Below, piece after piece: positions 1-64,000 of a DNA stretch of 64,000 bases. The notes below the pieces were generated by a model, which was not told where the DNA came from, searched no databases, and saw only the letters and a program-made list of their open reading frames with translations. Origin of the DNA: Phycisphaerales bacterium. Its GTDB lineage: Bacteria > Planctomycetota > Phycisphaerae > Phycisphaerales > UBA1924. Both the position numbers and the translations under genes were made by a program. The first letter of the stretch is position 1, and every line of letters starts with the position of its first letter. The stretch is taken from positions 1-64,000 of the forward strand of contig JANQQR010000008.1 of the NCBI GenBank assembly GCA_028289195.1. The letters are read 5' to 3'.

Positions 1-71
1 GGGGGGGGGGGGGGGGGGGGGGGCGGCGGCGGCGGGGGGGGAGGAGGCGGCGGCGGCGGTGGTGGGGGAGG
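1..71. repeat. G-run and CGG/AGG low-complexity tract coding for polyproline
   Basis: The first 23 bases are all G, followed by CGG, GGG and AGG triplets. In the minus-strand adhesin frame every codon from 69-71 down to 3-5 reads proline, 23 in a row. The frame continues cleanly from upstream sequence, so the tract is in-frame coding. The uninterrupted G-run at the exact edge could also be an assembly or sequencing artefact at a contig end. Confidence 0.8.
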
Positions 72-3000
72 CGTGTCGCCGGGAGTCACGACCCCGTCGA
101 GAACGGTCCCTCCAAACATCAGCGCGTCAGGCGTCAGATCCGAAGCGCTCACGACCTCGACCTCGAACCCGGAATTCTCGAGGCTCAGCGACGAGCCCGA
201 GGGATTGCCGAACAGCGGCGCCTCGCCGGCGTCGCCGGACGTGGAGATCACGCCGAGGAACTCGATCGCACCAGCGCTGGCGAAGTCGACGCCGCCGTCG
301 TCCTGGGGGACGCCCGCCTTGTCGTTCACGGACGCACCCGGGCGACGCTGAATGGTGATCGCCGGAGCGACGACGCGCATATCGCCGGAGGTCGTCAGGT
401 CCCCGAGCGTTGCGCTCTCCGACGCGTCGATCAGCAGGTTCCCGAGTGTCGTGAGCTTCTCGTTCTGGTTCATCCAGAACCGCTCGGCGATGAAATCGAT
501 TCCCGTCTCGCCAACGATGGTGGCGACATCGGGGACGTCGCGGACTCCGGCGCTGCCGCCGGTGGTCAACTCGATGTCGCCGAGGCGCCCACCGGCGCCG
601 ACGTCTCCGCCGAAGGAGATGAGGCCGCCGAGCGTCTCGGCACGCAGGTTCTGGCCGGCGCCGTGTATCGCGGAGCCGAATCGCACCGTTCCGGCACCGA
701 GCGAAACGAACTGGTAGTCCACCTCCAGCGTGACGTCGCCGGTGTATTCCTGATCGAGCGACGTGGTCACGGAGCTGCCGCGACCTGTCAGCGGCCCGTC
801 GACGAGGAGCGTGCGGATGGGGACGTTCTGCCCGACGGGAGCATCGAAGGTGGTCGGGCCCTCCAGGCGGACGTCGAGGCCGGCGTCGGCCCCTCTCGAG
901 GCGAGCGCGATCGGCGCGCTCGCTCCGTCGAGGGTCGATCGGAAGGCGAGGGCCGAGCCGGCGAGCACGATATCGCTGCCGACGACGACCTCGTCGTTGT
1001 ACTGCTGGGTTTCGGCCGTGGCAATGCTCGCGTTCAGGTTCGCAGGGCCGTCGACCAGCAATGATCGCAGCAGCAGCGGGGCGTTGATCGTCGAACCGTT
1101 CACCGAGAACAATCGCAGCCGGACATCGGCGAGGATCGGGTTGTCGATCCGGACGTCGGTGTCGCGCGATGAGATCAGGAAATCGATGTCCGCGAGCGAC
1201 GCTCCGAACTGATCGACACTCGGAAGATCGGCCCCGGTGATCGCTGCGTCCTGGACGAACGCGAACGAATCGGGGCGCGTCGCCCCGCCTGCGATACCCA
1301 GGAACATCGGCTCGTTGGTCTGGGCGTCGATGCGGGCGTCGGTTCCGGCCCCGCCGGTCCCGTCGCCGGACAGCAGCACGATCGTCTCGGCCTCGAACGA
1401 GAGGCCCGGGCTCAGGAAGCGCACGCCGGTCCTGCCGTCGGGTCCGGCGCCCACGCCGTCGGTGGCGCCGTGCATGAGGAGCGTCCCGAGCGTGTGCACG
1501 AACCCGTCGACCTGTACGTCAGAGCCCGCGCGGAACGACGCGTCACCGAGGATCGTGAGGTCGTCCTCGATGCGCACGAAATCGGAGGCCGACGAATCGA
1601 CGGTCCGGATGGTCTGGGCGCCGGTCACTCCGCCGAAGTCGCCGCCGAAGATCAGGAAACCATCGGTGATCGAGACTTCGAGGTTGGTGGTCTCGGGATT
1701 CACGAGCAGGCCAAAGGGACCCGCGCCCACGAACCGGCTCTCCGCCTGCGTGAGGCTCACCGTCGAACCTGCGGGAACCGAGAGCAGCCCGGTGTCGATC
1801 GATCCGGTCGAGCCCGTGAGCCGGATGTCGCCCGCGGTGGCGGTGAGTGACGTCGTGAGCAGGACCTGATCGACGATTGAGCGTCCGGCGAAGAACTCGA
1901 GTTCGTTCGCACTGACCGAAAGCTCGAATACGAGCCCGCCGTCGGGGTCTCCGAACACGATGTCGCGTCCGGCGTCGAGCGTCAGGCCGCCGTTGGTCTT
2001 GTCGATCGACTCGACGATGAAGATGTCCTGCGTGGCCTCCAGCGTCACGTCACCCGCGAACAACTCGATCGCGCTGGGCGCGATCTCCCAGGTCTCGCCG
2101 GCTCCCTCGCCCGATCCTGCCAGGCCGTCGTCGACCTGAGAATTCTGCGCGCCCGGCGAGCGAACGTAGATGTCGAGCGGATCGAGAAGCAGACGCCCGG
2201 TCGCGAAGCCCTCGGCTGCGTCGCCTCGGACGTCACCCTGAACGTTCAATCGCCGCCCCGCGCTGATCTCGGCGAAGCCCGCATCGCCAGAGATCCTGCC
2301 GCCCGAGATATCGACCGCGGAGCCGAGTCGTGCATCTGTGTCGCCTCCGAAGCTGTGGACGAGCACTTCGCCGCCGGTGGCGCGTTCGATGCCCCGCGCC
2401 GAGATGAGGCTCCCGGACGCCAGCGTGGTCGACTCGGTGCTCGTGACCCGGACCGTGCCGGCCGAGCCGCTGATTGCATCCGCGCTGATCGCACCGGAGT
2501 TCTCCACGCGGGCGCCGTGGACGAACACCTCGCCCGCCGTGCCGCTGTCCACGCTCGCGCTGATGGAGCCGTCGTTGCTGATTGAGGCTCCCTCTGCGCG
2601 GAGGTCGACCGTGCCGCCGGGTGCCTCGATCGTGCCGGAGTTCCGGAACGCGAGCGAGTACGCGTCGCCCGCGCCGAGTGAGACCAGGCCGCCTGGTGCG
2701 CTGATCGTGCCGGTGTTGACAACCTCGGCGCCGGAGGGAGCGTCGCCCTCTATCTTCACCATGACGCTGCTGCCGCGGTCTTTCAGCATCACGTCGGAGC
2801 CGACCAGCATGCTGACCATCCCGCCGTCGGCGACGATGGTCCCCGCGTTGCTGACGCGCTGGCCGATGAGATGAACGGCATCGGCCGTGATCAGCCCTTC
2901 CACGCGGATGTCGCCAGACACGTTCGTGAAATCGAACGCGCCCGTCATGAACGAGTGATTCGAAATGTCGGCGCCCGCGGCGATCAGGCTCGCGGCGTTG

Positions 3001-3377
3001 ATCACCGAGTTGGGGCCGAACACAACGCCCGCGGGATTGACGATGAAGACCTTGCCGTTGGCGTTGATGGTGCCGTCGATGAACGACTCGCCGGGACCGG
3101 TGACCCGGTTCAGCACACGCGAGTTCTTGCCCGGCTGGATGAACTGGACGGTCTCGGAAGCGTCGAGGTTGAAGCTCTCGAAGTTGATGATGGCCTTGCG
3201 TCCGGTCGTGATCGTCGTCACGTCACCTGCGCGCTGGATGTCTGCGCGCCCGCGCACCACCTGCGCGCCCTTGGGGTCGGCGACAGCGGGACCGGTAATC
3301 CCGACTGCGGTTCCGGCCACCAACGCGATGCACAGTGCGCGACTCGGGCGCAATGCGTGGAGCGAGCTGCTCTTCAT
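1..3377 (-). CDS. Filamentous-haemagglutinin-type exoprotein (TpsA), 3' end missing
   Basis: Large secreted adhesin-like partner of a two-partner secretion system; its N-terminal domain would be recognised by the TpsB pore encoded just upstream. The reading frame is open from ATG at 3377 to the window edge, at least 1,125 codons, with no stop. Residues 1 to about 33 form a signal peptide (ALCIALVAGTAVG core). Next comes a classic TPS domain with INFESFNL, GKNSRVLNRVTG and NPAGVVFGPNSVIN, then long beta-helix-like repeats of the type NSGTISAPGG. The visible C-terminal part ends in at least 23 prolines. It lies 104 nt downstream of tpsB on the same strand, so probably co-transcribed. The product and size of the missing C-terminus are unknown. 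Confidence 0.9.
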   Translation of the reverse strand, partial: MKSSSLHALRPSRALCIALVAGTAVGITGPAVADPKGAQVVRGRADIQRAGDVTTITTGRKAIINFESFNLDASETVQFIQPGKNSRVLNRVTGPGESFIDGTINANGKVFIVNPAGVVFGPNSVINAASLIAAGADISNHSFMTGAFDFTNVSGDIRVEGLITADAVHLIGQRVSNAGTIVADGGMVSMLVGSDVMLKDRGSSVMVKIEGDAPSGAEVVNTGTISAPGGLVSLGAGDAYSLAFRNSGTIEAPGGTVDLRAEGASISNDGSISASVDSGTAGEVFVHGARVENSGAISADAISGSAGTVRVTSTESTTLASGSLISARGIERATGGEVLVHSFGGDTDARLGSAVDISGGRISGDAGFAEISAGRRLNVQGDVRGDAAEGFATGRLLLDPLDIYVRSPGAQNSQVDDGLAGSGEGAGETWEIAPSAIELFAGDVTLEATQDIFIVESIDKTNGGLTLDAGRDIVFGDPDGGLVFELSVSANELEFFAGRSIVDQVLLTTSLTATAGDIRLTGSTGSIDTGLLSVPAGSTVSLTQAESRFVGAGPFGLLVNPETTNLEVSITDGFLIFGGDFGGVTGAQTIRTVDSSASDFVRIEDDLTILGDASFRAGSDVQVDGFVHTLGTLLMHGATDGVGAGPDGRTGVRFLSPGLSFEAETIVLLSGDGTGGAGTDARIDAQTNEPMFLGIAGGATRPDSFAFVQDAAITGADLPSVDQFGASLADIDFLISSRDTDVRIDNPILADVRLRLFSVNGSTINAPLLLRSLLVDGPANLNASIATAETQQYNDEVVVGSDIVLAGSALAFRSTLDGASAPIALASRGADAGLDVRLEGPTTFDAPVGQNVPIRTLLVDGPLTGRGSSVTTSLDQEYTGDVTLEVDYQFVSLGAGTVRFGSAIHGAGQNLRAETLGGLISFGGDVGAGGRLGDIELTTGGSAGVRDVPDVATIVGETGIDFIAERFWMNQNEKLTTLGNLLIDASESATLGDLTTSGDMRVVAPAITIQRRPGASVNDKAGVPQDDGGVDFASAGAIEFLGVISTSGDAGEAPLFGNPSGSSLSLENSGFEVEVVSASDLTPDALMFGGTVLDGVVTPGDTPPPPPPPPPPPPPPPPPPPPPPP

Positions 3378-3481
3378 TTTGTCTCTTCTCTTTCTCTCTC
3401 GACGGGGCGGCCCGGACGGGCGGCCCGCTCTAACTCCCTGTCACACCAGTAATTAGAGCACGAGAAAGAGGTTCTGTCACC

Positions 3482-5431
3482 CTAGAAAATCAGGGTAATG
3501 ACGAAATGGACCTCAGAATCGCCAGAGTCGACCCGTTCTGACGCGCTGTCGCTGTCCACGTCGCTGAGGGCTATCCCCCAATCGAGCCTCGCCCGGAGGC
3601 GCCGGGTCAGGACGAGCTCGGCACCGATGCCCACGCTGACCAGCGTCTCGTGGTCCTCGAAGAACTCACGATCGCTGATCACACTCCGCCCGATGTCGAA
3701 GAACCCCTTGAGGATGAGGTCCCAATCGGTCGGTCCGGACTTGTATTGGGGGGCGTACCGGAACGGCTGACCGAACATCCCGCCGGCCTGGACGCGAGGC
3801 GAGAGGCCCTGCGGCACGTGGTAGCGGTACTCGATCGTGCCCAGAATCACGGTGTCGCCCGCAGTCAGCGCTTCGGGGTAGCCCCGCACGGTGTACAGGC
3901 CGCCGGCGATCTGCTGCTCGTTGGGGATGAGCCGGTTGTCGAAGGCGTACTGGCCCCGCACCTCCATGAACAGCTCGTGCGCGAGCGGCGTCGGCTCACC
4001 TTCGTCTGCGAAGAGCGGCTCGAAGTAGAACGAGTGCGACGCGTCGAATCGCAGCAGGAGCCAGTCCGAATCCGGGTCGAACCGACCCAGCAGATCGAAC
4101 TCGTCGCTGTCGACGTCGCTGACATTGCCTTCGAAGGACACCCCGGCCCGGGTCTGCTCGGTCTGGCGGATCCGCTCGAGTCGCATGCCGATCGACGGCA
4201 CCAGGTACCCCTCGCGCCCGGTCTCACCCACCAGGTCGTTGTCGACCTCGACGTTCGAGTAGCGCAGCCCGCCGACGAGGTCCAGGAACAGGTCCTTCTG
4301 CTGAAAGAAGTTCCATTTCAGCTCGCCGCCGAAGGTGTATCCCTCGCCGTCGAAGTCTGCTCCGGCCTGGCCGAGATCGTCTGACGTGTAGTCGTACCAG
4401 GAGCCGTACACCCGCCAGCGGAGGCGGTCGTACTCCAGGAGAGGGCGCTCGTATGAGGTGGTGACGGCGTTGAGATCCTCGAAATCACCCGTCAGATAGT
4501 CGATGCTGAAAATGTCGTCGGCGTTGGTCAGCTGGTTGTGGATGAACCCGAACCGCTGTCGCCAATCGCCCGCCGTCGAGCCCGTCCCGTTGTTCGCCGC
4601 CTGGGCGAAGAACAGCCACGGCCGGTTCTCGGTGACGAGGTAGTCCACGGACACGCCGCCGAACTCCTCGCCTGAGGGCACGATCGCGACATCGACACGC
4701 CGGCCCGGGTGGCGGTTCAGGAAGAAAACGTAGTCGTCGATCAGGTCGCGCCGGAGCAGGCTCGTCCGTTGCGTTCCCTCACGGGCGGCTTCATCGGTCT
4801 CCGCGGGCTGCACCGGGCTGTTGCGGCGCAAGCGGTCGTGCTTGGGATTGTTGAGCGTCTCGTCTTCCGGGACACGCTCTCCCAGCGCGTTGGAGCGCAC
4901 ATCCGTGACGATGCCCGTCGTGATCTGAAGGAGCAGCGAGCCGTCTCCCTCGGGCCGGTCGTCGACGATCACTCCGCCTTCGACTCGCAACTGGTCGCGA
5001 TCCGGCTCGACGTACACGCCGATCAGCCCGAGGTCCTGCAGACGGGTGACGACCGCCGGTGCCAGCAGCGGAAGGGCCGAGTCGTAGAACCGTTGCTCTT
5101 CGAGCGTGGGGATGTCCGACAAGCGGATCGCCTCGAGCGGGCCACCCTCACGCGGCGCGACCCAGCCCGATTCCGACCGTGCGAGAACGACGGTCGCTTC
5201 GCTCAGCGACTCCGGATCCGGCTGACCCTCGACCGGGTTGAGGTACTCGAACAAGATCTCGCTGATGACGCGGCTGGAGCCATCAGCCGGGAACACCTCA
5301 ACAAACACCGGCGGCTCCTCCAGAGGCGATTCCGGATCAGCGGCCGGCGCCGGCTGTGGTGTTGCGATCGGAGCGCACGCAAATACCCCGGTGACGAAGG
5401 CTGTGAAGATGGGGGTTCTGACAGGACGCAT
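3482..5431 (-). CDS. TpsB/FhaC-type outer-membrane transporter (POTRA plus beta-barrel)
   Basis: Outer-membrane translocator of the two-partner secretion pathway, Omp85 superfamily, expected to export the adhesin encoded immediately downstream. The protein is 649 aa with an N-terminal signal region (FTAFVTGVFACAP, possibly a lipobox at Cys19) and a Pro-rich linker. A POTRA-like periplasmic region to about residue 240 is followed by a 16-strand-type barrel. The hallmark VRGY motif occurs near residue 514 (GGLYTVRGYPE), and the chain ends in aromatic ITLIF, the usual outer-membrane insertion signal. The ATG is preceded by GGAGG at 4-nt spacing. The tpsB-tpsA order on one strand suggests an operon. 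Family is confident; the client is inferred from adjacency. Confidence 0.9.
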   Translation of the reverse strand: MRPVRTPIFTAFVTGVFACAPIATPQPAPAADPESPLEEPPVFVEVFPADGSSRVISEILFEYLNPVEGQPDPESLSEATVVLARSESGWVAPREGGPLEAIRLSDIPTLEEQRFYDSALPLLAPAVVTRLQDLGLIGVYVEPDRDQLRVEGGVIVDDRPEGDGSLLLQITTGIVTDVRSNALGERVPEDETLNNPKHDRLRRNSPVQPAETDEAAREGTQRTSLLRRDLIDDYVFFLNRHPGRRVDVAIVPSGEEFGGVSVDYLVTENRPWLFFAQAANNGTGSTAGDWRQRFGFIHNQLTNADDIFSIDYLTGDFEDLNAVTTSYERPLLEYDRLRWRVYGSWYDYTSDDLGQAGADFDGEGYTFGGELKWNFFQQKDLFLDLVGGLRYSNVEVDNDLVGETGREGYLVPSIGMRLERIRQTEQTRAGVSFEGNVSDVDSDEFDLLGRFDPDSDWLLLRFDASHSFYFEPLFADEGEPTPLAHELFMEVRGQYAFDNRLIPNEQQIAGGLYTVRGYPEALTAGDTVILGTIEYRYHVPQGLSPRVQAGGMFGQPFRYAPQYKSGPTDWDLILKGFFDIGRSVISDREFFEDHETLVSVGIGAELVLTRRLRARLDWGIALSDVDSDSASERVDSGDSEVHFVITLIF

Positions 5432-5634
5432 ACCGCCTCCATGCGGGGCCTCCCGAGCCAGCGTGGGAGCCCGATAGTACCGACATCGGGGGTATCGACG
5501 CGAACAGGCCGCATCTTCACGGCACAGGGCGCAACAGACCGAGAATCTCCCAACACGGGTTCAGGCCCGCGACGAAGGGCCCGATGTCAGCCGCCAGCCG
5601 AGCGAGCGCGCGTGCGCCTCGGTCCGGAGTTCCC

Positions 5635-5895
5635 ATGCAGCGCAAGTCCCCCGCACTGTGCCTTCTGACCCTCGCCGCTGGCTCGATCGTGGCCGGGTGC
5701 GCCAGCCGGCCCGAGCAGCATGTGATCTACCTGCAGCCGGGTCAGCCCTACGCCGTGGCCACGCTGGGGGCCGGGGACGTGCTCGGATACCAGATCTACT
5801 CGAACGACACGGCGCTGGCCGCCAGGCTCGAGGCCATCCGGAACGGCCAGGCGACGGTGGACGCCCCGATCGAAATCGACGACAGCCTCCACTAG
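5635..5895 (+). CDS. Small lipoprotein of unknown function
   Basis: An 86-aa protein with a clear lipoprotein signal: positively charged MQRK, hydrophobic core CLLTLAAGSIVAG and lipobox IVAGC, placing the lipidated Cys near residue 22. The mature part is only about 65 aa, contains a YAVATLGAGDVLGYQIYSND stretch and an acidic tail, and resembles no family I recognise. I chose ATG 5635 because GGAG precedes it by 5 nt and it begins the signal peptide directly; an in-frame ATG at 5584 would add 17 unlikely residues. The gene is divergent from tpsB. It may be a cell-envelope accessory protein, but nothing in the sequence proves a link to secretion. Confidence 0.65.
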   Translation: MQRKSPALCLLTLAAGSIVAGCASRPEQHVIYLQPGQPYAVATLGAGDVLGYQIYSNDTALAARLEAIRNGQATVDAPIEIDDSLH

Positions 5896-6072
5896 GCGGT
5901 CCGGGAATCGGGTGCCGCGCTTCTGGTTCGCGGCGATCTGATCGCTAAACGCTGAATTCACAACGAGTTCTGATTGCGTATCCCGCATTCTCGGGGTATC
6001 GTTTTCTGGTGTTGCGGCTGCGGCCTCACGCGGGGCCTGTCGCCATCCAGGGAGCAGAGAGAGATCAGAACC

Positions 6073-6798
6073 GTGAAAAGCTCAGAGACACCCAACGTCC
6101 GTGCCACGCTTGCGTGCATCGCCGGCTCGGCCCTCATCGGGACCGCTGCTGGAGCGGGCACGATCAACGATTCGTCGTTCTTTGACAGCGTGGTCGGTTC
6201 GACCATGATCGACTTCGAAACCGATGGCTCCGGCGGCTCGGTGAACCTGCTGAACGGCCAGAGTTCTGCATTCGGCGCGAACGAGTATGCCTCGCTCGGC
6301 GTCGTTTTCTCCGGAGGGAACCAGTGGGTGAACGACGGCGGGGTGTCGTTCGATGCAGCGCAGCTGCTCAGCGGTATCTCCGGCGAGAACTCGATCCCGG
6401 GAGCGACCCTCGACACCTTCTCGATCGAATTCACGACCGAGATCGACGCGGTCGGATTCTGGATCGCCAACAACTATGTCACGGACTCGACCGGACCAAC
6501 GATCGTCGCCTACGACGACACCAACACGATCCTCGAGTCGGTGAACTTCGGGACGATCGACAGTTCCTCGATCTTCGTCGACGGGCGGATCGGCGTTGCT
6601 GACTACGGCTTCATGGGCCTGACGACCGACGTGCCGATCGCGCGCATCGAGATCACCAAGGACGCCGCGATCCTCGATGACTTCATCTTCGGCGACGTAA
6701 CCCAGCCGCCGGTGATCCCGCTGCCGCACGCGGCCGGGATGGGATTGGCCGGCCTGGCGATCGTGACGATGCGGCGCCGTCGCTCGATGGACGCCTAG
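6073..6798 (+). CDS. Secreted protein with C-terminal PEP-CTERM-like sorting tail
   Basis: A secreted protein, 241 aa from GTG 6073. Residues 1 to about 28 are a signal peptide (ATLACIAGSALIGTAAGAG). The body is a beta-rich domain containing MIDFETDGSGG and FGANEYASLGVVFSGG, similar in style to extracellular proteins with a DUF-like jelly-roll. The end, IPLPHAAGMGLAGLAIV followed by MRRRR, has the tripartite form of an exosortase-type anchor: Pro-rich motif, membrane helix, Arg cluster. The GTG has a purine-rich AGAGAGA upstream and starts the signal peptide; ATG 5974 would prepend 33 Cys-rich residues that do not fit. No exosortase gene is visible here. Molecular function is unknown. Confidence 0.75.
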   Translation: MKSSETPNVRATLACIAGSALIGTAAGAGTINDSSFFDSVVGSTMIDFETDGSGGSVNLLNGQSSAFGANEYASLGVVFSGGNQWVNDGGVSFDAAQLLSGISGENSIPGATLDTFSIEFTTEIDAVGFWIANNYVTDSTGPTIVAYDDTNTILESVNFGTIDSSSIFVDGRIGVADYGFMGLTTDVPIARIEITKDAAILDDFIFGDVTQPPVIPLPHAAGMGLAGLAIVTMRRRRSMDA

Positions 6799-6957
6799 AG
6801 CGCCGCTGGCAATCTCCCAACTCGGAATACGGTTGGAGTGCTCCACGCTCGCCGCGGAGAGAGCGGGGGGCCAGCGATCGTGATGCGGCGCCGATCGATT
6901 GGCGGCAAGACATCAGATCTACATTCGATCGCCGTTGGCACACAGCTCAGGTGCCGC

Positions 6958-9900
6958 TCACACCCGATCGGCGGCGTACTCGCCCCAACTCTTGATGTCC
7001 ATATTCGCCAGATCGACCCGACTGAGCGCCTCGGCGAGTCGCTGGGCGATCTGCCGGTTGGTGATCAGCGGCACACCGTGATCGACGGCGGCGCGCCGGA
7101 TCATGTAGCCGTTGGTCAACTCCTCGACCTGCTCGCTCTTGGGAATATTGATGACCATGTCGATCTTGCCGTCTCGGATGTAGTCCACGGCTGAGACCCG
7201 CGCCTCGCGATCGAGGGGCCAGTGCACGCGGATGGTGGGGATGTCGTTCTCCACCAGGAACGCCGCAGTGCCGTCGGTGGCGTAGAACGTGACGCCCATG
7301 CTGTGGAGCACCCGCGCCGCCGGCAGCAGGTCGGCTTTGCTCTCGATCGTCCCCGCGCTGAACAGGACGCTCTTGGGCGGGAGCGTGTACCCGACGCTGA
7401 TGAGCGACTTCAGGAACGCCTCGTAGAAGTCTTCGCCGAGGCAGCCCACCTCGCCGGTCGAGGCCATCTCGACGCCGAGGGTCGGATCAGCGCCGTCGAG
7501 GCGAGTGAAGCTGAACTGGGAGGCCTTGACGCCGACGTGGTTCAACTCGAACACCGTCTTGTCGATGGGGCCGATCTCCTGATCCATGATGACCTTGGTG
7601 GCGATCTCGATGAAGTTCTGGTTGATCACCTTCGAGACGAACGGGAAGCTCCGCGAGGCGCGGAGGTTGCACTCGATCACCTTGACGTCGTTGTTCTTGG
7701 CGATGTACTGGATGTTGAACGGTCCGTCGATCGCCAGCTTCTTGGCGATGCGGCGCGCGATCGCCCGGACCTGGCGCATCGTTTCCAGGTACGTCCGCTG
7801 CGCCGGGAACACGAGCGTCGCGTCTCCGGAGTGGACGCCGGCGTTCTCCACGTGCTCGCTGATGGCGTAGACGACGATGTCACCGTCCTTGGCGACCGCG
7901 TCAAACTCGATCTCCTTGGCGTTCTCCTCGAACTTGCTCATAACGATCGGGTGCTCGGGGCTGAGCACCGCGGCCTGCTTGAGGTAGCGCACGAGTTCGT
8001 CCTCGTTCGCCGCGACGGCCATGGCGGCGCCGCTGAGGACGTACGAGGGCCGGATGAGCACCGGGAACCCGACATCGCGGGCAAACGCCACAGCCTCGTC
8101 GAGGCTCGTGAGCTCGCTCCAGCGCGGCTGGTCGATATCGAGCTCGTCAAGCATCTGGCTGAAGCGGTGCCGGTTCTCGGCGTTGTCGATGGAATCAACG
8201 CTCGTGCCCAGGATGTTGATCCCGGCCCTGGACAGCGGGCCGCTGAGCGTGTTGGGAGTCTGACCGCCCATCGAGATGATGACGCCCATCAGCCCCATCT
8301 TCTCGTGGATCTCGCGGACCGTCTCGAGGCTGATCTCGTCGAACACCAGCCGGTGGAATTCGTCGTAATCGGTGCTCACCGTCTCGGGGTTGCAGTTGAG
8401 CATGACGGTGTGGAACCCGCTGTCGCGGAGCGTCATGCCGGCGTTCACGCAGCACCAGTCGAACTCGACGCTCGAGCCGATCCGGTACGCGCCCGAGCCG
8501 AGGATCAGCACACCGTCGGTGTCGGTGAATTCCACGTCGTCGCGCTCGCCGTGGTACGAGAGGTAGAGGTAGTTGGTCTGCGCTGGGAACTCGCCCGCGA
8601 GCGTGTCGATCTGGCGCAGCACGGGGCGGATCCCCTCAGAGCGGCGTCGCTCGAACACCGCGTCCTCGTCGAGGCCGGCGAGGGTGGCGATCTGGCGATC
8701 GCTGAATCCCGATCGTTTCAGTTCACGGAGTAGCGTGCCGTCGATTCCGCCATCGCCGGCGCCCGAAGCGAGCGTCCGCGCCAGGCCCGCGATCCGATCG
8801 AACTTGTCGAGGAACCAGAGATCGATTTTCGAGAGATCGTGGATCTGCTGCGTGGTCCAGCCCCTGCGCAGGGCCTCGGCGATCGCGAACATCCGGTGCT
8901 CGTTGGGCTGGCGGATGTCGCCTTCGAGATCTTCGTCGTCCGAGCCCGGGGCGTAGCCCACGCGCTCGTCGTTGGCGACCAAGCCCTGCGCCCCCGTGTC
9001 GAGCATGCGCAGGCCCTTCTGGAACGCCTCCTCGAAGCTGCGTCCGATCGCCATCACCTCACCCACGGACTTCATGGCCGATCCGATCGTGCGGCTCACG
9101 CGCTTGAACTTCCGCAGATCCCAGCGGGGGATTTTCACGGTCACGTAGTCGAGGGCCGGCTCGAAGAACGCCCGCGTCTCGCGGGTTACTGCGTTGGGGA
9201 GTTGGTGCAGCCCGTATCCAAGGCCGAGCTTGCCGGCGACGAATGCGAGGGGGTACCCCGTCGCCTTGCTGGCGAGCGCTGAACTGCGGCTGAGCCGCGC
9301 GTTCACCTCGATGATCCGGTACTCCTCGCTGTGGGGATCCAGCGCGTACTGGATGTTGCACTCTCCGACGATGCCGAGATGCCTGATGACGCGCAGCGCG
9401 ATCTCGCGCAGCTTGTGGTACTCGCTGTTGGTCAGTGTCTGGCTGGGCGCGACCACGATGCTCTCGCCCGTGTGCACCCCGAGCGGATCGACATTCTCCA
9501 TGTTGCACACGGTGAGGCAGTTGTTGTACTTGTCGCGGACGACTTCGTACTCGACCTCTTTCCAGCCCTCGAGCGACTCCTCGATAAGCACCTGCGACGT
9601 GTAGCTCAGCGCCTTCTCGACCCGGGCCCGAAGGGTCTCCTCGTCCTGGCAGACGCCCGAGCCCAGCCCGCCGAGCGCGTAGGCGATGCGCATCATGACC
9701 GGGTAGCCGAGCTCACGCCCGATCTCGAGGGCGTCGTCGACCGTCTCCGCGGCCCGGCTCCGTGGCACCTCTGCGCCGATCTCAGCGAGTCGCCCGTTGA
9801 ACCGCTCGCGGTCCTCCGTATCGATGATTGTCTCGACCGGTGTGCCGAGCACCCGCACGTTGTGCATCTCGAGCGCGCCGCTCCTGTGCAGCGCAATGCC

Positions 9901-10212
9901 GCAGTTCAGAGCCGTCTGGCCTCCGAAGCTCAGGAGGATCCCGTCGGGCTTCTCCTTCGCGATGACATCTTCGACGAACTCGGGTGTCACGGGGAGGAAG
10001 TACACCTGGTCGGCGAGATGGTCGGACGTCTGGATGGTGGCGATGTTGGGATTGATCAGGATTGTCTCGACGCCTTCTTCCTTCAGCGCCTTGATCGCCT
10101 GGCTCCCGGAGTAGTCGAACTCGCCCGCCTCGCCGATCTTCAGCGCGGCGCTGCCGAGAACAACGACCTTCTTGACGTCGATGACCGGCTTCTCGTCCTG
10201 CTTGCGGGTCAC
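6958..10212 (-). CDS. carB: Carbamoyl-phosphate synthase large subunit
   Basis: Synthesises carbamoyl phosphate from ammonia (delivered by CarA), bicarbonate and two ATP, the first committed step toward pyrimidines and arginine. The protein is 1,084 aa, close to the 1,073 of E. coli. It has two homologous ATP-grasp halves, each introduced by a similar motif (VVLGSAALKIGEAGEFDYSG and LILGSGAYRIGSSVEFDW), a central oligomerisation segment and a C-terminal MGS-like allosteric domain (VLFSAGTIESKADLL). GTG 10212 is chosen because it overlaps the carA stop as GTGA and removes an out-of-family N-terminal extension. It is the last gene of the pyr operon, so all carbamoyl phosphate is probably made with this transcript. 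Confidence 0.97.
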   Translation of the reverse strand: MTRKQDEKPVIDVKKVVVLGSAALKIGEAGEFDYSGSQAIKALKEEGVETILINPNIATIQTSDHLADQVYFLPVTPEFVEDVIAKEKPDGILLSFGGQTALNCGIALHRSGALEMHNVRVLGTPVETIIDTEDRERFNGRLAEIGAEVPRSRAAETVDDALEIGRELGYPVMMRIAYALGGLGSGVCQDEETLRARVEKALSYTSQVLIEESLEGWKEVEYEVVRDKYNNCLTVCNMENVDPLGVHTGESIVVAPSQTLTNSEYHKLREIALRVIRHLGIVGECNIQYALDPHSEEYRIIEVNARLSRSSALASKATGYPLAFVAGKLGLGYGLHQLPNAVTRETRAFFEPALDYVTVKIPRWDLRKFKRVSRTIGSAMKSVGEVMAIGRSFEEAFQKGLRMLDTGAQGLVANDERVGYAPGSDDEDLEGDIRQPNEHRMFAIAEALRRGWTTQQIHDLSKIDLWFLDKFDRIAGLARTLASGAGDGGIDGTLLRELKRSGFSDRQIATLAGLDEDAVFERRRSEGIRPVLRQIDTLAGEFPAQTNYLYLSYHGERDDVEFTDTDGVLILGSGAYRIGSSVEFDWCCVNAGMTLRDSGFHTVMLNCNPETVSTDYDEFHRLVFDEISLETVREIHEKMGLMGVIISMGGQTPNTLSGPLSRAGINILGTSVDSIDNAENRHRFSQMLDELDIDQPRWSELTSLDEAVAFARDVGFPVLIRPSYVLSGAAMAVAANEDELVRYLKQAAVLSPEHPIVMSKFEENAKEIEFDAVAKDGDIVVYAISEHVENAGVHSGDATLVFPAQRTYLETMRQVRAIARRIAKKLAIDGPFNIQYIAKNNDVKVIECNLRASRSFPFVSKVINQNFIEIATKVIMDQEIGPIDKTVFELNHVGVKASQFSFTRLDGADPTLGVEMASTGEVGCLGEDFYEAFLKSLISVGYTLPPKSVLFSAGTIESKADLLPAARVLHSMGVTFYATDGTAAFLVENDIPTIRVHWPLDREARVSAVDYIRDGKIDMVINIPKSEQVEELTNGYMIRRAAVDHGVPLITNRQIAQRLAEALSRVDLANMDIKSWGEYAADRV

Positions 10213-11387
10213 TTGGCTCCCTCCACCATCTGCACGAACTCGTCGAACAGGTGCGCGGTATCCACCGGGCCCGGGCAGGCCTCGGGGTGGAACTGCACGC
10301 TGCGGAACCTGCCGGACTCGTGCCGGATGCCCTCGTTCGTCCCGTCGTTCAGGTTCTCGAACCACGGCTCCCAGCCCTTGGGCAGCGAGTCGGTGTCCAC
10401 GGCGAACCCGTGGTTCTGGCTGGTCACGAAGCAGTTGTGCGTGCCGAGCTCGATCACGGGCTGGTTCTGCCCGCGATGGCCGTACTTGAGCTTGTAGGTC
10501 TTAGCGCCGATGGCCAGCGAGAGCAGCTGGTTGCCCATGCACACGCCCATCATCGGGACGTCGGCATCGACCAGCGCTCGCACCTGATCGATCGTCCTGA
10601 TGAACTGCTGCGGATCGCCGGGGCCGTTGGAGAGCATGACGCCGCGGACGCCGAGCGACTTGGCTTCTTCGGCGAGCGGGAAGTCCCACGGGACCCGGAC
10701 GACCTCAAGCCCGCGCTGCGCAAGGCTCCGGATGATGTTGTGCTTCACGCCACAGTCGAAGAGCGCAACGCGGCCCCGTGCGGCACCCCGGTTGTACGTC
10801 TCCGGCTCGGGCGGGCAGACCATCGGTCCCAGCGGCTCGTGGTTCGGGTCGTAGAAGTCCGCCGGCCGGTCGCCGATGACGATGCGCCCGAGCATCGAGC
10901 CTCGCTCACGCAAGCGGATCGTCAGCGATCGCGTGTCGATGCCGGTGATCCCCGCGACGCCCTCGCTGTCGAGCCATGACCCCAGATCGCGTTCGGCGTC
11001 CCAGTGGCTGTAGTTCGTCGAGTAGTCGCTGACCACCATGCCGCGGGCGTGGATCTTCCATGACTCGAACCGCGTGTCGAGCCCGAAGGGGCCGGGCTGG
11101 GGGCGGGGCACGCCGTAATTGCCTACCAGCGGGTACGTGCAGACGATGATCTGCCCGTAGAACGATGGATCGGTGAGCGTCTCGGGGTACCCGACCATGC
11201 CGGTCGTGAAGACGACCTCTCCGCCGACAGACTCCGGGTTTCCGAACGAGACGCCCTCGTAGGTCGAGCCGTCCTCGAGCTCGAGGCGGGCGGTCCGTGG
11301 GGCGCCGGCGCTCCGTGACTTCAGCTCAACCTCGCCGGAGGCGTGGGTCATAGCGTGCTCCTCCTGCTCGGCCGCCTCTTGAGTCAT
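10209..11387 (-). CDS. carA: Carbamoyl-phosphate synthase small (glutaminase) subunit
   Basis: Hydrolyses glutamine and passes ammonia to CarB. The protein is 392 aa (E. coli 382). It has an N-terminal CPSase domain (LEDGSTYEGVSFG, FTTGMVGYPETLTDPS) and a class I glutamine amidotransferase domain with nucleophile Cys in MMGVCMGNQLL and a distal His in FHPEA. ATG 11387 overlaps the pyrE stop as ATGA and the stop overlaps carB as GTGA, so translation is probably coupled on both sides. The first 13 residues are rich in Glu and may be a lineage extension; a second ATG lies 12 codons in. Confidence 0.96.
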   Translation of the reverse strand: MTQEAAEQEEHAMTHASGEVELKSRSAGAPRTARLELEDGSTYEGVSFGNPESVGGEVVFTTGMVGYPETLTDPSFYGQIIVCTYPLVGNYGVPRPQPGPFGLDTRFESWKIHARGMVVSDYSTNYSHWDAERDLGSWLDSEGVAGITGIDTRSLTIRLRERGSMLGRIVIGDRPADFYDPNHEPLGPMVCPPEPETYNRGAARGRVALFDCGVKHNIIRSLAQRGLEVVRVPWDFPLAEEAKSLGVRGVMLSNGPGDPQQFIRTIDQVRALVDADVPMMGVCMGNQLLSLAIGAKTYKLKYGHRGQNQPVIELGTHNCFVTSQNHGFAVDTDSLPKGWEPWFENLNDGTNEGIRHESGRFRSVQFHPEACPGPVDTAHLFDEFVQMVEGAK

Positions 11388-11968
11388 GGCGCTCCGGCTC
11401 CCTGCCTGCTGCCGGGCTTGTCCGCCGGGATCGACCGGATGTGATCGGGCAGCTGATCCTCCGGCCAGGTCTCGAATTCGAGTTGTGCGAGGGCGTGAAG
11501 CGGAGCCGGGGGCTTGAACGCTCCCTTGCTCCGGTCGACGATCACCGCGAAGCCCGCGACCTCCGCGCCGAGCTGCTCCACGAGCGGGACCAGCTCCATC
11601 ACGCTCCCTCCGGTCGTCACAACGTCCTCCGCCAGCAGGACGCGCTGCCCCGGCTCGATCCTGAAGCCGCGTCGAAGCGAGAACGGTTCGCCCGGCTTGC
11701 GCTCCGCGAACAGCGATCGCACGCCGAGCTGCCTCGCCAGCTCGTAGCCCCACAGGACGCCGCCGAGCGCGGGCGCGAGGACGACGTCGCACGGAACGTC
11801 CGTCCGCAGCCGATCGGCCATCAGTTCCGCGACCCGTCGGGCATCGGACGGATGCTCGAACAGCGCAGCACATTGGCAATAGCGATCGCTGTGCAGCCCG
11901 GAAGAGAGCACGAAGTGCCCGGTCTTCAGCGCTCCGGTTTTCTCGAGCAGTCGGATGACCTCGCTCAT
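11384..11968 (-). CDS. pyrE: Orotate phosphoribosyltransferase
   Basis: Adds phosphoribosyl from PRPP to orotate to make orotidine 5'-phosphate. The protein is 194 aa, typical of the family. The PRPP-binding loop is visible as LLAEDVVTTGGS, and the N-terminal part has the usual GHFVLSSGLHSDRY, with APALGGVLWGYELA in mid-sequence. ATG 11968 overlaps the pyrF stop as ATGA, and the stop overlaps carA as ATGA. A much longer in-frame opening exists upstream on this strand, but that part is only a shadow of pyrF and pyrC. Confidence 0.95.
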   Translation of the reverse strand: MSEVIRLLEKTGALKTGHFVLSSGLHSDRYCQCAALFEHPSDARRVAELMADRLRTDVPCDVVLAPALGGVLWGYELARQLGVRSLFAERKPGEPFSLRRGFRIEPGQRVLLAEDVVTTGGSVMELVPLVEQLGAEVAGFAVIVDRSKGAFKPPAPLHALAQLEFETWPEDQLPDHIRSIPADKPGSRQGAGAP

Positions 11969-12855
11969 TGCGCCCCCCATCCGGCCGCCTCGTTCAGGCG
12001 GTCTCGCAGCTTGCTCATCCTGGCTCGCATGATCGCAACAGGATCTCCGTCCTCGCCTGCTTTCGGAAGAACGCTCCGCGTCGCGTGCACGAGGATCCCG
12101 GGCCAGTCGCCCTGAATCCGCGTCGCAGCGATCGCTCGCCCGGCATCGCCGCCCTGGGCCCCGACGCCGGGCACGAGGGCGGGGGGCGACGGAGCGATCT
12201 CGCGAATCCGCTCGGCCAGTTCGGGCCGGGTCGCGCCGATGACCATCCCGCAGTTCCCCCTCGAGTTCCAGCGCTCGACACGATCGGCGATCCGCTCGAA
12301 CAACCCGCTCTGGGTCAGGAAATCCTCGGCGCCCGGATTCGAGGTGAGCGTGAGGAGGAATGTGACTCGGTCTTCGTAGGCCAGGAACGGTTCGACAGCG
12401 TCCGTCCCCATCAGCGGGTTCACGGTGCACGAGTGCGCCCTGAACCGGTGGTAGAGCGACTCGGCGTAGCGCTCGGCGCTCGAGCCGATGTCGCCGCGCT
12501 TGGCGTCGGCGATGACGTACAGGCCTTCGGGCAACCGGTCCCGGACTCGGTGCATCATCGCCACGCCATCGGGCCCGAGCGCCTCGAAGAAGGCTAGGTT
12601 GAACTTGACTGCCGCCGCGATGCCGTCCGCGGCCTCCGCGATCGCCATCATGAATCGCTCGTGGCCTTCGATCGAGTCGTCGAAGCCTGCGGGCAGGCGC
12701 GACGACGCCGGCTCCAGGCCCACCGAGAGCAGGCTCCGGCTCCGCGCGCAGGCATCGCTCAAAACTGAGACGGCGGGGCTGTGATTCATGGCTGAGGGGA
12801 TCCCGGCGCGGGCGCTGGGGTCGCTCGTCGTGGCAGTCGGATCCGCGTTGGGCAT
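11965..12855 (-). CDS. pyrF: Orotidine 5'-phosphate decarboxylase (type 2)
   Basis: Decarboxylates OMP to UMP. The protein is 296 aa, the length of the type 2 subfamily and longer than the E. coli-type enzyme. The catalytic DAKRGDIGSSAERYA motif is intact, as are VKFNLAFFEALG and a phosphate-binding LVPGVGAQGGD. ATG 12855 is used; the preceding TTG at 12858 is a less likely start, and an ATG at the MNHSP position is another option because residues 1-23 are low complexity. It sits 39 nt after pyrC, the only non-overlapping junction in the operon, and overlaps pyrE by ATGA. Confidence 0.94.
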   Translation of the reverse strand: MPNADPTATTSDPSARAGIPSAMNHSPAVSVLSDACARSRSLLSVGLEPASSRLPAGFDDSIEGHERFMMAIAEAADGIAAAVKFNLAFFEALGPDGVAMMHRVRDRLPEGLYVIADAKRGDIGSSAERYAESLYHRFRAHSCTVNPLMGTDAVEPFLAYEDRVTFLLTLTSNPGAEDFLTQSGLFERIADRVERWNSRGNCGMVIGATRPELAERIREIAPSPPALVPGVGAQGGDAGRAIAATRIQGDWPGILVHATRSVLPKAGEDGDPVAIMRARMSKLRDRLNEAAGWGAQ

Positions 12856-12894
12856 CAAAGCCGCATCGTAACAGCTTGCCCCGTCTATGTCCCG

Positions 12895-14274
12895 TCAGGA
12901 TCGTGCTCGGAAGACACCATTGGGGAAGAACGCCGGGCTCGCGAACGCCGGGGTACCTCTCCAGAGAGTCGCGCAGCAGGTCGCCGAGACCTCGGACCCG
13001 AGCCACGGGCAATTGCGGCTCCGGGATCGCAGCCGGTTCTCTCCGAACGTCGACAAGCGGCCGACCTCGAACAGCGTGAGGCTTGCTTCGGCGCCCTCTT
13101 CGAGCGATCGCTGCGGGCGCCTCAGAACGCGATTGGGAGCCTCGGTCATCGCGTGCACCAGCCGCTCCAGCGTCCACCTGCCAGAATCGACCATGGCGGT
13201 GTACAGCGCCGGGAAAGCGCTCTCGAATCCGATCGCGCCGAACGGGGCGACATCGAAGGTCGTGTCTTTCGAGGCAGGGAAATGGGGGGCGTGATCGGTC
13301 GATATGCAGTCGATCGTCCCGTCTTCGACCGCTCCGATCAGCGCTTCGCGGTCCGACTCGTCGCCGAGCGGGGGTTTGACCTTGGCGGAGGTATCGAACC
13401 GCCTGCCGATCGATCCCGCCACGGCCTCATCCGTGAGCACGAGGTGGTGGGGGGTCACCCCGGCGGTGATCGGGGCGCCGAGCGCCTTGTAGAACCTGAG
13501 GATCTCTACCGAGTCCTTGTTGGAGATATGCGCGAAGTGCAGCCTCGCACCGGTCTCCAGCGCCAGGGCGGCGTCCCTCGCCACGATCGACGCCTCGGCC
13601 GATCGCGGGATGCCGCGGAGGCCGAGTTTGAGCGCGATCTCACCGTCCTGCATGAGACCGTCCGAGGACAGGTCTGGGTCTTCCGGATGAACGAAGATCG
13701 GGAGGCCAAGCTCCCTGGCGTATTGCAACGCACGGCGCAGGACCTGGGCGTCGCTCACCGCGTGGAGGGCGTCGCCGACCGCCGGCGCGCCGGCTTCCCG
13801 CAGCGCGGCCATGTCCGCCAATTGTTTCCCCTCCTGCCCTCGCGTGACCGCGGCGATCGGCAGCACTTCCACGCACCCGCTGCGTTCGGCCCGGTCGATC
13901 ATGTACCGAACGACGACGGGCGAGTCGCACACCGGCGATGTGCTGGGCATCGCGCACACGGTCGTGTAGCCGCCAGCCGCCGCGGCGCGTGTTCCGGTTT
14001 CGATGTTCTCCGAGCCCGTGGCGCCGGGCTCGCGCAGGTAGGCGTGCAGATCCAGGAATCCCGGAAACACCATCAGGCCGCTCGCGTCGATCACCTGATC
14101 CGCCCGGCCCGGGTCGAGCCCCTCTCCGATTCTGGAGACCCGCCCGTTCTCGATGAGGAGATCCGCCTTCCCGTCGACGCGAGCCACCGGATCGAGCAGG
14201 TGACCGCCGGTCACGAGGATCGCACCCTTCGAGGTTTCGATCGGAGCAGCGGTCTGAGCCAGAGCCTGTGTCAT
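12895..14274 (-). CDS. pyrC: Dihydroorotase homologue, probably non-catalytic (PyrC'-like)
   Basis: By family this is a type I dihydroorotase (459 aa), which closes carbamoyl aspartate to dihydroorotate. The usual metal motif HxH-LREPG reads DLHAYLREPG, so His77 is kept but the second His is Tyr79 (codon TAC; one base from CAC). The region that normally reads SDDG is GDAL (167-170). Later motifs are retained: VHPED, AHISNKDS, VTPHHL and STDHAPH. It overlaps pyrB by ATGA. Non-catalytic dihydroorotases (PyrC') that hold aspartate transcarbamoylase in a complex are known in Pseudomonas, and a second, complete dihydroorotase is at 52 kb, so a structural role is inferred. Residual activity cannot be excluded. 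Confidence 0.85.
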   Translation of the reverse strand: MTQALAQTAAPIETSKGAILVTGGHLLDPVARVDGKADLLIENGRVSRIGEGLDPGRADQVIDASGLMVFPGFLDLHAYLREPGATGSENIETGTRAAAAGGYTTVCAMPSTSPVCDSPVVVRYMIDRAERSGCVEVLPIAAVTRGQEGKQLADMAALREAGAPAVGDALHAVSDAQVLRRALQYARELGLPIFVHPEDPDLSSDGLMQDGEIALKLGLRGIPRSAEASIVARDAALALETGARLHFAHISNKDSVEILRFYKALGAPITAGVTPHHLVLTDEAVAGSIGRRFDTSAKVKPPLGDESDREALIGAVEDGTIDCISTDHAPHFPASKDTTFDVAPFGAIGFESAFPALYTAMVDSGRWTLERLVHAMTEAPNRVLRRPQRSLEEGAEASLTLFEVGRLSTFGENRLRSRSRNCPWLGSEVSATCCATLWRGTPAFASPAFFPNGVFRARS

Positions 14275-15254
14275 GCCACCTCCGCGCCCGACGAACGCGC
14301 CTGCTCAAGCAGAGCCAGGACCGCCATCCTGACAGCGACACCGTTCGTCACCTGGCCGAGGATGCGGGACTGCGGCGAGTGCATCACGTCCCTGGTCACC
14401 TCAACCCCTCGATTGACCGGGCCCGGGTGCATGATGAGCACCTCAGAGCCGATCTTCGCGAGCCGCTCGGAGTCCATCCCGTAAAGCATGCGGTACTCGC
14501 CGAGCGAGGGCAGGTACGCACCGTCCATGCGCTCGTGCTGGATCCGCAGGAGATAGACCACCTCGGCGCCCCGGACCGCGTCGTCGAAGTCGTGGGTCAC
14601 ACGGACGCCGAATGTCGAGAAGCTCTCGGGGACGAGCGTCGGTGGGCCGCACAGCGTGACCTCCGCCCCGACTTTCGTGAGCGCCCACATCACGCTCCGC
14701 GCCACCCGGCTGTGGAGGGCGTCGCCCACGATCGCGACCCGCACCCCATCGATCCGGCCGAGCGCCTCGCGGATCGTCAGCGAGTCGAGCAGTGCCTGGG
14801 TCGGATGTTCATGGGCCCCGTCGCCCGCATTGATCAGCGAGCCGCGGACTTCCCTGAGCAGGAACTCGCACGCCCCGGACGATGCGTGCCGCATCACGAT
14901 GAATTCGGCGCCGAGAGCTTCCAGGGTCTCGGCGGTGTCGACGAGCGTTTCCCCCTTGGCCACCGACGAGGTGCCTGCATCGAAATTGACGACATCGGCT
15001 CCCAGGCGTCGCGCTGCGATCTCGAACGACGTGCGGGTGCGGGTGGAGTTCTCGAAGAACAGGTTCGCGACGGTCCGGCCGCGGAGCGTGTCGAGACGTT
15101 CTCCCGGACGGGAGACGATGCCCGCCTTGAATTCGTCGGCGGTGTCCAGCAGGAGGAGGATCTCCTCACGCGACAGGTCCTCGACGCCCAACAGATGTTT
15201 GTGGGCGAAGCCGCCCGCAGCGGTGGGGGGCTGGAGAGTGGACTGGCTCGGCAC
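14271..15254 (-). CDS. pyrB: Aspartate carbamoyltransferase catalytic subunit
   Basis: Condenses carbamoyl phosphate with aspartate. The protein is 327 aa. The carbamoyl-phosphate loop FFENSTRTRTSFE, the HPTQALLD motif, the SSVAKGETL loop and HPGPVNRGVE near the C-terminus are all present. GTG 15254 is supported by GAGGAAA 3-4 nt upstream. First gene of the pyrimidine operon, overlapping pyrC by ATGA. No pyrI regulatory subunit is visible, which fits an ATCase held by a PyrC'-like partner. The 5' leader is short, leaving little room for an attenuator. Confidence 0.96.
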   Translation of the reverse strand: MPSQSTLQPPTAAGGFAHKHLLGVEDLSREEILLLLDTADEFKAGIVSRPGERLDTLRGRTVANLFFENSTRTRTSFEIAARRLGADVVNFDAGTSSVAKGETLVDTAETLEALGAEFIVMRHASSGACEFLLREVRGSLINAGDGAHEHPTQALLDSLTIREALGRIDGVRVAIVGDALHSRVARSVMWALTKVGAEVTLCGPPTLVPESFSTFGVRVTHDFDDAVRGAEVVYLLRIQHERMDGAYLPSLGEYRMLYGMDSERLAKIGSEVLIMHPGPVNRGVEVTRDVMHSPQSRILGQVTNGVAVRMAVLALLEQARSSGAEVA

Positions 15255-15281
15255 CGGTTTCCTCGCGGGGGAGACAACTGA

Positions 15282-15309
15282 TCATTAGCGAACTCACCCC
15301 CCTTGTCCA
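15282..15309 (-). promoter_or_regulatory. Candidate sigma70-type promoter of the pyr operon
   Basis: On the minus strand TGGACA (15309-15304) and TAATGA (15287-15282) are separated by 16 nt, about 28 nt ahead of the pyrB GTG. The -35 box matches consensus at 5 of 6 positions; the -10 box is weak. The site is inside the 67-nt gap between divergent pyrB and the LOG gene. This is a pattern match only. Confidence 0.25.
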
Positions 15310-15321
15310 GCGGAGTGCGCC

Positions 15322-16179
15322 ATGCCGCCCCGACAAGCCGATAGGGTGTGGAATCAGACGAGCAGCGCGATCATGTCCAGCCCTTCAACAAAGCCCGAGC
15401 CAACGCCGCAATCCGGTTCCGATGCTTCAAACCCGAAGCAGTGGGGCAAGCGGGCGTCGGCCAGCGAGGACATCCGGTTCCTCCAGGGCCCCGGAGGACG
15501 AGGATCCGAACTGGCCCGCGCCTTCCGAATCGCCGGCGAGTGCATCAAGGGATTCAGAGCCTTCCACTTCCTCGGACCCTGCGTGACGGTGTTCGGTTCG
15601 GCCCGATTCGACGAGGGCCACAAGTACTACGACCTGGCCCGGCAGACCGGCTCGGAGTTGGCCCGCGCGGGCTTCACCGTGATGACCGGAGGCGGCCCGG
15701 GGGTCATGGAGGCAGCCAATCGCGGAGCCCGGGAAGCGGGGGGCAAGAGTGTCGGCTGCAATATCGAGCTCCCGTTCGAGCAACAGCCGAACGACTACCT
15801 CGATCGGTGGGTGGATTTCAGGTACTTCTTTGTCCGCAAGGTCATGCTGGTGAAGTACTCGTATGCCTTCGTTGCCCTTCCAGGCGGCTTCGGCACCCTT
15901 GATGAGGTCTTCGAGACCGCGACGCTGATCCAGACCGGCAAGATCCAGGACTTCCCTCTCGTGCTCATGGGAAGGGACTATTGGGAGCCGATGCTCATGT
16001 TCATCAGGGCCACCCTCGTCGCTGGTGGCACGATCGATCCGGAAGACGCCGACCGTCTGATCATCACCGACGACCCGGAGCGAGCAACGGAAGTCGTCCG
16101 TGAGGCCGCGCTCCACCGCTTCGGGCTGACGTACGCCAAGCCCCGGCGCCGCTTGTGGTTCCTGGGAGAACGCGCTTGA
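15322..16179 (+). CDS. LOG-family protein (nucleotide 5'-monophosphate phosphoribohydrolase)
   Basis: LOG-family enzymes remove the base from nucleoside 5'-monophosphates; in plants and some bacteria this releases cytokinins, and related proteins act on purine nucleotides. The protein is 285 aa. Both family signatures are present: GGGPGVMEAANRGA and PGGFGTLDEVFE, with a Rossmann-type VTVFGSARF near the start of the domain. The first 50 residues are Ser/Pro-rich and variable. ATG 15322 has GGAG at 6-nt spacing; ATG 15373 is an alternative. It is divergent from pyrB, and its stop overlaps the next gene. Substrate is not predictable; lysine decarboxylase, an old name for the family, is unlikely. 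Confidence 0.85.
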   Translation: MPPRQADRVWNQTSSAIMSSPSTKPEPTPQSGSDASNPKQWGKRASASEDIRFLQGPGGRGSELARAFRIAGECIKGFRAFHFLGPCVTVFGSARFDEGHKYYDLARQTGSELARAGFTVMTGGGPGVMEAANRGAREAGGKSVGCNIELPFEQQPNDYLDRWVDFRYFFVRKVMLVKYSYAFVALPGGFGTLDEVFETATLIQTGKIQDFPLVLMGRDYWEPMLMFIRATLVAGGTIDPEDADRLIITDDPERATEVVREAALHRFGLTYAKPRRRLWFLGERA

Positions 16180-18014
16180 ACCACGGGCCGCAGCATGCAG
16201 GCGTGCCGTCGACGATGCTCACCAGCATCGGTGCGCTTCTCGAGGAGGGCGCGCCCGCCGAGCAGTTCCTCGATCGGCTGCTGGCGCTCCAGGCCGACGC
16301 CACACGCGCACGCGCGGGGCTGCTCCTCCGCGCCGACCCCGCGCGTCCAAGCGATGTGGACGTCCTGGCCTCTCGAGGGGGCGAGCTCGAAGGCGAGCAG
16401 GCCGAATCCTGGCGCCAGACCGCGGCCTCGCTCGCGGCGGGCGCCGACGCGTCGGGCGCTGTCGCCTCCCGCCCCTGTGCCGGGGGAACCGCTGTGGCCG
16501 GCTCCATCTCGGCGTCGGCCGGTGCCCGGCTCGTTGTCGTGCTCCTGCTGGACTCCGGTGCTGACCTCGAGCAGTGCGCCGCAATCATCGCGCTCAGCGG
16601 GCCGCTCACCTCCCTGCACGATCAGCGGCAAAGCGGCGATCCGACAACCGCCCCCGCGCGGGTCGCCATCGACGTCGCGGGCGCCTCGAACGAGGAGCAC
16701 TCGTTCCGCGGCGCGGCGATCGCCGCTGTGAACGCGTTCGAATCCAGGCTCGGGTGCGAGCGAGTCGCGCTCGGGTTGTTCCACGGATCGCGCATGCGCC
16801 TCGAAGCCGTCAGCCAGACCGAGAAGGTCATCCGGACAACCGATTCGACTCGGAGATTCGAGCGGGCCATGGAGGAGTGCGCCGCGCAAGACTCCGTCAT
16901 CACCGCAGACTCAAAGGGGGCGCCACCGGGCTCATCTGCGATCGCTCGGGATGCCGCAGAACTCGCAGACCATTCCGGGGCCGGCTGGGTGTGCATGGTC
17001 CCCATCCGGGCGGGAGCGCGCGTGTGCGGGGCCATCGCGCTGGAGAGACGGGCCGCCGAACCGTTCGGACGCTCGGAGATCGCGGCGGCCGAACTCGCCT
17101 CTGAACTCGTTGGTCCGCGCTTGCTGGAACTCAAACAGCGCGATGCGTGGTTCGGTCATCGCTGGGCCCAGAGCACGCGACGAGCTGCCGCGATTCTCGT
17201 CGGGCCGACACACACCTGGGCGAAACTCGTAGCCATATTTCTTCTAGCGTTTGTGGTCGCATCGCTGGTCATTCAAGGTCCGCTCCGGGTCACGGCCGAC
17301 TGCACGGTGACGGCGAAAGGCGTCCGTGTCATCGCAGCGCCCTTCGCCGGAGTCGTCGAGGAGGTCCTGGCACGCCCGGGCGACGAGGTGATCGAGGGAC
17401 AGACGGTCCTTGCTCGCCTTGGGACCAGCGAACTGGAACTCGAACTCGTCGAGGCCACTTCCAGACGCAGCGAAGCTGAGCGCCGGCAGTCGATTGCCCG
17501 TGCCGCCAACGAGGCCGCGAATGTCCGAATCGCCGAAGCCGAAGCCGCCGAGGCCCAAGCCCGGATAGATCTCCTCGAATCCAGGATCGCTTCCGCGAGC
17601 CTTCTCGCGCCGCTGAGCGGTGTGGTCCTGCGCGGGGATCTCTCGAGTGCCGTCGGCGCGAGCGTCGAGCGGGGGCAGGCGTTGTTCGAACTCGCGCCGG
17701 CCGGAGCACTCGAAGCGGAGTTGCGGGTCCCTTCTTCGTCCGTCGCTGAGGTGGGCGTATCAAGCGTTGGTTCGTTCGCTTCAGTGACGTTCCCCGGTCG
17801 GCGGATCGCACTGAAGATCGAGCGCCTGGATCCAATCGCCACGGAGATCGACGGCCGGAGCGTCTTCATCGCACGTGCGGAGTTCACGGAGGATGCCGAC
17901 TGGCTCCGTCCGGGCCTTGTCGGCGTCGCAAGGATCGATGCCGGAACCGGCTCCTACGCTTGGCTCTGGACCAGGAGGCTCACGCGGTGGATGCGACTCA
18001 AGCTGTGGCTCTGA
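16176..18014 (+). CDS. GAF-domain / transmembrane / HlyD-type adaptor fusion protein
   Basis: A 612-aa protein joining a cytoplasmic sensor-like half to a periplasmic adaptor. Residues about 170-325 look like a GAF domain (HSFRGAAIAAVNAFESRLGC, WVCMVPIRAGARVCGAIALE). A single membrane helix lies at about 349-369 (LVAIFLLAFVVASLVIQ). The remainder is a barrel-sandwich hybrid and coiled coil as in HlyD/RND membrane-fusion proteins (VIAAPFAGVVEEVLARPGDEV, SLLAPLSGVVLRG). The TTG at 16176 overlaps the LOG stop as TTGA and has GGGAG upstream; ATG 16215 is an alternative. It probably works in envelope transport with the membrane protein that follows. No transporter ATPase is adjacent. Confidence 0.75.
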   Translation: MNHGPQHAGVPSTMLTSIGALLEEGAPAEQFLDRLLALQADATRARAGLLLRADPARPSDVDVLASRGGELEGEQAESWRQTAASLAAGADASGAVASRPCAGGTAVAGSISASAGARLVVVLLLDSGADLEQCAAIIALSGPLTSLHDQRQSGDPTTAPARVAIDVAGASNEEHSFRGAAIAAVNAFESRLGCERVALGLFHGSRMRLEAVSQTEKVIRTTDSTRRFERAMEECAAQDSVITADSKGAPPGSSAIARDAAELADHSGAGWVCMVPIRAGARVCGAIALERRAAEPFGRSEIAAAELASELVGPRLLELKQRDAWFGHRWAQSTRRAAAILVGPTHTWAKLVAIFLLAFVVASLVIQGPLRVTADCTVTAKGVRVIAAPFAGVVEEVLARPGDEVIEGQTVLARLGTSELELELVEATSRRSEAERRQSIARAANEAANVRIAEAEAAEAQARIDLLESRIASASLLAPLSGVVLRGDLSSAVGASVERGQALFELAPAGALEAELRVPSSSVAEVGVSSVGSFASVTFPGRRIALKIERLDPIATEIDGRSVFIARAEFTEDADWLRPGLVGVARIDAGTGSYAWLWTRRLTRWMRLKLWL

Positions 18015-18024
18015 GGCCGATCGG

Positions 18025-19032
18025 ATGGCCCGGGGGAACAGCCCAGTGACCGGCGCGGCGCTGGGCCTGCTGCTCCTGATTGGCGGCGTCGCCGGGTTTC
18101 TCTTCCTGGAATCGACGGACCGAAAGCGCCCTGAGTTTCAGGCCGCCTGGAGCCAGATCCATCTCCCCGTGCTGGTGTGGCTCGTCGGCGCCGGCGCCGC
18201 AATCGGAGCGGATCCGTACCTGGGAGCTCTCATCAATGCCCGCCCGGTCGGGCCACGCCACTCGTTCTCGCACCTCTGGCCGGTGCTGGGTCTACCGGTT
18301 CTGGTGGCGTGTGCCGCGCTCTGTGTTCAGCTCTTTCGTCCGGACGCCGAGCGGCGGGGTGCTCCCTGGATGTGGTTCGCCACATCGGCGGGGACACTTT
18401 TGCTCGTCTTGGCCGAACGAGTCCGCCTGCTCGATGCGCAACTGCTCATGCTTGGGGCGCTCACCATCGTCTGGTGGCGATCAGCGAGCCTCGACCACGC
18501 CGCCCGGCGCCAGGCTCAGAGCACCGATCCGCATGCGGCTCCCCGGCTCAGTCTCGCGGCGGTCGGCGCCCTGCCGTGCTCGCTGCTCGCCGCCTTGGGA
18601 GCCGGGTTTGCGGCAGCCCATTTCTCTGCTCCAGTGTTGTCGGTGCTGCTGGCAGGAACGTGCGCGGCTCTGATGCTCGGCTCTCTGATGACCGGATCCG
18701 ACGCCAGCTGGGCCGTCCTCCTCGGCGTGTGCGGCGGCATCGGTACAGCGGCGCTCGCCCGGATCGGATTCGTCGCGGCAGCCGGGATCGCCGATTCGCA
18801 GCGAACCGCCTCGGGCAGTTGGTTCGAGGCCCTGACGTCCTCCCTGCAGGCGACGCCCTACCTGACCGGCCTGAGCGTCTACGCACCCGAAGCCGTGCTG
18901 CTGCTGGCCGGTGCGGGTGTCTACGCGGTCGACTCGCTCGGGCGCCCCGGCCGGATCGGGCGCCGCTGGCTCGCCGCGCTTCTGGCTGGGGCGACGGCCC
19001 TCACGCTCGGGTCCCGCCTTGGCGTGATCTGA
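18025..19032 (+). CDS. Multi-pass membrane protein of unknown function
   Basis: A 335-aa, very hydrophobic protein with about nine or ten membrane spans, for example GAALGLLLLIGGVAGFLFL near the N-terminus, LPVLVWLVGAGAAIGA, and further spans at WPVLGLPVLVACAALCVQ and PVLSVLLAGTCAALMLG. I found no HExxH, Walker or transporter signature. ATG 18025 follows a GAGG at 7-9 nt, 10 nt after the GAF-HlyD stop, so the two are likely co-translated and may form one envelope complex. No family was recognised. Confidence 0.65.
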   Translation: MARGNSPVTGAALGLLLLIGGVAGFLFLESTDRKRPEFQAAWSQIHLPVLVWLVGAGAAIGADPYLGALINARPVGPRHSFSHLWPVLGLPVLVACAALCVQLFRPDAERRGAPWMWFATSAGTLLLVLAERVRLLDAQLLMLGALTIVWWRSASLDHAARRQAQSTDPHAAPRLSLAAVGALPCSLLAALGAGFAAAHFSAPVLSVLLAGTCAALMLGSLMTGSDASWAVLLGVCGGIGTAALARIGFVAAAGIADSQRTASGSWFEALTSSLQATPYLTGLSVYAPEAVLLLAGAGVYAVDSLGRPGRIGRRWLAALLAGATALTLGSRLGVI

Positions 19033-19147
19033 GGCCCAGGGCCCCGCGAAGATCTTCCCGAACGGGATGCTCACTCGCCGATAGCATCTGTGGCCCTCCA
19101 CGCCACGGGACAACGGATGTCCCCGGGCAACCCGAAGGAATCCCTGG

Positions 19148-19558
19148 ATGCGTTTCGCTGATGGAGCCGCGTTGACACCCGACACAACCCACCCGCCCAT
19201 GACGTACCGGGACGACAGGCGCCACGTGCTGCCCGCCACCCGCGACTCGATCACTCACAAGTTCAGTGTGGGCAATCACGAGGGCTATCTCACGATCGGG
19301 TTGCATCCCGACGGGCGGCCCGGAGAGATCTTCCTGAAGATGTCCAAGGAAGGCTCGACGATCAGCGGCATGTGCCAGGCCTATTCACGCGCGTTCAGTC
19401 TCGCGCTGCAGCACGGGCTGAGCGTCGAAGACGCGGTAGTCCGGTTCAAGGGCATGCGCTTCGAGCCGATGGGGGCCACGAGCAACCCGACGATCCCCAC
19501 CTGCGAGAGCATCGTGGACTACATCGCCCGATTCCTCGAGTCTCACTTCTGCTCGTAG
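19148..19558 (+). CDS. Stand-alone C-terminal domain of B12-dependent ribonucleotide reductase (TSCPD-like)
   Basis: The 136-aa sequence matches the C-terminal region of NrdJ-type, adenosylcobalamin-dependent ribonucleotide reductase: HKFSVGNHEGYLTIGL, DGRPGEIFLKMSKEGSTISG, FKGMRFEPMGATSNP and SIVDYIARFLESHF. The catalytic barrel, effector site and radical cysteines of the full enzyme are absent, and no reductase catalytic gene is in the window. In some bacteria NrdJ is split into two polypeptides, so this may be the small partner of a subunit encoded elsewhere, or a regulator derived from it. ATG 19148 has AAGGA about 8 nt upstream. Confidence 0.75.
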   Translation: MRFADGAALTPDTTHPPMTYRDDRRHVLPATRDSITHKFSVGNHEGYLTIGLHPDGRPGEIFLKMSKEGSTISGMCQAYSRAFSLALQHGLSVEDAVVRFKGMRFEPMGATSNPTIPTCESIVDYIARFLESHFCS

Positions 19559-19567
19559 GCCGGCAAT

Positions 19568-20401
19568 CTAGCTCCGATCCCAAGCCGACCGTTTGAGCTC
19601 AAGCGCCAGCGAGGCGGGCGGCGCGAGGTCCGTGCTCCGGCGGGCGATGAAGATCGAGTCGATCTGGCTCGCGTCGACTCCCAGAGCGCTCACCCTCGCA
19701 CGGATCTCCGTTTCCACATCGCCCACCCGGACCGGACGGACGGACGCCACGAACTCGTGGACTCCGGCGCGTGGAGTCGCGAGCCTCGCCATCTCATCCG
19801 CGAGTGATTCGCCGAAGGCTGCGCAGGATTCCACCAGGCCGCTGATGTCGGGTCGGTGCCCCCCGATCACCGCTTCGGTCGCCTGATCAACGTGGAATCT
19901 GACATCTTCGAGCGGCTCCTGGCACGACTCGCGAAGCGCGATCAGGTCTTCATCCTCGAGACCCACAGGCAGCGGGAGCGAGAAACGCACGGGCGAGCGG
20001 GACCGAGCCGCGCCCGAACCACGATTCCCTCGGGCCTCGCGCACCGCGAGCAATCCCTGCTCGCAGGCCAGGAGTTCGGTATCCGCATCGAGCCTCGCGG
20101 CCATGATCGGATCGGACTCCAGACCCGCAACGTGGAGAGCCATACGAGCGCACAGCACCGTGGGGTCCTCACCCTCGGCGACCCTGAGCGGGCGGGAACC
20201 GAGCAGCCCGACGGCCCACAGCGCGATCGACCACGACCAGGCAGCCTCGAGTTCCTCCGAACGCTGGCCCGCCGGCGGCCCGATCGTGACGACGGGAGCA
20301 GCCCCGGAACCCGCCTCGGGGGGCGGCGCAAGGAGCACGGCGAGCGCCATCGCTGGCGACGCCGGACGAACATCCAGGGGTGAGAGCGCGCAGCCGATCA
20401 T
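19568..20401 (-). CDS. Conserved-looking hypothetical protein, possible lipoprotein with disrupted start
   Basis: A 277-aa protein of unknown family, rich in Ala, Glu and Arg, with no membrane span after the N-terminus. From ATG 20401 it begins MIGCALSP, with no ribosome-binding site. Upstream in the same frame the codons read AIGFSAILMIGC, a good lipobox, but no ATG, GTG or TTG opens that frame. An ATG at 20460 begins MTKVEPTDRLE and would join the lipobox if two bases of GAGAG near 20426-20432 were removed. Convergent with the ribonucleotide reductase domain gene. Function unknown. Confidence 0.55.
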   Translation of the reverse strand: MIGCALSPLDVRPASPAMALAVLLAPPPEAGSGAAPVVTIGPPAGQRSEELEAAWSWSIALWAVGLLGSRPLRVAEGEDPTVLCARMALHVAGLESDPIMAARLDADTELLACEQGLLAVREARGNRGSGAARSRSPVRFSLPLPVGLEDEDLIALRESCQEPLEDVRFHVDQATEAVIGGHRPDISGLVESCAAFGESLADEMARLATPRAGVHEFVASVRPVRVGDVETEIRARVSALGVDASQIDSIFIARRSTDLAPPASLALELKRSAWDRS

Positions 20402-20651
20402 GAGGATCGCGCTAAAACCGATTGCCTCTCGAGACGGTCGGTTGGCTCAACTTTGGTCATAAATCACTACCCGTTCGTGAATTCGAGCAAAGGGATCCCG
20501 AGCGCAGCTTGCTCGGACGTGCCGGATCGACGCTGCACAGAAGATACACTGGGCTCGCTTGGGTCCGGTGCGGAAGAACGGCCGGCGAGTGCCCTTGTAC
20601 GGGTCTCGTGGGGCGCTTCGTGAAACCTGGCGAAACGCCGAGGAGCTGGTC

Positions 20652-21365
20652 GTGTCCAGGGCGCGTGTGCTGATCGTCGAAGACGAATCGGATATCGCCA
20701 ACCTGATCCACTTTCACCTCTCGAAAGAGGGGTACGCGGCCACGATCGCGCCCAACGGGCGCAGGGCGCTCGAACTGGTGGAGCAGGAGCGGCCGGAGCT
20801 GGTCATCCTCGACATCATGCTCCCTGATCTGGACGGTCTCGAGGTCTGCCGGAAGATCAAGCGAGACCCGGTGAGCCAGCGTGTGCCGATCCTGATGGTG
20901 TCGGCGCGCGGCGAAGAATCGGACATCGTCGTGGGGCTGGAACTGGGGGCCGAAGACTACGTCACCAAGCCGTTCAGCCCGCGCGTTCTCATGGCCCGGG
21001 TGAAAGCTGTGCTCAGGCGGCGCGACAGCGACAACTCCGGGCAGATCCTGCTGCGCGGGGGGCAGGTCGCGATCGATCCTGCCCGGCACACCGTCGAAGT
21101 CGACGGTGCCCCGATCGACCTGACACTCACGCAATACCGCTTGCTGCACTTCCTCGCCGCCCGCCCCGGATTCGTGCGGACCCGCGACCAGATCGTCTCC
21201 GCGGTCCGGGGAGAGGGCACCGTGCTCTCGAGCCGCGCTATAGACGTCCACGTGGCGGCTCTGCGCCAGCGCCTCGGCGACAAGGGCGATATCATCGAGA
21301 CGGTGCGGGGCGTTGGCTACCGCGTTTCTGCGGACGCTCCCGCGGGATCAAAGCAGACCACCTAA
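20652..21365 (+). CDS. phoB: PhoB-type response regulator (OmpR family)
   Basis: Transcription factor that activates phosphate-starvation genes when phosphorylated by the adjacent kinase. The protein is 237 aa. The receiver domain has the acidic pair in VLIVEDES, phospho-acceptor Asp54 in LVILDIMLPDLDG and the conserved Lys in VTKPFSP. A C-terminal winged helix binds DNA (DLTLTQYRLLHFLAARPGFV, AIDVHVAALRQRLGDKG). GTG 20652 is chosen because GAGGAG precedes it by 6-7 nt; longer in-frame starts give a non-family extension. The PhoB assignment rests on the pst cluster downstream. Confidence 0.92.
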   Translation: MSRARVLIVEDESDIANLIHFHLSKEGYAATIAPNGRRALELVEQERPELVILDIMLPDLDGLEVCRKIKRDPVSQRVPILMVSARGEESDIVVGLELGAEDYVTKPFSPRVLMARVKAVLRRRDSDNSGQILLRGGQVAIDPARHTVEVDGAPIDLTLTQYRLLHFLAARPGFVRTRDQIVSAVRGEGTVLSSRAIDVHVAALRQRLGDKGDIIETVRGVGYRVSADAPAGSKQTT

Positions 21366-21377
21366 GGCGTCTCTCCC

Positions 21378-23153
21378 TTGGCAACGACGAAGAGGATGTG
21401 GGCCGCGGCGGCGATCGCTGTGGTCTTGGCGGTGGTGCCCGCGAGCATCGTCGCGTTCGCCGCGGCGCGCCTTCAGAGCAACGGTGCGCGGGAGCAGTTT
21501 CTCGCTCAGGTGGCCGTGGTTGCAGCGACGGTTCCTTCTCGGGACCGCCTCGATGGCTGGGTCAGTTCCTTCGCGTCTCCGGATCATCCCCGCGGGTTCG
21601 AGGTGAGTGTGTTCTCGCAGGACGGCCGGTTGCTGGCTCAGACGTCACAGCACGCGCCGGATTGGCAATCGCCGGCCGGCGCGCCGTCCAGCGAGGTGGG
21701 CCTCGGACGAGATCGATTCAGCGGCGAGAAACTCCTCATCGCGAGTGCTCCGGGGCCGCCGATCGACGCCGGCGGCCCGCCCGTTGTTGTCCGTGCATCA
21801 ACGCCGGTGCACACGCGTTCTTTCGGCGCGTGGTCCTTGCTCAGAGCCTCCGGCGGGTGGTGGGCGGCGTGGACCTTCCTCGTGGTCCTCGGTGTTGCCT
21901 GGCGCGCGGGCCGATGGGAGAGAGACGCGGGCGCAGTCGAGGCTCTCTCAGCGGAGGTCGCGTCCGGGAAATCCAGATTCGAGCCGCGGACCGTCAACGA
22001 TCGGAGGCTGGCTCGGCTCGCGGATTCGATCGAGAGCATCGGCCGGCGGATGACGGATCAGAGCCATCGCCTCAGCGCGCTCCGCCACGAGCAGGACGCG
22101 ATCCTCAGATCGGTGGACGGCGGTGTGCTCGTGCTCGACATGCAGCACCGCATCCTCACGATGAACCGCGCCGCCGAGTGGATGCTGGGGTTCGCCGAAC
22201 CCAACGCGCGCGGGCGCCTGTTGCAGGAGGTCGCCCGCCAGCCGGGCCTCAACTGGTTTGTCGAGCGGGCGTTCCGAGAGAAGGAGTTCCTCGTCGATGA
22301 GTTGGTGCTCAGGGGCGACGTCGAGCGCCGCGTGCGCGCCACCAGCGGCCCGTTGAAGGACGCCGACGGCCGGCCCGTCGGGCTGCTCCTCGTGCTCGCG
22401 GATGTCACGCGTCTCCGCCGTCTCGAGGCCGTCCGGTCGGACTTCGCCGCGAACGTCTCGCACGAGTTGCGCACGCCGATCACGAATATCCGGGGCTATC
22501 TCGAGACGCTCATGGACGCGGGCCTCGAGGACACCGAGCACACCCGCGAGTTCCTCGCGGTGATCGCGAGGAACGCCGAGCGCCTCGGCGCGATCGTGGA
22601 AGACATGCTCACCCTCACGAAACTCGAGGAGTCGCACGACGCTCCCGATCAGCCGCAGGATACGGATGGGCTGGAACACGACCGCGTGCGTGCTCGGGAT
22701 ATGGCCGCCGCGGCCCTTGCGGACACGGAGTCGGTCATATCCCGCAAGAGCATGGACATCATCAACGAGATCCCCGAAGACCTCTGGTGCGATGTCAACC
22801 CTGCGCTCGTGCAGCAGGCGCTGGGGAACCTCATCGCCAACGCCGTCCGGTACAGCCCGCAGAACACGCGCATCTGGCTGCGGGGCGCTCGGACCCCGAA
22901 TGGCGACGGGCGCAGCTTCGCGTCGATCAGCGTCGCCGACGAGGGCCCGGGCATCGCCGGCGAGCACCTCTCGCGCCTGTTCGAGCGGTTCTACCGGGTC
23001 GACAAGGCGCGGAGCCGCGAGGAGGGCGGCACCGGATTGGGCCTGGCGATCGTCAAGCACATCGCCCAGATGCACGGCGGGCGCGTCGATGTCTCGAGCG
23101 AAGTGGGGCGCGGCAGCGAGTTTACGATCGTTCTGCCCGCCCCGGACCCCTAG
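21378..23153 (+). CDS. phoR: PhoR-type sensor histidine kinase
   Basis: Membrane sensor kinase partner of PhoB. The protein is 591 aa with helix 1 at VVLAVVPASIVAFAA, a periplasmic segment, helix 2 near AWTFLVVLGVAW, a HAMP-like linker and a PAS domain (SVDGGVLVLDMQHRILTMN). HisKA follows with His362 in NVSHELRTPITNIRG, then HATPase_c with the N-box NLIANAVRYSPQN and the G-boxes DEGPGIAG and GTGLGLAIVKH. TTG 21378 begins 12 nt after phoB with AAGG upstream; ATG 21396 is an alternative but its GAAGAGG abuts the codon. In E. coli PhoR lacks such a large periplasmic loop, so direct ligand sensing is possible. Confidence 0.9.
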   Translation: MATTKRMWAAAAIAVVLAVVPASIVAFAAARLQSNGAREQFLAQVAVVAATVPSRDRLDGWVSSFASPDHPRGFEVSVFSQDGRLLAQTSQHAPDWQSPAGAPSSEVGLGRDRFSGEKLLIASAPGPPIDAGGPPVVVRASTPVHTRSFGAWSLLRASGGWWAAWTFLVVLGVAWRAGRWERDAGAVEALSAEVASGKSRFEPRTVNDRRLARLADSIESIGRRMTDQSHRLSALRHEQDAILRSVDGGVLVLDMQHRILTMNRAAEWMLGFAEPNARGRLLQEVARQPGLNWFVERAFREKEFLVDELVLRGDVERRVRATSGPLKDADGRPVGLLLVLADVTRLRRLEAVRSDFAANVSHELRTPITNIRGYLETLMDAGLEDTEHTREFLAVIARNAERLGAIVEDMLTLTKLEESHDAPDQPQDTDGLEHDRVRARDMAAAALADTESVISRKSMDIINEIPEDLWCDVNPALVQQALGNLIANAVRYSPQNTRIWLRGARTPNGDGRSFASISVADEGPGIAGEHLSRLFERFYRVDKARSREEGGTGLGLAIVKHIAQMHGGRVDVSSEVGRGSEFTIVLPAPDP

Positions 23154-23315
23154 CATCACCGGGTCAACCCGGATCTCGCATCTGGTGGACTCTATACCAA
23201 CCCTTAGCGCAATCTGAACAGACGGCCGGTTCAATCTGGGCGTTCTCTGGGGGACGTTTCGAACCGAACCAACGAGTCCTGAAGCGACTGCAAACCACGA
23301 AGGATGGTGATCACC

Positions 23316-24311
23316 ATGAAGAAGCGGAATCTGACCGTGGCGCTGGCTCTCGGCGCGTTTGCGATGGGTGCCAGCGGTGTCGCCTTCGCCCAGGCCACAA
23401 AGAACCTCTCCGGTTCGATCAAGATCGACGGCTCCTCGACGGTCTACCCGATCACCGAAGCGGTCGCCGAGGAGTTCCGGAAGGTCGCCCCGCGCGTCCG
23501 GGTCACGGTGGGCATCTCCGGCACGGGTGGTGGCTTCAAGCGCTTCACCGTCGGCGAGACCGATATCTCCGACGCCTCGCGCCCAATCAAGTCCGCCGAG
23601 CGTGACGCCGCGAGCGCCAACGACATCGAGTTCATCGAGATCCCGGTCGCCTACGACGGCCTCTCGATAGTCGTGAACAAGAACAACGACTGGGCGACCA
23701 GCATGACGGTCGACGACCTCAAGAGGGTCTTCCTCTCGGGTTCGACCGTGAAGACCTGGCAGGACATCAACCCCGATTGGCCGGCCGTCCAGATCAAGCT
23801 GTACGCCCCGGGCACCGACTCGGGCACGTTCGACTACTTCAAGGAGGTCGTCGCCGGCAAGAGCGGCTCGATCCGCAACGACATGCAGGTCTCCGAGGAC
23901 GACAACGTGCTCGTCCGCGGTGTGGCCGGAGATGAGGGCGCAATCGGCTTCTTCGGCGCCGCGTATTACGAAGAGAACAAGGAGAAAGTCCGCGCCGTCG
24001 CGATCGATGGAGGCAGTGGCCCGGTCATGCCCGAGCCCCAGTACATCGAGGACGGTTCTTATGCCCCCTTCAGCCGGCCGCTGTTCATCTACGTGAACGA
24101 GACCGCCGCGGTGAAGCCGCACGTCCGCGCGTTCGTCGACTTCTACCTCGAGAACGCCGGCGACATGGCCGAGGAAGTCGGCTACGTTCGACTCCCGGAT
24201 TCGGTCTACCGCGTGGCCAAGCGGAAGTGGAAGAGCCGCGACACCGGCACCCATTGGCTCGACGACTCGGGCAACAAGAAGACCGGCTCTGTGGTCGAGC
24301 TCTACCGCTAA
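23316..24311 (+). CDS. pstS: Phosphate ABC transporter substrate-binding protein
   Basis: Periplasmic phosphate receptor of the high-affinity Pst system. The protein is 331 aa with a Sec signal peptide ([15 protein letters not shown] to VAFAQ) and no lipobox. Phosphate-binding segments are typical: [30 protein letters not shown] and [11 protein letters not shown], plus [10 protein letters not shown] in the second lobe. ATG 23316 has GGTGA 5 nt upstream and starts the signal peptide; ATG 23304 adds four residues. The gene follows phoR after 162 nt, where a promoter is expected, though I see no clear Pho box. Two hairpins follow it, before pstC. Confidence 0.95.
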
Positions 24312-24332
24312 ACTGCCCGCCTGTCAGAACCA

Positions 24333-24351
24333 CGCTCTTGCACCAAGAGCG
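24333..24351 (+). other. Perfect hairpin after pstS
   Basis: CGCTCTTG (24333-24340), loop CAC and CAAGAGCG (24344-24351) form an 8-bp perfect stem 21 nt after the pstS stop. No T-run follows. Likely an RNA-stability or pausing element that raises pstS message relative to pstC. Confidence 0.55.
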
Positions 24352-24362
24352 ACCAAGAACTC

Positions 24363-24399
24363 AATCCGGTGGGGCGCCTCGAGCGTCGCACCGGATTTT
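24363..24399 (+). terminator. Terminator-like hairpin between pstS and pstC
   Basis: AATCCGGTG (24363-24371) pairs perfectly with CACCGGATT (24389-24397). An inner stem GGCGC/GCGTC with one G-U pair extends it across a single mismatch, and the loop is CTCGA. The run TTTT (24396-24399) closes it. This is the form of a Rho-independent terminator or partial attenuator that would let PstS outnumber the permease. A GTG start at 24369 would be inside the stem, which argues for the later pstC start. Confidence 0.6.
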
Positions 24400-24434
24400 C
24401 ATCGAGTCAGAACGCGACAGGGGACGACCCGCAG

Positions 24435-26030
24435 ATGCAGAACGATCCCAGCACCGCGACTCTCGACCTTCCCGGCAAGGCCCGCTCTCGCGGGATCCAG
24501 CGCCTGAGGGAAGGCCTGATCGTCGGCTCCCTCGTCGGGTGCGCGCTGTTCTCCGTTTTCATCACGTTCTCGATCGTCATCGTGCTGTTCACCGAGACCC
24601 TCGGATTCTTCGGCGTGCACGGCGACGACTCCCCCGGCCGGGCCAACGTCGTCCTCCAGAGCGCCGAATCCGGGCAGACCGAGGACCCCGCGCCCCCGGG
24701 CAACGTGGTCATCAGCGAGATCCGGGTGCACCTTCCCGGCGACACAGAGGTGCAGTTCTTCGAACTCGCCGGGCCGCCCGGTGCTTCGCTCGACGGGATG
24801 CACTACGTCATCCTCGGCAGCCCCGACTCCGCGGGGGATCAGGGGATCATCGAAGCGGCGATCGATCTCGGTGGCCAGTCGCTCGACGCCCAGGGATACT
24901 TCCTGGCGGGCAACCGGCCGAAGACCCTCGGGAACCGGGCCGCGCTCGTCTTCGACGACGGGATCTTCCGTGACGATCACACGACGACGCACGCGCTTGT
25001 ACAGGGATTCACCGGAGCGGTGGGCGATGTGATCGACCCGGATTCGGACGGCGGGCTCGATTCACACCCGTGGCTCCGGCTTGTCGATGCGATCGCGCTG
25101 CTTGCGGAAGACGGCGCCGATTCCTCGCCTATCTACGCCACGGTGTCCCTCGGTCCCGGGGGCGAGGGTTTAACCCCCTCGTACGTCTACCGGAACTCCC
25201 TCGACACCAACGCTCCCTGGAGCTGGCGCATCGGCGCGTCAGAGACCGTTGAGGTCAGGATCACCGAGTTCCTATTCGGCCTCGAATGGAACCCGCTCCT
25301 GGGCGCCGACAAGAACTTCGGGATGTGGCCGCTGGTCTCGGGCACGCTGCTGGTCGCCGTGCTCTCAGCCGGGATTTCCATCCCCCTGGGTCTGATCACC
25401 GCGATCTACCTGAGCGAATACGCGCCGCGGAGACTGCGAGCGTTCCTGAAGCCTGTGCTCGAGGTGCTCGCGGGCATCCCGACCGTCGTGTACGGGTTCT
25501 TTGCCCTGACCGTCATCACCCCGACCCTCCGCGGAGTGGCGGAGTTCCTCACCGGCGAACCGATCTTCGAGGCATACAACGCGATGAGCGCGGGCATCGC
25601 GGTCGGCATCATGTGCCTGCCGATCGTGACATCCCTGAGCGAGGACGCCCTGCAGGCCGTGCCCCGCAGCCTCCGGGAGGGCGCCTACGCCTGCGGCGGA
25701 ACGAAGTTCGATGTGTCGGTCAAGGTGGTCGTTCCCGCGGCCCTCTCGGGTGTGATCGCTGCGTTCCTCCTGGCGATCGCCCGTGCTGTCGGCGAGACCA
25801 TGGCGGTCTCGCTCGCCGCCGGAGGCTTGGCCAATCTCACCGCGAACCCCGCCGAGTCGATCCAGACCATGACCGCCTGGATGGTCCAGATATTCCTCGG
25901 CGACGCGAGCAACTTCGGCCCCGAGTACCGCTCGGCGTACGCCATCGCATCAGTGCTGTTCGTGATGACCCTCGGCCTGACGATCATCGGCGGGCGGGTG
26001 CTCGCCAAGTTCCGGGAGGAGTACGAATGA
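24435..26030 (+). CDS. pstC: Phosphate ABC transporter permease PstC with periplasmic domain insert
   Basis: Inner-membrane permease subunit. From ATG 24435 (GGGGA about 10 nt upstream) it is 531 aa, some 200 longer than E. coli PstC. Membrane helix 1 is at about 26-54. Residues about 91-267 form an extra periplasmic domain opening VVISEIRVHLPGDTEVQFFE and containing FELAGPPGASLDG and DSDGGLDSHPWLRLVDAIAL. It resembles the lamin-tail-like domains of secreted planctomycete proteins. The permease core then follows (ITEFLFGLEWNPLLG, the family start), with the EAA-like loop EDALQAVPRSLREGAYACGG. The stop overlaps pstA as ATGA. Subunit identity is firm; the insert's role is unknown. Confidence 0.92.
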   Translation: MQNDPSTATLDLPGKARSRGIQRLREGLIVGSLVGCALFSVFITFSIVIVLFTETLGFFGVHGDDSPGRANVVLQSAESGQTEDPAPPGNVVISEIRVHLPGDTEVQFFELAGPPGASLDGMHYVILGSPDSAGDQGIIEAAIDLGGQSLDAQGYFLAGNRPKTLGNRAALVFDDGIFRDDHTTTHALVQGFTGAVGDVIDPDSDGGLDSHPWLRLVDAIALLAEDGADSSPIYATVSLGPGGEGLTPSYVYRNSLDTNAPWSWRIGASETVEVRITEFLFGLEWNPLLGADKNFGMWPLVSGTLLVAVLSAGISIPLGLITAIYLSEYAPRRLRAFLKPVLEVLAGIPTVVYGFFALTVITPTLRGVAEFLTGEPIFEAYNAMSAGIAVGIMCLPIVTSLSEDALQAVPRSLREGAYACGGTKFDVSVKVVVPAALSGVIAAFLLAIARAVGETMAVSLAAGGLANLTANPAESIQTMTAWMVQIFLGDASNFGPEYRSAYAIASVLFVMTLGLTIIGGRVLAKFREEYE

Positions 26031-27226
26031 GCGTCGTCGAGCAGTCGATCACGAGCCGGATGCGCAGGCGGAAGCTCATCAACAGCGCGTTCGTCGCGCT
26101 CTGCGTCGCCACAGCCTCCGTTTCGGTGCTGATCCTGATCGTGCTCCTCACGTCGATCGTCACGACGGGGCTCAAGCACCTGGATCTCGCGTTTCTCACC
26201 TCGTTCCCCTCCAGGAACCCCGAGGAGGCGGGCCTGAAAGCCGCGATCTGGGGATCGATCGGGATCTGCGCCGTGTGCGCTGTCGTGTCGCTCCCCCTCG
26301 GGGTCGGCACCGCGGTGTTCCTCGAGGAGTTCAAGCCCAAGTCGCGATGGGAGCGCGCGATCCACCGTTTCGTGGACCTCAACATCCGCAACCTCGCGGG
26401 CGTCCCCTCCATCGTCTACGGCATCATCGCCCTGACGGCTTTCGTCCAGATGTTCGGCGTGTTCGGCAACCTCAACGAGCCGGCCTGGACCTTCGGCGCG
26501 ACGTACTACGACGAGTACAGCCTCTCCGATGGCGAGGTCGGATACCTGCGAGCGGACTCCAGAGATGCGCCCGCGGCAGAGCTCGCAGCCGGATCCGTCG
26601 TCGAGATGCTTACCTACGAAGGGGCGTCGATCGAGGTCGGCGTCGTCGGTGACTTCGACGCGTTCTTCGACGCGGAGGAAGCAGGCACCGTGCCTCCCGT
26701 CGTCGTGGCCGGCGAGGACTCGTACCGAGGCGAGCGCCGGGCCTGGTACTACCTCCAGCTCCCGTTCGGCCGTGGTGTGCTCGCGGGCGGGCTCACGCTG
26801 ATGCTCGTCATCCTGCCTGTGGTCATCATCTCGGCCAGCGAAGCCCTGCGAGCGGTGCCCAACTCCTTGCGAGAGGGCGCGCTGGCAGCGGGGGCCACAC
26901 GATGGCAGATGGTCTGGAAGATGACGCTCCCGTGCGCCGTCCCGGGCATCATGACCGGCTCGATCCTCGCGATGAGCCGCGCCATCGGCGAGGCGGCGCC
27001 CATCCTCGTGATCGCCGGCGGCCTCGTGTTCGTGGCGTTCACGCCCGGGCATCTCATGGACGAGTTCACCGCCATGCCGCTGCAGATCTACAACTGGGCC
27101 TCGCGGCCCCAGGAAGAATTCCACAACGTTGCCGCGTCGGGCATCATCGTTCTCCTGGCGGTGCTGTTCGTGTTCAACGCCGTCGCAGTTATCATCCGTC
27201 AGTTGTTCCAGAAGCCACTGCAATGA
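26027..27226 (+). CDS. pstA: Phosphate ABC transporter permease PstA with periplasmic insert
   Basis: Second permease subunit, 399 aa (E. coli 296). Core features are present: N-terminal helix ([19 protein letters not shown]), [35 protein letters not shown] and the cytoplasmic loop [18 protein letters not shown] that couples to PstB. Between helices, residues about 150-240 are an extra acidic segment ([33 protein letters not shown]) not found in the E. coli protein and predicted to lie outside the membrane. ATG 26027 overlaps the pstC stop, and the stop overlaps pstB, both as ATGA. Confidence 0.93.
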
Positions 27227-28128
27227 TCCACCATCACTCGACCGACGAGGCCGTCGCGATGCAAGACGTTCCGGAGACATCGCAACCCGATCCCGGATCC
27301 GGAGGCGGCTCGAACCCGCTCTCGCAGGTCGTCCAGCGCGCCATGGCCGATCGAGGCGGGGAACACGGCCCAGCCGACACCGCGCTGGTCGTGCGCGATC
27401 TGTCGTGCTGGTACAGCGCCTTCAAGGCGCTGCACTCGATCAACATGGATATACCCGACAACCGGGTGACCGCGCTCATCGGGCCCAGCGGCTGCGGCAA
27501 GAGCACCTTCCTCCGCTGGATCAACCGGATGAACGATCTCATCCCGGGAGCCCGGGTCGAGGGCAAACTGGAACTGCACGGCCTCGACCTTCTGTCTCGA
27601 GAACTCGACGTCGTCGATCTTCGGCGCCGGGTCGGCATGGTGTTCCAGAAGCCGAACCCGTTCCCCAAGTCGATCTACGACAACGTCGCGTTCGGGCCGC
27701 GCCTGCATCGGAAGATGCGCAAGAGCGAGACCGATGATCTTGTCGAGCGCAGCCTCCGGAAAGGAGCGCTCTGGGACGAGGTAAAAGACCGCCTGAACCA
27801 ATCGGCGCTCGGTCTCTCAGGCGGGCAGCAGCAGCGCCTCTGCATCGCTCGCGCGATCGCCGTGAGCCCGGAGGTTCTCCTGATGGACGAGCCATGCTCG
27901 GCCCTCGACCCGCAGGCCACCCTCCGCATCGAAGAGCTGATCCGCGACCTCCGCGAGCAGTACACGATCGTGATCGTGACGCACAACATGCAGCAGGCGG
28001 CGCGGGTCTCCGACCAGACCGCGTTCTTCTACGAGGGCAAGCTGATCGAAGCCGGCAAGACCCTCGATATCTTTACGAACCCGCAGAACAAGCAGACGGA
28101 AGAGTACGTCACCGGCCGATTCGGCTAG
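27223..28128 (+). CDS. pstB: Phosphate ABC transporter ATPase
   Basis: ATP-hydrolysing subunit on the cytoplasmic face of PstCA. The protein is 301 aa with Walker [11 protein letters not shown]-loop [14 protein letters not shown], signature [14 protein letters not shown], Walker [13 protein letters not shown] and switch His in [15 protein letters not shown], all intact and PstB-specific. The first 45 residues are a Gly/Ser/Pro-rich extension absent from most PstB. ATG 27223 overlaps pstA as ATGA; ATG 27259 is an in-frame alternative. Confidence 0.96.
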
Positions 28129-28211
28129 ACTCTTCGATCCGCGCCACGCCGGGAGGTCCGCGTTCGCGCGGCGCCTCGGAGCGGGAGGCTCCGCGGGGAT
28201 GGAGGTAGAAG

Positions 28212-28871
28212 ATGTCGGGCATCGCCGATGAGATGACAAAGCTGCGCCGGCTGCTCCTGACGATGAGCGCCGAAGTCGAGCAGCGCGTGCACCGCGCGAT
28301 CGACGGGTTGGTCCGGCACGACCTCCGCTCGGCGGAAGAGGTCCGCTACGGCGACGACGAGATCGACGAGATGGACGTGAACGTCGAGGCCGAGTGCTTC
28401 GAGATCCTCGCGCTCCATCAGCCCATGGCGGGAGACCTGCGATTCACGCTGGCTACCCTCCGGATCAACCAGGACCTCGAGCGCATGGGCGATCTGGCGC
28501 GGAGCGTGGCGCGGCGCTCGATCAAGCTGGAGACGAGAGACCCGATCCAGCGTCCCGAGGTGCTCAGCCGCCTCGGCTCTTCGGTCAAGAACATCGTCTC
28601 CGATGCGATGAAAGCGCTCGCCGACCACGACGAAGCGCTGTGCGAACAGGTTCGGCGCGCAGACCCCGAGATCGACGCGCTCTACAAGCAGGTCTTCACC
28701 TGGGCGGCGGAAGAACTGCAGTCCCGCGGCGAACTCGCCAAGCCCGTCATCGACATCCTCTCGATCGTCCGCGCCCTCGAGCGGATCGCCGATCTCTCGG
28801 TAAACATCTGCGAGACGATCATCTTCTCGGTCGAGGGAACGGTCGTCCGGCACACGCCCGTCGAGGAATAG
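28212..28871 (+). CDS. phoU: Phosphate signalling protein PhoU
   Basis: Cytoplasmic regulator that links Pst activity to PhoR and damps the response when phosphate is plentiful. The protein is 219 aa, all helical, with two PhoU repeats carrying metal-site patterns (DDEIDEMDVNVEAECFEIL, LRINQDLERMGDLA in repeat 1; DPEIDALYKQVF, VRALERIADLSVNICE in repeat 2). GGAGG sits 6 nt before ATG 28212. Last gene of the pst module, 83 nt after pstB, and convergent with the HlyD-like gene. Confidence 0.95.
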   Translation: MSGIADEMTKLRRLLLTMSAEVEQRVHRAIDGLVRHDLRSAEEVRYGDDEIDEMDVNVEAECFEILALHQPMAGDLRFTLATLRINQDLERMGDLARSVARRSIKLETRDPIQRPEVLSRLGSSVKNIVSDAMKALADHDEALCEQVRRADPEIDALYKQVFTWAAEELQSRGELAKPVIDILSIVRALERIADLSVNICETIIFSVEGTVVRHTPVEE

Positions 28872-28878
28872 CCCGCGA

Positions 28879-29706
28879 TCAGTCGAGGATCCGGACGCTC
28901 GCCTCCGAACCGACCACGATCGCCCCGTCCGGGTTGGCGACCTCGATGCGCACCATTCGGGTGCCGGATGCGGCGTCGCCGAGCGACGAAACGAATGACA
29001 CAACGCCCGCCCGCTGCGGCGACTCGATACCCGGGATGAGGACCTCGGCGTCGTCGCCTGTGCGGACGCCGGCCGTCGCGCTGATGGGCAGAGCCGCCTC
29101 GACGACGACGGGATCGACGGCGACGATCCTCACGATCGGGCGCGCCGATTCTGCGAACTCACCGGGATCGATCTCGATCGCCTCGACGATCCCGGAGCCC
29201 GGCGCGCGGAGGGTCATCCGTTCATGGGCCGCGAGCGCCTGGGCCCGTTCGAGTTCCGCCTCGCGACGGGCCTGTTGCGCCAGCCGGAGACGCACGTCGG
29301 CGCGAACCGTCTGGAGAGAGGCGCGTTCGACCTCGAAGATGCTCGCCGCGTCCTGCTCATAGGCTTCGCGCACGCGGGCCTCTTCGTTCCGGGCCAGATC
29401 CAGCTCGGCCTCCGCCGCGGCGACGGCGAGGTCGCTCTCCGCTCGCACGGTCAGTAGCTCGATCCGGGCGAGAGAGACCGACCCGTCGAGTGAGGCGAGC
29501 ACCTGCCCGGCCTCGACTGTGTCGCCCGCTTCAACGTTTACACCCTCGACGACGCCGGTCACGGTGAACCCGAGCATGAGGTCCGTGCTCGGGCGAACGA
29601 TCCCCTCGAACGACGCGGCCCGGCCCTCCGCCTGCCCAAGCGAGGACGGCGAGAGGGCTGCCACGGCGAGGCCGAGGGCGAAGACGACGGTCTGGCGTCT
29701 GGTCAT
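28879..29706 (-). CDS. HlyD/RND-type periplasmic adaptor protein
   Basis: A 275-aa membrane-fusion-type protein, shorter than most. Signal peptide at residues 1-24 (VVFALGLAVAALSPSSLGQ), a barrel-sandwich half-motif (VEAGDTVEAGQVLASLDG), a long coiled coil (about 75-155, rich in Ala, Glu and Arg), the second half-motif (LRAPGSGIVEAIEIDPGEF) and a beta-barrel. ATG 29706 has AGGAG upstream. It is divergent, 113 nt start to start, from the M50-HlyD gene and has no RND or ABC pump on its strand, so it probably works with that neighbour rather than with a classical efflux pump. Confidence 0.82.
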   Translation of the reverse strand: MTRRQTVVFALGLAVAALSPSSLGQAEGRAASFEGIVRPSTDLMLGFTVTGVVEGVNVEAGDTVEAGQVLASLDGSVSLARIELLTVRAESDLAVAAAEAELDLARNEEARVREAYEQDAASIFEVERASLQTVRADVRLRLAQQARREAELERAQALAAHERMTLRAPGSGIVEAIEIDPGEFAESARPIVRIVAVDPVVVEAALPISATAGVRTGDDAEVLIPGIESPQRAGVVSFVSSLGDAASGTRMVRIEVANPDGAIVVGSEASVRILD

Positions 29707-29819
29707 GACGAAACGCTCCTGAGAAGCCGATATCGTTCCTCAGGCTACCTTCGAACGAGCCGACGCGGAGATCCACCATCGCAGAAGATCGGCACACGCT
29801 GCACGACTCGTGGTACCGC

Positions 29820-31895
29820 GTGAGCGGGATGCGCCCGCGCCTGCGCGCAGGGGTCGAGATCCGCCCCCAACGCCATCACGGCCAGGAGTGGCGGGTCGCC
29901 CACGACCCGGCGTCCGGACACCAGTTCCGGATGAACGACTCTGCCTACCAGTTCATCGCCCGGCTCGACGGGCGCCGGACGGTCGATGACGCTTGGGTGC
30001 AGGCCAGCGAGGCGATCGGCGATGACGCCCCGACGCAGGGCGAGTCGATCCGCTTGCTGGGCCAGCTGTGGAGCTCGGGTCTGCTGAGCTCTGATGTCCC
30101 GGCCGACGTCGCGCCGCTGCTGCAGCGGATGCGCCGCAAGTCGACGCGCCGTGTCCAGATGAGCCCGGCGTCGCTGCTGGCGCTGCGGATCCCGCTCTTC
30201 GATCCCGACCGGCTGCTGAACGGGATGGCCCTGGCGCTGGGCTGGGTCGTCTCGCCGATCGGGGCAGCGATGTGGATCGTGCTCGTCGGACTCGGGCTAT
30301 CGCAGCTCGCGGGGAGGGGCGACGAGCTCGGCGCATCAGCGAGCGATGCCCTCGCTCCCGCGGGCCTCCCGTGGCTCTATCTCGTCGTGGTGCTCATCAA
30401 GCTCGCCCACGAGCTGGCCCACGGCCTGACGTGCAAGGTGTTCGCGCGGCGGGAGGGCAATCCGGGCGAGGTACACACGCTCGGCATCATGTTCCTCGTG
30501 CTCCTGCCGGTCCCGTATATCGACGCGTCGAGTGCCTGGAACATTCGGAGCAAGTGGCGCCGCGCGATCGTTGGCGCCGCCGGCATGATCGCCGAACTTG
30601 CGATCGCCGGGATCGCCGCGATCGTCTGGGTGCGGACAGATCAGGGTGCTTTGGTCCACGGCCTGGCGTTCAACGCGATGCTCGTCGCGGGAGTCTCGAC
30701 GCTTCTGTTCAACGCCAACCCGCTCCTGCGCTACGACGGCTACTACATCCTCTCTGATCTGCTGGAGATCCCCAACCTCCAGCAGCGTGCGCGCGAGTCG
30801 CTGACCACGTTTGTGCGCCGAAACATCTGGCGGGTGCGGAGCAGAAGGGCGATCCCCCGCGTCTGGCAGCGCCCCGCCGAGTCGGTGCTGTTGCCCATCT
30901 TCGGGATAGCCAGCTCCGTCTACCGGGTGTTCATCACCATCGCGATCGCGATGTTCGTGGCTGACCAGCTCTTCTTCGTTGGAGCGATTCTGGCGACCAC
31001 CGCGATTGTCTTCTGGATCATCGTCCCCGTCGCGCGTCTCTTGCACTATCTGGCCACCTCGTCCGAATTGATCGGCACCCGATTGTGGGCCACCGTCTCG
31101 ACCGGGGGAGCGATCGCCGCGGCCCTGATCGCGATCGGCGTCGTCCCTGCGCCGAGCGCGGTGCGTATGGATGGAGTCGTCGAGTCACCGGGCCTCGTCC
31201 GCGTACGCGTCGAGTCTCCTGGTTTCGTGAGAGTGGCCGCCGCCGAGCCCGGTCGGGTGTCGGCCGGCGATGTGCTCCTTCAACTCGAGGATCCGGTCAT
31301 CGCAGGTCAGATCGCGGAGGTCGGAGCCAGGATCGCCCGAGCCAAGGCGCGCCGGAGGGCGCTCCTGGAAGACGAGCCGGCCCGCGCAATGCTGGAGCAG
31401 CAGAGGATCGATGCGCTCTCCACACAGCTCAGCTTCTTGCAGGACCAACAGGACTCGCTGCAGATCACCTCGGCGGTCGACGGCACCTGGAGCCCGGACC
31501 CGGGCGCGATGCGTCTGGGATCGTTCCTGCCGCGCACAGAGGAGATCGGGGTCATCGTCCCCGCTCTCGACATCCGAATCCGCGCGAGCGCAGGCCAGGA
31601 GAGCGCGGGGCGGTTCGCGGGCGCGCCGCCCGCATCGGTCGAGGTCAGGAGCGTCGCGCGAGACCGGTCGACCCAGCAGGGCAGTATTGAGCGTGTCGCT
31701 CGCTCGGATGCCGATCCGCGGGGTGTGCATCGCAGGCCGTTCGACGTGTTTGTCGAGCTGGCCGACAACGGCACGCCGTTCCTTGTCGGGGAGCCGGTTG
31801 TCGTCCGGGTCGCGTTTGCCGCCGAGCCCGTAGGGGCGCAGGTTCGGCGAGCGATCGAGCGTGCCTTCCAGCGCAGATTCGGGGATGCGCCATGA
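29820..31895 (+). CDS. PqqD-like / M50 site-2 protease / HlyD fusion membrane protein
   Basis: A 691-aa fusion. Residues about 20-105 look like a PqqD/RRE-type peptide-binding domain (WRVAHDPASGHQFRMNDSAY, FIARLDGRRTVDDAW). The middle is a membrane zinc protease of the M50 family, with HELAH at 197-201 and the second metal motif in NANPLLRYDGYY near 297. After five or six helices, residues about 440-690 form a HlyD-like adaptor (FVRVAAAEPGRVSAGDVLLQL and a coiled coil). GTG 29820 is the first standard start, but the frame runs on upstream as LHDSWYRV, likely genuine coding. The stop overlaps the SecA-like gene as ATGA. Export with processing is inferred. Confidence 0.82.
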   Translation: MSGMRPRLRAGVEIRPQRHHGQEWRVAHDPASGHQFRMNDSAYQFIARLDGRRTVDDAWVQASEAIGDDAPTQGESIRLLGQLWSSGLLSSDVPADVAPLLQRMRRKSTRRVQMSPASLLALRIPLFDPDRLLNGMALALGWVVSPIGAAMWIVLVGLGLSQLAGRGDELGASASDALAPAGLPWLYLVVVLIKLAHELAHGLTCKVFARREGNPGEVHTLGIMFLVLLPVPYIDASSAWNIRSKWRRAIVGAAGMIAELAIAGIAAIVWVRTDQGALVHGLAFNAMLVAGVSTLLFNANPLLRYDGYYILSDLLEIPNLQQRARESLTTFVRRNIWRVRSRRAIPRVWQRPAESVLLPIFGIASSVYRVFITIAIAMFVADQLFFVGAILATTAIVFWIIVPVARLLHYLATSSELIGTRLWATVSTGGAIAAALIAIGVVPAPSAVRMDGVVESPGLVRVRVESPGFVRVAAAEPGRVSAGDVLLQLEDPVIAGQIAEVGARIARAKARRRALLEDEPARAMLEQQRIDALSTQLSFLQDQQDSLQITSAVDGTWSPDPGAMRLGSFLPRTEEIGVIVPALDIRIRASAGQESAGRFAGAPPASVEVRSVARDRSTQQGSIERVARSDADPRGVHRRPFDVFVELADNGTPFLVGEPVVVRVAFAAEPVGAQVRRAIERAFQRRFGDAP

Positions 31896-33832
31896 CAGCG
31901 TACGCATCCCGTTCTCAGCCGGCATCGATCGCCGGCCTAGCCCGGCCGGCACCCCTTCCGAAGGGGCTTGATGCCGCCTGGGCTGGGGCGGGCCGGGCTC
32001 TGCGCCGCGCGGTCCCCGCCCGCTGGTTGATCGGCAGGGCGGCCGACAGGGTCTCACGGGCATGGAGCCCGCTGCGGGAAGCAACGCCGGCCCAGCTCGC
32101 GGCGGAGATCGAGAGCGCCCGTCGTCGGCTGCGCCTGAGCCCGGCGACCTGCGCGGCCGATGCAACAGAGCTCGCGCTCGTCTGCGAAGCCGCGCGGCGT
32201 TCGATGCGCCTTGAGCCGAACAGGTCGCAGATCCTGAGCCTTCTGGCCGTGCAGCGCGGGTGCCTCGCCGAACTCGCGACCGGCGAGGGCAAGACGCTGG
32301 TGGCCGGGATGGCAGCGGTCGTCGAGGGATGGCGCGGGCGCGGCTGCCACGTGATCACGGCGAACGACTACCTCGCCGGACGCGACGCCTCGTGGATCGC
32401 TCCTCTCTTCGAGCTGTGCGGTGTAGAGGCCGGATCGATCGAGTCTCGTTCCAGCACGGAACAGCGACAACGCGCCTACTTGCGCGACGTCACCTATCTC
32501 ACGGGAAGGGAAGCCGCCAGCGATTTCCTGCGGGATGCACTTGCCCTCGCAGAATCGGGCGTCCATCATCGCGCCGGCGCGATCCTCCAGTTCGGGGGAA
32601 GCGATCACACGCTTCTGCAGAGGGGCCTGGCATCAGCAATCGTTGACGAAGCCGATGCGGTGCTGATCGATGAGGCGGGCACGCCTCTCATCCTGGCCGG
32701 GGGAAACCGAGCGCTCCAGAATGACTCTGAGCTCCAACGCGCCGACGAGCACGCGACGCGACTCGAGCGGGGCAGGCACTACTCGGTCTCCCAGTCCGAC
32801 AGAGCAATCACGTTTACACCCGAGGGCCGTCGGAGCGCATCGGGTCTCGCGGGAGACGCGGGCTCTGCTCGGCGTTCGATCGAACTCGTGCAGTCGGCCA
32901 TCAGGGCCCGCGAATGCTACGAACGAGGCAAGGACTACCTGGTCGACGACGGACGCGTGGTGATCATCGACGAATCGACGGGTCGTCCGATGCCGGATCG
33001 CACATGGCGCGGCGGCCTGCACCAGGCGATCGAGGTGAAGGAGGGCTTGCGCACGTCCACGCCGCCGGAGACGCTGGCGCGGATCAGTTTCCAGCGGTTC
33101 TTCCGGCGCTACGAGCGCCTGGCGGGGATGACCGGCACCGCCCGAGAGGTCGCGGGCGAACTCTGGGCAACGTATGGCTTGCGCGTCGTTCCGGTCCCGA
33201 CGAACAAGCCGATCGTGCGCCGGCAGCGAGCTTGGCGCCGGATCAACTCGCACGACACCCGGCTCGAGGTAATCGCAGACGAGATCAACGCGGCGGTCGA
33301 GCGCGGGCAGCCCGTGCTGGTCGGGACCCGGACCGTCGCGGCGAGCGAGGAACTCTCAGAGATCCTCGTGTCTCGGGGCATAGACCACCAGGTCCTCAAT
33401 GCTTCGCGAGTCGCCGAGGAAGCTCGGATCATCGCAGCAGCGGGGCAGAGCGGGCGGGTGACCGTGGCGACGAACATGGCCGGCCGCGGCACAGACATCG
33501 CGCTCGGAGACGGTGTCGCCGAGAGAGGCGGCCTGCGCGTGGTTCTTACCGAGCCCCACCTCGCCGAACGGCTCGACCGTCAATTGGCCGGGCGCTCCGG
33601 ACGTCAGGGCGACCCGGGCGAAGTGCTGCGATTCGCCACCCCGCAGGATGAGGCGCTCGCACTGGGCGGTTCAGGGCTCATCCCGACCATGGCAGGGCTG
33701 TTCGGCGTCGGAGCCCGGATCGGACAGAGCCAGCGCGCTCTCGAGTCGCGAGCGCGTCAGCGCCGGCGTTCCGTTGCTCGGGAAGACGACTGGCTCGACG
33801 ATGTGCTCGGATTCGCCGGCCGGCAGCCGTAA
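31892..33832 (+). CDS. Shortened SecA-like translocation ATPase
   Basis: A 646-aa SecA-family motor, against about 900 aa for canonical SecA. The DEAD motor is complete: ATGEGKT (Walker A), VITANDYLAGRDA, IVDEADAVLIDEAGTPLI, LAGMTGTAREVAGELWA and the helicase end ATNMAGRGTDIALG to RQLAGRSGRQGDPG. A preprotein cross-linking-like segment follows the DEAD box. After the RQGDPG region only about 70 residues remain, so the helical scaffold/wing domains and the zinc-binding SecB tail are missing. ATG 31892 overlaps the M50-HlyD stop as ATGA. It is probably an accessory SecA for this locus; the housekeeping SecA should be elsewhere. Confidence 0.85.
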   Translation: MTAYASRSQPASIAGLARPAPLPKGLDAAWAGAGRALRRAVPARWLIGRAADRVSRAWSPLREATPAQLAAEIESARRRLRLSPATCAADATELALVCEAARRSMRLEPNRSQILSLLAVQRGCLAELATGEGKTLVAGMAAVVEGWRGRGCHVITANDYLAGRDASWIAPLFELCGVEAGSIESRSSTEQRQRAYLRDVTYLTGREAASDFLRDALALAESGVHHRAGAILQFGGSDHTLLQRGLASAIVDEADAVLIDEAGTPLILAGGNRALQNDSELQRADEHATRLERGRHYSVSQSDRAITFTPEGRRSASGLAGDAGSARRSIELVQSAIRARECYERGKDYLVDDGRVVIIDESTGRPMPDRTWRGGLHQAIEVKEGLRTSTPPETLARISFQRFFRRYERLAGMTGTAREVAGELWATYGLRVVPVPTNKPIVRRQRAWRRINSHDTRLEVIADEINAAVERGQPVLVGTRTVAASEELSEILVSRGIDHQVLNASRVAEEARIIAAAGQSGRVTVATNMAGRGTDIALGDGVAERGGLRVVLTEPHLAERLDRQLAGRSGRQGDPGEVLRFATPQDEALALGGSGLIPTMAGLFGVGARIGQSQRALESRARQRRRSVAREDDWLDDVLGFAGRQP

Positions 33833-33869
33833 TCCGATCGTTCGGATTCGGTACGGGTACACTGTCTCC

Positions 33870-34679
33870 GTGGAGACGCTCGAACATCTGAGGCTGAAAG
33901 AGATCGGCCTGCGATTCCTCGTTGAGCTCGGCTGCAGCGCTGCGTCGATCGAGGTGCGATGCCCGCGGTCGAGGTTTCGGGCGGACGTCGCGGGGTATCT
34001 CGATTCGCGCCCGGTCGAGCGCTCCGCGCACGCCGAGCGCCGCGAGCTCGTCGGTTCTCTCTGGGGCGCGACGCCCGATGGCCGGCGCAAGCTCCGTCGA
34101 GAGCGTTGCGAACCCCGCACCGTGATCATCGAGTGCAAGGCGGCCCGGAGCGACTTCCTGAAGGACTCCCGGGACGCCGAGCGCCTCCTCGCCCGACGCG
34201 AGGCTCTGGACGATCGCCGGCGCGAGATCGAAAGCGAGATCATCAAGCATCGGGAGCCGCACCTGCGTCAGTCGGGCGAGTTTCTGTTCGAGGATCTGGA
34301 GAGTTGGGACTTCTCGTCGAGCAGCAGCCGCGCATACCGGCGCGTCATGCGCGACCTCCGCCAGATCGACCGCGCGATCCACGGCGAAACGAAGTTCTGG
34401 CTGGCCCGCCAGTACCGCCTCGCGGATCGTCTCTACCTGATGGCGCCCGCGGGGATGATCAAGCCTCGCGAACGTCCGGCCGGGTGGGGGGTGATCGAGT
34501 ACCCCGAAGGGCTGCTGTCGAGGCGCTCGATCGACGAGTCGGAATTCGTCTCGTCGGTGCGGGTTTCGGTGGTGGCGCCCGAGCGCGACTCGGGCGGCGA
34601 TCAGCGTGCGCGGATGCTCAGGAACATCGCCGCCGCCGCGACGCGTGAGAGCACCAAGCGGATGCCCCAGTTCGCCTAG
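33870..34679 (+). CDS. PD-(D/E)XK nuclease-fold protein, MmcB-like
   Basis: A 269-aa soluble protein. RFRADVAGYLDS and VIIECKAARSDFLKD place a conserved Asp and a Glu-x-Lys as in PD-(D/E)XK nucleases, and DRLYLMAPAGMI is the strand that follows in MmcB-type DNA-repair proteins. A charged insert of about 90 residues sits between the core halves. GTG 33870 gives the start; no strong ribosome-binding site is seen. The stop shares a CTAG with the convergent RND gene. Function in DNA repair is inferred from fold similarity only. Confidence 0.6.
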   Translation: METLEHLRLKEIGLRFLVELGCSAASIEVRCPRSRFRADVAGYLDSRPVERSAHAERRELVGSLWGATPDGRRKLRRERCEPRTVIIECKAARSDFLKDSRDAERLLARREALDDRRREIESEIIKHREPHLRQSGEFLFEDLESWDFSSSSSRAYRRVMRDLRQIDRAIHGETKFWLARQYRLADRLYLMAPAGMIKPRERPAGWGVIEYPEGLLSRRSIDESEFVSSVRVSVVAPERDSGGDQRARMLRNIAAAATRESTKRMPQFA

Positions 34680-37600
34680 GCGTCGGCCTTGGCAGCGGGT
34701 GTCGCGGGGGTGCCGTTCGTCTCCGGGTGATAGTGGTGGGCGTGACGCTCCCACGGATCGAGGCCGATGTTCCAGAACTGTCGCACGTAGTGCTTTACGT
34801 CCGCGAACACCAGGATGAGACACGGCAGCGCGATGAGGATCAGGAAGGTCGCCGACATTAGGCCGAAGGTGATCGTGATCGCCATGGGGATCAGGAACCT
34901 CGCCTGGAAGCTCTGCTCCGCCAGCAGGGGGAGCAGGCCGAGAACTGTGGTAACGGTCGTGAGCAGGATCGGCCTGAATCGCTGGCGCCCGGCCTCGAGG
35001 AGCGCGTTGAAGATCGGCACGCCCGCCGCATGCTGCTCGTTGTAGAACTTCATGAACACGATCGAATCGTTCACCACCACACCCGTCAGCGCGATGAACC
35101 CGATCAGCGAGAGGAACGTCAGGTCGAACCCGAGCAGCATGTGCCCGATCACGACTCCGGAGATGGTGAAGGGGACCGCCGTCAGAATTATCAGGGGCTG
35201 CAGGTAGCTGCCGAAGAGCCACGCGAGGATCACGAAGTTCAGCCCGATCGCGGTGATGAGCCCGATCGGGAGCGTGCGGAACGAGTCGGACACGTCCTGC
35301 TGACGCCCGCGTTCGAGGATCGACACGCCGGGTGATGCCAGTTCGAGCGCTTCGAGCTCCGACTTCAATTCGCGCACGATGTCCTCGACACTCGTCCCGG
35401 GGTTGCGGGAGCGGTCGTAGTCGGCGGTGATGGTGACGGCACGCTGGCGGTCCAGGCGCTGCACGGAGGCGTAGCCCCGCCCGTCGGAGATCTTCGCGAC
35501 CTCACCGAGCGGAACGGGCACGCCGTCGGGCGAGAACACGTGGAGCGCCTCGATCGAGGCGAGCGAGCGCCGGGTCTCTGCGGGAAGAGTGACGCGGACG
35601 TCGACGTCCTCCTGATCCCCGGCGAATGTGTGCGATTCGAGCCCGAACACGGCCGCGCGCATCTGGCGTGCGAGCGATTCCGGCGTGAACCCGAGCGGCG
35701 CGGCCGAATCGAGCAACTCGATCCGCAGCTCGCGCTGGCCCTGCTCGGAATCATCCGCGATCTGGATCACGCCGTCGTACTCGGCGAGCAGCGCCCTGAC
35801 TTCGCGGACGACCGGCATAATCTGCGATTCACTATCCGATGCCACGGTCAGCGAGATGGGCGGACCCTCGGGGCCGCCGCCGATCTCTTCGATCCGCAGG
35901 CTCTTGATGCCTGTGATCGAACCCAACTCGGCGTAGATGCTCTGTATGACCTCGCCCGAGGGCTTGTCACGCAGTTCCACCGGCTTGAGCTCGAGGATGA
36001 CCTGGCCGACGTGCGCCTGCTGCGACGACGATTCCCCGTCGAGCGAGCCCGCCGAGCCGATGAGCGCCCAGGCCGCCTGCACCTCTTCCTGGCTCAGCGC
36101 CGCGTCCTCGATCTTGCGGATGACCTCATCGGTCCGCTCGATGGGCGTGCCGGTCGGCATGCGCAGCGACACGCTGACCGTCTCGCTGTCGGCGCTGTCG
36201 ATGAACACGAACGGGACACGCCCGCCCATCACGATCCCGGCGAAAAACGTCGAAACCGCGATCGCGCAGGCGAGCGTGATGTAGCGCTGGTGCATACAGG
36301 CGCGGGCCACCTTCACGTACGCCGGGATCAGCAACTGCTGGAAGAAGCGCTCACGCGCTGCATCGAACCGGAACTCCAGCCTCTGCAGCCAGTTGGCGTG
36401 GCCCGGTTCGTGGCGTTCGTCCAGATCGGCCAGCGAATGGGCCATGTGGTTCGGAAGGATGAACAGCACCTCGAGCAGCGAAACCGTCAGCGCGCACACC
36501 ACGACCGCCGGGAGCACACCGATCAGGTCTCCGATGCGACCCTCGATCAGCGCCAGCGGCATGAAGGCGACGATCGTGGTGAGGATCGTGCCGATCACCG
36601 GCCAGGCGACCTGGCGGCAGCCCTCGACAGCCGCGTCCTTGGGATTCATCCCGGCCTCGTGCTTCGCCGTGATGTTCTCGGCGATCACGATCCCGTCATC
36701 GACGAGGATGCCGATCACGACGATCAAGCCGAACATCGTCAGGAGATTCAGCGTGATGCCCACGAAGTGCATGAACGCCAGTGTGCCCAGCAGGGCGACG
36801 ACAACACCCAGCGACACCCAGAACGCCACCCGCGCATTCAAGAGAATCACGAGCGTGAAGAAGACCAGGATCCCGCCCCAGAACGCGTTGCGGCTCAGCA
36901 GATCGAGGCGGCCCACAATGAACCTCGCCAGGTCGGTTGTGGTCACCAGTTCGCCGGGTGGGGCCGCCGGCTTGGATTGCCCCAGCTCGTAGGCCACGAG
37001 GCGCCGGCTGACCGGCGTCCCGTCGTACCGAGGATCGAACTCTCTGATCGAGCGCGTGATCTTCTCCATGGTCGTGCGCTCGATGGGCTCGCCGCGGCGT
37101 CCCGCGACATAGGCCTTGACCATCTCCGCCATCTCGACGGCGTCGTCCTTGCCGACCTTGTAGACCGTCAGGCTCGCCGCGGGCTTGCCGTTGAGGCGCT
37201 GGAGCAGATCCACGTCCGCGAACGTGTCCCGGATCGTCGCGATGTCGCCGATTTTGAGGACCTGCCCGTTGGGCAACCCCTTGATCACGATGTTCCGGAT
37301 CTCGGCGACCTGCTCTTCCTTGCCGAGCGTGCGCACCGTGATGTTGTTCGTGTTGGAGCGAACGGACCCCGAGGGCAGCTCGACGAGCGCCTGACGCACG
37401 CGCTCGGAGATCGCCGGCAGGCTGAGCCCGTGTTCCAGCAGCGCCGATTCGGGGATCTCGACCCGGATCTCGTCCTTGCGCACGCCTCCGAGCACGACGT
37501 CGCCCATCCCGGGGAGCTTGCGCAGGTCGTCGCGCACCTCCTTGATCGCTTCCTTGAGGATCTCCTCGTCGGCATCCCCGAAAAGCGACACGTTGATCGC

Positions 37601-38005
37601 CGGGATGTTCGGCTCGAACTTGTCGACGACGATCTCGTCGACCTCGGGCGGAAGGTCCTGCAGCGCATCCACCTCGCGCTTCACGTCGGCGAGCGCCTGA
37701 TCAATCGGGAACCCGTCGACGTACTCGATCCTGACGGAGCAGAACCCTTCGCGCACGGATGTCTGGATCTCGTCGATGCCGTCGAGGTCCGCGACCTGGT
37801 CTTCGATCTTGATCGCCAGCGAGCTCTCGACCTCTTCCGGCGACGCCCCGGGATACGGAGCGTTGATCGTGATCTGGTTCGCCCTCACCTCCGGGAAGAA
37901 CTCGCGACGGAGTGTGATCCCGAAGATCAGGCCGGCCCCGATGATGACCCACATCGTCAGATTGGCGACAACGGGGGTGCGGACTCCGAACTCCGCGAGC
38001 TTCAC
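34676..38005 (-). CDS. RND efflux transporter permease (HAE1/AcrB type)
   Basis: Proton-driven inner-membrane pump subunit, 1,109 aa, with the usual two large periplasmic loops after helices 1 and 7. The N-terminal PYPGASPEEVESSLAIKIED, the FGLIVVIGILVDDGIVIAENI helix 4 segment with its proton-relay Asp pair, and ALTGVVVNDSIVFMKF in the second half are typical. About 50 extra residues precede helix 2 (near VAYELGQSKPAAPPG). GTG 38005 overlaps the adaptor's stop as GTGA, so the two are translationally coupled. No TolC-type outer-membrane gene is adjacent. Substrate unknown. Confidence 0.93.
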   Translation of the reverse strand: MKLAEFGVRTPVVANLTMWVIIGAGLIFGITLRREFFPEVRANQITINAPYPGASPEEVESSLAIKIEDQVADLDGIDEIQTSVREGFCSVRIEYVDGFPIDQALADVKREVDALQDLPPEVDEIVVDKFEPNIPAINVSLFGDADEEILKEAIKEVRDDLRKLPGMGDVVLGGVRKDEIRVEIPESALLEHGLSLPAISERVRQALVELPSGSVRSNTNNITVRTLGKEEQVAEIRNIVIKGLPNGQVLKIGDIATIRDTFADVDLLQRLNGKPAASLTVYKVGKDDAVEMAEMVKAYVAGRRGEPIERTTMEKITRSIREFDPRYDGTPVSRRLVAYELGQSKPAAPPGELVTTTDLARFIVGRLDLLSRNAFWGGILVFFTLVILLNARVAFWVSLGVVVALLGTLAFMHFVGITLNLLTMFGLIVVIGILVDDGIVIAENITAKHEAGMNPKDAAVEGCRQVAWPVIGTILTTIVAFMPLALIEGRIGDLIGVLPAVVVCALTVSLLEVLFILPNHMAHSLADLDERHEPGHANWLQRLEFRFDAARERFFQQLLIPAYVKVARACMHQRYITLACAIAVSTFFAGIVMGGRVPFVFIDSADSETVSVSLRMPTGTPIERTDEVIRKIEDAALSQEEVQAAWALIGSAGSLDGESSSQQAHVGQVILELKPVELRDKPSGEVIQSIYAELGSITGIKSLRIEEIGGGPEGPPISLTVASDSESQIMPVVREVRALLAEYDGVIQIADDSEQGQRELRIELLDSAAPLGFTPESLARQMRAAVFGLESHTFAGDQEDVDVRVTLPAETRRSLASIEALHVFSPDGVPVPLGEVAKISDGRGYASVQRLDRQRAVTITADYDRSRNPGTSVEDIVRELKSELEALELASPGVSILERGRQQDVSDSFRTLPIGLITAIGLNFVILAWLFGSYLQPLIILTAVPFTISGVVIGHMLLGFDLTFLSLIGFIALTGVVVNDSIVFMKFYNEQHAAGVPIFNALLEAGRQRFRPILLTTVTTVLGLLPLLAEQSFQARFLIPMAITITFGLMSATFLILIALPCLILVFADVKHYVRQFWNIGLDPWERHAHHYHPETNGTPATPAAKADA

Positions 38006-39378
38006 GGGGATCGCTCCCCGGACCCGCCGATCGGCGAGGCTTCGGCATCGCGTGCCGCGGCTCTCACCGCTCCGGAGCTCGCCTGAGGACGCACCGGAGA
38101 TCCGTGCCGAAGCTCGTCGAGATTCGAGGTGATCACCCGGTCGCCGACTTCCAGACCGGAGTCGATCGCCAGCCACTGTGTCTCATCGGGATCGAGTGTC
38201 TCGAAGCGTCCATCGATCGGAAACGCCACCACGACCGGCCGGGACCACGCGAGATCCCCGTCGCCGACCACCATGACCCGATCATCGATGACCGCCACTC
38301 TCGGCACGATGATCGCCTCGAGCGCTTCGCGTGCCGGGATGCCCGCCATCACGAATCGCCCCGGCTGCAGCAACCCGGCTCGGTCGGGCGAGCCCGGATC
38401 CTGCTCGAGTTCAGCGAACACGGTGACCGTGCGGGATGCCGGGTCTGCCTCGGGTGCAACCCGGGTCACAACCGCGAGCCAGGCACTCGATACGGCCCCC
38501 TCGGATCGGAGCGTCACCTCCGCGCCGATTCCGACCGATCCCGCGGCCGAGACCGGGATCTGCAGCGGGATCTCCATGCGCGACAGATCAGTAACCCGCG
38601 CGATCGGAGAACCCGGAGAGACCCGCTCACCCTCGCGGACGTACACGTCCTGCACCGTGCCGCTGATGGGACTGACGATCGCGGTGCGTTCGACGTCGAT
38701 CTCGGCGAGTTCGAGGTTCGCTTGTTCCACGCCGATCTGGGCGTCAAGGCGGGCCCGGCGGGCGGGGATGAGCCCCAGCGCCTGCTCGAGGTCCTGCTCG
38801 TTCCGCTCCGCGCCGGTGATCTGGCGGCGCAGGCGGTCGATCTCGATGCGCGACGCGCTGCGTGCCCGCTCGGCTTCCTGGAGGAGCTCCAGCTCGTCGT
38901 ACAGCAGGCGGGTGTTCTCTTTCGCGAGTCTCAGATTTTCGGTGAGGGTCCGCTCCTCGACCGACAGCCCCGACCTCTCGGCTTCGAACGCCGCGATCGA
39001 GTCCCGGGCGCGTTGTGCCTGAGCCAGGAACGGCCGGCCGTCGAGCTCCACGAGCACATCGCCGGCCTGCACACTCGCTCCCGCTTCGATCCCGACGGGC
39101 CGGCGGACGACCCGCGCCGCGACCTCCGCCGCGACGTCGGCTTCGTTCAGCGGCCTCGCGGCTCCGAACGCCGACCACGTCCGCGTGACGGCCGCGGGGC
39201 TCACCGTGATGGTGCGGACCGTCTTGGCGAGTTCGAGCTGCTCGACGAGCGGGGGCTTTGGCTTGGTGTTGACCAGGAATTGATACGACCCGATCCCGAA
39301 TCCCAGAATCACGACCCCGACCGAGGCCCGGATGAACAGGTTCAAGCCTCGAGATGTGCCACGCCGCCTCCCGGCCAC
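38002..39378 (-). CDS. RND efflux periplasmic adaptor subunit
   Basis: Membrane-fusion protein for the permease downstream. The protein is 458 aa with an N-terminal membrane anchor (residues about 14-34, FIRASVGVVILGFGIGSYQF), barrel-sandwich halves at VGIEAGASVQAGDVLVELDG and AIVSPISGTVQDVYVREGE, a long coiled coil between them (about 125-235) and a beta-barrel plus membrane-proximal domain. GTG 39378 is preceded by AAGG and AGGA, which decides the start. The tail of about 40 residues is low complexity. Confidence 0.92.
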   Translation of the reverse strand: MAGRRRGTSRGLNLFIRASVGVVILGFGIGSYQFLVNTKPKPPLVEQLELAKTVRTITVSPAAVTRTWSAFGAARPLNEADVAAEVAARVVRRPVGIEAGASVQAGDVLVELDGRPFLAQAQRARDSIAAFEAERSGLSVEERTLTENLRLAKENTRLLYDELELLQEAERARSASRIEIDRLRRQITGAERNEQDLEQALGLIPARRARLDAQIGVEQANLELAEIDVERTAIVSPISGTVQDVYVREGERVSPGSPIARVTDLSRMEIPLQIPVSAAGSVGIGAEVTLRSEGAVSSAWLAVVTRVAPEADPASRTVTVFAELEQDPGSPDRAGLLQPGRFVMAGIPAREALEAIIVPRVAVIDDRVMVVGDGDLAWSRPVVVAFPIDGRFETLDPDETQWLAIDSGLEVGDRVITSNLDELRHGSPVRPQASSGAVRAAARDAEASPIGGSGERSP

Positions 39379-39569
39379 AGGTCCTACCTTTCAGAGCGAT
39401 GCGGATGCCCTGCGTCCGCATCGGAGCCGGGGCAGGGCCGGATCGAAGTATAGGGGGCGAGTTCGAAGATCCCGGAACTCCGATTCGCGCGATCCACGTC
39501 TTTGGTCGGCTCCCGGGAACACCGGTTCACGCCAATGCGAGGAGAGCCCCTCGGTGCGGGGGGATTCCA

Positions 39570-41258
39570 CTACCCGGCGACTGGCTCCTCGAGGGTGAGC
39601 GGGATCGTCGTCGGGGCGCCGGGGCCGACAGGCAGGTCCAGCGCGAAGACCCAGAGATAGAAGAACACGATCCACGCAGTCAGGAAGATCAGGCAGTAGG
39701 GGAGCATGGTCGCGATCAGTGTGCCGATGCCTAGTTTTCTGTCGAACCGGGCTCCGAACGCCAGGATGAGCCCGAAGTAGCTCATCATGGGAGTCACGGT
39801 GTTGGTCGTGGAGTCGCCGATGCGATAGGCCGCCTGGATGACCTCCGGGCTATACCCGATCGACATCAGCATCGGCACGAAGATCGGTGCCGTCACCGCC
39901 CACTGGGCGCTGGCGGACCCGAGCATGAGGTTCACGAAGCAGCACATCAGGATGAAGGGCAGGAAGACCAGCGGGTTGTCGAGGTTGAGCGCCCTGAGCA
40001 GGTCGGCCCCGACGACGGCGAGGATCGATCCCAGGTTCGTGTGGTTGAAGAACGCCACGAACTGCGCCGCGAAGAACACAAGCACGATGTAGAGCCCCAT
40101 CGTGCTCATCGCGTGGGCCATTGAGTCGATGATGTCGCGATCGTTCTTCATCGTCCCCACGGCCCGCCCGTAGACGAACCCCGGGATCACGAAGAACACG
40201 AAGATCATCGCGACCACCCCCCGCAGGAACGGCGACGGCATCAGGCCGCCCGTATCCGGATTACGCAGGACCCCGTAGCCGGGCAGGCTCTGCAGCGGGA
40301 GGAAACTCGGGCCGGCGACGTACACGAACAGCAGGGCCACGAGCAGAGACGCGAGCCCGGCCCGCTTGAGGCCTCGCTTCTCTTCGGGCTTCAGCTTCTC
40401 GAGCGAGGGGTTCTTCTCCAGCGTTTCGTCGGCGTTCGAATCGTCGTACTTGCCCAGCCGGGGCTCGACGATCTTCAGGCTCACCCACGACCCCATGACC
40501 GTGATGAGGAACGTCGAGGCAATCATGAAGTACCAGTTCACCGCGGCGTGGACTTCGTAGTCCTGCGCTCCGGGGACGGGCGCCATCCGGGCGGCTTCCT
40601 GGGTGATGCCTGCCAACAGCGGGTCGACGGTCCCGATCAGCAGATTGGCCGAGTAGCCCCCGGAGACGCCGGCGTAGGCCGCCGCGAGTCCGGCAAGGGG
40701 GTGACGCCCCAGCGCGTGGTAGATCACCGCCGCGAGCGGGATCAGCACCACGTAGCCCATCTCGCTGGCCGTGTTGGAGATGACACCCGCGAAGACGATC
40801 ACCATAGTGACGAGGTTCTTCGGTGCCGCGAGCACCATGCCGCGGATGAGCGCGCTCAGCAGGCCCGACCGCTCCGCTACGCCCACGCCGAGCAGGGCGA
40901 CGAGCACCGTCCCGAGGGGGCGGAAGTCCGTGAAGTTCGTCACAAGGCTCTGCACGATCCAGCGGATGCCGTCGCCCGAGGCGAGGCTCACGACGCGGAT
41001 CATCCCGTCGTCGGCCCGCCCCCGTGCACCCTCGGGACGCGGGTCCTCGACTGCAAGCCCGGCGAGATCGGCGATCCCGCTGGCGACAACAACTCCCACC
41101 GCGAACAGGAAGAAGAGCGTCACCGGGTGAGGCAGGCAGTTGCCCAGCCATTCGACGGTCGCCAGGAACTTGGCGAACCACCCGCTCGGGACCGAGTCGT
41201 CCGCTTCGGCCTTCCTGATCGCTTGGCGTTCTTCCGGTGGCAGTGGCTGCTCGGTCAT
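39570..41258 (-). CDS. AbgT-family transporter
   Basis: Integral membrane transporter of the AbgT family (p-aminobenzoyl-glutamate or sulfonamide export in characterised members), 562 aa with about 11-13 helices. Recognisable family stretches are NCLPHPVTLFFLFAVGVVVA, VFAGVISNTASEMGYVVLIP, GVSGGYSANLLIGTVDPLLA and RIGDSTTNTVTPMMSYFGLI. ATG 41258 begins MTEQPLP; upstream codons give a non-family extension. It is a single gene, facing away from the EamA gene. Substrate not predictable. Confidence 0.92.
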   Translation of the reverse strand: MTEQPLPPEERQAIRKAEADDSVPSGWFAKFLATVEWLGNCLPHPVTLFFLFAVGVVVASGIADLAGLAVEDPRPEGARGRADDGMIRVVSLASGDGIRWIVQSLVTNFTDFRPLGTVLVALLGVGVAERSGLLSALIRGMVLAAPKNLVTMVIVFAGVISNTASEMGYVVLIPLAAVIYHALGRHPLAGLAAAYAGVSGGYSANLLIGTVDPLLAGITQEAARMAPVPGAQDYEVHAAVNWYFMIASTFLITVMGSWVSLKIVEPRLGKYDDSNADETLEKNPSLEKLKPEEKRGLKRAGLASLLVALLFVYVAGPSFLPLQSLPGYGVLRNPDTGGLMPSPFLRGVVAMIFVFFVIPGFVYGRAVGTMKNDRDIIDSMAHAMSTMGLYIVLVFFAAQFVAFFNHTNLGSILAVVGADLLRALNLDNPLVFLPFILMCCFVNLMLGSASAQWAVTAPIFVPMLMSIGYSPEVIQAAYRIGDSTTNTVTPMMSYFGLILAFGARFDRKLGIGTLIATMLPYCLIFLTAWIVFFYLWVFALDLPVGPGAPTTIPLTLEEPVAG

Positions 41259-41311
41259 GGGCGACAGGATACGCTCTGGCCTCGGAGCGCACCGGGGGCC
41301 CTGGCGACGCA

Positions 41312-42358
41312 TTGAACCTCGAAACCGGCCATCTCATCGGGCCCGCCGCGGGCCTGGCGACGTCGTTCCTCTGGGTGCTGACCTCGCTGTTCTTCACGGC
41401 CGGCGGCAAGCGGATCGGCTCGACCAAGGTCAACACCTTCCGCCTAATGGTGGCGGTGCCCCTTCACGCGACCACGTTTTCGATCGCGGCCTCGGCGGCG
41501 GGAGCGCCCGCGATCTTCCCGCAGATCACCAACCTCCAACTCCTGTACCTGGCGCTCTCGGGGTTCATCGGGCTCACGGTCTGCGACCAGGCGTTGTTCA
41601 CAGCGTTCATCGACATCGGCCCGCGCCGAGCGCTGCTCATCATGACCACCTCACCGCTCTTCGCGACCCTGTTCGGCGTGGTCGGGCTGGGAGAGCCCCT
41701 CCTCCCGATCGAGATCGTGGGCATCGCGGTCACGGTGGGGGGAGTCGCCTGGGTCGTGAGCGAGCGGGCGGCGAAGCAGGGTGGCAACGAGCAGGACCAC
41801 GGGGAGCACTTCAAACGCGGCGTGATCCTCGCGTTCGTCGCGGCCGCGAGCCAGGCCGCGGGGACGATGCTCAGCAAGCTCGGGATGAGCGCCGAGTCGG
41901 GCGCCGGAGCGGTGCAGCTCGACCCGCAATCGGCAACGTACGTGCGCATGATCTTCGGCCTCATCGGGATGGCGCCGCTGGTCCTCGCCTACGCGATGCG
42001 CCGCGGGAGCGAGACGCACCGCAAGGCCAAGGCGAGGCGCCGGGGCAGCGCCGCGGGTGGGTACGCGTTCACCGTTGCCGGCGCCATCGTCGGGCCGTTC
42101 CTCGGGGTCTGGATGTCCCTGGTTGCCATCAGCGAAACGCCGAGCCTCGGAGTCGCCCAGACGCTGATCAGCCTGTCACCGATCATGATCCTCCCGTTCG
42201 CCGTGTGGATCCATAAGGAGCGCCTGAGCACCCGGGCGGTGATCGGGGCCGTGATCGCTCTGGCGGGAACGGCTCTGCTGGCGCTCTTCGCCGGCAATGG
42301 CGACGGTGGGGGGCCGGCGACTGAATCGCAGCCAGGAATCGCATCGCCGGCTGACTGA
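41312..42358 (+). CDS. EamA/DMT-family membrane transporter
   Basis: A ten-helix drug/metabolite-type exporter of about 348 aa with two EamA repeats, the first opening GPAAGLATSFLWVLTSLFF and the second VILAFVAAASQAAGTMLSK. SLGVAQTLISLSPIMILPFA and GAVIALAGTALLALFAG are typical of repeat 2. The start is uncertain: I use TTG 41312, directly before the first helix; GTG 41237 would add 25 residues and overlap the AbgT start region. A charged loop near 235-250 (ETHRKAKARRRG) separates helices. Substrate unknown. Confidence 0.82.
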   Translation: MNLETGHLIGPAAGLATSFLWVLTSLFFTAGGKRIGSTKVNTFRLMVAVPLHATTFSIAASAAGAPAIFPQITNLQLLYLALSGFIGLTVCDQALFTAFIDIGPRRALLIMTTSPLFATLFGVVGLGEPLLPIEIVGIAVTVGGVAWVVSERAAKQGGNEQDHGEHFKRGVILAFVAAASQAAGTMLSKLGMSAESGAGAVQLDPQSATYVRMIFGLIGMAPLVLAYAMRRGSETHRKAKARRRGSAAGGYAFTVAGAIVGPFLGVWMSLVAISETPSLGVAQTLISLSPIMILPFAVWIHKERLSTRAVIGAVIALAGTALLALFAGNGDGGGPATESQPGIASPAD

Positions 42359-42413
42359 GCGGTACCATGCTTCGGGAATCAACCTTTCTTTCTCACTGCG
42401 CAAGGAGCAGTCG

Positions 42414-44852
42414 ATGAACCTGCGTCGTTCGAGCATCCGCGTTTCCGTGGCCCTCCTCACACTCGAGGCCGCCGGCCCCGCATACGCTGGGGAGGCGTAC
42501 CGCGATCCGCCCGCCAACATCGCCAAGATCCTCGACGCTCCCTCGACGCCGTTCTCGAGCGTCAGCCCAGACAAGGCGACGATGCTCCTGCTCGAGCGCA
42601 GCAGCATGCCGTCGATCGCCGACATGGCACGCCCGATGCTCCGCCTCGCCGGCCGGCGCATCGACCCGGCCACGAGCGGGTCGCACGGGCCGCGTTGGGT
42701 GCAGGGAATCTCGGTGGTGCGACTGTTCGACGGCCGGACCATCGACCTCGACCTGCCCGAGGGCGGCTCACCGAGCTTCCCGCAATGGAGCGCCGACGGC
42801 GGGCAGTTTGCGTTCACGCTCACCTTCAGCGACGGCATTGAACTCTGGCTCGGCGACGCGACGGACGGCAGCGCCCGCCGACTGACCGATCGCAGCGTCA
42901 ACGGCATGGGGCCGAGCCCCGTGTGGATGCCCGACATGCGCTCGATCCTCGTCGCAATGATCCCCGAGGGTCGCGGGGATGCGCCGACGAAGTCGGTCGT
43001 TCCCAGCGGACCGGTCATCCAGGAGAACCTCGGCGGCAAGCCAGCGCCGGTCCGCACCTACCAGGACCTCCTCTCGGATCCGCATGATGAAGCGCTCTTC
43101 GAGCACTTCTTCACCTCGCAGATGACGCTCGTCGATGCAGGCTCCGGCGCCGCGCGTGCGATCGGGACGCCGGGCATCTTTGTCGAAGCCGATCCCGCGC
43201 CGACCGGCGAGTACATCCTCGTCGAGCGCATCCGCGCACCGTATTCCTACCTCGTGCCGGTCTGGCGCTTCGGGCTCGATGTGGAGATCTGGAACCCGTC
43301 CGGCGACGTCGTCACAACGCTGGCCGAACTGCCGCTCGCCGAGCGCGTGCCAATCCAGGGCGTGATCACCGGGCCGCGCGGGCACTCGTGGCGCGACACC
43401 GAGGGCACCGCCGAGATCCACTGGGTCGAGGCGCTCGACGGGGGCGACCCGAATACCGAAGCCGAGTTCCGCGACCGAGTCATGGCGCTCGAGGCGCCGT
43501 TCGACGACAATCCGACCGAGATCGCTCAACTGGAAGACCGCTTCGCGGGGATGCAGTTCTTCGAGCGATCCTCGATGGCGATCGTCAGCGAGTACGACCG
43601 CGACGAGCGCTGGGTCCGCACGTGGCTCTTCGCCCTCGGCGACGACTCCGTGGAGCCGCGAGTGATGATCGACCGGAGCATCCAGGACCGGTACGCCGAT
43701 CCGGGCGATCCGATCACCACGATGAACAGCGCCGGGCGGGAGGTCATCCTGCTCGAAGACGGACACGCGTTCATGGAAGGCCGGGGCGCTTCGCCCGAGG
43801 GTGATCGCCCCTTCATCGACCGCTGGAGCCTTGACACCCTCGCCGCTGAACGCCTGTGGCGAGCCGAGGGCGAGTGCTTCGAGCAGGTCATCGACATCGC
43901 CTCGCGCGACGCCTCGACGATCGTCACACGCTACGAGACGCCGACCACCCCGCCGAACTTCTACAAGACGACTCTCGCCTCGGGCGATCGGGCCGCGCTG
44001 ACGCAGTTCGAGCACCCGGCGCCCGAACTGCTCGGGATCAAGAAGGAACTCGTGAAGTACGAGCGTGCCGACGGCGTCGAGCTCAGCGCCACTATGTACC
44101 TGCCCGCCGGGTACGACGGGCGCGAGCGCCTCCCGCTGGTCGTCTGGGCGTACCCGCGCGAATTCAACAGCGCCCGCACCGCGAGCCAGGTCTCCGGCTC
44201 GCCGCACCGGTTCACGATGATGGGCGGCGCCTCGCAGCTGTTCTTCCTGCTCCAGGGCTACGCGGTCATGAACGGAGCGACCATGCCGGTCGTCGGGCCC
44301 GACCCCGAGACGGTGAACGACACCTTCATCGATCAGCTGGTCATGAGCGCCGACGCCGCGATCGCCAAGGCGGTCGAGATGGGCGTCGCCGACCCCGAGC
44401 GCGTCGGGGTGGGGGGCCACAGCTACGGCGCGTTCATGACGGCCAACCTGCTGGCCCACTCCGATCTGTTCCGCGCGGGGATCGCCCGGTCGGGGGCCTA
44501 CAACCGCACGCTGACGCCGTTCGGATTCCAGGCCGAGCGTCGCCCGCTGTGGCAGGCAAAGGACGTGTACTTCGAGATCTCGCCGTTCATGCACGCCAAC
44601 AAGATCAACGAGCCCATGCTCATGATCCACGGCCAGGAAGACAACAACTCGGGGACCTTCCCGATGCAGTCCGAGCGCATGTACCACGCGGTGAAGGGCC
44701 ACGGCGGCATCACCCGTCTCGTCATGCTCCCGAACGAGAGCCACGGCTACCGGGCCCGTGAATCGGCCGGGCACGTGCTCGCCGAGATGCTCGAGTGGTT
44801 CGATCGTTATGTGAAATACGCCGAGCCCAGATCCGAAGAAAGACTGGACTGA
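42414..44852 (+). CDS. Secreted S9 family peptidase, glutamyl-endopeptidase-like
   Basis: An 812-aa exported serine peptidase. Signal peptide at 1-23 (VSVALLTLEAAGPAYA). The N-terminal half is a beta-propeller starting DAPSTPFSSVSPDKATMLLL and ERSSMPSIADMARPMLRLAG, which matches the S9D glutamyl endopeptidase type. The alpha/beta-hydrolase domain carries the nucleophile in GGHSYGAFMTANL, the acid in IHGQEDNNSGTFP and the His in NESHGYRARES. ATG 42414 has AAGGAG 6 nt upstream. It is monocistronic. A role in turnover of periplasmic peptides is inferred. Confidence 0.9.
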   Translation: MNLRRSSIRVSVALLTLEAAGPAYAGEAYRDPPANIAKILDAPSTPFSSVSPDKATMLLLERSSMPSIADMARPMLRLAGRRIDPATSGSHGPRWVQGISVVRLFDGRTIDLDLPEGGSPSFPQWSADGGQFAFTLTFSDGIELWLGDATDGSARRLTDRSVNGMGPSPVWMPDMRSILVAMIPEGRGDAPTKSVVPSGPVIQENLGGKPAPVRTYQDLLSDPHDEALFEHFFTSQMTLVDAGSGAARAIGTPGIFVEADPAPTGEYILVERIRAPYSYLVPVWRFGLDVEIWNPSGDVVTTLAELPLAERVPIQGVITGPRGHSWRDTEGTAEIHWVEALDGGDPNTEAEFRDRVMALEAPFDDNPTEIAQLEDRFAGMQFFERSSMAIVSEYDRDERWVRTWLFALGDDSVEPRVMIDRSIQDRYADPGDPITTMNSAGREVILLEDGHAFMEGRGASPEGDRPFIDRWSLDTLAAERLWRAEGECFEQVIDIASRDASTIVTRYETPTTPPNFYKTTLASGDRAALTQFEHPAPELLGIKKELVKYERADGVELSATMYLPAGYDGRERLPLVVWAYPREFNSARTASQVSGSPHRFTMMGGASQLFFLLQGYAVMNGATMPVVGPDPETVNDTFIDQLVMSADAAIAKAVEMGVADPERVGVGGHSYGAFMTANLLAHSDLFRAGIARSGAYNRTLTPFGFQAERRPLWQAKDVYFEISPFMHANKINEPMLMIHGQEDNNSGTFPMQSERMYHAVKGHGGITRLVMLPNESHGYRARESAGHVLAEMLEWFDRYVKYAEPRSEERLD

Positions 44853-44940
44853 TCCCCGAGCCGGGGTCGAAGTCTTCTGAGGGCCCGCAATGGGGTGGGC
44901 CCGCACGGGGTGTGCGGCTCACATCAAAGGAGGTCTGCGC

Positions 44941-45546
44941 ATGGGCGGAGCGCTCATAGCCCTGATCGTTCTCGGCGTCGTCGGCTTTGCCTTGATCGCC
45001 TACGCGATCGGCGTCTACAACAAGCTCGTCACGCTGAAGAACCGCTTCCAGAACGCCTTCAGCCAGATCGAGGTGCAGCTCAAGCGGCGCCACGACCTCA
45101 TCCCGAACCTCGTCGAGACCGCCAAGGGGTACATGGCCCACGAGTCCGAGACGCTCGAGGCCGTCATCGCGGCTCGCAATCAGGCGGTCAGCGGGCTCGA
45201 CGCAGCGTCGTCCAAGCCGGGCGATCCCCAGGCGATGCAGCAGCTCGCCGGCGCTGAGGGACAGCTCGGCGGGTCGCTCGGACGTCTGTTCGCGGTGATG
45301 GAGGCCTACCCCGACCTGAAGGCCAACCAGAACATGATGCAGCTCTCGGAAGAGCTCACGAGCACCGAGAACAAGGTCGCGTTCTCCCGCCAGGCCTACA
45401 ACGACAGCGTCACGGCCTACAACACGTTCCGCCAGACCTTCCCCCCTGTCATCATCGCCTCGATCCTCGGCCACTCCGCCGACGCCGCGCTGCTCGAATA
45501 CGCCGATCGCGAAGAGATGCAGGAAGCCCCGAAGGTGTCGTTCTGA
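44941..45546 (+). CDS. LemA family protein
   Basis: A 201-aa protein with one N-terminal helix (IALIVLGVVGFALIAYAIGVY) and the LemA helical bundle: YNKLVTLKNRFQNAFSQIEV, QLKRRHDLIPNLVETAKGYM and AYNDSVTAYNTFRQTFP. A very strong AAAGGAGGT sits 6-7 nt before ATG 44941. The upstream gap (44853-44940) has several small inverted repeats, including CCGCAC/GTGCGG at 44901-44917. The gene is followed after 38 nt by an M48 protease, the usual lemA partner; the family is linked to envelope stress but its biochemistry is not settled. Confidence 0.93.
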   Translation: MGGALIALIVLGVVGFALIAYAIGVYNKLVTLKNRFQNAFSQIEVQLKRRHDLIPNLVETAKGYMAHESETLEAVIAARNQAVSGLDAASSKPGDPQAMQQLAGAEGQLGGSLGRLFAVMEAYPDLKANQNMMQLSEELTSTENKVAFSRQAYNDSVTAYNTFRQTFPPVIIASILGHSADAALLEYADREEMQEAPKVSF

Positions 45547-45584
45547 TCGCGCCCCGCTTGCAGCGGTCGAGCTGAGGTGGCGTG

Positions 45585-47585
45585 ATGGCGATGGACTTCT
45601 TCGAGCATCAGGACCGCGCCCGGCGCCAGACCGGGCGCCTCGTCCTGCTCTTTGCGCTGTCGGTGATCGCGACGATCGTGTCGCTGCACGTCCTGATCGG
45701 GCTCGTGCTCGCTGGCTCGGGGACGCTGCAGGAAGAGGGAGCCGGTGCCAGCACACAGGGTGTCGGCGCGTTTCTACTGGATTGGCGTTTGTTGCTCGGT
45801 GTCGGTGGGGTCACGATCCTGATCGTCGGGGGCGGCAGTCTCTTCAAGCTGAGCCAGCTCTCCGCCGGCGGCAAGGTCGTCGCTGAGCAGGTCGGCGGCA
45901 GGCCGATCTCTCCCGACACCCGGGACCCCGACGAGCGCAAGATCCTCAACGTCGTCGAGGAGATGTCGATCGCCTCCGGCGTGCCCATGCCGCCGGTCTA
46001 CATCATGAACGACGAGCCGGGGATCAACGCGTTCGCCGCCGGCTTCAAGCCCGAGGACGCTGTGATCGGTGTGACTCGGGGCTGTGTGCAGCAGCTGTCG
46101 CGGGACGAACTGCAGGGCGTGATGGCCCACGAGTTCAGCCACATTCTCAACGGTGACATGCGCCTGAATCTGCGTCTGATGGGTGTGCTCCACGGCATCA
46201 TCCTCATCTCGCTCCTCGGGAACATGGTGATGCGCATGATGTGGTACTCCGGAGCGGGGTACCACTCGTCGCGCAACAGCAAGGACAGCGGCGGGGGGCG
46301 CTTCGCGATCCTGGCGATCGGCCTGATCATGATGCTGGTCGGCTACATCGGCTGGTTCTTCGGCACCTGGATCAAATCCGCGGTCAGCCGCCAGCGCGAG
46401 TTCCTCGCCGACGCATCCGCCGTGCAGTTCACCAGGAACCCCGGCGGCATCTCCGGCGCGCTCAAGCGGATCCTCGGTCACGCCGATCGCTCCCGGGTCA
46501 AACACCCCAAGGCCGCCGAGGCCAGCCACATGTTCTTCGGCCAGGGGATGGTGTCGATGTTCGCCACGCATCCGCCGCTGCCGGTCCGGATCCGGCGCAT
46601 CGAGCCCTCGTGGGACGGGTCGTTCCCGCAGGGGGAAACCGGCGCCGAGCGGTTTGATCGCAAGGCCCGCGACAAGCGAGAAGAGCGCATGAAGCGCGAG
46701 GACGTCTTCCGGGGCGTGCTCGGCGGGGCAGTTGTGGCGGGGGCGATGGAACCCGGCGCCCCGCCCCGCAGCGCGATCGGATCCATCGGCTCGATCGACC
46801 AAGCCCACCTCGGCTATGCGCAAGAGCTCTTGGGAGGCGTCGCGGAACCGCTGCGCCTCGCGGCGCGAGACCCCTACGGAGCCCGCGCGCTCGTGCACGC
46901 ACTCCTGCTGGATTCTGACGAGGCTGTCCGCGCCAAGCAGATCGCCCGACTGGATTCGCACGCCGACAGGGGCGTGGCCGATCTGACGCGAAAGCTCGCG
47001 GGGTTCACGCCTTCGCTTGACCAGCGAGCACGCCTGCCTCTGCTCGACATCGCCATCGGAACGCTCCGCTCGCTGACCCCCGAGCAGTACAAGACGTTCA
47101 AGGAGAACCTCACGGCCCTCGTAGCCGCCGACCAGAGGATCGAGCTCTTTGAGTGGATCCTGGGACGGATCCTGGAGCACCATCTGGATCAGGCCTTCAA
47201 CGAGCGCCCGCGCCCGAAGATCCGGTACTACTCCCTCGCCAAGCTCGGCGGCCCGTGCTCGGTGGTGCTCTCGACGCTTGCCCGCGTCGGCCACTCGGAC
47301 CGCGCGACAGCGCAAGGCGCCGTCGCGGCCGGGGCCGCTCACCTGGGCATCGACGGAGTCTCGCTGCTGCCGAGCAACAAGAGCGGGCTCGATGATCTCG
47401 ACCGAGCCCTCGACACGCTCGCCAGCGTGGCGCCCAAGGCGCAACGCCCCCTGGTCGAAGCGTGCGCGATCTGCGTCGCGCACGACCGGGAAGTCGGTGT
47501 CCGGGAAGCCGAATTGCTCAGAGCGATCGCCGATAGCCTCGGCATCCCGGTGCCGCCCGTGGTGCCCGGCCAGCCTCTGCTGTGA
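45585..47585 (+). CDS. M48 family membrane metalloprotease (HtpX-like) with long C-terminal domain
   Basis: A 666-aa membrane protease. Two N-terminal helices (about 20-45, 65-88) precede the M48 domain, with the zinc motif HEFSH at 182-186 (MAHEFSHILNGD) and the third ligand Glu in RQREFLADASAVQF. Further helices lie between them (ILAIGLIMMLVGYIGWFFG). After about residue 360 comes some 300 residues without membrane spans, not part of HtpX and not recognised. ATG 45585 has GAGGTGG just upstream; ATG 45591 is possible. Pairs with lemA. Probable role is quality control of membrane proteins. Confidence 0.88.
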   Translation: MAMDFFEHQDRARRQTGRLVLLFALSVIATIVSLHVLIGLVLAGSGTLQEEGAGASTQGVGAFLLDWRLLLGVGGVTILIVGGGSLFKLSQLSAGGKVVAEQVGGRPISPDTRDPDERKILNVVEEMSIASGVPMPPVYIMNDEPGINAFAAGFKPEDAVIGVTRGCVQQLSRDELQGVMAHEFSHILNGDMRLNLRLMGVLHGIILISLLGNMVMRMMWYSGAGYHSSRNSKDSGGGRFAILAIGLIMMLVGYIGWFFGTWIKSAVSRQREFLADASAVQFTRNPGGISGALKRILGHADRSRVKHPKAAEASHMFFGQGMVSMFATHPPLPVRIRRIEPSWDGSFPQGETGAERFDRKARDKREERMKREDVFRGVLGGAVVAGAMEPGAPPRSAIGSIGSIDQAHLGYAQELLGGVAEPLRLAARDPYGARALVHALLLDSDEAVRAKQIARLDSHADRGVADLTRKLAGFTPSLDQRARLPLLDIAIGTLRSLTPEQYKTFKENLTALVAADQRIELFEWILGRILEHHLDQAFNERPRPKIRYYSLAKLGGPCSVVLSTLARVGHSDRATAQGAVAAGAAHLGIDGVSLLPSNKSGLDDLDRALDTLASVAPKAQRPLVEACAICVAHDREVGVREAELLRAIADSLGIPVPPVVPGQPLL

Positions 47586-47640
47586 GTCGCCCGGATTGAC
47601 TCGCCACGATCCGTCGCTAGTCTTGTGGCTCGCGGCAGGC

Positions 47641-47670
47641 CGCCGCAGCCAGGCGGCGGTGACGCCGCCC
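47641..47670 (+). promoter_or_regulatory. Mutually exclusive GC hairpins ahead of infA
   Basis: CCGCCGC (47641-47647) can pair with GCGGCGG (47654-47660); the same right arm, read as GGCGGCG (47653-47659), can instead pair with CGCCGCC (47664-47670) around a GTGA loop. The two stems share bases and cannot form together. They lie 20 nt before the infA start, outside its ribosome-binding GGAG. It could be a switch in the leader or just the end of the M48 transcript; no T-run follows. Confidence 0.35.
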
Positions 47671-47689
47671 CCCTCAGAATCGGAGCCGT

Positions 47690-47917
47690 ATGGCGAAGCA
47701 GGACGACAAATTCTCCATCGATGGCGTCGTGATCGATGCCCTGCCCAACGCGATGTTCAAGGTCGAACTCGCGAACGAGCAGAAGACCCAGATCCTTGCC
47801 TACGTCTCCGGAAAGATGCGCAAGCACTACATCAGGATCCTTCCCGGTGATTCGGTCACCGTGGAGCTGAGCCCCTACGACCTGACGAAGGGCCGGATCA
47901 CCTATCGCGGCAAGTAG
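47690..47917 (+). CDS. infA: Translation initiation factor IF-1
   Basis: Binds the ribosomal A-site during initiation. The protein is 75 aa, a single OB fold with the family motifs [36 protein letters not shown] and [22 protein letters not shown] precedes ATG 47690 by 5 nt. It is a single gene here, not within a ribosomal-protein cluster, and convergent with egtD. Confidence 0.97.
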
Positions 47918-47938
47918 CCCGCGATCGGCTCGGGCGGA

Positions 47939-48910
47939 TCAAGCCCGGTCCAGCAGCAGCACCCCGTACCATCCCCGCTCATCGGTCCACGCCTCGCGGA
48001 GGTTCCACGAGCACGCGCGGGCGATCTCGGCGAATGCCTCAATCGTGAATTTGTGCGAGTACTCGGTCAGGATCAGTTCGCCGGCGTCGAGCGCGAACTC
48101 GTCGGCGCCGATCCGAACCGTCTGGTCGTTCTTCGATCGCACGAACATCTCGACGCGCTGGCATTCGGTGTCGTATCGGGCGTGATACTCGAACGAATCG
48201 GGATTGATGTCGGCGCCCAGTTCGTCCCGGACCCTGGCGAGCAGGTTCATGTTGAAGCTGGCGGTGACGCCCCGCGAATCGTCGTACGCCGGCAGGACGA
48301 TCGAGGGATCCTTCTGGAGATCGATGCCGACCAGCATCTCGGCGCCCTCGCCGGCGGTCTCGGCGAGGCTGGCGAGGACCTCGTCGCGGAACTCGGGGGA
48401 GAAGTTCCCGATGGTTGAACCCGGGAAGAACATGAGGCGGCGTTGCGCGGGCGTCGCGGAGTCCGGCAGATCCAGCGTGGCGGTGAAATCGGCCGCGACC
48501 GGGAGGATCTCGAGGTCGGGAAATTCGGCCGCCAGGCTCTCGGCTTCCTGAGCCAGGTGCTCGCCGGAAATGTCGATCGGGATGAACGCGACCGGCTCCT
48601 CGAGGAGCTTGAGCAGTTGACGGATCTTCACGACGCTGCCGGCTCCGGGCTCGATCACAACCGGCCTCGGTCCGATCGCTGCCGCGATCTCCTCGTGGTA
48701 CGTGTCGATGATCGCGGCTTCCGTGCGCGTCAGGTAGTACTCGGGCAGCTCGCATATCGCGTCGAAGATCTCCGAGCCCTTCTTGTCGTAGAGGTATTCC
48801 GTGGGCAGACGCCTCGGCTGCTCCGAAAGCGCCGCGACGACGTCGGCGCGGAATTTCTCGTCAGACGGGGAGTCGTCCTGGACCTCCAACTGCGGTTTGG
48901 ATTGAGGCAC
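47939..48910 (-). CDS. egtD: L-histidine N-alpha-methyltransferase (ergothioneine biosynthesis)
   Basis: SAM-dependent enzyme that trimethylates histidine to hercynine, the first step to ergothioneine. The protein is 323 aa, the family length. Motifs include PTEYLYDKKGSEIFDAICEL, the SAM site VVIEPGAGSVVKIRQLL, FPGSTIGNFSP and the C-terminal YSHKFTIEAFAEIA. GTG 48910 abuts the egtB stop (48911) and has GAGGAG further upstream, so egtB-egtD are one transcript. Confidence 0.94.
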   Translation of the reverse strand: MPQSKPQLEVQDDSPSDEKFRADVVAALSEQPRRLPTEYLYDKKGSEIFDAICELPEYYLTRTEAAIIDTYHEEIAAAIGPRPVVIEPGAGSVVKIRQLLKLLEEPVAFIPIDISGEHLAQEAESLAAEFPDLEILPVAADFTATLDLPDSATPAQRRLMFFPGSTIGNFSPEFRDEVLASLAETAGEGAEMLVGIDLQKDPSIVLPAYDDSRGVTASFNMNLLARVRDELGADINPDSFEYHARYDTECQRVEMFVRSKNDQTVRIGADEFALDAGELILTEYSHKFTIEAFAEIARACSWNLREAWTDERGWYGVLLLDRA

Positions 48911-50170
48911 TTAGCTGACGCTCCTCGCAAGGCGAATACCCGCGAACTGCCACCTCGCAGCTGGATGGAAAAAATTGCGATAGGTCCGCCGGATGTGCGA
49001 GCCGGGGGTCGCGCAGGACCCTCCCCGGAGCACGAACTGGCTGGACATGAACTTGCCGTTGTACTCGCTGAGCGCGCCCGAGGGTGGCTCGTACCCGGGG
49101 TAGGGCCGGTACTGAGACCCGGTCCATTCCCAGGCGTTGCCGAACATCTGCCGGAGCGGTGCGTCTGCTCGAGCGTCGCCGGAGGCCTGGGGGTGCAACG
49201 CGCCGGATTCGAGGAAGACACCCTCATTGGGCGTGTCCCGAGATGCCGTCTCCCACTCTTCCTCGGTAGGCAGGCGCGCGCCACGCCATCTGGCGTACGC
49301 GTCGGCCTCGAAGAACGAGACATGCGTGACCGGCTGCGCAAGGTCGATATCGCGCACGCCGCGCAGGGTGTACTGGCGACCCTTGTCGATATCCATCCAG
49401 CCTTCCTGGACGGCCCAGTACATCGGGGCCCGCAGCTTCTGCTGCGTGACGAACGTCCAGCCCTCGTCGAGCCAGAGCTCGGGGCGGTCGTACCCGCTGT
49501 CCTCGATGAACTCGATGTACTCGCCGCAGGTCACCAGGCGATCGGCGATCTCGAAGGGCTCGATGAACACCCGGTGCCGGGGTGACTCGTTGTCGTATGC
49601 GAAGCCTGCGTCCCGCGCATGCCCGATCTCGCGCATGCCCTCTCCGAATCGGCGCCAGTTCCACGCGGCGCCGGGATCGACCGGATCCGGGTCCGGCCCG
49701 TCGCTGTAGACCGGAAGCAGGGGACTCTTTGAGAGCAGGTGCTTGATGTCGGTCAGCAAGAGCTCCTGATGCTGCTGCTCGTGGTGCAGACCGATCTCCA
49801 CGATCGAATTCGCGTCGGCGTCGAGATCGCCGCGATGAAGGAGCGTCCGCATGCGCTCGTCGACATTGCACCGATAGGCCAGCACCTCGTCGTACGACGG
49901 GCGTGTCAGCATCCCGCGATCGGGTCGCGGTTGTCGCTTGCCGACGGCGTTGTAATACGAGTTGAAGAGGTACGCGAACGCGTCGTCGAACGGCTTGAAT
50001 CCCCGTTCGGCATGCGCGAGCACGAACTGCTCGAAGAACCACGTCGTGTGGCCCAGATGCCACTTCGCGGGGCTGGCGTCGGGCATCGACTGCACAACGC
50101 AATCTTCAGGACTCAGCGGAGCGACGAGTCTCAGCGACCGCTCCCGCACGTCGTCAAACACCGACGCCAT
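48911..50170 (-). CDS. egtB: Ergothioneine synthase EgtB (iron-dependent sulfoxide synthase)
   Basis: Non-haem iron enzyme that forms the C-S bond between hercynine and a thiol. The protein is 419 aa: N-terminal DinB-like domain with the iron motif HEQQHQE (Hx3HxE) and a partner His in WHLGHTTWFFEQF, then a C-terminal FGE-sulfatase-type domain ending VLRGGSCATPGSHIRRTYRN and RWQFAGIRLAR. ATG 50170 starts MASVFDD; longer in-frame starts add an alien segment. Without egtA or egtC in the window the thiol donor may be free cysteine, as in two-gene ergothioneine systems. Confidence 0.93.
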   Translation of the reverse strand: MASVFDDVRERSLRLVAPLSPEDCVVQSMPDASPAKWHLGHTTWFFEQFVLAHAERGFKPFDDAFAYLFNSYYNAVGKRQPRPDRGMLTRPSYDEVLAYRCNVDERMRTLLHRGDLDADANSIVEIGLHHEQQHQELLLTDIKHLLSKSPLLPVYSDGPDPDPVDPGAAWNWRRFGEGMREIGHARDAGFAYDNESPRHRVFIEPFEIADRLVTCGEYIEFIEDSGYDRPELWLDEGWTFVTQQKLRAPMYWAVQEGWMDIDKGRQYTLRGVRDIDLAQPVTHVSFFEADAYARWRGARLPTEEEWETASRDTPNEGVFLESGALHPQASGDARADAPLRQMFGNAWEWTGSQYRPYPGYEPPSGALSEYNGKFMSSQFVLRGGSCATPGSHIRRTYRNFFHPAARWQFAGIRLARSVS

Positions 50171-50349
50171 CACCGACTCGCCGGATGGCTGAGCGTGGAG
50201 GCGCGTGCCCGCGGGGCATTGCGAGGGGAGCATGGAAGCCGCCTTCTGGGCGAGCATCGGCGTGTGCGACCCCGAAAGATCGCGCGAACTGCGTTGCCGA
50301 AGTATACCAACCGTGCACAGTCTCTGCGTCGAGTTGTACGATACGACGC

Positions 50350-52257
50350 ATGCTCAGATGGATAGCGCTGATCATCGCACTGTCACTCGTCCCGGGCGCC
50401 GCCGCGCAAGACACAGGAGCGCAAGCGCCGCCCGAGACTGAGCAGCAAACTGCTCCGCCGGAACCCGTCATCGACAGCAGGTTCGACAGCCCCCGGGCTG
50501 CGATGTTCACGTTCCTTGAAGCTGCGCAGTCGCTGGCCGGCCAGCGCTCGTCCGCGGCCCGCAGAGAACAGGCCCGCGAGGAACTGGTGCGGGTCCTGGG
50601 CTTGACGGGCGCTCAGTTCGACACCGCGCGCGATTCTGCCGCGTATCTGATCGAGATCCTCAATCGGCTCGGCGAGGTTCGCCCGGAGCAACTCCCTGAC
50701 GCGGGCGAAGTCGACGCGAGCGGCGCATCGATCTTCAGCTACTTCCCGCTGGAAGCAAGGTCCATCGCGCCCCAGCGCAGGGTCAACGAGCGGCGGGCGC
50801 GGAACCTCTTCCCGGACGGGCGCATCGAACTGGAGAGGCAGGCCAGCGGCGAGTGGCGCTTCTCTGACGCCACGGTCGCCGACCTCGAGGAGTTCCGAGA
50901 CGCCGTCAAGGAACTCCCCAGTGTTTTCAGCGAAGGCGTGGACACCTCACGTCTCAGCGCGTCGCTGTGGCTCGAGTCGTTCATGCCCGAGCCGCTCGTC
51001 AGCGGGCGGTTCCTCGGCGTCAAGTACTGGAAATGGACCGGCCTCCTGCTGCTCATCTTCGTCGGTGTGCTCTTGGACTTCCTTGTCCGGGCGATCCTGC
51101 GGGGTGTCGTGCACACGGCGGCCCGCAAACGCGGGCGCACCGTCGACGCCAAAACCGTCGCGCGAGCGGTCCGCCCGTTCGGCATGCTGTTCGGCGCCGG
51201 CGTTGTTGTCGTCGGGCTGCACATGCTCGGGCTCCCCGAACTGGGCATGACGATCCTGCTCGTGGCGGCACGCGTCATCGTCACCTTCGCGGCGATCCTC
51301 GCGGCGTACCGCGTCACCGACCTGTTCGCCTCGATCGTCGAGAGCAAGGCCAGCCTGACCAAGACCCGCATCGACGATCTCCTTATCCCGCTGGTCCGCA
51401 AGACGGTCAAGATCTTCATCGCAGCGATCGGCGTCGTCTGGCTCGCCGACGCCCTCTCGATCGACGTGCTGCCGCTGATCACCGGCCTCGGCATCGGCGG
51501 CCTGGCGGTCGCCTTCGCGGCCAAGGACACCATCGAGAACTTCTTCGGCTCCGTCTCGGTCATCCTCGACCGCCCCTTCGACGTCGGAGACTGGATCGTC
51601 GTGGGGGACGTCGAGGGCACAGTCGAGGAACTCGGGTTCCGCTCAACGCGCATCCGGACCTTCTACAACTCGCTCGTCACGGTCCCCAACGCGTCGCTCG
51701 TCCGTGCGAACGTCGACAACTACGGGCGGCGCAAGTACCGGCGCCTGCGCACGCACCTGTCGATCGCCTACAACACGCCGCCCGACACCATCGAGGCGTT
51801 CTGCGAAGGCATCCGCGAGCTGATCCGTCAGCATCCCTACACCCGCAAGGACTACTACCAGGTCTGGCTGCACCAGATGGGCGCCGCCAGCCTGGATGTG
51901 CTGCTGTACGTGTTCCACGAGGTGCCCGACTGGCAGACAGAGCTGCGCGAACGCCAGCGACTGCTGCTCGACATCATGCGCCTCGCAGAACGCATGGGCA
52001 TCGAATTCGCGTTCCCCACGCAAACGCTCTACCTGAGACAGGAAGAGTGGGCCAACCCCGACGCGCCGGAGGAACTCGAGCGGGAGTCCAAGGCGCTCCA
52101 GACCGGTCGGATCGTCGCCAAGCAGATCGTGCGAGGCAAGGAGTGGCGTGCCGAAGCGCCGGGGCGGTACGAGTTCCGCGGGGCCGAATCCGTCGACGAC
52201 GAGCACGCCGACGACGGGGAGGGCTCGGCCATCGACGACCGGACGGCGGGCGCCTGA
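50350..52257 (+). CDS. MscS family mechanosensitive channel
   Basis: A 635-aa channel protein. Signal peptide 1-19 ([17 protein letters not shown]), a periplasmic domain to about 225, then helices near 230-250, 280-310, 320-335 and 360-385. The last is the pore helix, with [20 protein letters not shown], followed by the beta-domain ([35 protein letters not shown]) and a cytoplasmic alpha/beta domain. ATG 50350 starts the signal peptide. Opens under hypo-osmotic shock to release solutes. It is divergent from egtB with 179 nt between. Confidence 0.92.
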
Positions 52258-52258
52258 C

Positions 52259-53599
52259 GTGGCGCATCGGACCCTCATCCGGGGCGCCACGTGCGTGATG
52301 CCCGATGAGACGGTGCGCGCCAACGTGGTGATCGAGGGCGATCGCATCGCGAGCGTGGACGCCCCCGATTCCGCCCGCGCCGACGAGATCATTGATGCGA
52401 GCGGGCTCGTGCTCATGCCCGGTGTCATCGACAGCCACGTCCATTTCCGCGACCCGGGGCTCACACACAAGGAAGACCTGCACACGGGATCGATGGCCGC
52501 CGCGAAGGGAGGAGTGACGACCTTCTTCGAGATGCCCAACACCAATCCGGCTACAACCACGGCCGAGCTGTTGCACCAGAAGCTCGACCTGGCCGCCTCC
52601 AAGTCGGTGGTGAACTACGGCTTCTATATCGCAGCGACGGCGGGCAATCTCGCCGAGATGCAGAAGGCCGAACGCACGCCGGGGATCAAGATCTTCATCG
52701 GCTCAAGCACCGGCGATCTGCTCGTGGACGGGCAGGACGATCTCGAACGGATATTTGCAGAGACGACGCTCCCCATCTGCGCCCACTGCGAGGACGAGAG
52801 CACGGTTCGCGCCAACGCTGCATCCATCAGCGGGGGCAGCGCGTACCCGGACCATTCCCGGATCCGAAACGAGGAAGCCGCGGTCATCTGCGTCCGTCGC
52901 TCGATGGACCTCGCCCGGCGCCACCGTCACCGATTCCACGTCCTGCATGTGTCTACGGGAGCGGAGTGCGAACTCCTGAAAGACCACGCCGATGTCGTGA
53001 CAGGCGAGGCCTGCCCGCACCACCTGTTCTTCTCGACCGACGACTACGACCGGCTGGGCTCTCGCGTGCAGATGAACCCCGCCGTCAAGCCCCCGGGCAA
53101 CCCCGAGGCGCTCTGGACCGCGCTCCAACAGGGCGTGCTGAAGATGGTGGTCACCGATCACGCTCCGCACACGCTCGGGGAGAAGGCAGCCCCGTACCCA
53201 AAGTCACCCTCCGGCCTTCCAGCGGTGGAGAACTCGCTCGCGCTGATGCTCGATCAGGTCTCCAGAGGCCGGTGCTCGCTGGAGCAAGTCGTCCGCTGGA
53301 TGTGCGAGACGCCAGCGCTCGTCTGGGACATCGTCGGCAAGGGCAGGATCGAGGAAGGGTTCGACGCCGATCTCGTCCTTGTCGATCTCGGGAAGACACT
53401 CACGGTGCGCGATGAGGAGCAGGTCACCAAGTGCCGGTGGAGCCCGTGGCACGGGCAATCCCTGACAGGCTGGCCGGTCCGCACGATTGTGATGGGCCAG
53501 ACCGTCTTTCACGACGGCCGCATCGACGAAGCCGTGCGCGGCACCGAAGCCCGCTTCGATCACGCACGCGGCGGGTACTGGGCCAGCGCGAGCGCCTAG
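52259..53599 (+). CDS. Dihydroorotase with complete metal site
   Basis: Cyclises N-carbamoyl aspartate to dihydroorotate. The protein is 446 aa from GTG 52259. The binuclear metal site is complete: His60 and His62 in [10 protein letters not shown], the probable carboxylated Lys144 in [32 protein letters not shown] and Asp300 in TDHAPH. It is only 1 nt after the mscS stop. This fits the catalytic partner to the altered dihydroorotase of the pyr operon at 12.9-14.3 kb. A related hydantoinase or allantoinase activity is less likely given FRDPG and the GSSTG motif. Confidence 0.88.
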
Positions 53600-55860
53600 C
53601 GCAGCTTCACGTTCTCCTCGAAGAACGACATGATCCGCTCGTACATCCGCTGGGTCACCTGCGGCTCGGTCACCATGTGCGTGAAGCCCGACAGCGGCAG
53701 GAACTCGTGGTCGATCCCGGCGCGGAACAGGGCATCGGACATCTTCAGCGAGTGCACCAGGTAGACGTTGTCGTCGGCCGTGCCGTGGATGATGAGCAGC
53801 GGCTGACGGAGCTGGTCCGCGTAGGTCAGGACGTTCGACACCTCGTAGGCCCGGTCGGCCGCCGGCGGAACGCCGAGGTACCGCTCCGTGTAGTGCGTGT
53901 CGTAGTCCTTCCAGTCGGTGACGGGCGCACCCGCCACGCCCGCGTCGAAGATGTCAGGGCGCCGCATCGTCGCCATGGCGCTGAAGTAGCCCCCGAACGA
54001 CCAGCCGAACACGCCGACGCGGGAGAGGTCCATCTCGGGGTACCGGATCGCCAGATCCTGCAGACCCGCCACCTGGTCGTCCAGCGGCGCATCGATGAAG
54101 TTGCCTCGGGTGGTTCTGAGCCAGTCCCGCCCGCGCCCCGGCGTGCCCCGGCCGTCGATGGCAACGACGATGTAGCCGTTGTCGGCGATCCACTGCTGGA
54201 GCAGGTAGCGGTCGCGGCTGGCCGTCACCATCTGCGAGGTGGGCCCGCCGTAGACGTGGAGGATCACCGGGTAGCGCTGCCCCGGCAGGAAGCCCCGCGG
54301 CCGGACGACCACGGCGTGGAATCCCGGCTCGGTCGACGTTTTCACGAACTCGGGTCGGGGCGTGAACCCCGGATCCTCGCGGACACTCCGCAACTCAGAG
54401 AGCACCGGCCCCAGCGAGTCGCCGTCGAGTTGACGGACCACGCGGCGCGTCGGCGACTCCGGGCCGCTGCTGGTGTGCACCAGCAGATCCGACTCATTCG
54501 AGAACTCAAACGAATGGACACCCGGGCGCTGCGTGACCAGTTGCACGAGCGACTGCGTCGGCCCGTCGAGCGGGACGACGCCGAGGTGGCGCTCGGTGGG
54601 GCTGTTCGAGGCGCTGACGAACACCCTGCGCTCGTCCTCGTCAACGTGCAGCAGGCCGAGGAGCCCGGCGTCCGGCGCGTTCAGGGCCATGATCAGATCG
54701 CCCGAGCGCGACCGGCGTTCGAGCTGCCAGCCACCGTTGCGCTCGGTGAGCCACAAGAAGCCGGCTCCGTCGTCGATCCAATGCGGCACGCGCTGGTTCA
54801 GGCGCAGCCAGGCGTCGTCGCGCTCAGTCAGTAGCGTCGTCGTTTCGCCGGTGACGTGGTCTACGGCGATGACCTGCAGCTCTGTCTGCTCGCGGTTCTG
54901 CACCACGACCGTCAGCGGGGCGTCGTCGGCCCACTTGACGGTGGCCAGATAGGGGTAGCGATCGTTGTCCCACTGCACCCAGACCGTGTCGCCACCCGAC
55001 GCGGGCACCACACCCAGGCGCACGGTGGCGTTCGTCGTCCCGGCGCGGGGGTAGCGCCACGAACGCGGCGCCTTACCGGGATCCTTGGGGTCCATGATCG
55101 AGAGCCATTCAACGTCGCTCTCGTCGTTCTCCTGATACGCGATGAAGCGCGAATCCGGCGACCACCAGTACCCCTCGCGACGGCGCATCTCCTCCTGGGC
55201 CACGAACTCGGCCTCGGCGTTGGTGATGATCTCGCTCGCCGTGTTCGTGAGGCGGGTTTGCGCACTGGACTCGACATCGATGACGAACAGATCGCCATCG
55301 CGAGCGCAGGCGATCATCGACCCGTCCGGGCTGAACCGCGGGTCGATCGGCGCACTCAGACCCGAGTCCTCGCTCGTCGCGAGCCTGGTCTGGGCGAGCG
55401 ATTCGAGATCAACCACATACAGGTCGCCCGAGAGCGGCACGAGCAACCGACGCTCGTCCTTGTCCATGCGATAGCCGGTGATACCCCGGGCCGCGGTGCG
55501 CGTGCGCTCCCGCCGGGCGAGTTCCTCCGGCGTGAGTTCCTCTTCCGCTCCACCAAGCAGCGCCGCGGCCGAGAGCAGCACGCGCTCTTCACCGGTCCGG
55601 GGATCATGGATGAACAGATCCTGGCTCCAGTCTCTCGGGCCCGAGCGCAGGAAGAGCACGGACTCCCCATCCGGAGCGACGTGGACCGACGACGGGTTGC
55701 CCAGGCGGAACCGGAAGGTCGCGCCGTACGCCTCCAGGAACGACGAGTCCGCCCTGGCGTTGATCGAAGCGACCGGCTGCGAGCGGGGCTCGGATTTGCA
55801 GGCGCTCAGCGAGAGCAGGGGAGCGGTCAGGCCCAGGACGGCGATGGTGCGCAGGTTCAT
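53596..55860 (-). CDS. S9 family peptidase, dipeptidyl-peptidase-IV-like, lipoprotein
   Basis: A 754-aa exported serine peptidase. Lipoprotein signal [11 protein letters not shown] with the lipidated Cys near residue 21. An eight-blade-type beta-propeller ([36 protein letters not shown]) precedes the alpha/beta-hydrolase domain, with nucleophile Ser in [14 protein letters not shown], Asp in [14 protein letters not shown] and His in SGFTHMV. A propeller-associated [15 protein letters not shown] stretch has the Glu-Glu pair that binds the substrate N-terminus in DPP-IV. ATG 55860 opens the signal peptide. Its stop shares CTAG with the convergent dihydroorotase. Confidence 0.92.
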
Positions 55861-55909
55861 GGGCGCAGTATAAACCCGGCGCGCCGATGGACCGGGCGTA
55901 GACTGCCAC

Positions 55910-56437
55910 ATGCCGATCCCATCTGCCTCGCTCCCGGTCCTCCGCTCCACGCCGGAAGTCTGCCGCACGATGCTCGAGGGCCTGCCGGACGACGTGGTGC
56001 GCTCCAACTACGGCCCCGAGACGTTCAGCCCCTTTGACGTCGTCGGTCACCTGGTCTGGGGCGACCTCACGGACTGGCTCCCTCGCGCCCGGCACATCCT
56101 CGACTACGCCGACACCCGCCCCTTCGAGCCGTTCGATCGCTACGCCATGTTCGAGCGGGACGCCGGCAAGACGACCCCGGAGTTGCTGGCCGAATTCCGA
56201 TCAACGCGAGATTCAGCCCTCTCGGAGTTGGGTTCGCTCGATCTCGATCGCGACGACCGGCTCGACCTTCCCGGCCTGCACCCCGAGCTCGGCCCCTGCA
56301 CGATGCGTCAGCTGCTCGCGACATGGGTCGCGCACGACCTGAACCACATCTCCCAGATCTGCAAGGCGATCTCCCGGAGCCAGTACGCCGAGCTCGTCGG
56401 CCCGTGGGAGGCATACATAACCGTGCTGCACCAGTGA
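55910..56437 (+). CDS. DinB-fold protein
   Basis: A 175-aa four-helix protein of the DinB superfamily. Possible metal-binding His residues are placed as usual: one in FSPFDVVGHLVWGDL and two in the late helix WVAHDLNHISQICKAI. Members bind metals and include thiol transferases, but the substrate here is unknown. ATG 55910 follows the divergent peptidase start by 49 nt; the shared gap on the minus side contains TTTATACT, a possible -10. Confidence 0.78.
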   Translation: MPIPSASLPVLRSTPEVCRTMLEGLPDDVVRSNYGPETFSPFDVVGHLVWGDLTDWLPRARHILDYADTRPFEPFDRYAMFERDAGKTTPELLAEFRSTRDSALSELGSLDLDRDDRLDLPGLHPELGPCTMRQLLATWVAHDLNHISQICKAISRSQYAELVGPWEAYITVLHQ

Positions 56438-56486
56438 GCACGCGGGCTCAGAGCAACCCCGGAGTGGATCGGCGATACTCAAGAGC

Positions 56487-57263
56487 ATGAAACGAATGCT
56501 CATCGTCCTCGTGTCTGTGCTCGCGTTCCCGGCCTTGTCGGTCGCGCAGGAGGCTGAACCGACCGTCACCGTGAGCGGCGAAACGCCCGACGGCGTCGTC
56601 GTTCACATGGACGTCTATCGCGGCCCCAACGGTCCGGCGGACCCCCTCGTGCTGCTGTACCACCAGGCCGGAGCGAGCGCTCAGGGCGAATACGCGGATG
56701 CGATCATCCCCCGCCTGCAGGACGCCGGCTTCGCCGTCATCGCCGTGGATTGCCGCATCGGCGGGGACGCGTTCGGGGGCGACAACCGCACCGCGGCTGG
56801 CCTTCCCGAGGGCGTGGAGTACACCTACTGCGACGCCTACCTCGATCTGTACGCCGGCCTCGACATCGCCGACGCGCTCGAACTCACCGGCCCGCGATTC
56901 GTGTGGGGCTCGAGCTACACAGCCGCTCTCGCGCTGCGTCTGTCGTCGGAGCACCCCGAGAAGATCGCCGGGGTGCTGGCGTTCAGCCCGGCCTCGGGCG
57001 AGGCCATGGGGGAGTGCGCCGCCTACAACTACGCCGGCGCGCTGCGCACACCCGCGTTCATCGCCTGGCCGGCATCCGAGTTGCAGCGCGAGACCATGCA
57101 GCGGACGCGCGTGGCCGCCCAGGCCTCGGGATCGAGTGTGGAGATGTACACCCAGCCCCGGGGCGTCCACGGCTCTTCGATGTTGCATCCGGACCGGGCT
57201 GAGGGCGGCACGAATGAGGCGTGGGGCCGGGTCATGACGTTCTTGCGCCGGCACTCGCGCTAG
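56487..57263 (+). CDS. Secreted alpha/beta hydrolase
   Basis: A 258-aa exported hydrolase. Signal peptide 1-20 (MLIVLVSVLAFPALSVAQ). Fold motifs: VLLYHQAGASAQGEY after strand 3, nucleophile Ser in WGSSYTAALAL (a G-S-S-Y-T variant of GxSxG), and a C-terminal His in RGVHGSSMLHP. It looks like a dienelactone-hydrolase-related protein without assigned substrate. It follows the DinB-fold gene by 49 nt on the same strand. Confidence 0.75.
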   Translation: MKRMLIVLVSVLAFPALSVAQEAEPTVTVSGETPDGVVVHMDVYRGPNGPADPLVLLYHQAGASAQGEYADAIIPRLQDAGFAVIAVDCRIGGDAFGGDNRTAAGLPEGVEYTYCDAYLDLYAGLDIADALELTGPRFVWGSSYTAALALRLSSEHPEKIAGVLAFSPASGEAMGECAAYNYAGALRTPAFIAWPASELQRETMQRTRVAAQASGSSVEMYTQPRGVHGSSMLHPDRAEGGTNEAWGRVMTFLRRHSR

Positions 57264-57275
57264 GGGCGGTGCCCC

Positions 57276-57911
57276 TCAGACATTCGGCTGCGGCGTCACA
57301 CGCATGTAGGGCTTGATCTCCGTGAAGCCCTTCGGGAACGCCTTCTCGGCTTCCTCGTTGCTCACCGCCGGCACGATGATGCAGTCCTCGCCCGACGACC
57401 AGTCGGCGGGTGTGGCGACCTTGTACTCCGCAGTCAGCTGCAGCGAGTCGATCACGCGCAGGATCTCGTCGAAGTTGCGCCCCGTGCTGGCCGGGTAGGT
57501 GAGGATCAGCTTGATCTTCTTGTCCGGTCCGATGATGAACACGTTGCGGACGGTCATCGTGTCGGCGGCGCTGGGCGGGATCATGTCGTAGAGCGTCGCG
57601 ACCCTGCGGTCCGCATCGCCGAGCATCGGGAAGTTGGGCGCCATCCCCTGCGTCTCGGCGATGTCTTTCGACCACTTCTCGTGGTCCTCAACCGAATCGC
57701 AGCTGAGGCCGATCACCCGGCAGCCGCGCTTCTCGAACTCGCCCTTGAGCTTGGCCACACGGCCCAGTTCGGTCGTGCAGACCGGGGTGAAGTCTTTCGG
57801 ATGGCTGAAGAGCACGCCCCAGTTGTCTCCGAGCCAGTCGTGGAACTTGATGGGGCCCTGCGTGGAGTCCTGGGTGAAGTCGGGGGCGGTCTCGCCGATG
57901 TGGATGGCCAT
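57276..57911 (-). CDS. Peroxiredoxin, 1-Cys (Prx6) type
   Basis: Thiol peroxidase for hydrogen and organic peroxides. The protein is 211 aa with the peroxidatic Cys45 in the motif SHPKDFTPVCTTELG, followed by IGLSCDSVEDHEKWSKDI and the long C-terminal extension typical of Prx6 (VPAVSNEEAEKAFPKGF, PYMRVTPQP). No resolving Cys is at the usual 2-Cys position. ATG 57911 is the only sensible start. It is a single gene. Confidence 0.94.
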   Translation of the reverse strand: MAIHIGETAPDFTQDSTQGPIKFHDWLGDNWGVLFSHPKDFTPVCTTELGRVAKLKGEFEKRGCRVIGLSCDSVEDHEKWSKDIAETQGMAPNFPMLGDADRRVATLYDMIPPSAADTMTVRNVFIIGPDKKIKLILTYPASTGRNFDEILRVIDSLQLTAEYKVATPADWSSGEDCIIVPAVSNEEAEKAFPKGFTEIKPYMRVTPQPNV

Positions 57912-57965
57912 GTGCGTCTCTCCCGTGAAGTTGTTGTGCCGGCTGCGAGGCGCGCCAGCTGAGGG

Positions 57966-58982
57966 TTACTCGCCGATGCGCTTCATGATCTCGTCCCGGA
58001 GCCGCTCCGGCTCGTCTACTCGGAACTCCAGTTCGCGGGTCTCGGCGCTCATGCCGTACATCCGCGTGAGGCGCACCGGTGATTGTGTCCGAAGGCGGAT
58101 ATTGGCGTCGCCCCAAACAATCGCTCGTACGAACGAGCTCTCGCGGTCCAGGGGGTACCTGCCGCATTCGACGGACTCGATCTGCGAGAGCGGGACGCGG
58201 GCCTCGGCCCGCACTCCGACACGCAGACGCAGTTCACCACCGGAGAGTTCCGTTCGCCGGTTCCGCCAGGCGCGGTAGTCGCCAACAAGCCACACGCCCG
58301 TGTAGAGGCTCAGCGCCGTGAGCACCCACGCCGCCGTGTGGCTCACGAGGCTGACAACCAGGTGCACCACGAGGGTCTCGATCGGCAGCATGGCGAGCAT
58401 CGTGACGAGCAGCGGGAGGTAGCCCGCGCTGCGGTGCATGGTCCACACGTGTTCTGTGTCTTCGGATCGGGCGCGACCGAATCCGAGTGTCGCGGCGATG
58501 ATCGATGCCTCCGTGGCGAACACCCCCGACGCCCTGCCGCGGCCGACCAGCGACTCTGCACCGGCTCGCACCCGGTCGAAGAGGTCACCGCCGGGGGCCA
58601 CCGAGCCCGCCAGTGCCCGGCGTGCCATCACGAGCAGCGCCACCACGACGCCGATCTCGACACCGAGGACGACAACCTCGAGAACCGCCAGAGTGCCCGC
58701 GGGCCTTGGAACGATGACCGTGCTCGCAAGCACGAACCCGACCAGCAGCAGGGGGGCGAGGACGATCGGCTTGGCTCTGTGCGCCCGGACCAGCAGCACG
58801 TACGCCAGCAGCGGGGCGACGACCACGAGATCGATCGCCAACGCCGACCCGACGATCGTCTGATCTCCGCCGCTCAGGCGCGGGATAACCACGAGCCCCA
58901 CTAAGCACGCCCCCAGCCAGATCAGCGGGACCGGCGTCCACCGAGCCAGTGATTCCAGGTCAGTGCCGTGCGTTGGAGTCAT
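57966..58982 (-). CDS. Multi-pass membrane protein with C-terminal PH-like domain
   Basis: A 338-aa membrane protein of unrecognised family. About four N-terminal helices (for example PVPLIWLGACLVGLVVIP, LAIDLVVVAPLLAYVLLV, LAVLEVVVLGVEIGVVVALL), then two more near 190-230. The last 100 residues (ELSGGELRLRVGVRAEARVP, PVRLTRMYGM, EPERLRDEIMKRI) resemble a bacterial PH-type domain. The upstream ribosome-binding site is weak. It overlaps no other gene. Function unknown. Confidence 0.6.
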   Translation of the reverse strand: MTPTHGTDLESLARWTPVPLIWLGACLVGLVVIPRLSGGDQTIVGSALAIDLVVVAPLLAYVLLVRAHRAKPIVLAPLLLVGFVLASTVIVPRPAGTLAVLEVVVLGVEIGVVVALLVMARRALAGSVAPGGDLFDRVRAGAESLVGRGRASGVFATEASIIAATLGFGRARSEDTEHVWTMHRSAGYLPLLVTMLAMLPIETLVVHLVVSLVSHTAAWVLTALSLYTGVWLVGDYRAWRNRRTELSGGELRLRVGVRAEARVPLSQIESVECGRYPLDRESSFVRAIVWGDANIRLRTQSPVRLTRMYGMSAETRELEFRVDEPERLRDEIMKRIGE

Positions 58983-59049
58983 GGCGGTATCGTAGCCCGA
59001 ACGCCGACGTAGCTACACGCCAGAAGGCCGACCCCGGAGGCGCGCGACC

Positions 59050-59712
59050 ATGCAGCACATCGACGTCCTCACGATCGTGATCCTCGTGGCGGGGCTCGTG
59101 CTCGTTTCTATCGGCGCGTCGAAAGTGCGCGAGCGGCGCCGGCGCCGGGCCATCGAAGAGGCCGCCTCGGCGCTGGGGCTTTCCTATCGCCAGAAGGGGG
59201 AAGACCTCCTGCAGCGCCTCCACAAGCGTCTGCCGCTGTTCGATCGGGGGCACTCCAAGAGGATCCACAACGTCCTGGAAGGCCAGATCGAGGACATCGG
59301 CGTCGCGGTCTTCGACTACCGCTACACCGTTGGCAGCGGCAAACACCAGTCGATCCACCACCAGACCGTCGTCCATTTCACCCTCAGCCCAGGCACGCAT
59401 CTGCCCAGAGTTGAGGTGTCGCCCGAGAGCCTGCTCCACAAGGTCGCGACGAGCTTCGGATACCAGGACATCGACTTCCCGGATCACCCGGAGTTCTCCA
59501 AACGCTTCCTCGTCCGTGGCAAGGACGAGTCCTCGATCCGGGGCCTCCTCACCCCGCAGATCATGGACGCCCTCGTCAGCCACCCCAAGCGCCCGACCAT
59601 CCAGACCGACGGCGATATCTTCCTCTACTGCCGGCCCGGCAAGCGGGCCAAACCCGAGGATCTCGACGATCTCCTGCGCGAGGCGTTCCAGGCCTGCACG
59701 GCGATCGCGTAA
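59050..59712 (+). CDS. Membrane-anchored hypothetical protein
   Basis: A 220-aa protein with one N-terminal helix (DVLTIVILVAGLVLVSIGA), then a basic VRERRRRRA stretch, which fixes the rest in the cytoplasm. The body contains LPLFDRGHSKRIHNVLEG and FDYRYTVGSGKHQSIHHQ, reminiscent of DUF3137-like proteins, but I could not assign it firmly. GGAGG precedes ATG 59050 by 7 nt. The stop is 9 nt before pilT, so the two may be co-transcribed. Confidence 0.6.
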   Translation: MQHIDVLTIVILVAGLVLVSIGASKVRERRRRRAIEEAASALGLSYRQKGEDLLQRLHKRLPLFDRGHSKRIHNVLEGQIEDIGVAVFDYRYTVGSGKHQSIHHQTVVHFTLSPGTHLPRVEVSPESLLHKVATSFGYQDIDFPDHPEFSKRFLVRGKDESSIRGLLTPQIMDALVSHPKRPTIQTDGDIFLYCRPGKRAKPEDLDDLLREAFQACTAIA

Positions 59713-59721
59713 TCTCCGGGG

Positions 59722-60816
59722 ATGGAACTCAGCGCCATCCTCGACATCGCCATCAAGGAGCAGACCAGCGACGTGCACCTCCAGCACGCCTGCCCGCCGC
59801 GCCTCCGGCGCGCCGGAGAACTGGTCGCCATCGAGGGCGCCCCGATCACGACCAACGAGCACATCCAGGAGTGGCTGCGCCAGATCGGCCCGGGCGCAGT
59901 ACAGGTGCGCCTCGACGAGGAGGGCGAGGCCGACTTCAGCTTCCAGATCGGGGATCGCGCCCGCTTCCGCGCCAACGCGTTCCGCCAGAACGGCGACCTC
60001 GCCCTGGCGCTACGCCAGATCCCGCTGGCGATCCCGCCATTCGATGAGCTCAACCTCCCCGGCGCCCTGCGCGAGATCGCTCAGGTCCGGCGCGGGCTCG
60101 TCCTCGTCACCGGCACCACGGGCAGCGGCAAGTCGACCACGCTCGCGGCGATCATCGACGCGATCAACTCCACCCGTCAGGAACGGATCATCACCGTCGA
60201 AGACCCGATCGAGTTCCTCCACGCGTCGAAATCGAGCCTGGTGGCGCAGCGCGAGCTCGAAACCGACACACGCTCGTTCCTCAAGGCGCTCCGGGTCGCG
60301 CTCCGCCAGGACCCCGACGTGATCCTGCTGGGCGAACTCCGAGACGCCGAAACCACCCGAACCGCCATGCAGGCGGCCGACACCGGGCACGTGGTGTTCT
60401 CGACGATGCATACGACCAACGCCGCGCAGACCGTGCAGCGGATCATCGCGCTATTCCCGGCCGAGGAGCGCGAGCTCGTGCTCATCCAGCTCGCCGAAAA
60501 CCTGGAGGCGGTCGTCTGCCAGCGCCTCGCCAAGGCGATCGATGGCGTGTCGAGGGTCCCTGTCGTCGAGATCATGCGCAGCAGCCCGACGATCAAGAAG
60601 CTGCTGCGCAAGGGTGACTGGGCGTCGGTGCCCCAGGCGATCGCCAACCAGGAGAGCGGGATGCAGCTGTTCGATCAGCACCTGGCCATGCTGTGGCAGG
60701 CCGAGATCGTCTCCGGACGCGAGGCGCTCCGCCTGGCGACGAATCCCGAGGCGCTGACGATGATCATGAAGGGCGTGTCGACGCGCGACCTGGGAGCAGG
60801 CCTGGTCGGTGACTGA
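59722..60816 (+). CDS. pilT: PilT-type twitching-motility ATPase
   Basis: Cytoplasmic hexameric ATPase that powers retraction of type IV pili. The protein is 364 aa with N-terminal PAS-like domain (TSDVHLQHACPPRLRRAG), Walker A GTTGSGKSTT, the Asp box (TVEDPIEFLH), Walker B ILLGELRDAETTRTAMQAA, His box STMHTTNAAQTVQRIIALFP and the C-terminal lobe. The AIRNLIRE region is divergent here (AIANQESGMQLFD), which could indicate a PilU-type paralogue. No other pilus gene is in the window. Confidence 0.88.
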   Translation: MELSAILDIAIKEQTSDVHLQHACPPRLRRAGELVAIEGAPITTNEHIQEWLRQIGPGAVQVRLDEEGEADFSFQIGDRARFRANAFRQNGDLALALRQIPLAIPPFDELNLPGALREIAQVRRGLVLVTGTTGSGKSTTLAAIIDAINSTRQERIITVEDPIEFLHASKSSLVAQRELETDTRSFLKALRVALRQDPDVILLGELRDAETTRTAMQAADTGHVVFSTMHTTNAAQTVQRIIALFPAEERELVLIQLAENLEAVVCQRLAKAIDGVSRVPVVEIMRSSPTIKKLLRKGDWASVPQAIANQESGMQLFDQHLAMLWQAEIVSGREALRLATNPEALTMIMKGVSTRDLGAGLVGD

Positions 60817-60845
60817 ATTGGTTCAGACGCGGGCGCCGGTCCGGC

Positions 60846-61532
60846 TTACGGGCACGGATCGAGCCAGTTGCTCAGCACCGTGGTGATGTCGTTGAAGTTC
60901 ACCACACCGTCACAGTCGGCATCGCCGGGCCCGGTGTTGCCGGCGCCGTAGGCGTTGAGCCAGTTGCTCAGCACGATCGTGATGTCGTTGAAGTTCACCA
61001 CGCCCGGGCTGACCTTGTCGGCGTTGCCGAGGCAGCAGGGCACCGTCGGCGTCGCGGCAACGAAGTGCGTGCCATCATCGAGGTTGATGTGGCCGACATT
61101 CTCGCCCCACGCGTAGCCGCGGAAGCGCCCCCCGCCGAAGTCGAAGCGGGCTTCTTCGCCAGGGGCGTAGATCCCGGCCGTCGAGCAGTTGACCCAGCCG
61201 ATGTTCTCGCACCACATCAGGCCATCAAGATTCCCGCCGGGGAGGATGTTGACGCCGAAGTTGGTGTCGTCGGTGTTGGCGTACGGGGCGCTGCCGTTGC
61301 CGGTGTTGCACCAGCCGCAATTCTCAAGCCAGATCCACCCCTCGAGGTGATCGGCGAAGACCTCCACGCCCTGGGCTCCGCCGTTGGCATCGGCCCAGTT
61401 CATGAATCCGATGTTCTCACCCCAGCTGTACTTGTCGATCGGATCGACATTCGTCACAGCGAGAACGCTGGCCCCGAGGGCGAGCAGCCCGATGACCCCG
61501 GCGCTTGCGACTGACTTCTGGGTGCTGTTCAT
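60846..61532 (-). CDS. Secreted repeat protein with dockerin-like C-terminus
   Basis: A 228-aa exported protein. After the signal peptide (SAGVIGLLALGASVLAVT) come four copies of a Trp-rich unit: YSWGENIGFMNW, WIWLENCGWCNT, LMWCENIGWVNC and YAWGENVGHINLDDG. The C-terminus has two NFNDI units (GVVNFNDITIVLSNWL and GVVNFNDITTVLSNWL), similar to dockerin type I-like tails. ATG 61532 is chosen because GGGAGG is 6 nt upstream; ATG 61538 abuts that sequence. Likely a surface or matrix protein; binding partner unknown. Confidence 0.75.
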   Translation of the reverse strand: MNSTQKSVASAGVIGLLALGASVLAVTNVDPIDKYSWGENIGFMNWADANGGAQGVEVFADHLEGWIWLENCGWCNTGNGSAPYANTDDTNFGVNILPGGNLDGLMWCENIGWVNCSTAGIYAPGEEARFDFGGGRFRGYAWGENVGHINLDDGTHFVAATPTVPCCLGNADKVSPGVVNFNDITIVLSNWLNAYGAGNTGPGDADCDGVVNFNDITTVLSNWLDPCP

Positions 61533-61636
61533 CGTCATCCTCCCAATCCGTGGATCGGCCTCCTGGCCGCCTCAGACTCATTATGCACGCGATTCGACTC
61601 CGCCGGAACAAAAAGCGGCGGATCTGCAGGGAACAC

Positions 61637-61683
61637 GCCACGGATTCGTGGGAACGGCGGCCTCCGGCCGCCAATTCCGTGGC
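61637..61683. repeat. Nested inverted repeat in the hutI-secreted protein gap
   Basis: An outer pair GCCACGGA (61637-61644) and TCCGTGGC (61676-61683) encloses a perfect inner stem GGCGGCC (61656-61662), loop TCC, GGCCGCC (61666-61672). It lies about 135-180 nt downstream of the hutI stop on the minus strand. It could be a terminator-like end of the hut transcript without a T-run, or a structured leader of the secreted repeat protein. The rest of the 61533-61816 gap shows no gene. Confidence 0.45.
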
Positions 61684-61816
61684 CGGGGCCAGTTTACGCC
61701 CGGGTGCGGGTCTCAGAGTCTTCAGCTACGCAAGTAATTCCGCATCAGGGATTTAGGGCCTCCGAGCACGGCTAGCCGCGACGGGGCTCCTCCCGATCGG
61801 CGCCGCAGGCGTCGCT

Positions 61817-63034
61817 TCAGGCGACCGTGCCATCGCAGATCACGGAATCGACCGGGTTGCCTCCGAACTCGTGGGCGAGGGCCCGCTCGTCCGTGTGGCG
61901 GAGCAGGATGAGGTCGGCGCGAGCGCCGGGAGCGATGAAGCCCCGATCCTCGAATCCCAGCAGCGCCGCCGCGTTGCGTGTGCACGCGTAAATCGCCTCC
62001 GCCGGAGTCAGCCCGCAGTTGCGCACCGCCAGCGCGATCGCGAGCGCCATGCTGCTGGTGGGGGCCGAGCCGGGGTTGCAGTTCGTCGCGATTGCCAACG
62101 TGGCACCAGCGTCGATCAGGGCTCGCCCGTCGGCGTACCGCCCGTCGACCTGGAATCCGGAGCAGGGCAGCAGCACGCCGAACGTGTCGGAGGCAGCGAC
62201 AGCCGCCAGCGCCCGCCCGGATGACGCCTCGAGATGGTCAACACTCACAGCCCCGTTCTCGCAGGCCCACTCCGTCATGCCAAGTTCGTTGAACTGGTCC
62301 GTGTGCACGCGGAACGGGTGGCCCAGACCCGCCCCGCGTTCGAACAGAGCGCGACACTCCTGCAGGCTCCACGCCCCCTCTTCGCAGTAGGCGTCGACGA
62401 AGACCCCCGGAAACTCGGCGTGTACCGCGTCCAGAGTCTCTCCGATCGTGCGATCCGTGAATCCCTGCTGCTCGCGATCGATCGCGTGCCCGATCAGCGC
62501 TGTGGGCACGATCGTCTGAGATGTGCCTCCCGCCACGCCGGAGATCGCTCGGAGCATCTTCAACTCGGCTTCGGTCGAGAGCCCGTACCCGCTCTTGACT
62601 TCGACCGTCGTGGTGCCTTCGCGGAGCATGATCGCCAGGCGTGTGCGCAGGTTCAGTTCCAGCTGTTCCTGCGTCGCCTCGCGCACTGCACGGACGGTGC
62701 TCATTATGCCGCCGCCCGACTCGAGTATCTCGAGGTAGCTCGCACCCTCGAGGCTCTGCTCCCATTCGTCCAGGCGTTCGCCGGCCCACATCGCGTGGGT
62801 GTGGCTATCAACGAACGCCGGCATGAGGACGCGCCCCTCCGCCTCGATGGTCCTGCAGCCAGCCGGGCCCGCAAGAGCGCCTTCCGAGATCTGATCGATG
62901 CGTCCATCCGCGACCAGGACGTCCGCCCGTTCGATCACGCCGAGATCGCGCATGGCCGTGCCGCGCGCCGCACCCGAGCTGCCGCCGATCGACAGCACGC
63001 GGGCGCCCCGGATGAGCAGCGGGGGCGCCGTCAA
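61817..63034 (-). CDS. hutI: Imidazolonepropionase
   Basis: Opens 4-imidazolone-5-propanoate to N-formimino-glutamate in histidine degradation. The protein is 405 aa, amidohydrolase fold, with metal His pair in VDSHTHAMWAGER, then TTVEVKSGYGLSTEAELKML, GHPFRVHTDQFNELG, VSVDHLEASS and ATNCNPGSAPTSSM, all family-typical. TTG 63034 overlaps the hutG stop as TTGA, so translation is coupled. Substrate assignment is supported by the adjacent hutG-like gene. Confidence 0.94.
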   Translation of the reverse strand: MTAPPLLIRGARVLSIGGSSGAARGTAMRDLGVIERADVLVADGRIDQISEGALAGPAGCRTIEAEGRVLMPAFVDSHTHAMWAGERLDEWEQSLEGASYLEILESGGGIMSTVRAVREATQEQLELNLRTRLAIMLREGTTTVEVKSGYGLSTEAELKMLRAISGVAGGTSQTIVPTALIGHAIDREQQGFTDRTIGETLDAVHAEFPGVFVDAYCEEGAWSLQECRALFERGAGLGHPFRVHTDQFNELGMTEWACENGAVSVDHLEASSGRALAAVAASDTFGVLLPCSGFQVDGRYADGRALIDAGATLAIATNCNPGSAPTSSMALAIALAVRNCGLTPAEAIYACTRNAAALLGFEDRGFIAPGARADLILLRHTDERALAHEFGGNPVDSVICDGTVA

Positions 63035-64000
63035 GCCCCGCGCTCCTGCATCGCGGCGATGAACGTCATCGCCAGAACCGCAGCGAATCTCGCGGTGCGG
63101 CCCGGCGAGCGTTCCTCGTCAGACCACTTGGGCTGGTCGTGCAGCGGGTTCAGTTCCATCAGGTCGAAATGGCGGATGCTCTCGTGGCGCCCCGCGAGCT
63201 GCGCGATCTCGAGCACATCGCTGAGCCTGAGGCCGTTCGAGTTCTGCGCCGAGACACCGGGAGCCTGGGCAACATCGATCGCATCAAGATCGATCGAGAC
63301 GAACCCGGCGCCGTGCTCTCCCAGCGGGTGGGCGTGATGGAACACATCAGCCGGCTTGATCTCGCCGGTCAGGATCTGGTCGACGGTCGCGATGCTCGCG
63401 TGGCGCTCGAGCAGGTAGGCGAAATGCTCCTGGCTATTGACGAAGCGCCCGGCTCCCATCACCGCGAAACGGGCCGGCTCGAGGAATCCGCCCTCCATCA
63501 GAGACCGGAACGGCATCCCCGAACCCACGGTCTCGCGCACGTCCAGGTGTGCGTCGACGTTCAGACCCCGCACAGGCTCGCCCTCGCGTCGCGAGAGCGC
63601 GCGGACGGTCGGGAGCGTCAGGTCGTGTCCGCCGCCGACACAGATCGGGACGAGGTTGAGTTCGTGCAGCGCGCCGAGGGCCTCGGTGACCCGCTCATGC
63701 GTTGCCAGCAGCGCCGATCCGTCTTTCCCCGGAACCGGGACGACATCGCCGGCGTCGAACACGCGGATCGCGATGGCTCGCTTCTGGCGCGCGTCGTAGG
63801 GAGTCCCGCTCCGCGCCAGCGCAGCGCGGAACGCAGACGGGCCGAATCGAGCGCCGGGCCTCCCGCGATTGAGCGCCACACCCAGATCGTCAGGCAGGCC
63901 GATGATCGCCGCTGCGCAGCCCGCCGCGCTGTCGGACTGGATCACGGTCGCGAACCTGTCCGGCTCGATCTCGGGCCACTCTGCCGGTCTCGTGTGGGGC
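63031..64000 (-). CDS. hutG: Arginase-family hydrolase, probable formimidoylglutamase, 5' end missing
   Basis: Ureohydrolase-fold enzyme, probably splitting N-formimino-glutamate to glutamate in the hut pathway. The manganese motifs are GGGHDLTLP, NVDAHLDVRETVGSGMPFR and SIDLDAID. A GTG at 63945 would give 304 aa, but the frame stays open to the window edge and reads PAEWPEIEPDRFATV, which looks like a genuine N-terminus; the true start is probably beyond position 64000. The stop overlaps hutI. Agmatinase is an alternative; the hutI partner favours HutG. Confidence 0.86.
   Translation of the reverse strand, partial: PHTRPAEWPEIEPDRFATVIQSDSAAGCAAAIIGLPDDLGVALNRGRPGARFGPSAFRAALARSGTPYDARQKRAIAIRVFDAGDVVPVPGKDGSALLATHERVTEALGALHELNLVPICVGGGHDLTLPTVRALSRREGEPVRGLNVDAHLDVRETVGSGMPFRSLMEGGFLEPARFAVMGAGRFVNSQEHFAYLLERHASIATVDQILTGEIKPADVFHHAHPLGEHGAGFVSIDLDAIDVAQAPGVSAQNSNGLRLSDVLEIAQLAGRHESIRHFDLMELNPLHDQPKWSDEERSPGRTARFAAVLAMTFIAAMQERGA

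Follow-up and report, generated by a model that had tools for sequence, protein, structure and literature searches.

Genes at the locus

The window analysed here is a stretch of 64,000 nucleotides of a Phycisphaerales bacterium genome (assembly GCA_028289195.1, contig JANQQR010000008.1). Three genes are closely arranged in it: a small HlyD adaptor gene (28879-29706, minus strand), a divergent gene for a PqqD/M50/HlyD fusion (29820-31895, plus strand), and a gene for a short SecA-family ATPase (31892-33832, plus strand), whose start lies in the last four bases, ATGA, of the fusion gene. The initial annotation had described these genes and their overlap correctly. However, it missed a fourth component, a GAF-HlyD protein of 619 aa at 16155-18014 on the plus strand (E 4.8e-85, 33% identity), the start of which may be 16215. 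In most relatives this is the gene directly upstream of the M50 fusion, and here it is displaced about 11.8 kb upstream. The initial annotation also stated that no standard ABC or RND pump is present. The only ABC genes near are the phosphate transporter genes upstream (24369-28128), and no exporter ABC was found at the locus. In contrast, an RND pump (ACR_tran, 548.7 bits; 34676-38176, minus strand) and its own overlapping adaptor (38002-39378, minus strand) lie just downstream and convergent with the SecA gene. The statement on RND pumps is wrong, although this pump is not part of the conserved module.

The small adaptor has 275 aa and an N-terminal Sec-type signal peptide, and matches HlyD_D23 (77.4 bits) and TIGR01730 (103.7 bits, cut-off 94.9). 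Because it scores above this RND_mfp cut-off and an RND pump lies 5 kb away, the adaptor could simply belong to that pump, with its position beside the M50/SecA pair arising by chance. However, the pump has its own adaptor gene, and the same kind of small HlyD adjoins the module in about 33 of the Planctomycetota neighbourhoods and about 50 of the 80 wider loci described below. Hence, this possibility appears very unlikely.

The fusion protein comprises a PqqD/RRE-like domain (about residues 1-91), a polytopic M50 site-2 protease with HELAH at 197-201 and NANPLLRYDGYY around 298-309, and an HlyD adaptor domain (about 442-676). Matches to PqqD (21.8 bits, just under the cut-off of 23.4), M50 and HlyD_3 are weak in this protein alone, but 17, 37 and 25 of 47 family members hit these three families at E<=0.001, and PqqD reaches E 3.8e-8 in the best homologue. 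H197, E198, H201 and D306 are invariant in the 47 sequences. An AlphaFold2 model from these 47 sequences has a mean pLDDT of 89.6, and the metalloprotease motif lies in a predicted helix. In this model, residues 4-91 match the RiPP recognition element of a lasso peptide B1 protein solved with its leader (6jx3_B, Z 10.3, rmsd 2.8 over 83 residues), and residues 442-680 match MexA, AcrA, EmrA and MacA adaptors (Z 13 to 16). Thus, the PqqD-like reading of the initial annotation is confirmed as a predicted fold, and the alternative that this domain is not PqqD-like was rejected.

The SecA protein (646 aa) keeps nucleotide-binding domains 1 and 2 and the preprotein cross-linking domain, together with the start of the scaffold helix (SecA_DEAD 262.7, PP_bind 83.7, P-loop 146.8 bits). 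Alignment to solved SecAs stops near residue 602 of T. maritima SecA, and short SecAs of this kind match E. coli SecA only up to about residue 650 of 901. According to the usual domain limits of SecA, the wing domain, two-helix finger and C-terminal zinc tail are therefore missing; the lack of the C-terminal scaffold and zinc tail was initially annotated. Walker A and B and the helicase motifs are conserved in 34 relatives.

Conservation of the module

To examine whether these parts form one system, sixty neighbourhoods from relatives of the window's genome and 80 loci from a scan of about 85,000 species genomes were gene-called and clustered. Of the 80 loci, 67 have a short SecA within 3 kb downstream of the M50 fusion on the same strand, and several of the 13 others stop at a contig end. 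Moreover, 75 of the 80 have the GAF-HlyD directly upstream. Hosts include Planctomycetota, Verrucomicrobiota, Fibrobacterota, Nitrospirota, Thermodesulfobacteriota, Myxococcota and many Pseudomonadota. A chance neighbourhood was rejected on these data. However, an adjacent SecA is not obligatory, since in a SecA-less form (loci L195, L213 and L214, and genomes G480, G481, G484, G522, G542 and G550) GAF-HlyD and M50-HlyD are followed by a HlyD-sized gap and then a LEPR gene (see below) about 1.2 kb downstream of M50.

In a phylogenetic tree, short SecAs form one group (ultrafast bootstrap 95, SH-aLRT 90) apart from canonical SecAs (100/100). One short SecA (L189) was an outlier, probably a miscalled frame, and was dropped from the final tree. 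A canonical SecA is found alongside the short ones, and in the window's genome it lies on contig C8. A broken canonical SecA was rejected, because motifs are conserved and the short SecAs form one group across phyla. It remains possible, but unlikely, that the short SecA is an accessory SecA2-type motor working on the ordinary SecYEG channel, with the M50 and HlyD proteins acting afterwards in processing and in crossing the outer membrane. All motor motifs of SecA are kept, a canonical SecA is present in the same genomes, and SecA2 systems of Gram-positives may serve as precedents. However, all NCBIfam SecA2 models score far below their cut-offs (324-429 bits against 725-1100), the two-helix finger and wing are absent, the candidate cargo leaders lack a signal-peptide core, and no SecY-like gene family recurs among the clustered neighbours, although it was not searched for specifically.

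Other genes accompany the module in part of the loci. A DUF3467 gene (~120 aa product) is present in 20 of 61 neighbourhoods, in L095 (12145-12567), L060 (14764-15156) and about 18 other loci, and at 51521-51790 of contig C19 in the window's genome. It is a frequent companion of the module and of LEPR giants. The fold of this protein is unclear; its model is poor (pLDDT 67) and neither Foldseek nor VIA-align listed SecB, the chaperone to which it was compared. It also occurs in genomes without the module and is not counted as a part. SapC (PF07277) proteins sit in the operon, often between the giant and the exporter genes, in several Pseudomonadota (L162 6998-7744, L208 7215-8048 and others), and tandem HDOD-domain genes lie directly upstream of the module in methylotrophs (L198 6444-8198, L199, L202). 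In addition, another SecA-like protein (about 627 aa, its own clade) was found in a different conserved gene set of at least seven families (L101 8300-10183, L103 9266-11146).

LEPR-XLL proteins as candidate cargo

One neighbouring giant gene matched the NCBIfam domain LEPR-XLL (NF012209), and we therefore tested this family as cargo in several ways. LEPR-XLL matches were found in 32 of 39 module-bearing genomes from outside the window's relatives, mostly outside the Planctomycetota, with open frames up to 15,957 codons. In 294 Planctomycetota genomes, 67 have the M50-HlyD protein and 31 a LEPR-XLL match, and 30 of the 31 are among the 67 (Fisher p=3e-21). In 245 genomes of a proteobacterial order the figures are 57, 30 and 28 (p=1e-18), and within the window's own family p is 1e-5. 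Fisher tests ignore shared ancestry, so these p-values are optimistic, and the agreement of two unrelated lineages is the safer argument. Conversely, more than half of the genomes with the fusion have no LEPR-XLL match over the cut-off (37 of 67 and 29 of 57), suggesting that the fusion may have other cargo or that the 24-residue profile misses divergent leaders.

LEPR genes also often adjoin the module. In the proteobacterial order, where contig labels can be compared exactly, 18 LEPR genes in 17 of 28 genomes lie within 5 kb of the M50 gene, against 0.26 expected by random placement, and 16 of the 18 are on the strand of the M50 gene. In loci L174, L184, L194 and L200, the N-terminus of the giant with the motif lies inside the fetched locus. 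In genome G085, the short SecA sits next to DUF3467 and a giant beginning with LETLEPRVLLT although the M50 gene is elsewhere, and genome G094 has the same gene order. The N-termini are 13 to about 60 residues, mostly basic, followed by LEPRxLLSAD or a close variant, with no Sec-type hydrophobic core. Cargo domains include cadherin, DUF4347 and RTX repeats. In the window no LEPR gene is near the module. However, the same genome encodes one clear member (MRAREKFRRQGISPVFEQLEKRLLLSADAP...) of about 1,010 residues with a cyclophilin-type PPIase domain, on another contig (C24, about 66820-69998; match at 69954-69998, 27.3 bits, cut-off 17).

These data bear on two other readings. The M50 protein may be a regulatory site-2 protease forming an envelope signalling system with the GAF protein, and LEPR genes may lie nearby as its regulon. 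M50 proteases often seem to act in signalling, and a GAF domain is present. However, three HlyD adaptors, TolC genes in several loci and a SecA motor make little sense for signalling, and association with one N-terminal motif fits leader recognition better, so this reading is improbable. Alternatively, the machine may mature and export small RiPP-like or daptide-like peptides. The best NCBIfam match of the fusion is the daptide intramembrane metalloprotease (NF041824; 157.6 bits, below its cut-off of 300), over residues 6-407, that is, the N-terminal domain plus M50 core, and the RRE domain is typical of RiPP systems. However, the window protein also carries a HlyD domain and sits with a SecA instead of a RiPP cluster. 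No recurrent small precursor gene was found among neighbours, DUF3467 being the only small one, and the co-inherited family is the LEPR-XLL proteins. Hence, small peptides are also a very unlikely cargo.

A possible secretion mechanism

The module was described previously. Kamneva, Poudel and Ward (2015, PMC4452313) reported a secondary SecA_DEAD protein with M50/HlyD, HlyD and GAF/HlyD proteins, sometimes with an OEP protein, in overlapping phyla. They proposed that the SecA serves as ATPase and the M50 protein as pore in place of an ABC transporter, and stated that the broader role was completely unknown. No cargo and no leader-binding domain were named, and PqqD, LEPR and giant do not appear in their main text. 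The one other citing paper that we found is about microbial co-occurrence. A Vibrio paper notes a LEPR-XLL/RTX protein of ~8000 aa without naming an exporter, and no export route for the family was found in the literature searched. Hence, the link to LEPR-XLL cargo and the PqqD/RRE domain appear to be new, within the limits of an open-access search. The window differs in that the GAF-HlyD gene is displaced.

Our results support the initial interpretation of the genes as one system for leader recognition, cleavage and ATP-driven transport, although this mechanism is inferred and rests on no experiment. In the model that we favor, with a probability of roughly 0.68, the locus encodes a dedicated machine that works like a type I secretion system, in which the ABC transporter is replaced by a polytopic RRE-M50-HlyD membrane protein plus a stripped-down SecA motor. 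Large exoproteins without a Sec signal would carry an N-terminal, mostly basic leader ending in LEPRxLLSAD, and the PqqD/RRE domain would bind that leader at the cytoplasmic face of the inner membrane. The short SecA would then hydrolyse ATP to feed the chain into a path formed by the M50 protein, alone or with another channel. However, a SecA without the two-helix finger has no demonstrated translocation activity. The M50 active site may trim the leader, but cleavage of the cargo has not been shown. Finally, the three HlyD-type adaptors (M50-HlyD, GAF-HlyD and small HlyD) would bridge the periplasm to a TolC-type outer membrane channel, and the GAF domain would sense a signal and gate the machine. 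TolC-type proteins are encoded at the locus in some relatives, whereas none was identified in the window, the rest of the genome not having been searched.

HlyD adaptors, TolC-type proteins at the loci of some relatives and giant RTX/cadherin candidate cargo without Sec signal are shared with type I secretion systems (HlyB-HlyD-TolC and LapBCE-type exporters of giant adhesins). In our system, however, a SecA-family motor and an M50 membrane protein are present instead of an ABC transporter, and the shared cargo motif is N-terminal. It is somewhat more likely than not that the module is a distinct secretion system with its own signal, which would be the export route for the LEPR-XLL family across several phyla.

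The module was left with an unknown role in 2015, and LEPR-XLL proteins, among the largest proteins in bacteria, had no assigned exporter in the literature searched. Linking the two makes both questions testable in culturable bacteria, and would show that a SecA motor can drive secretion through an HlyD/TolC path without an ABC transporter. Moreover, a short, defined N-terminal signal would also let the cargo be predicted from sequence.
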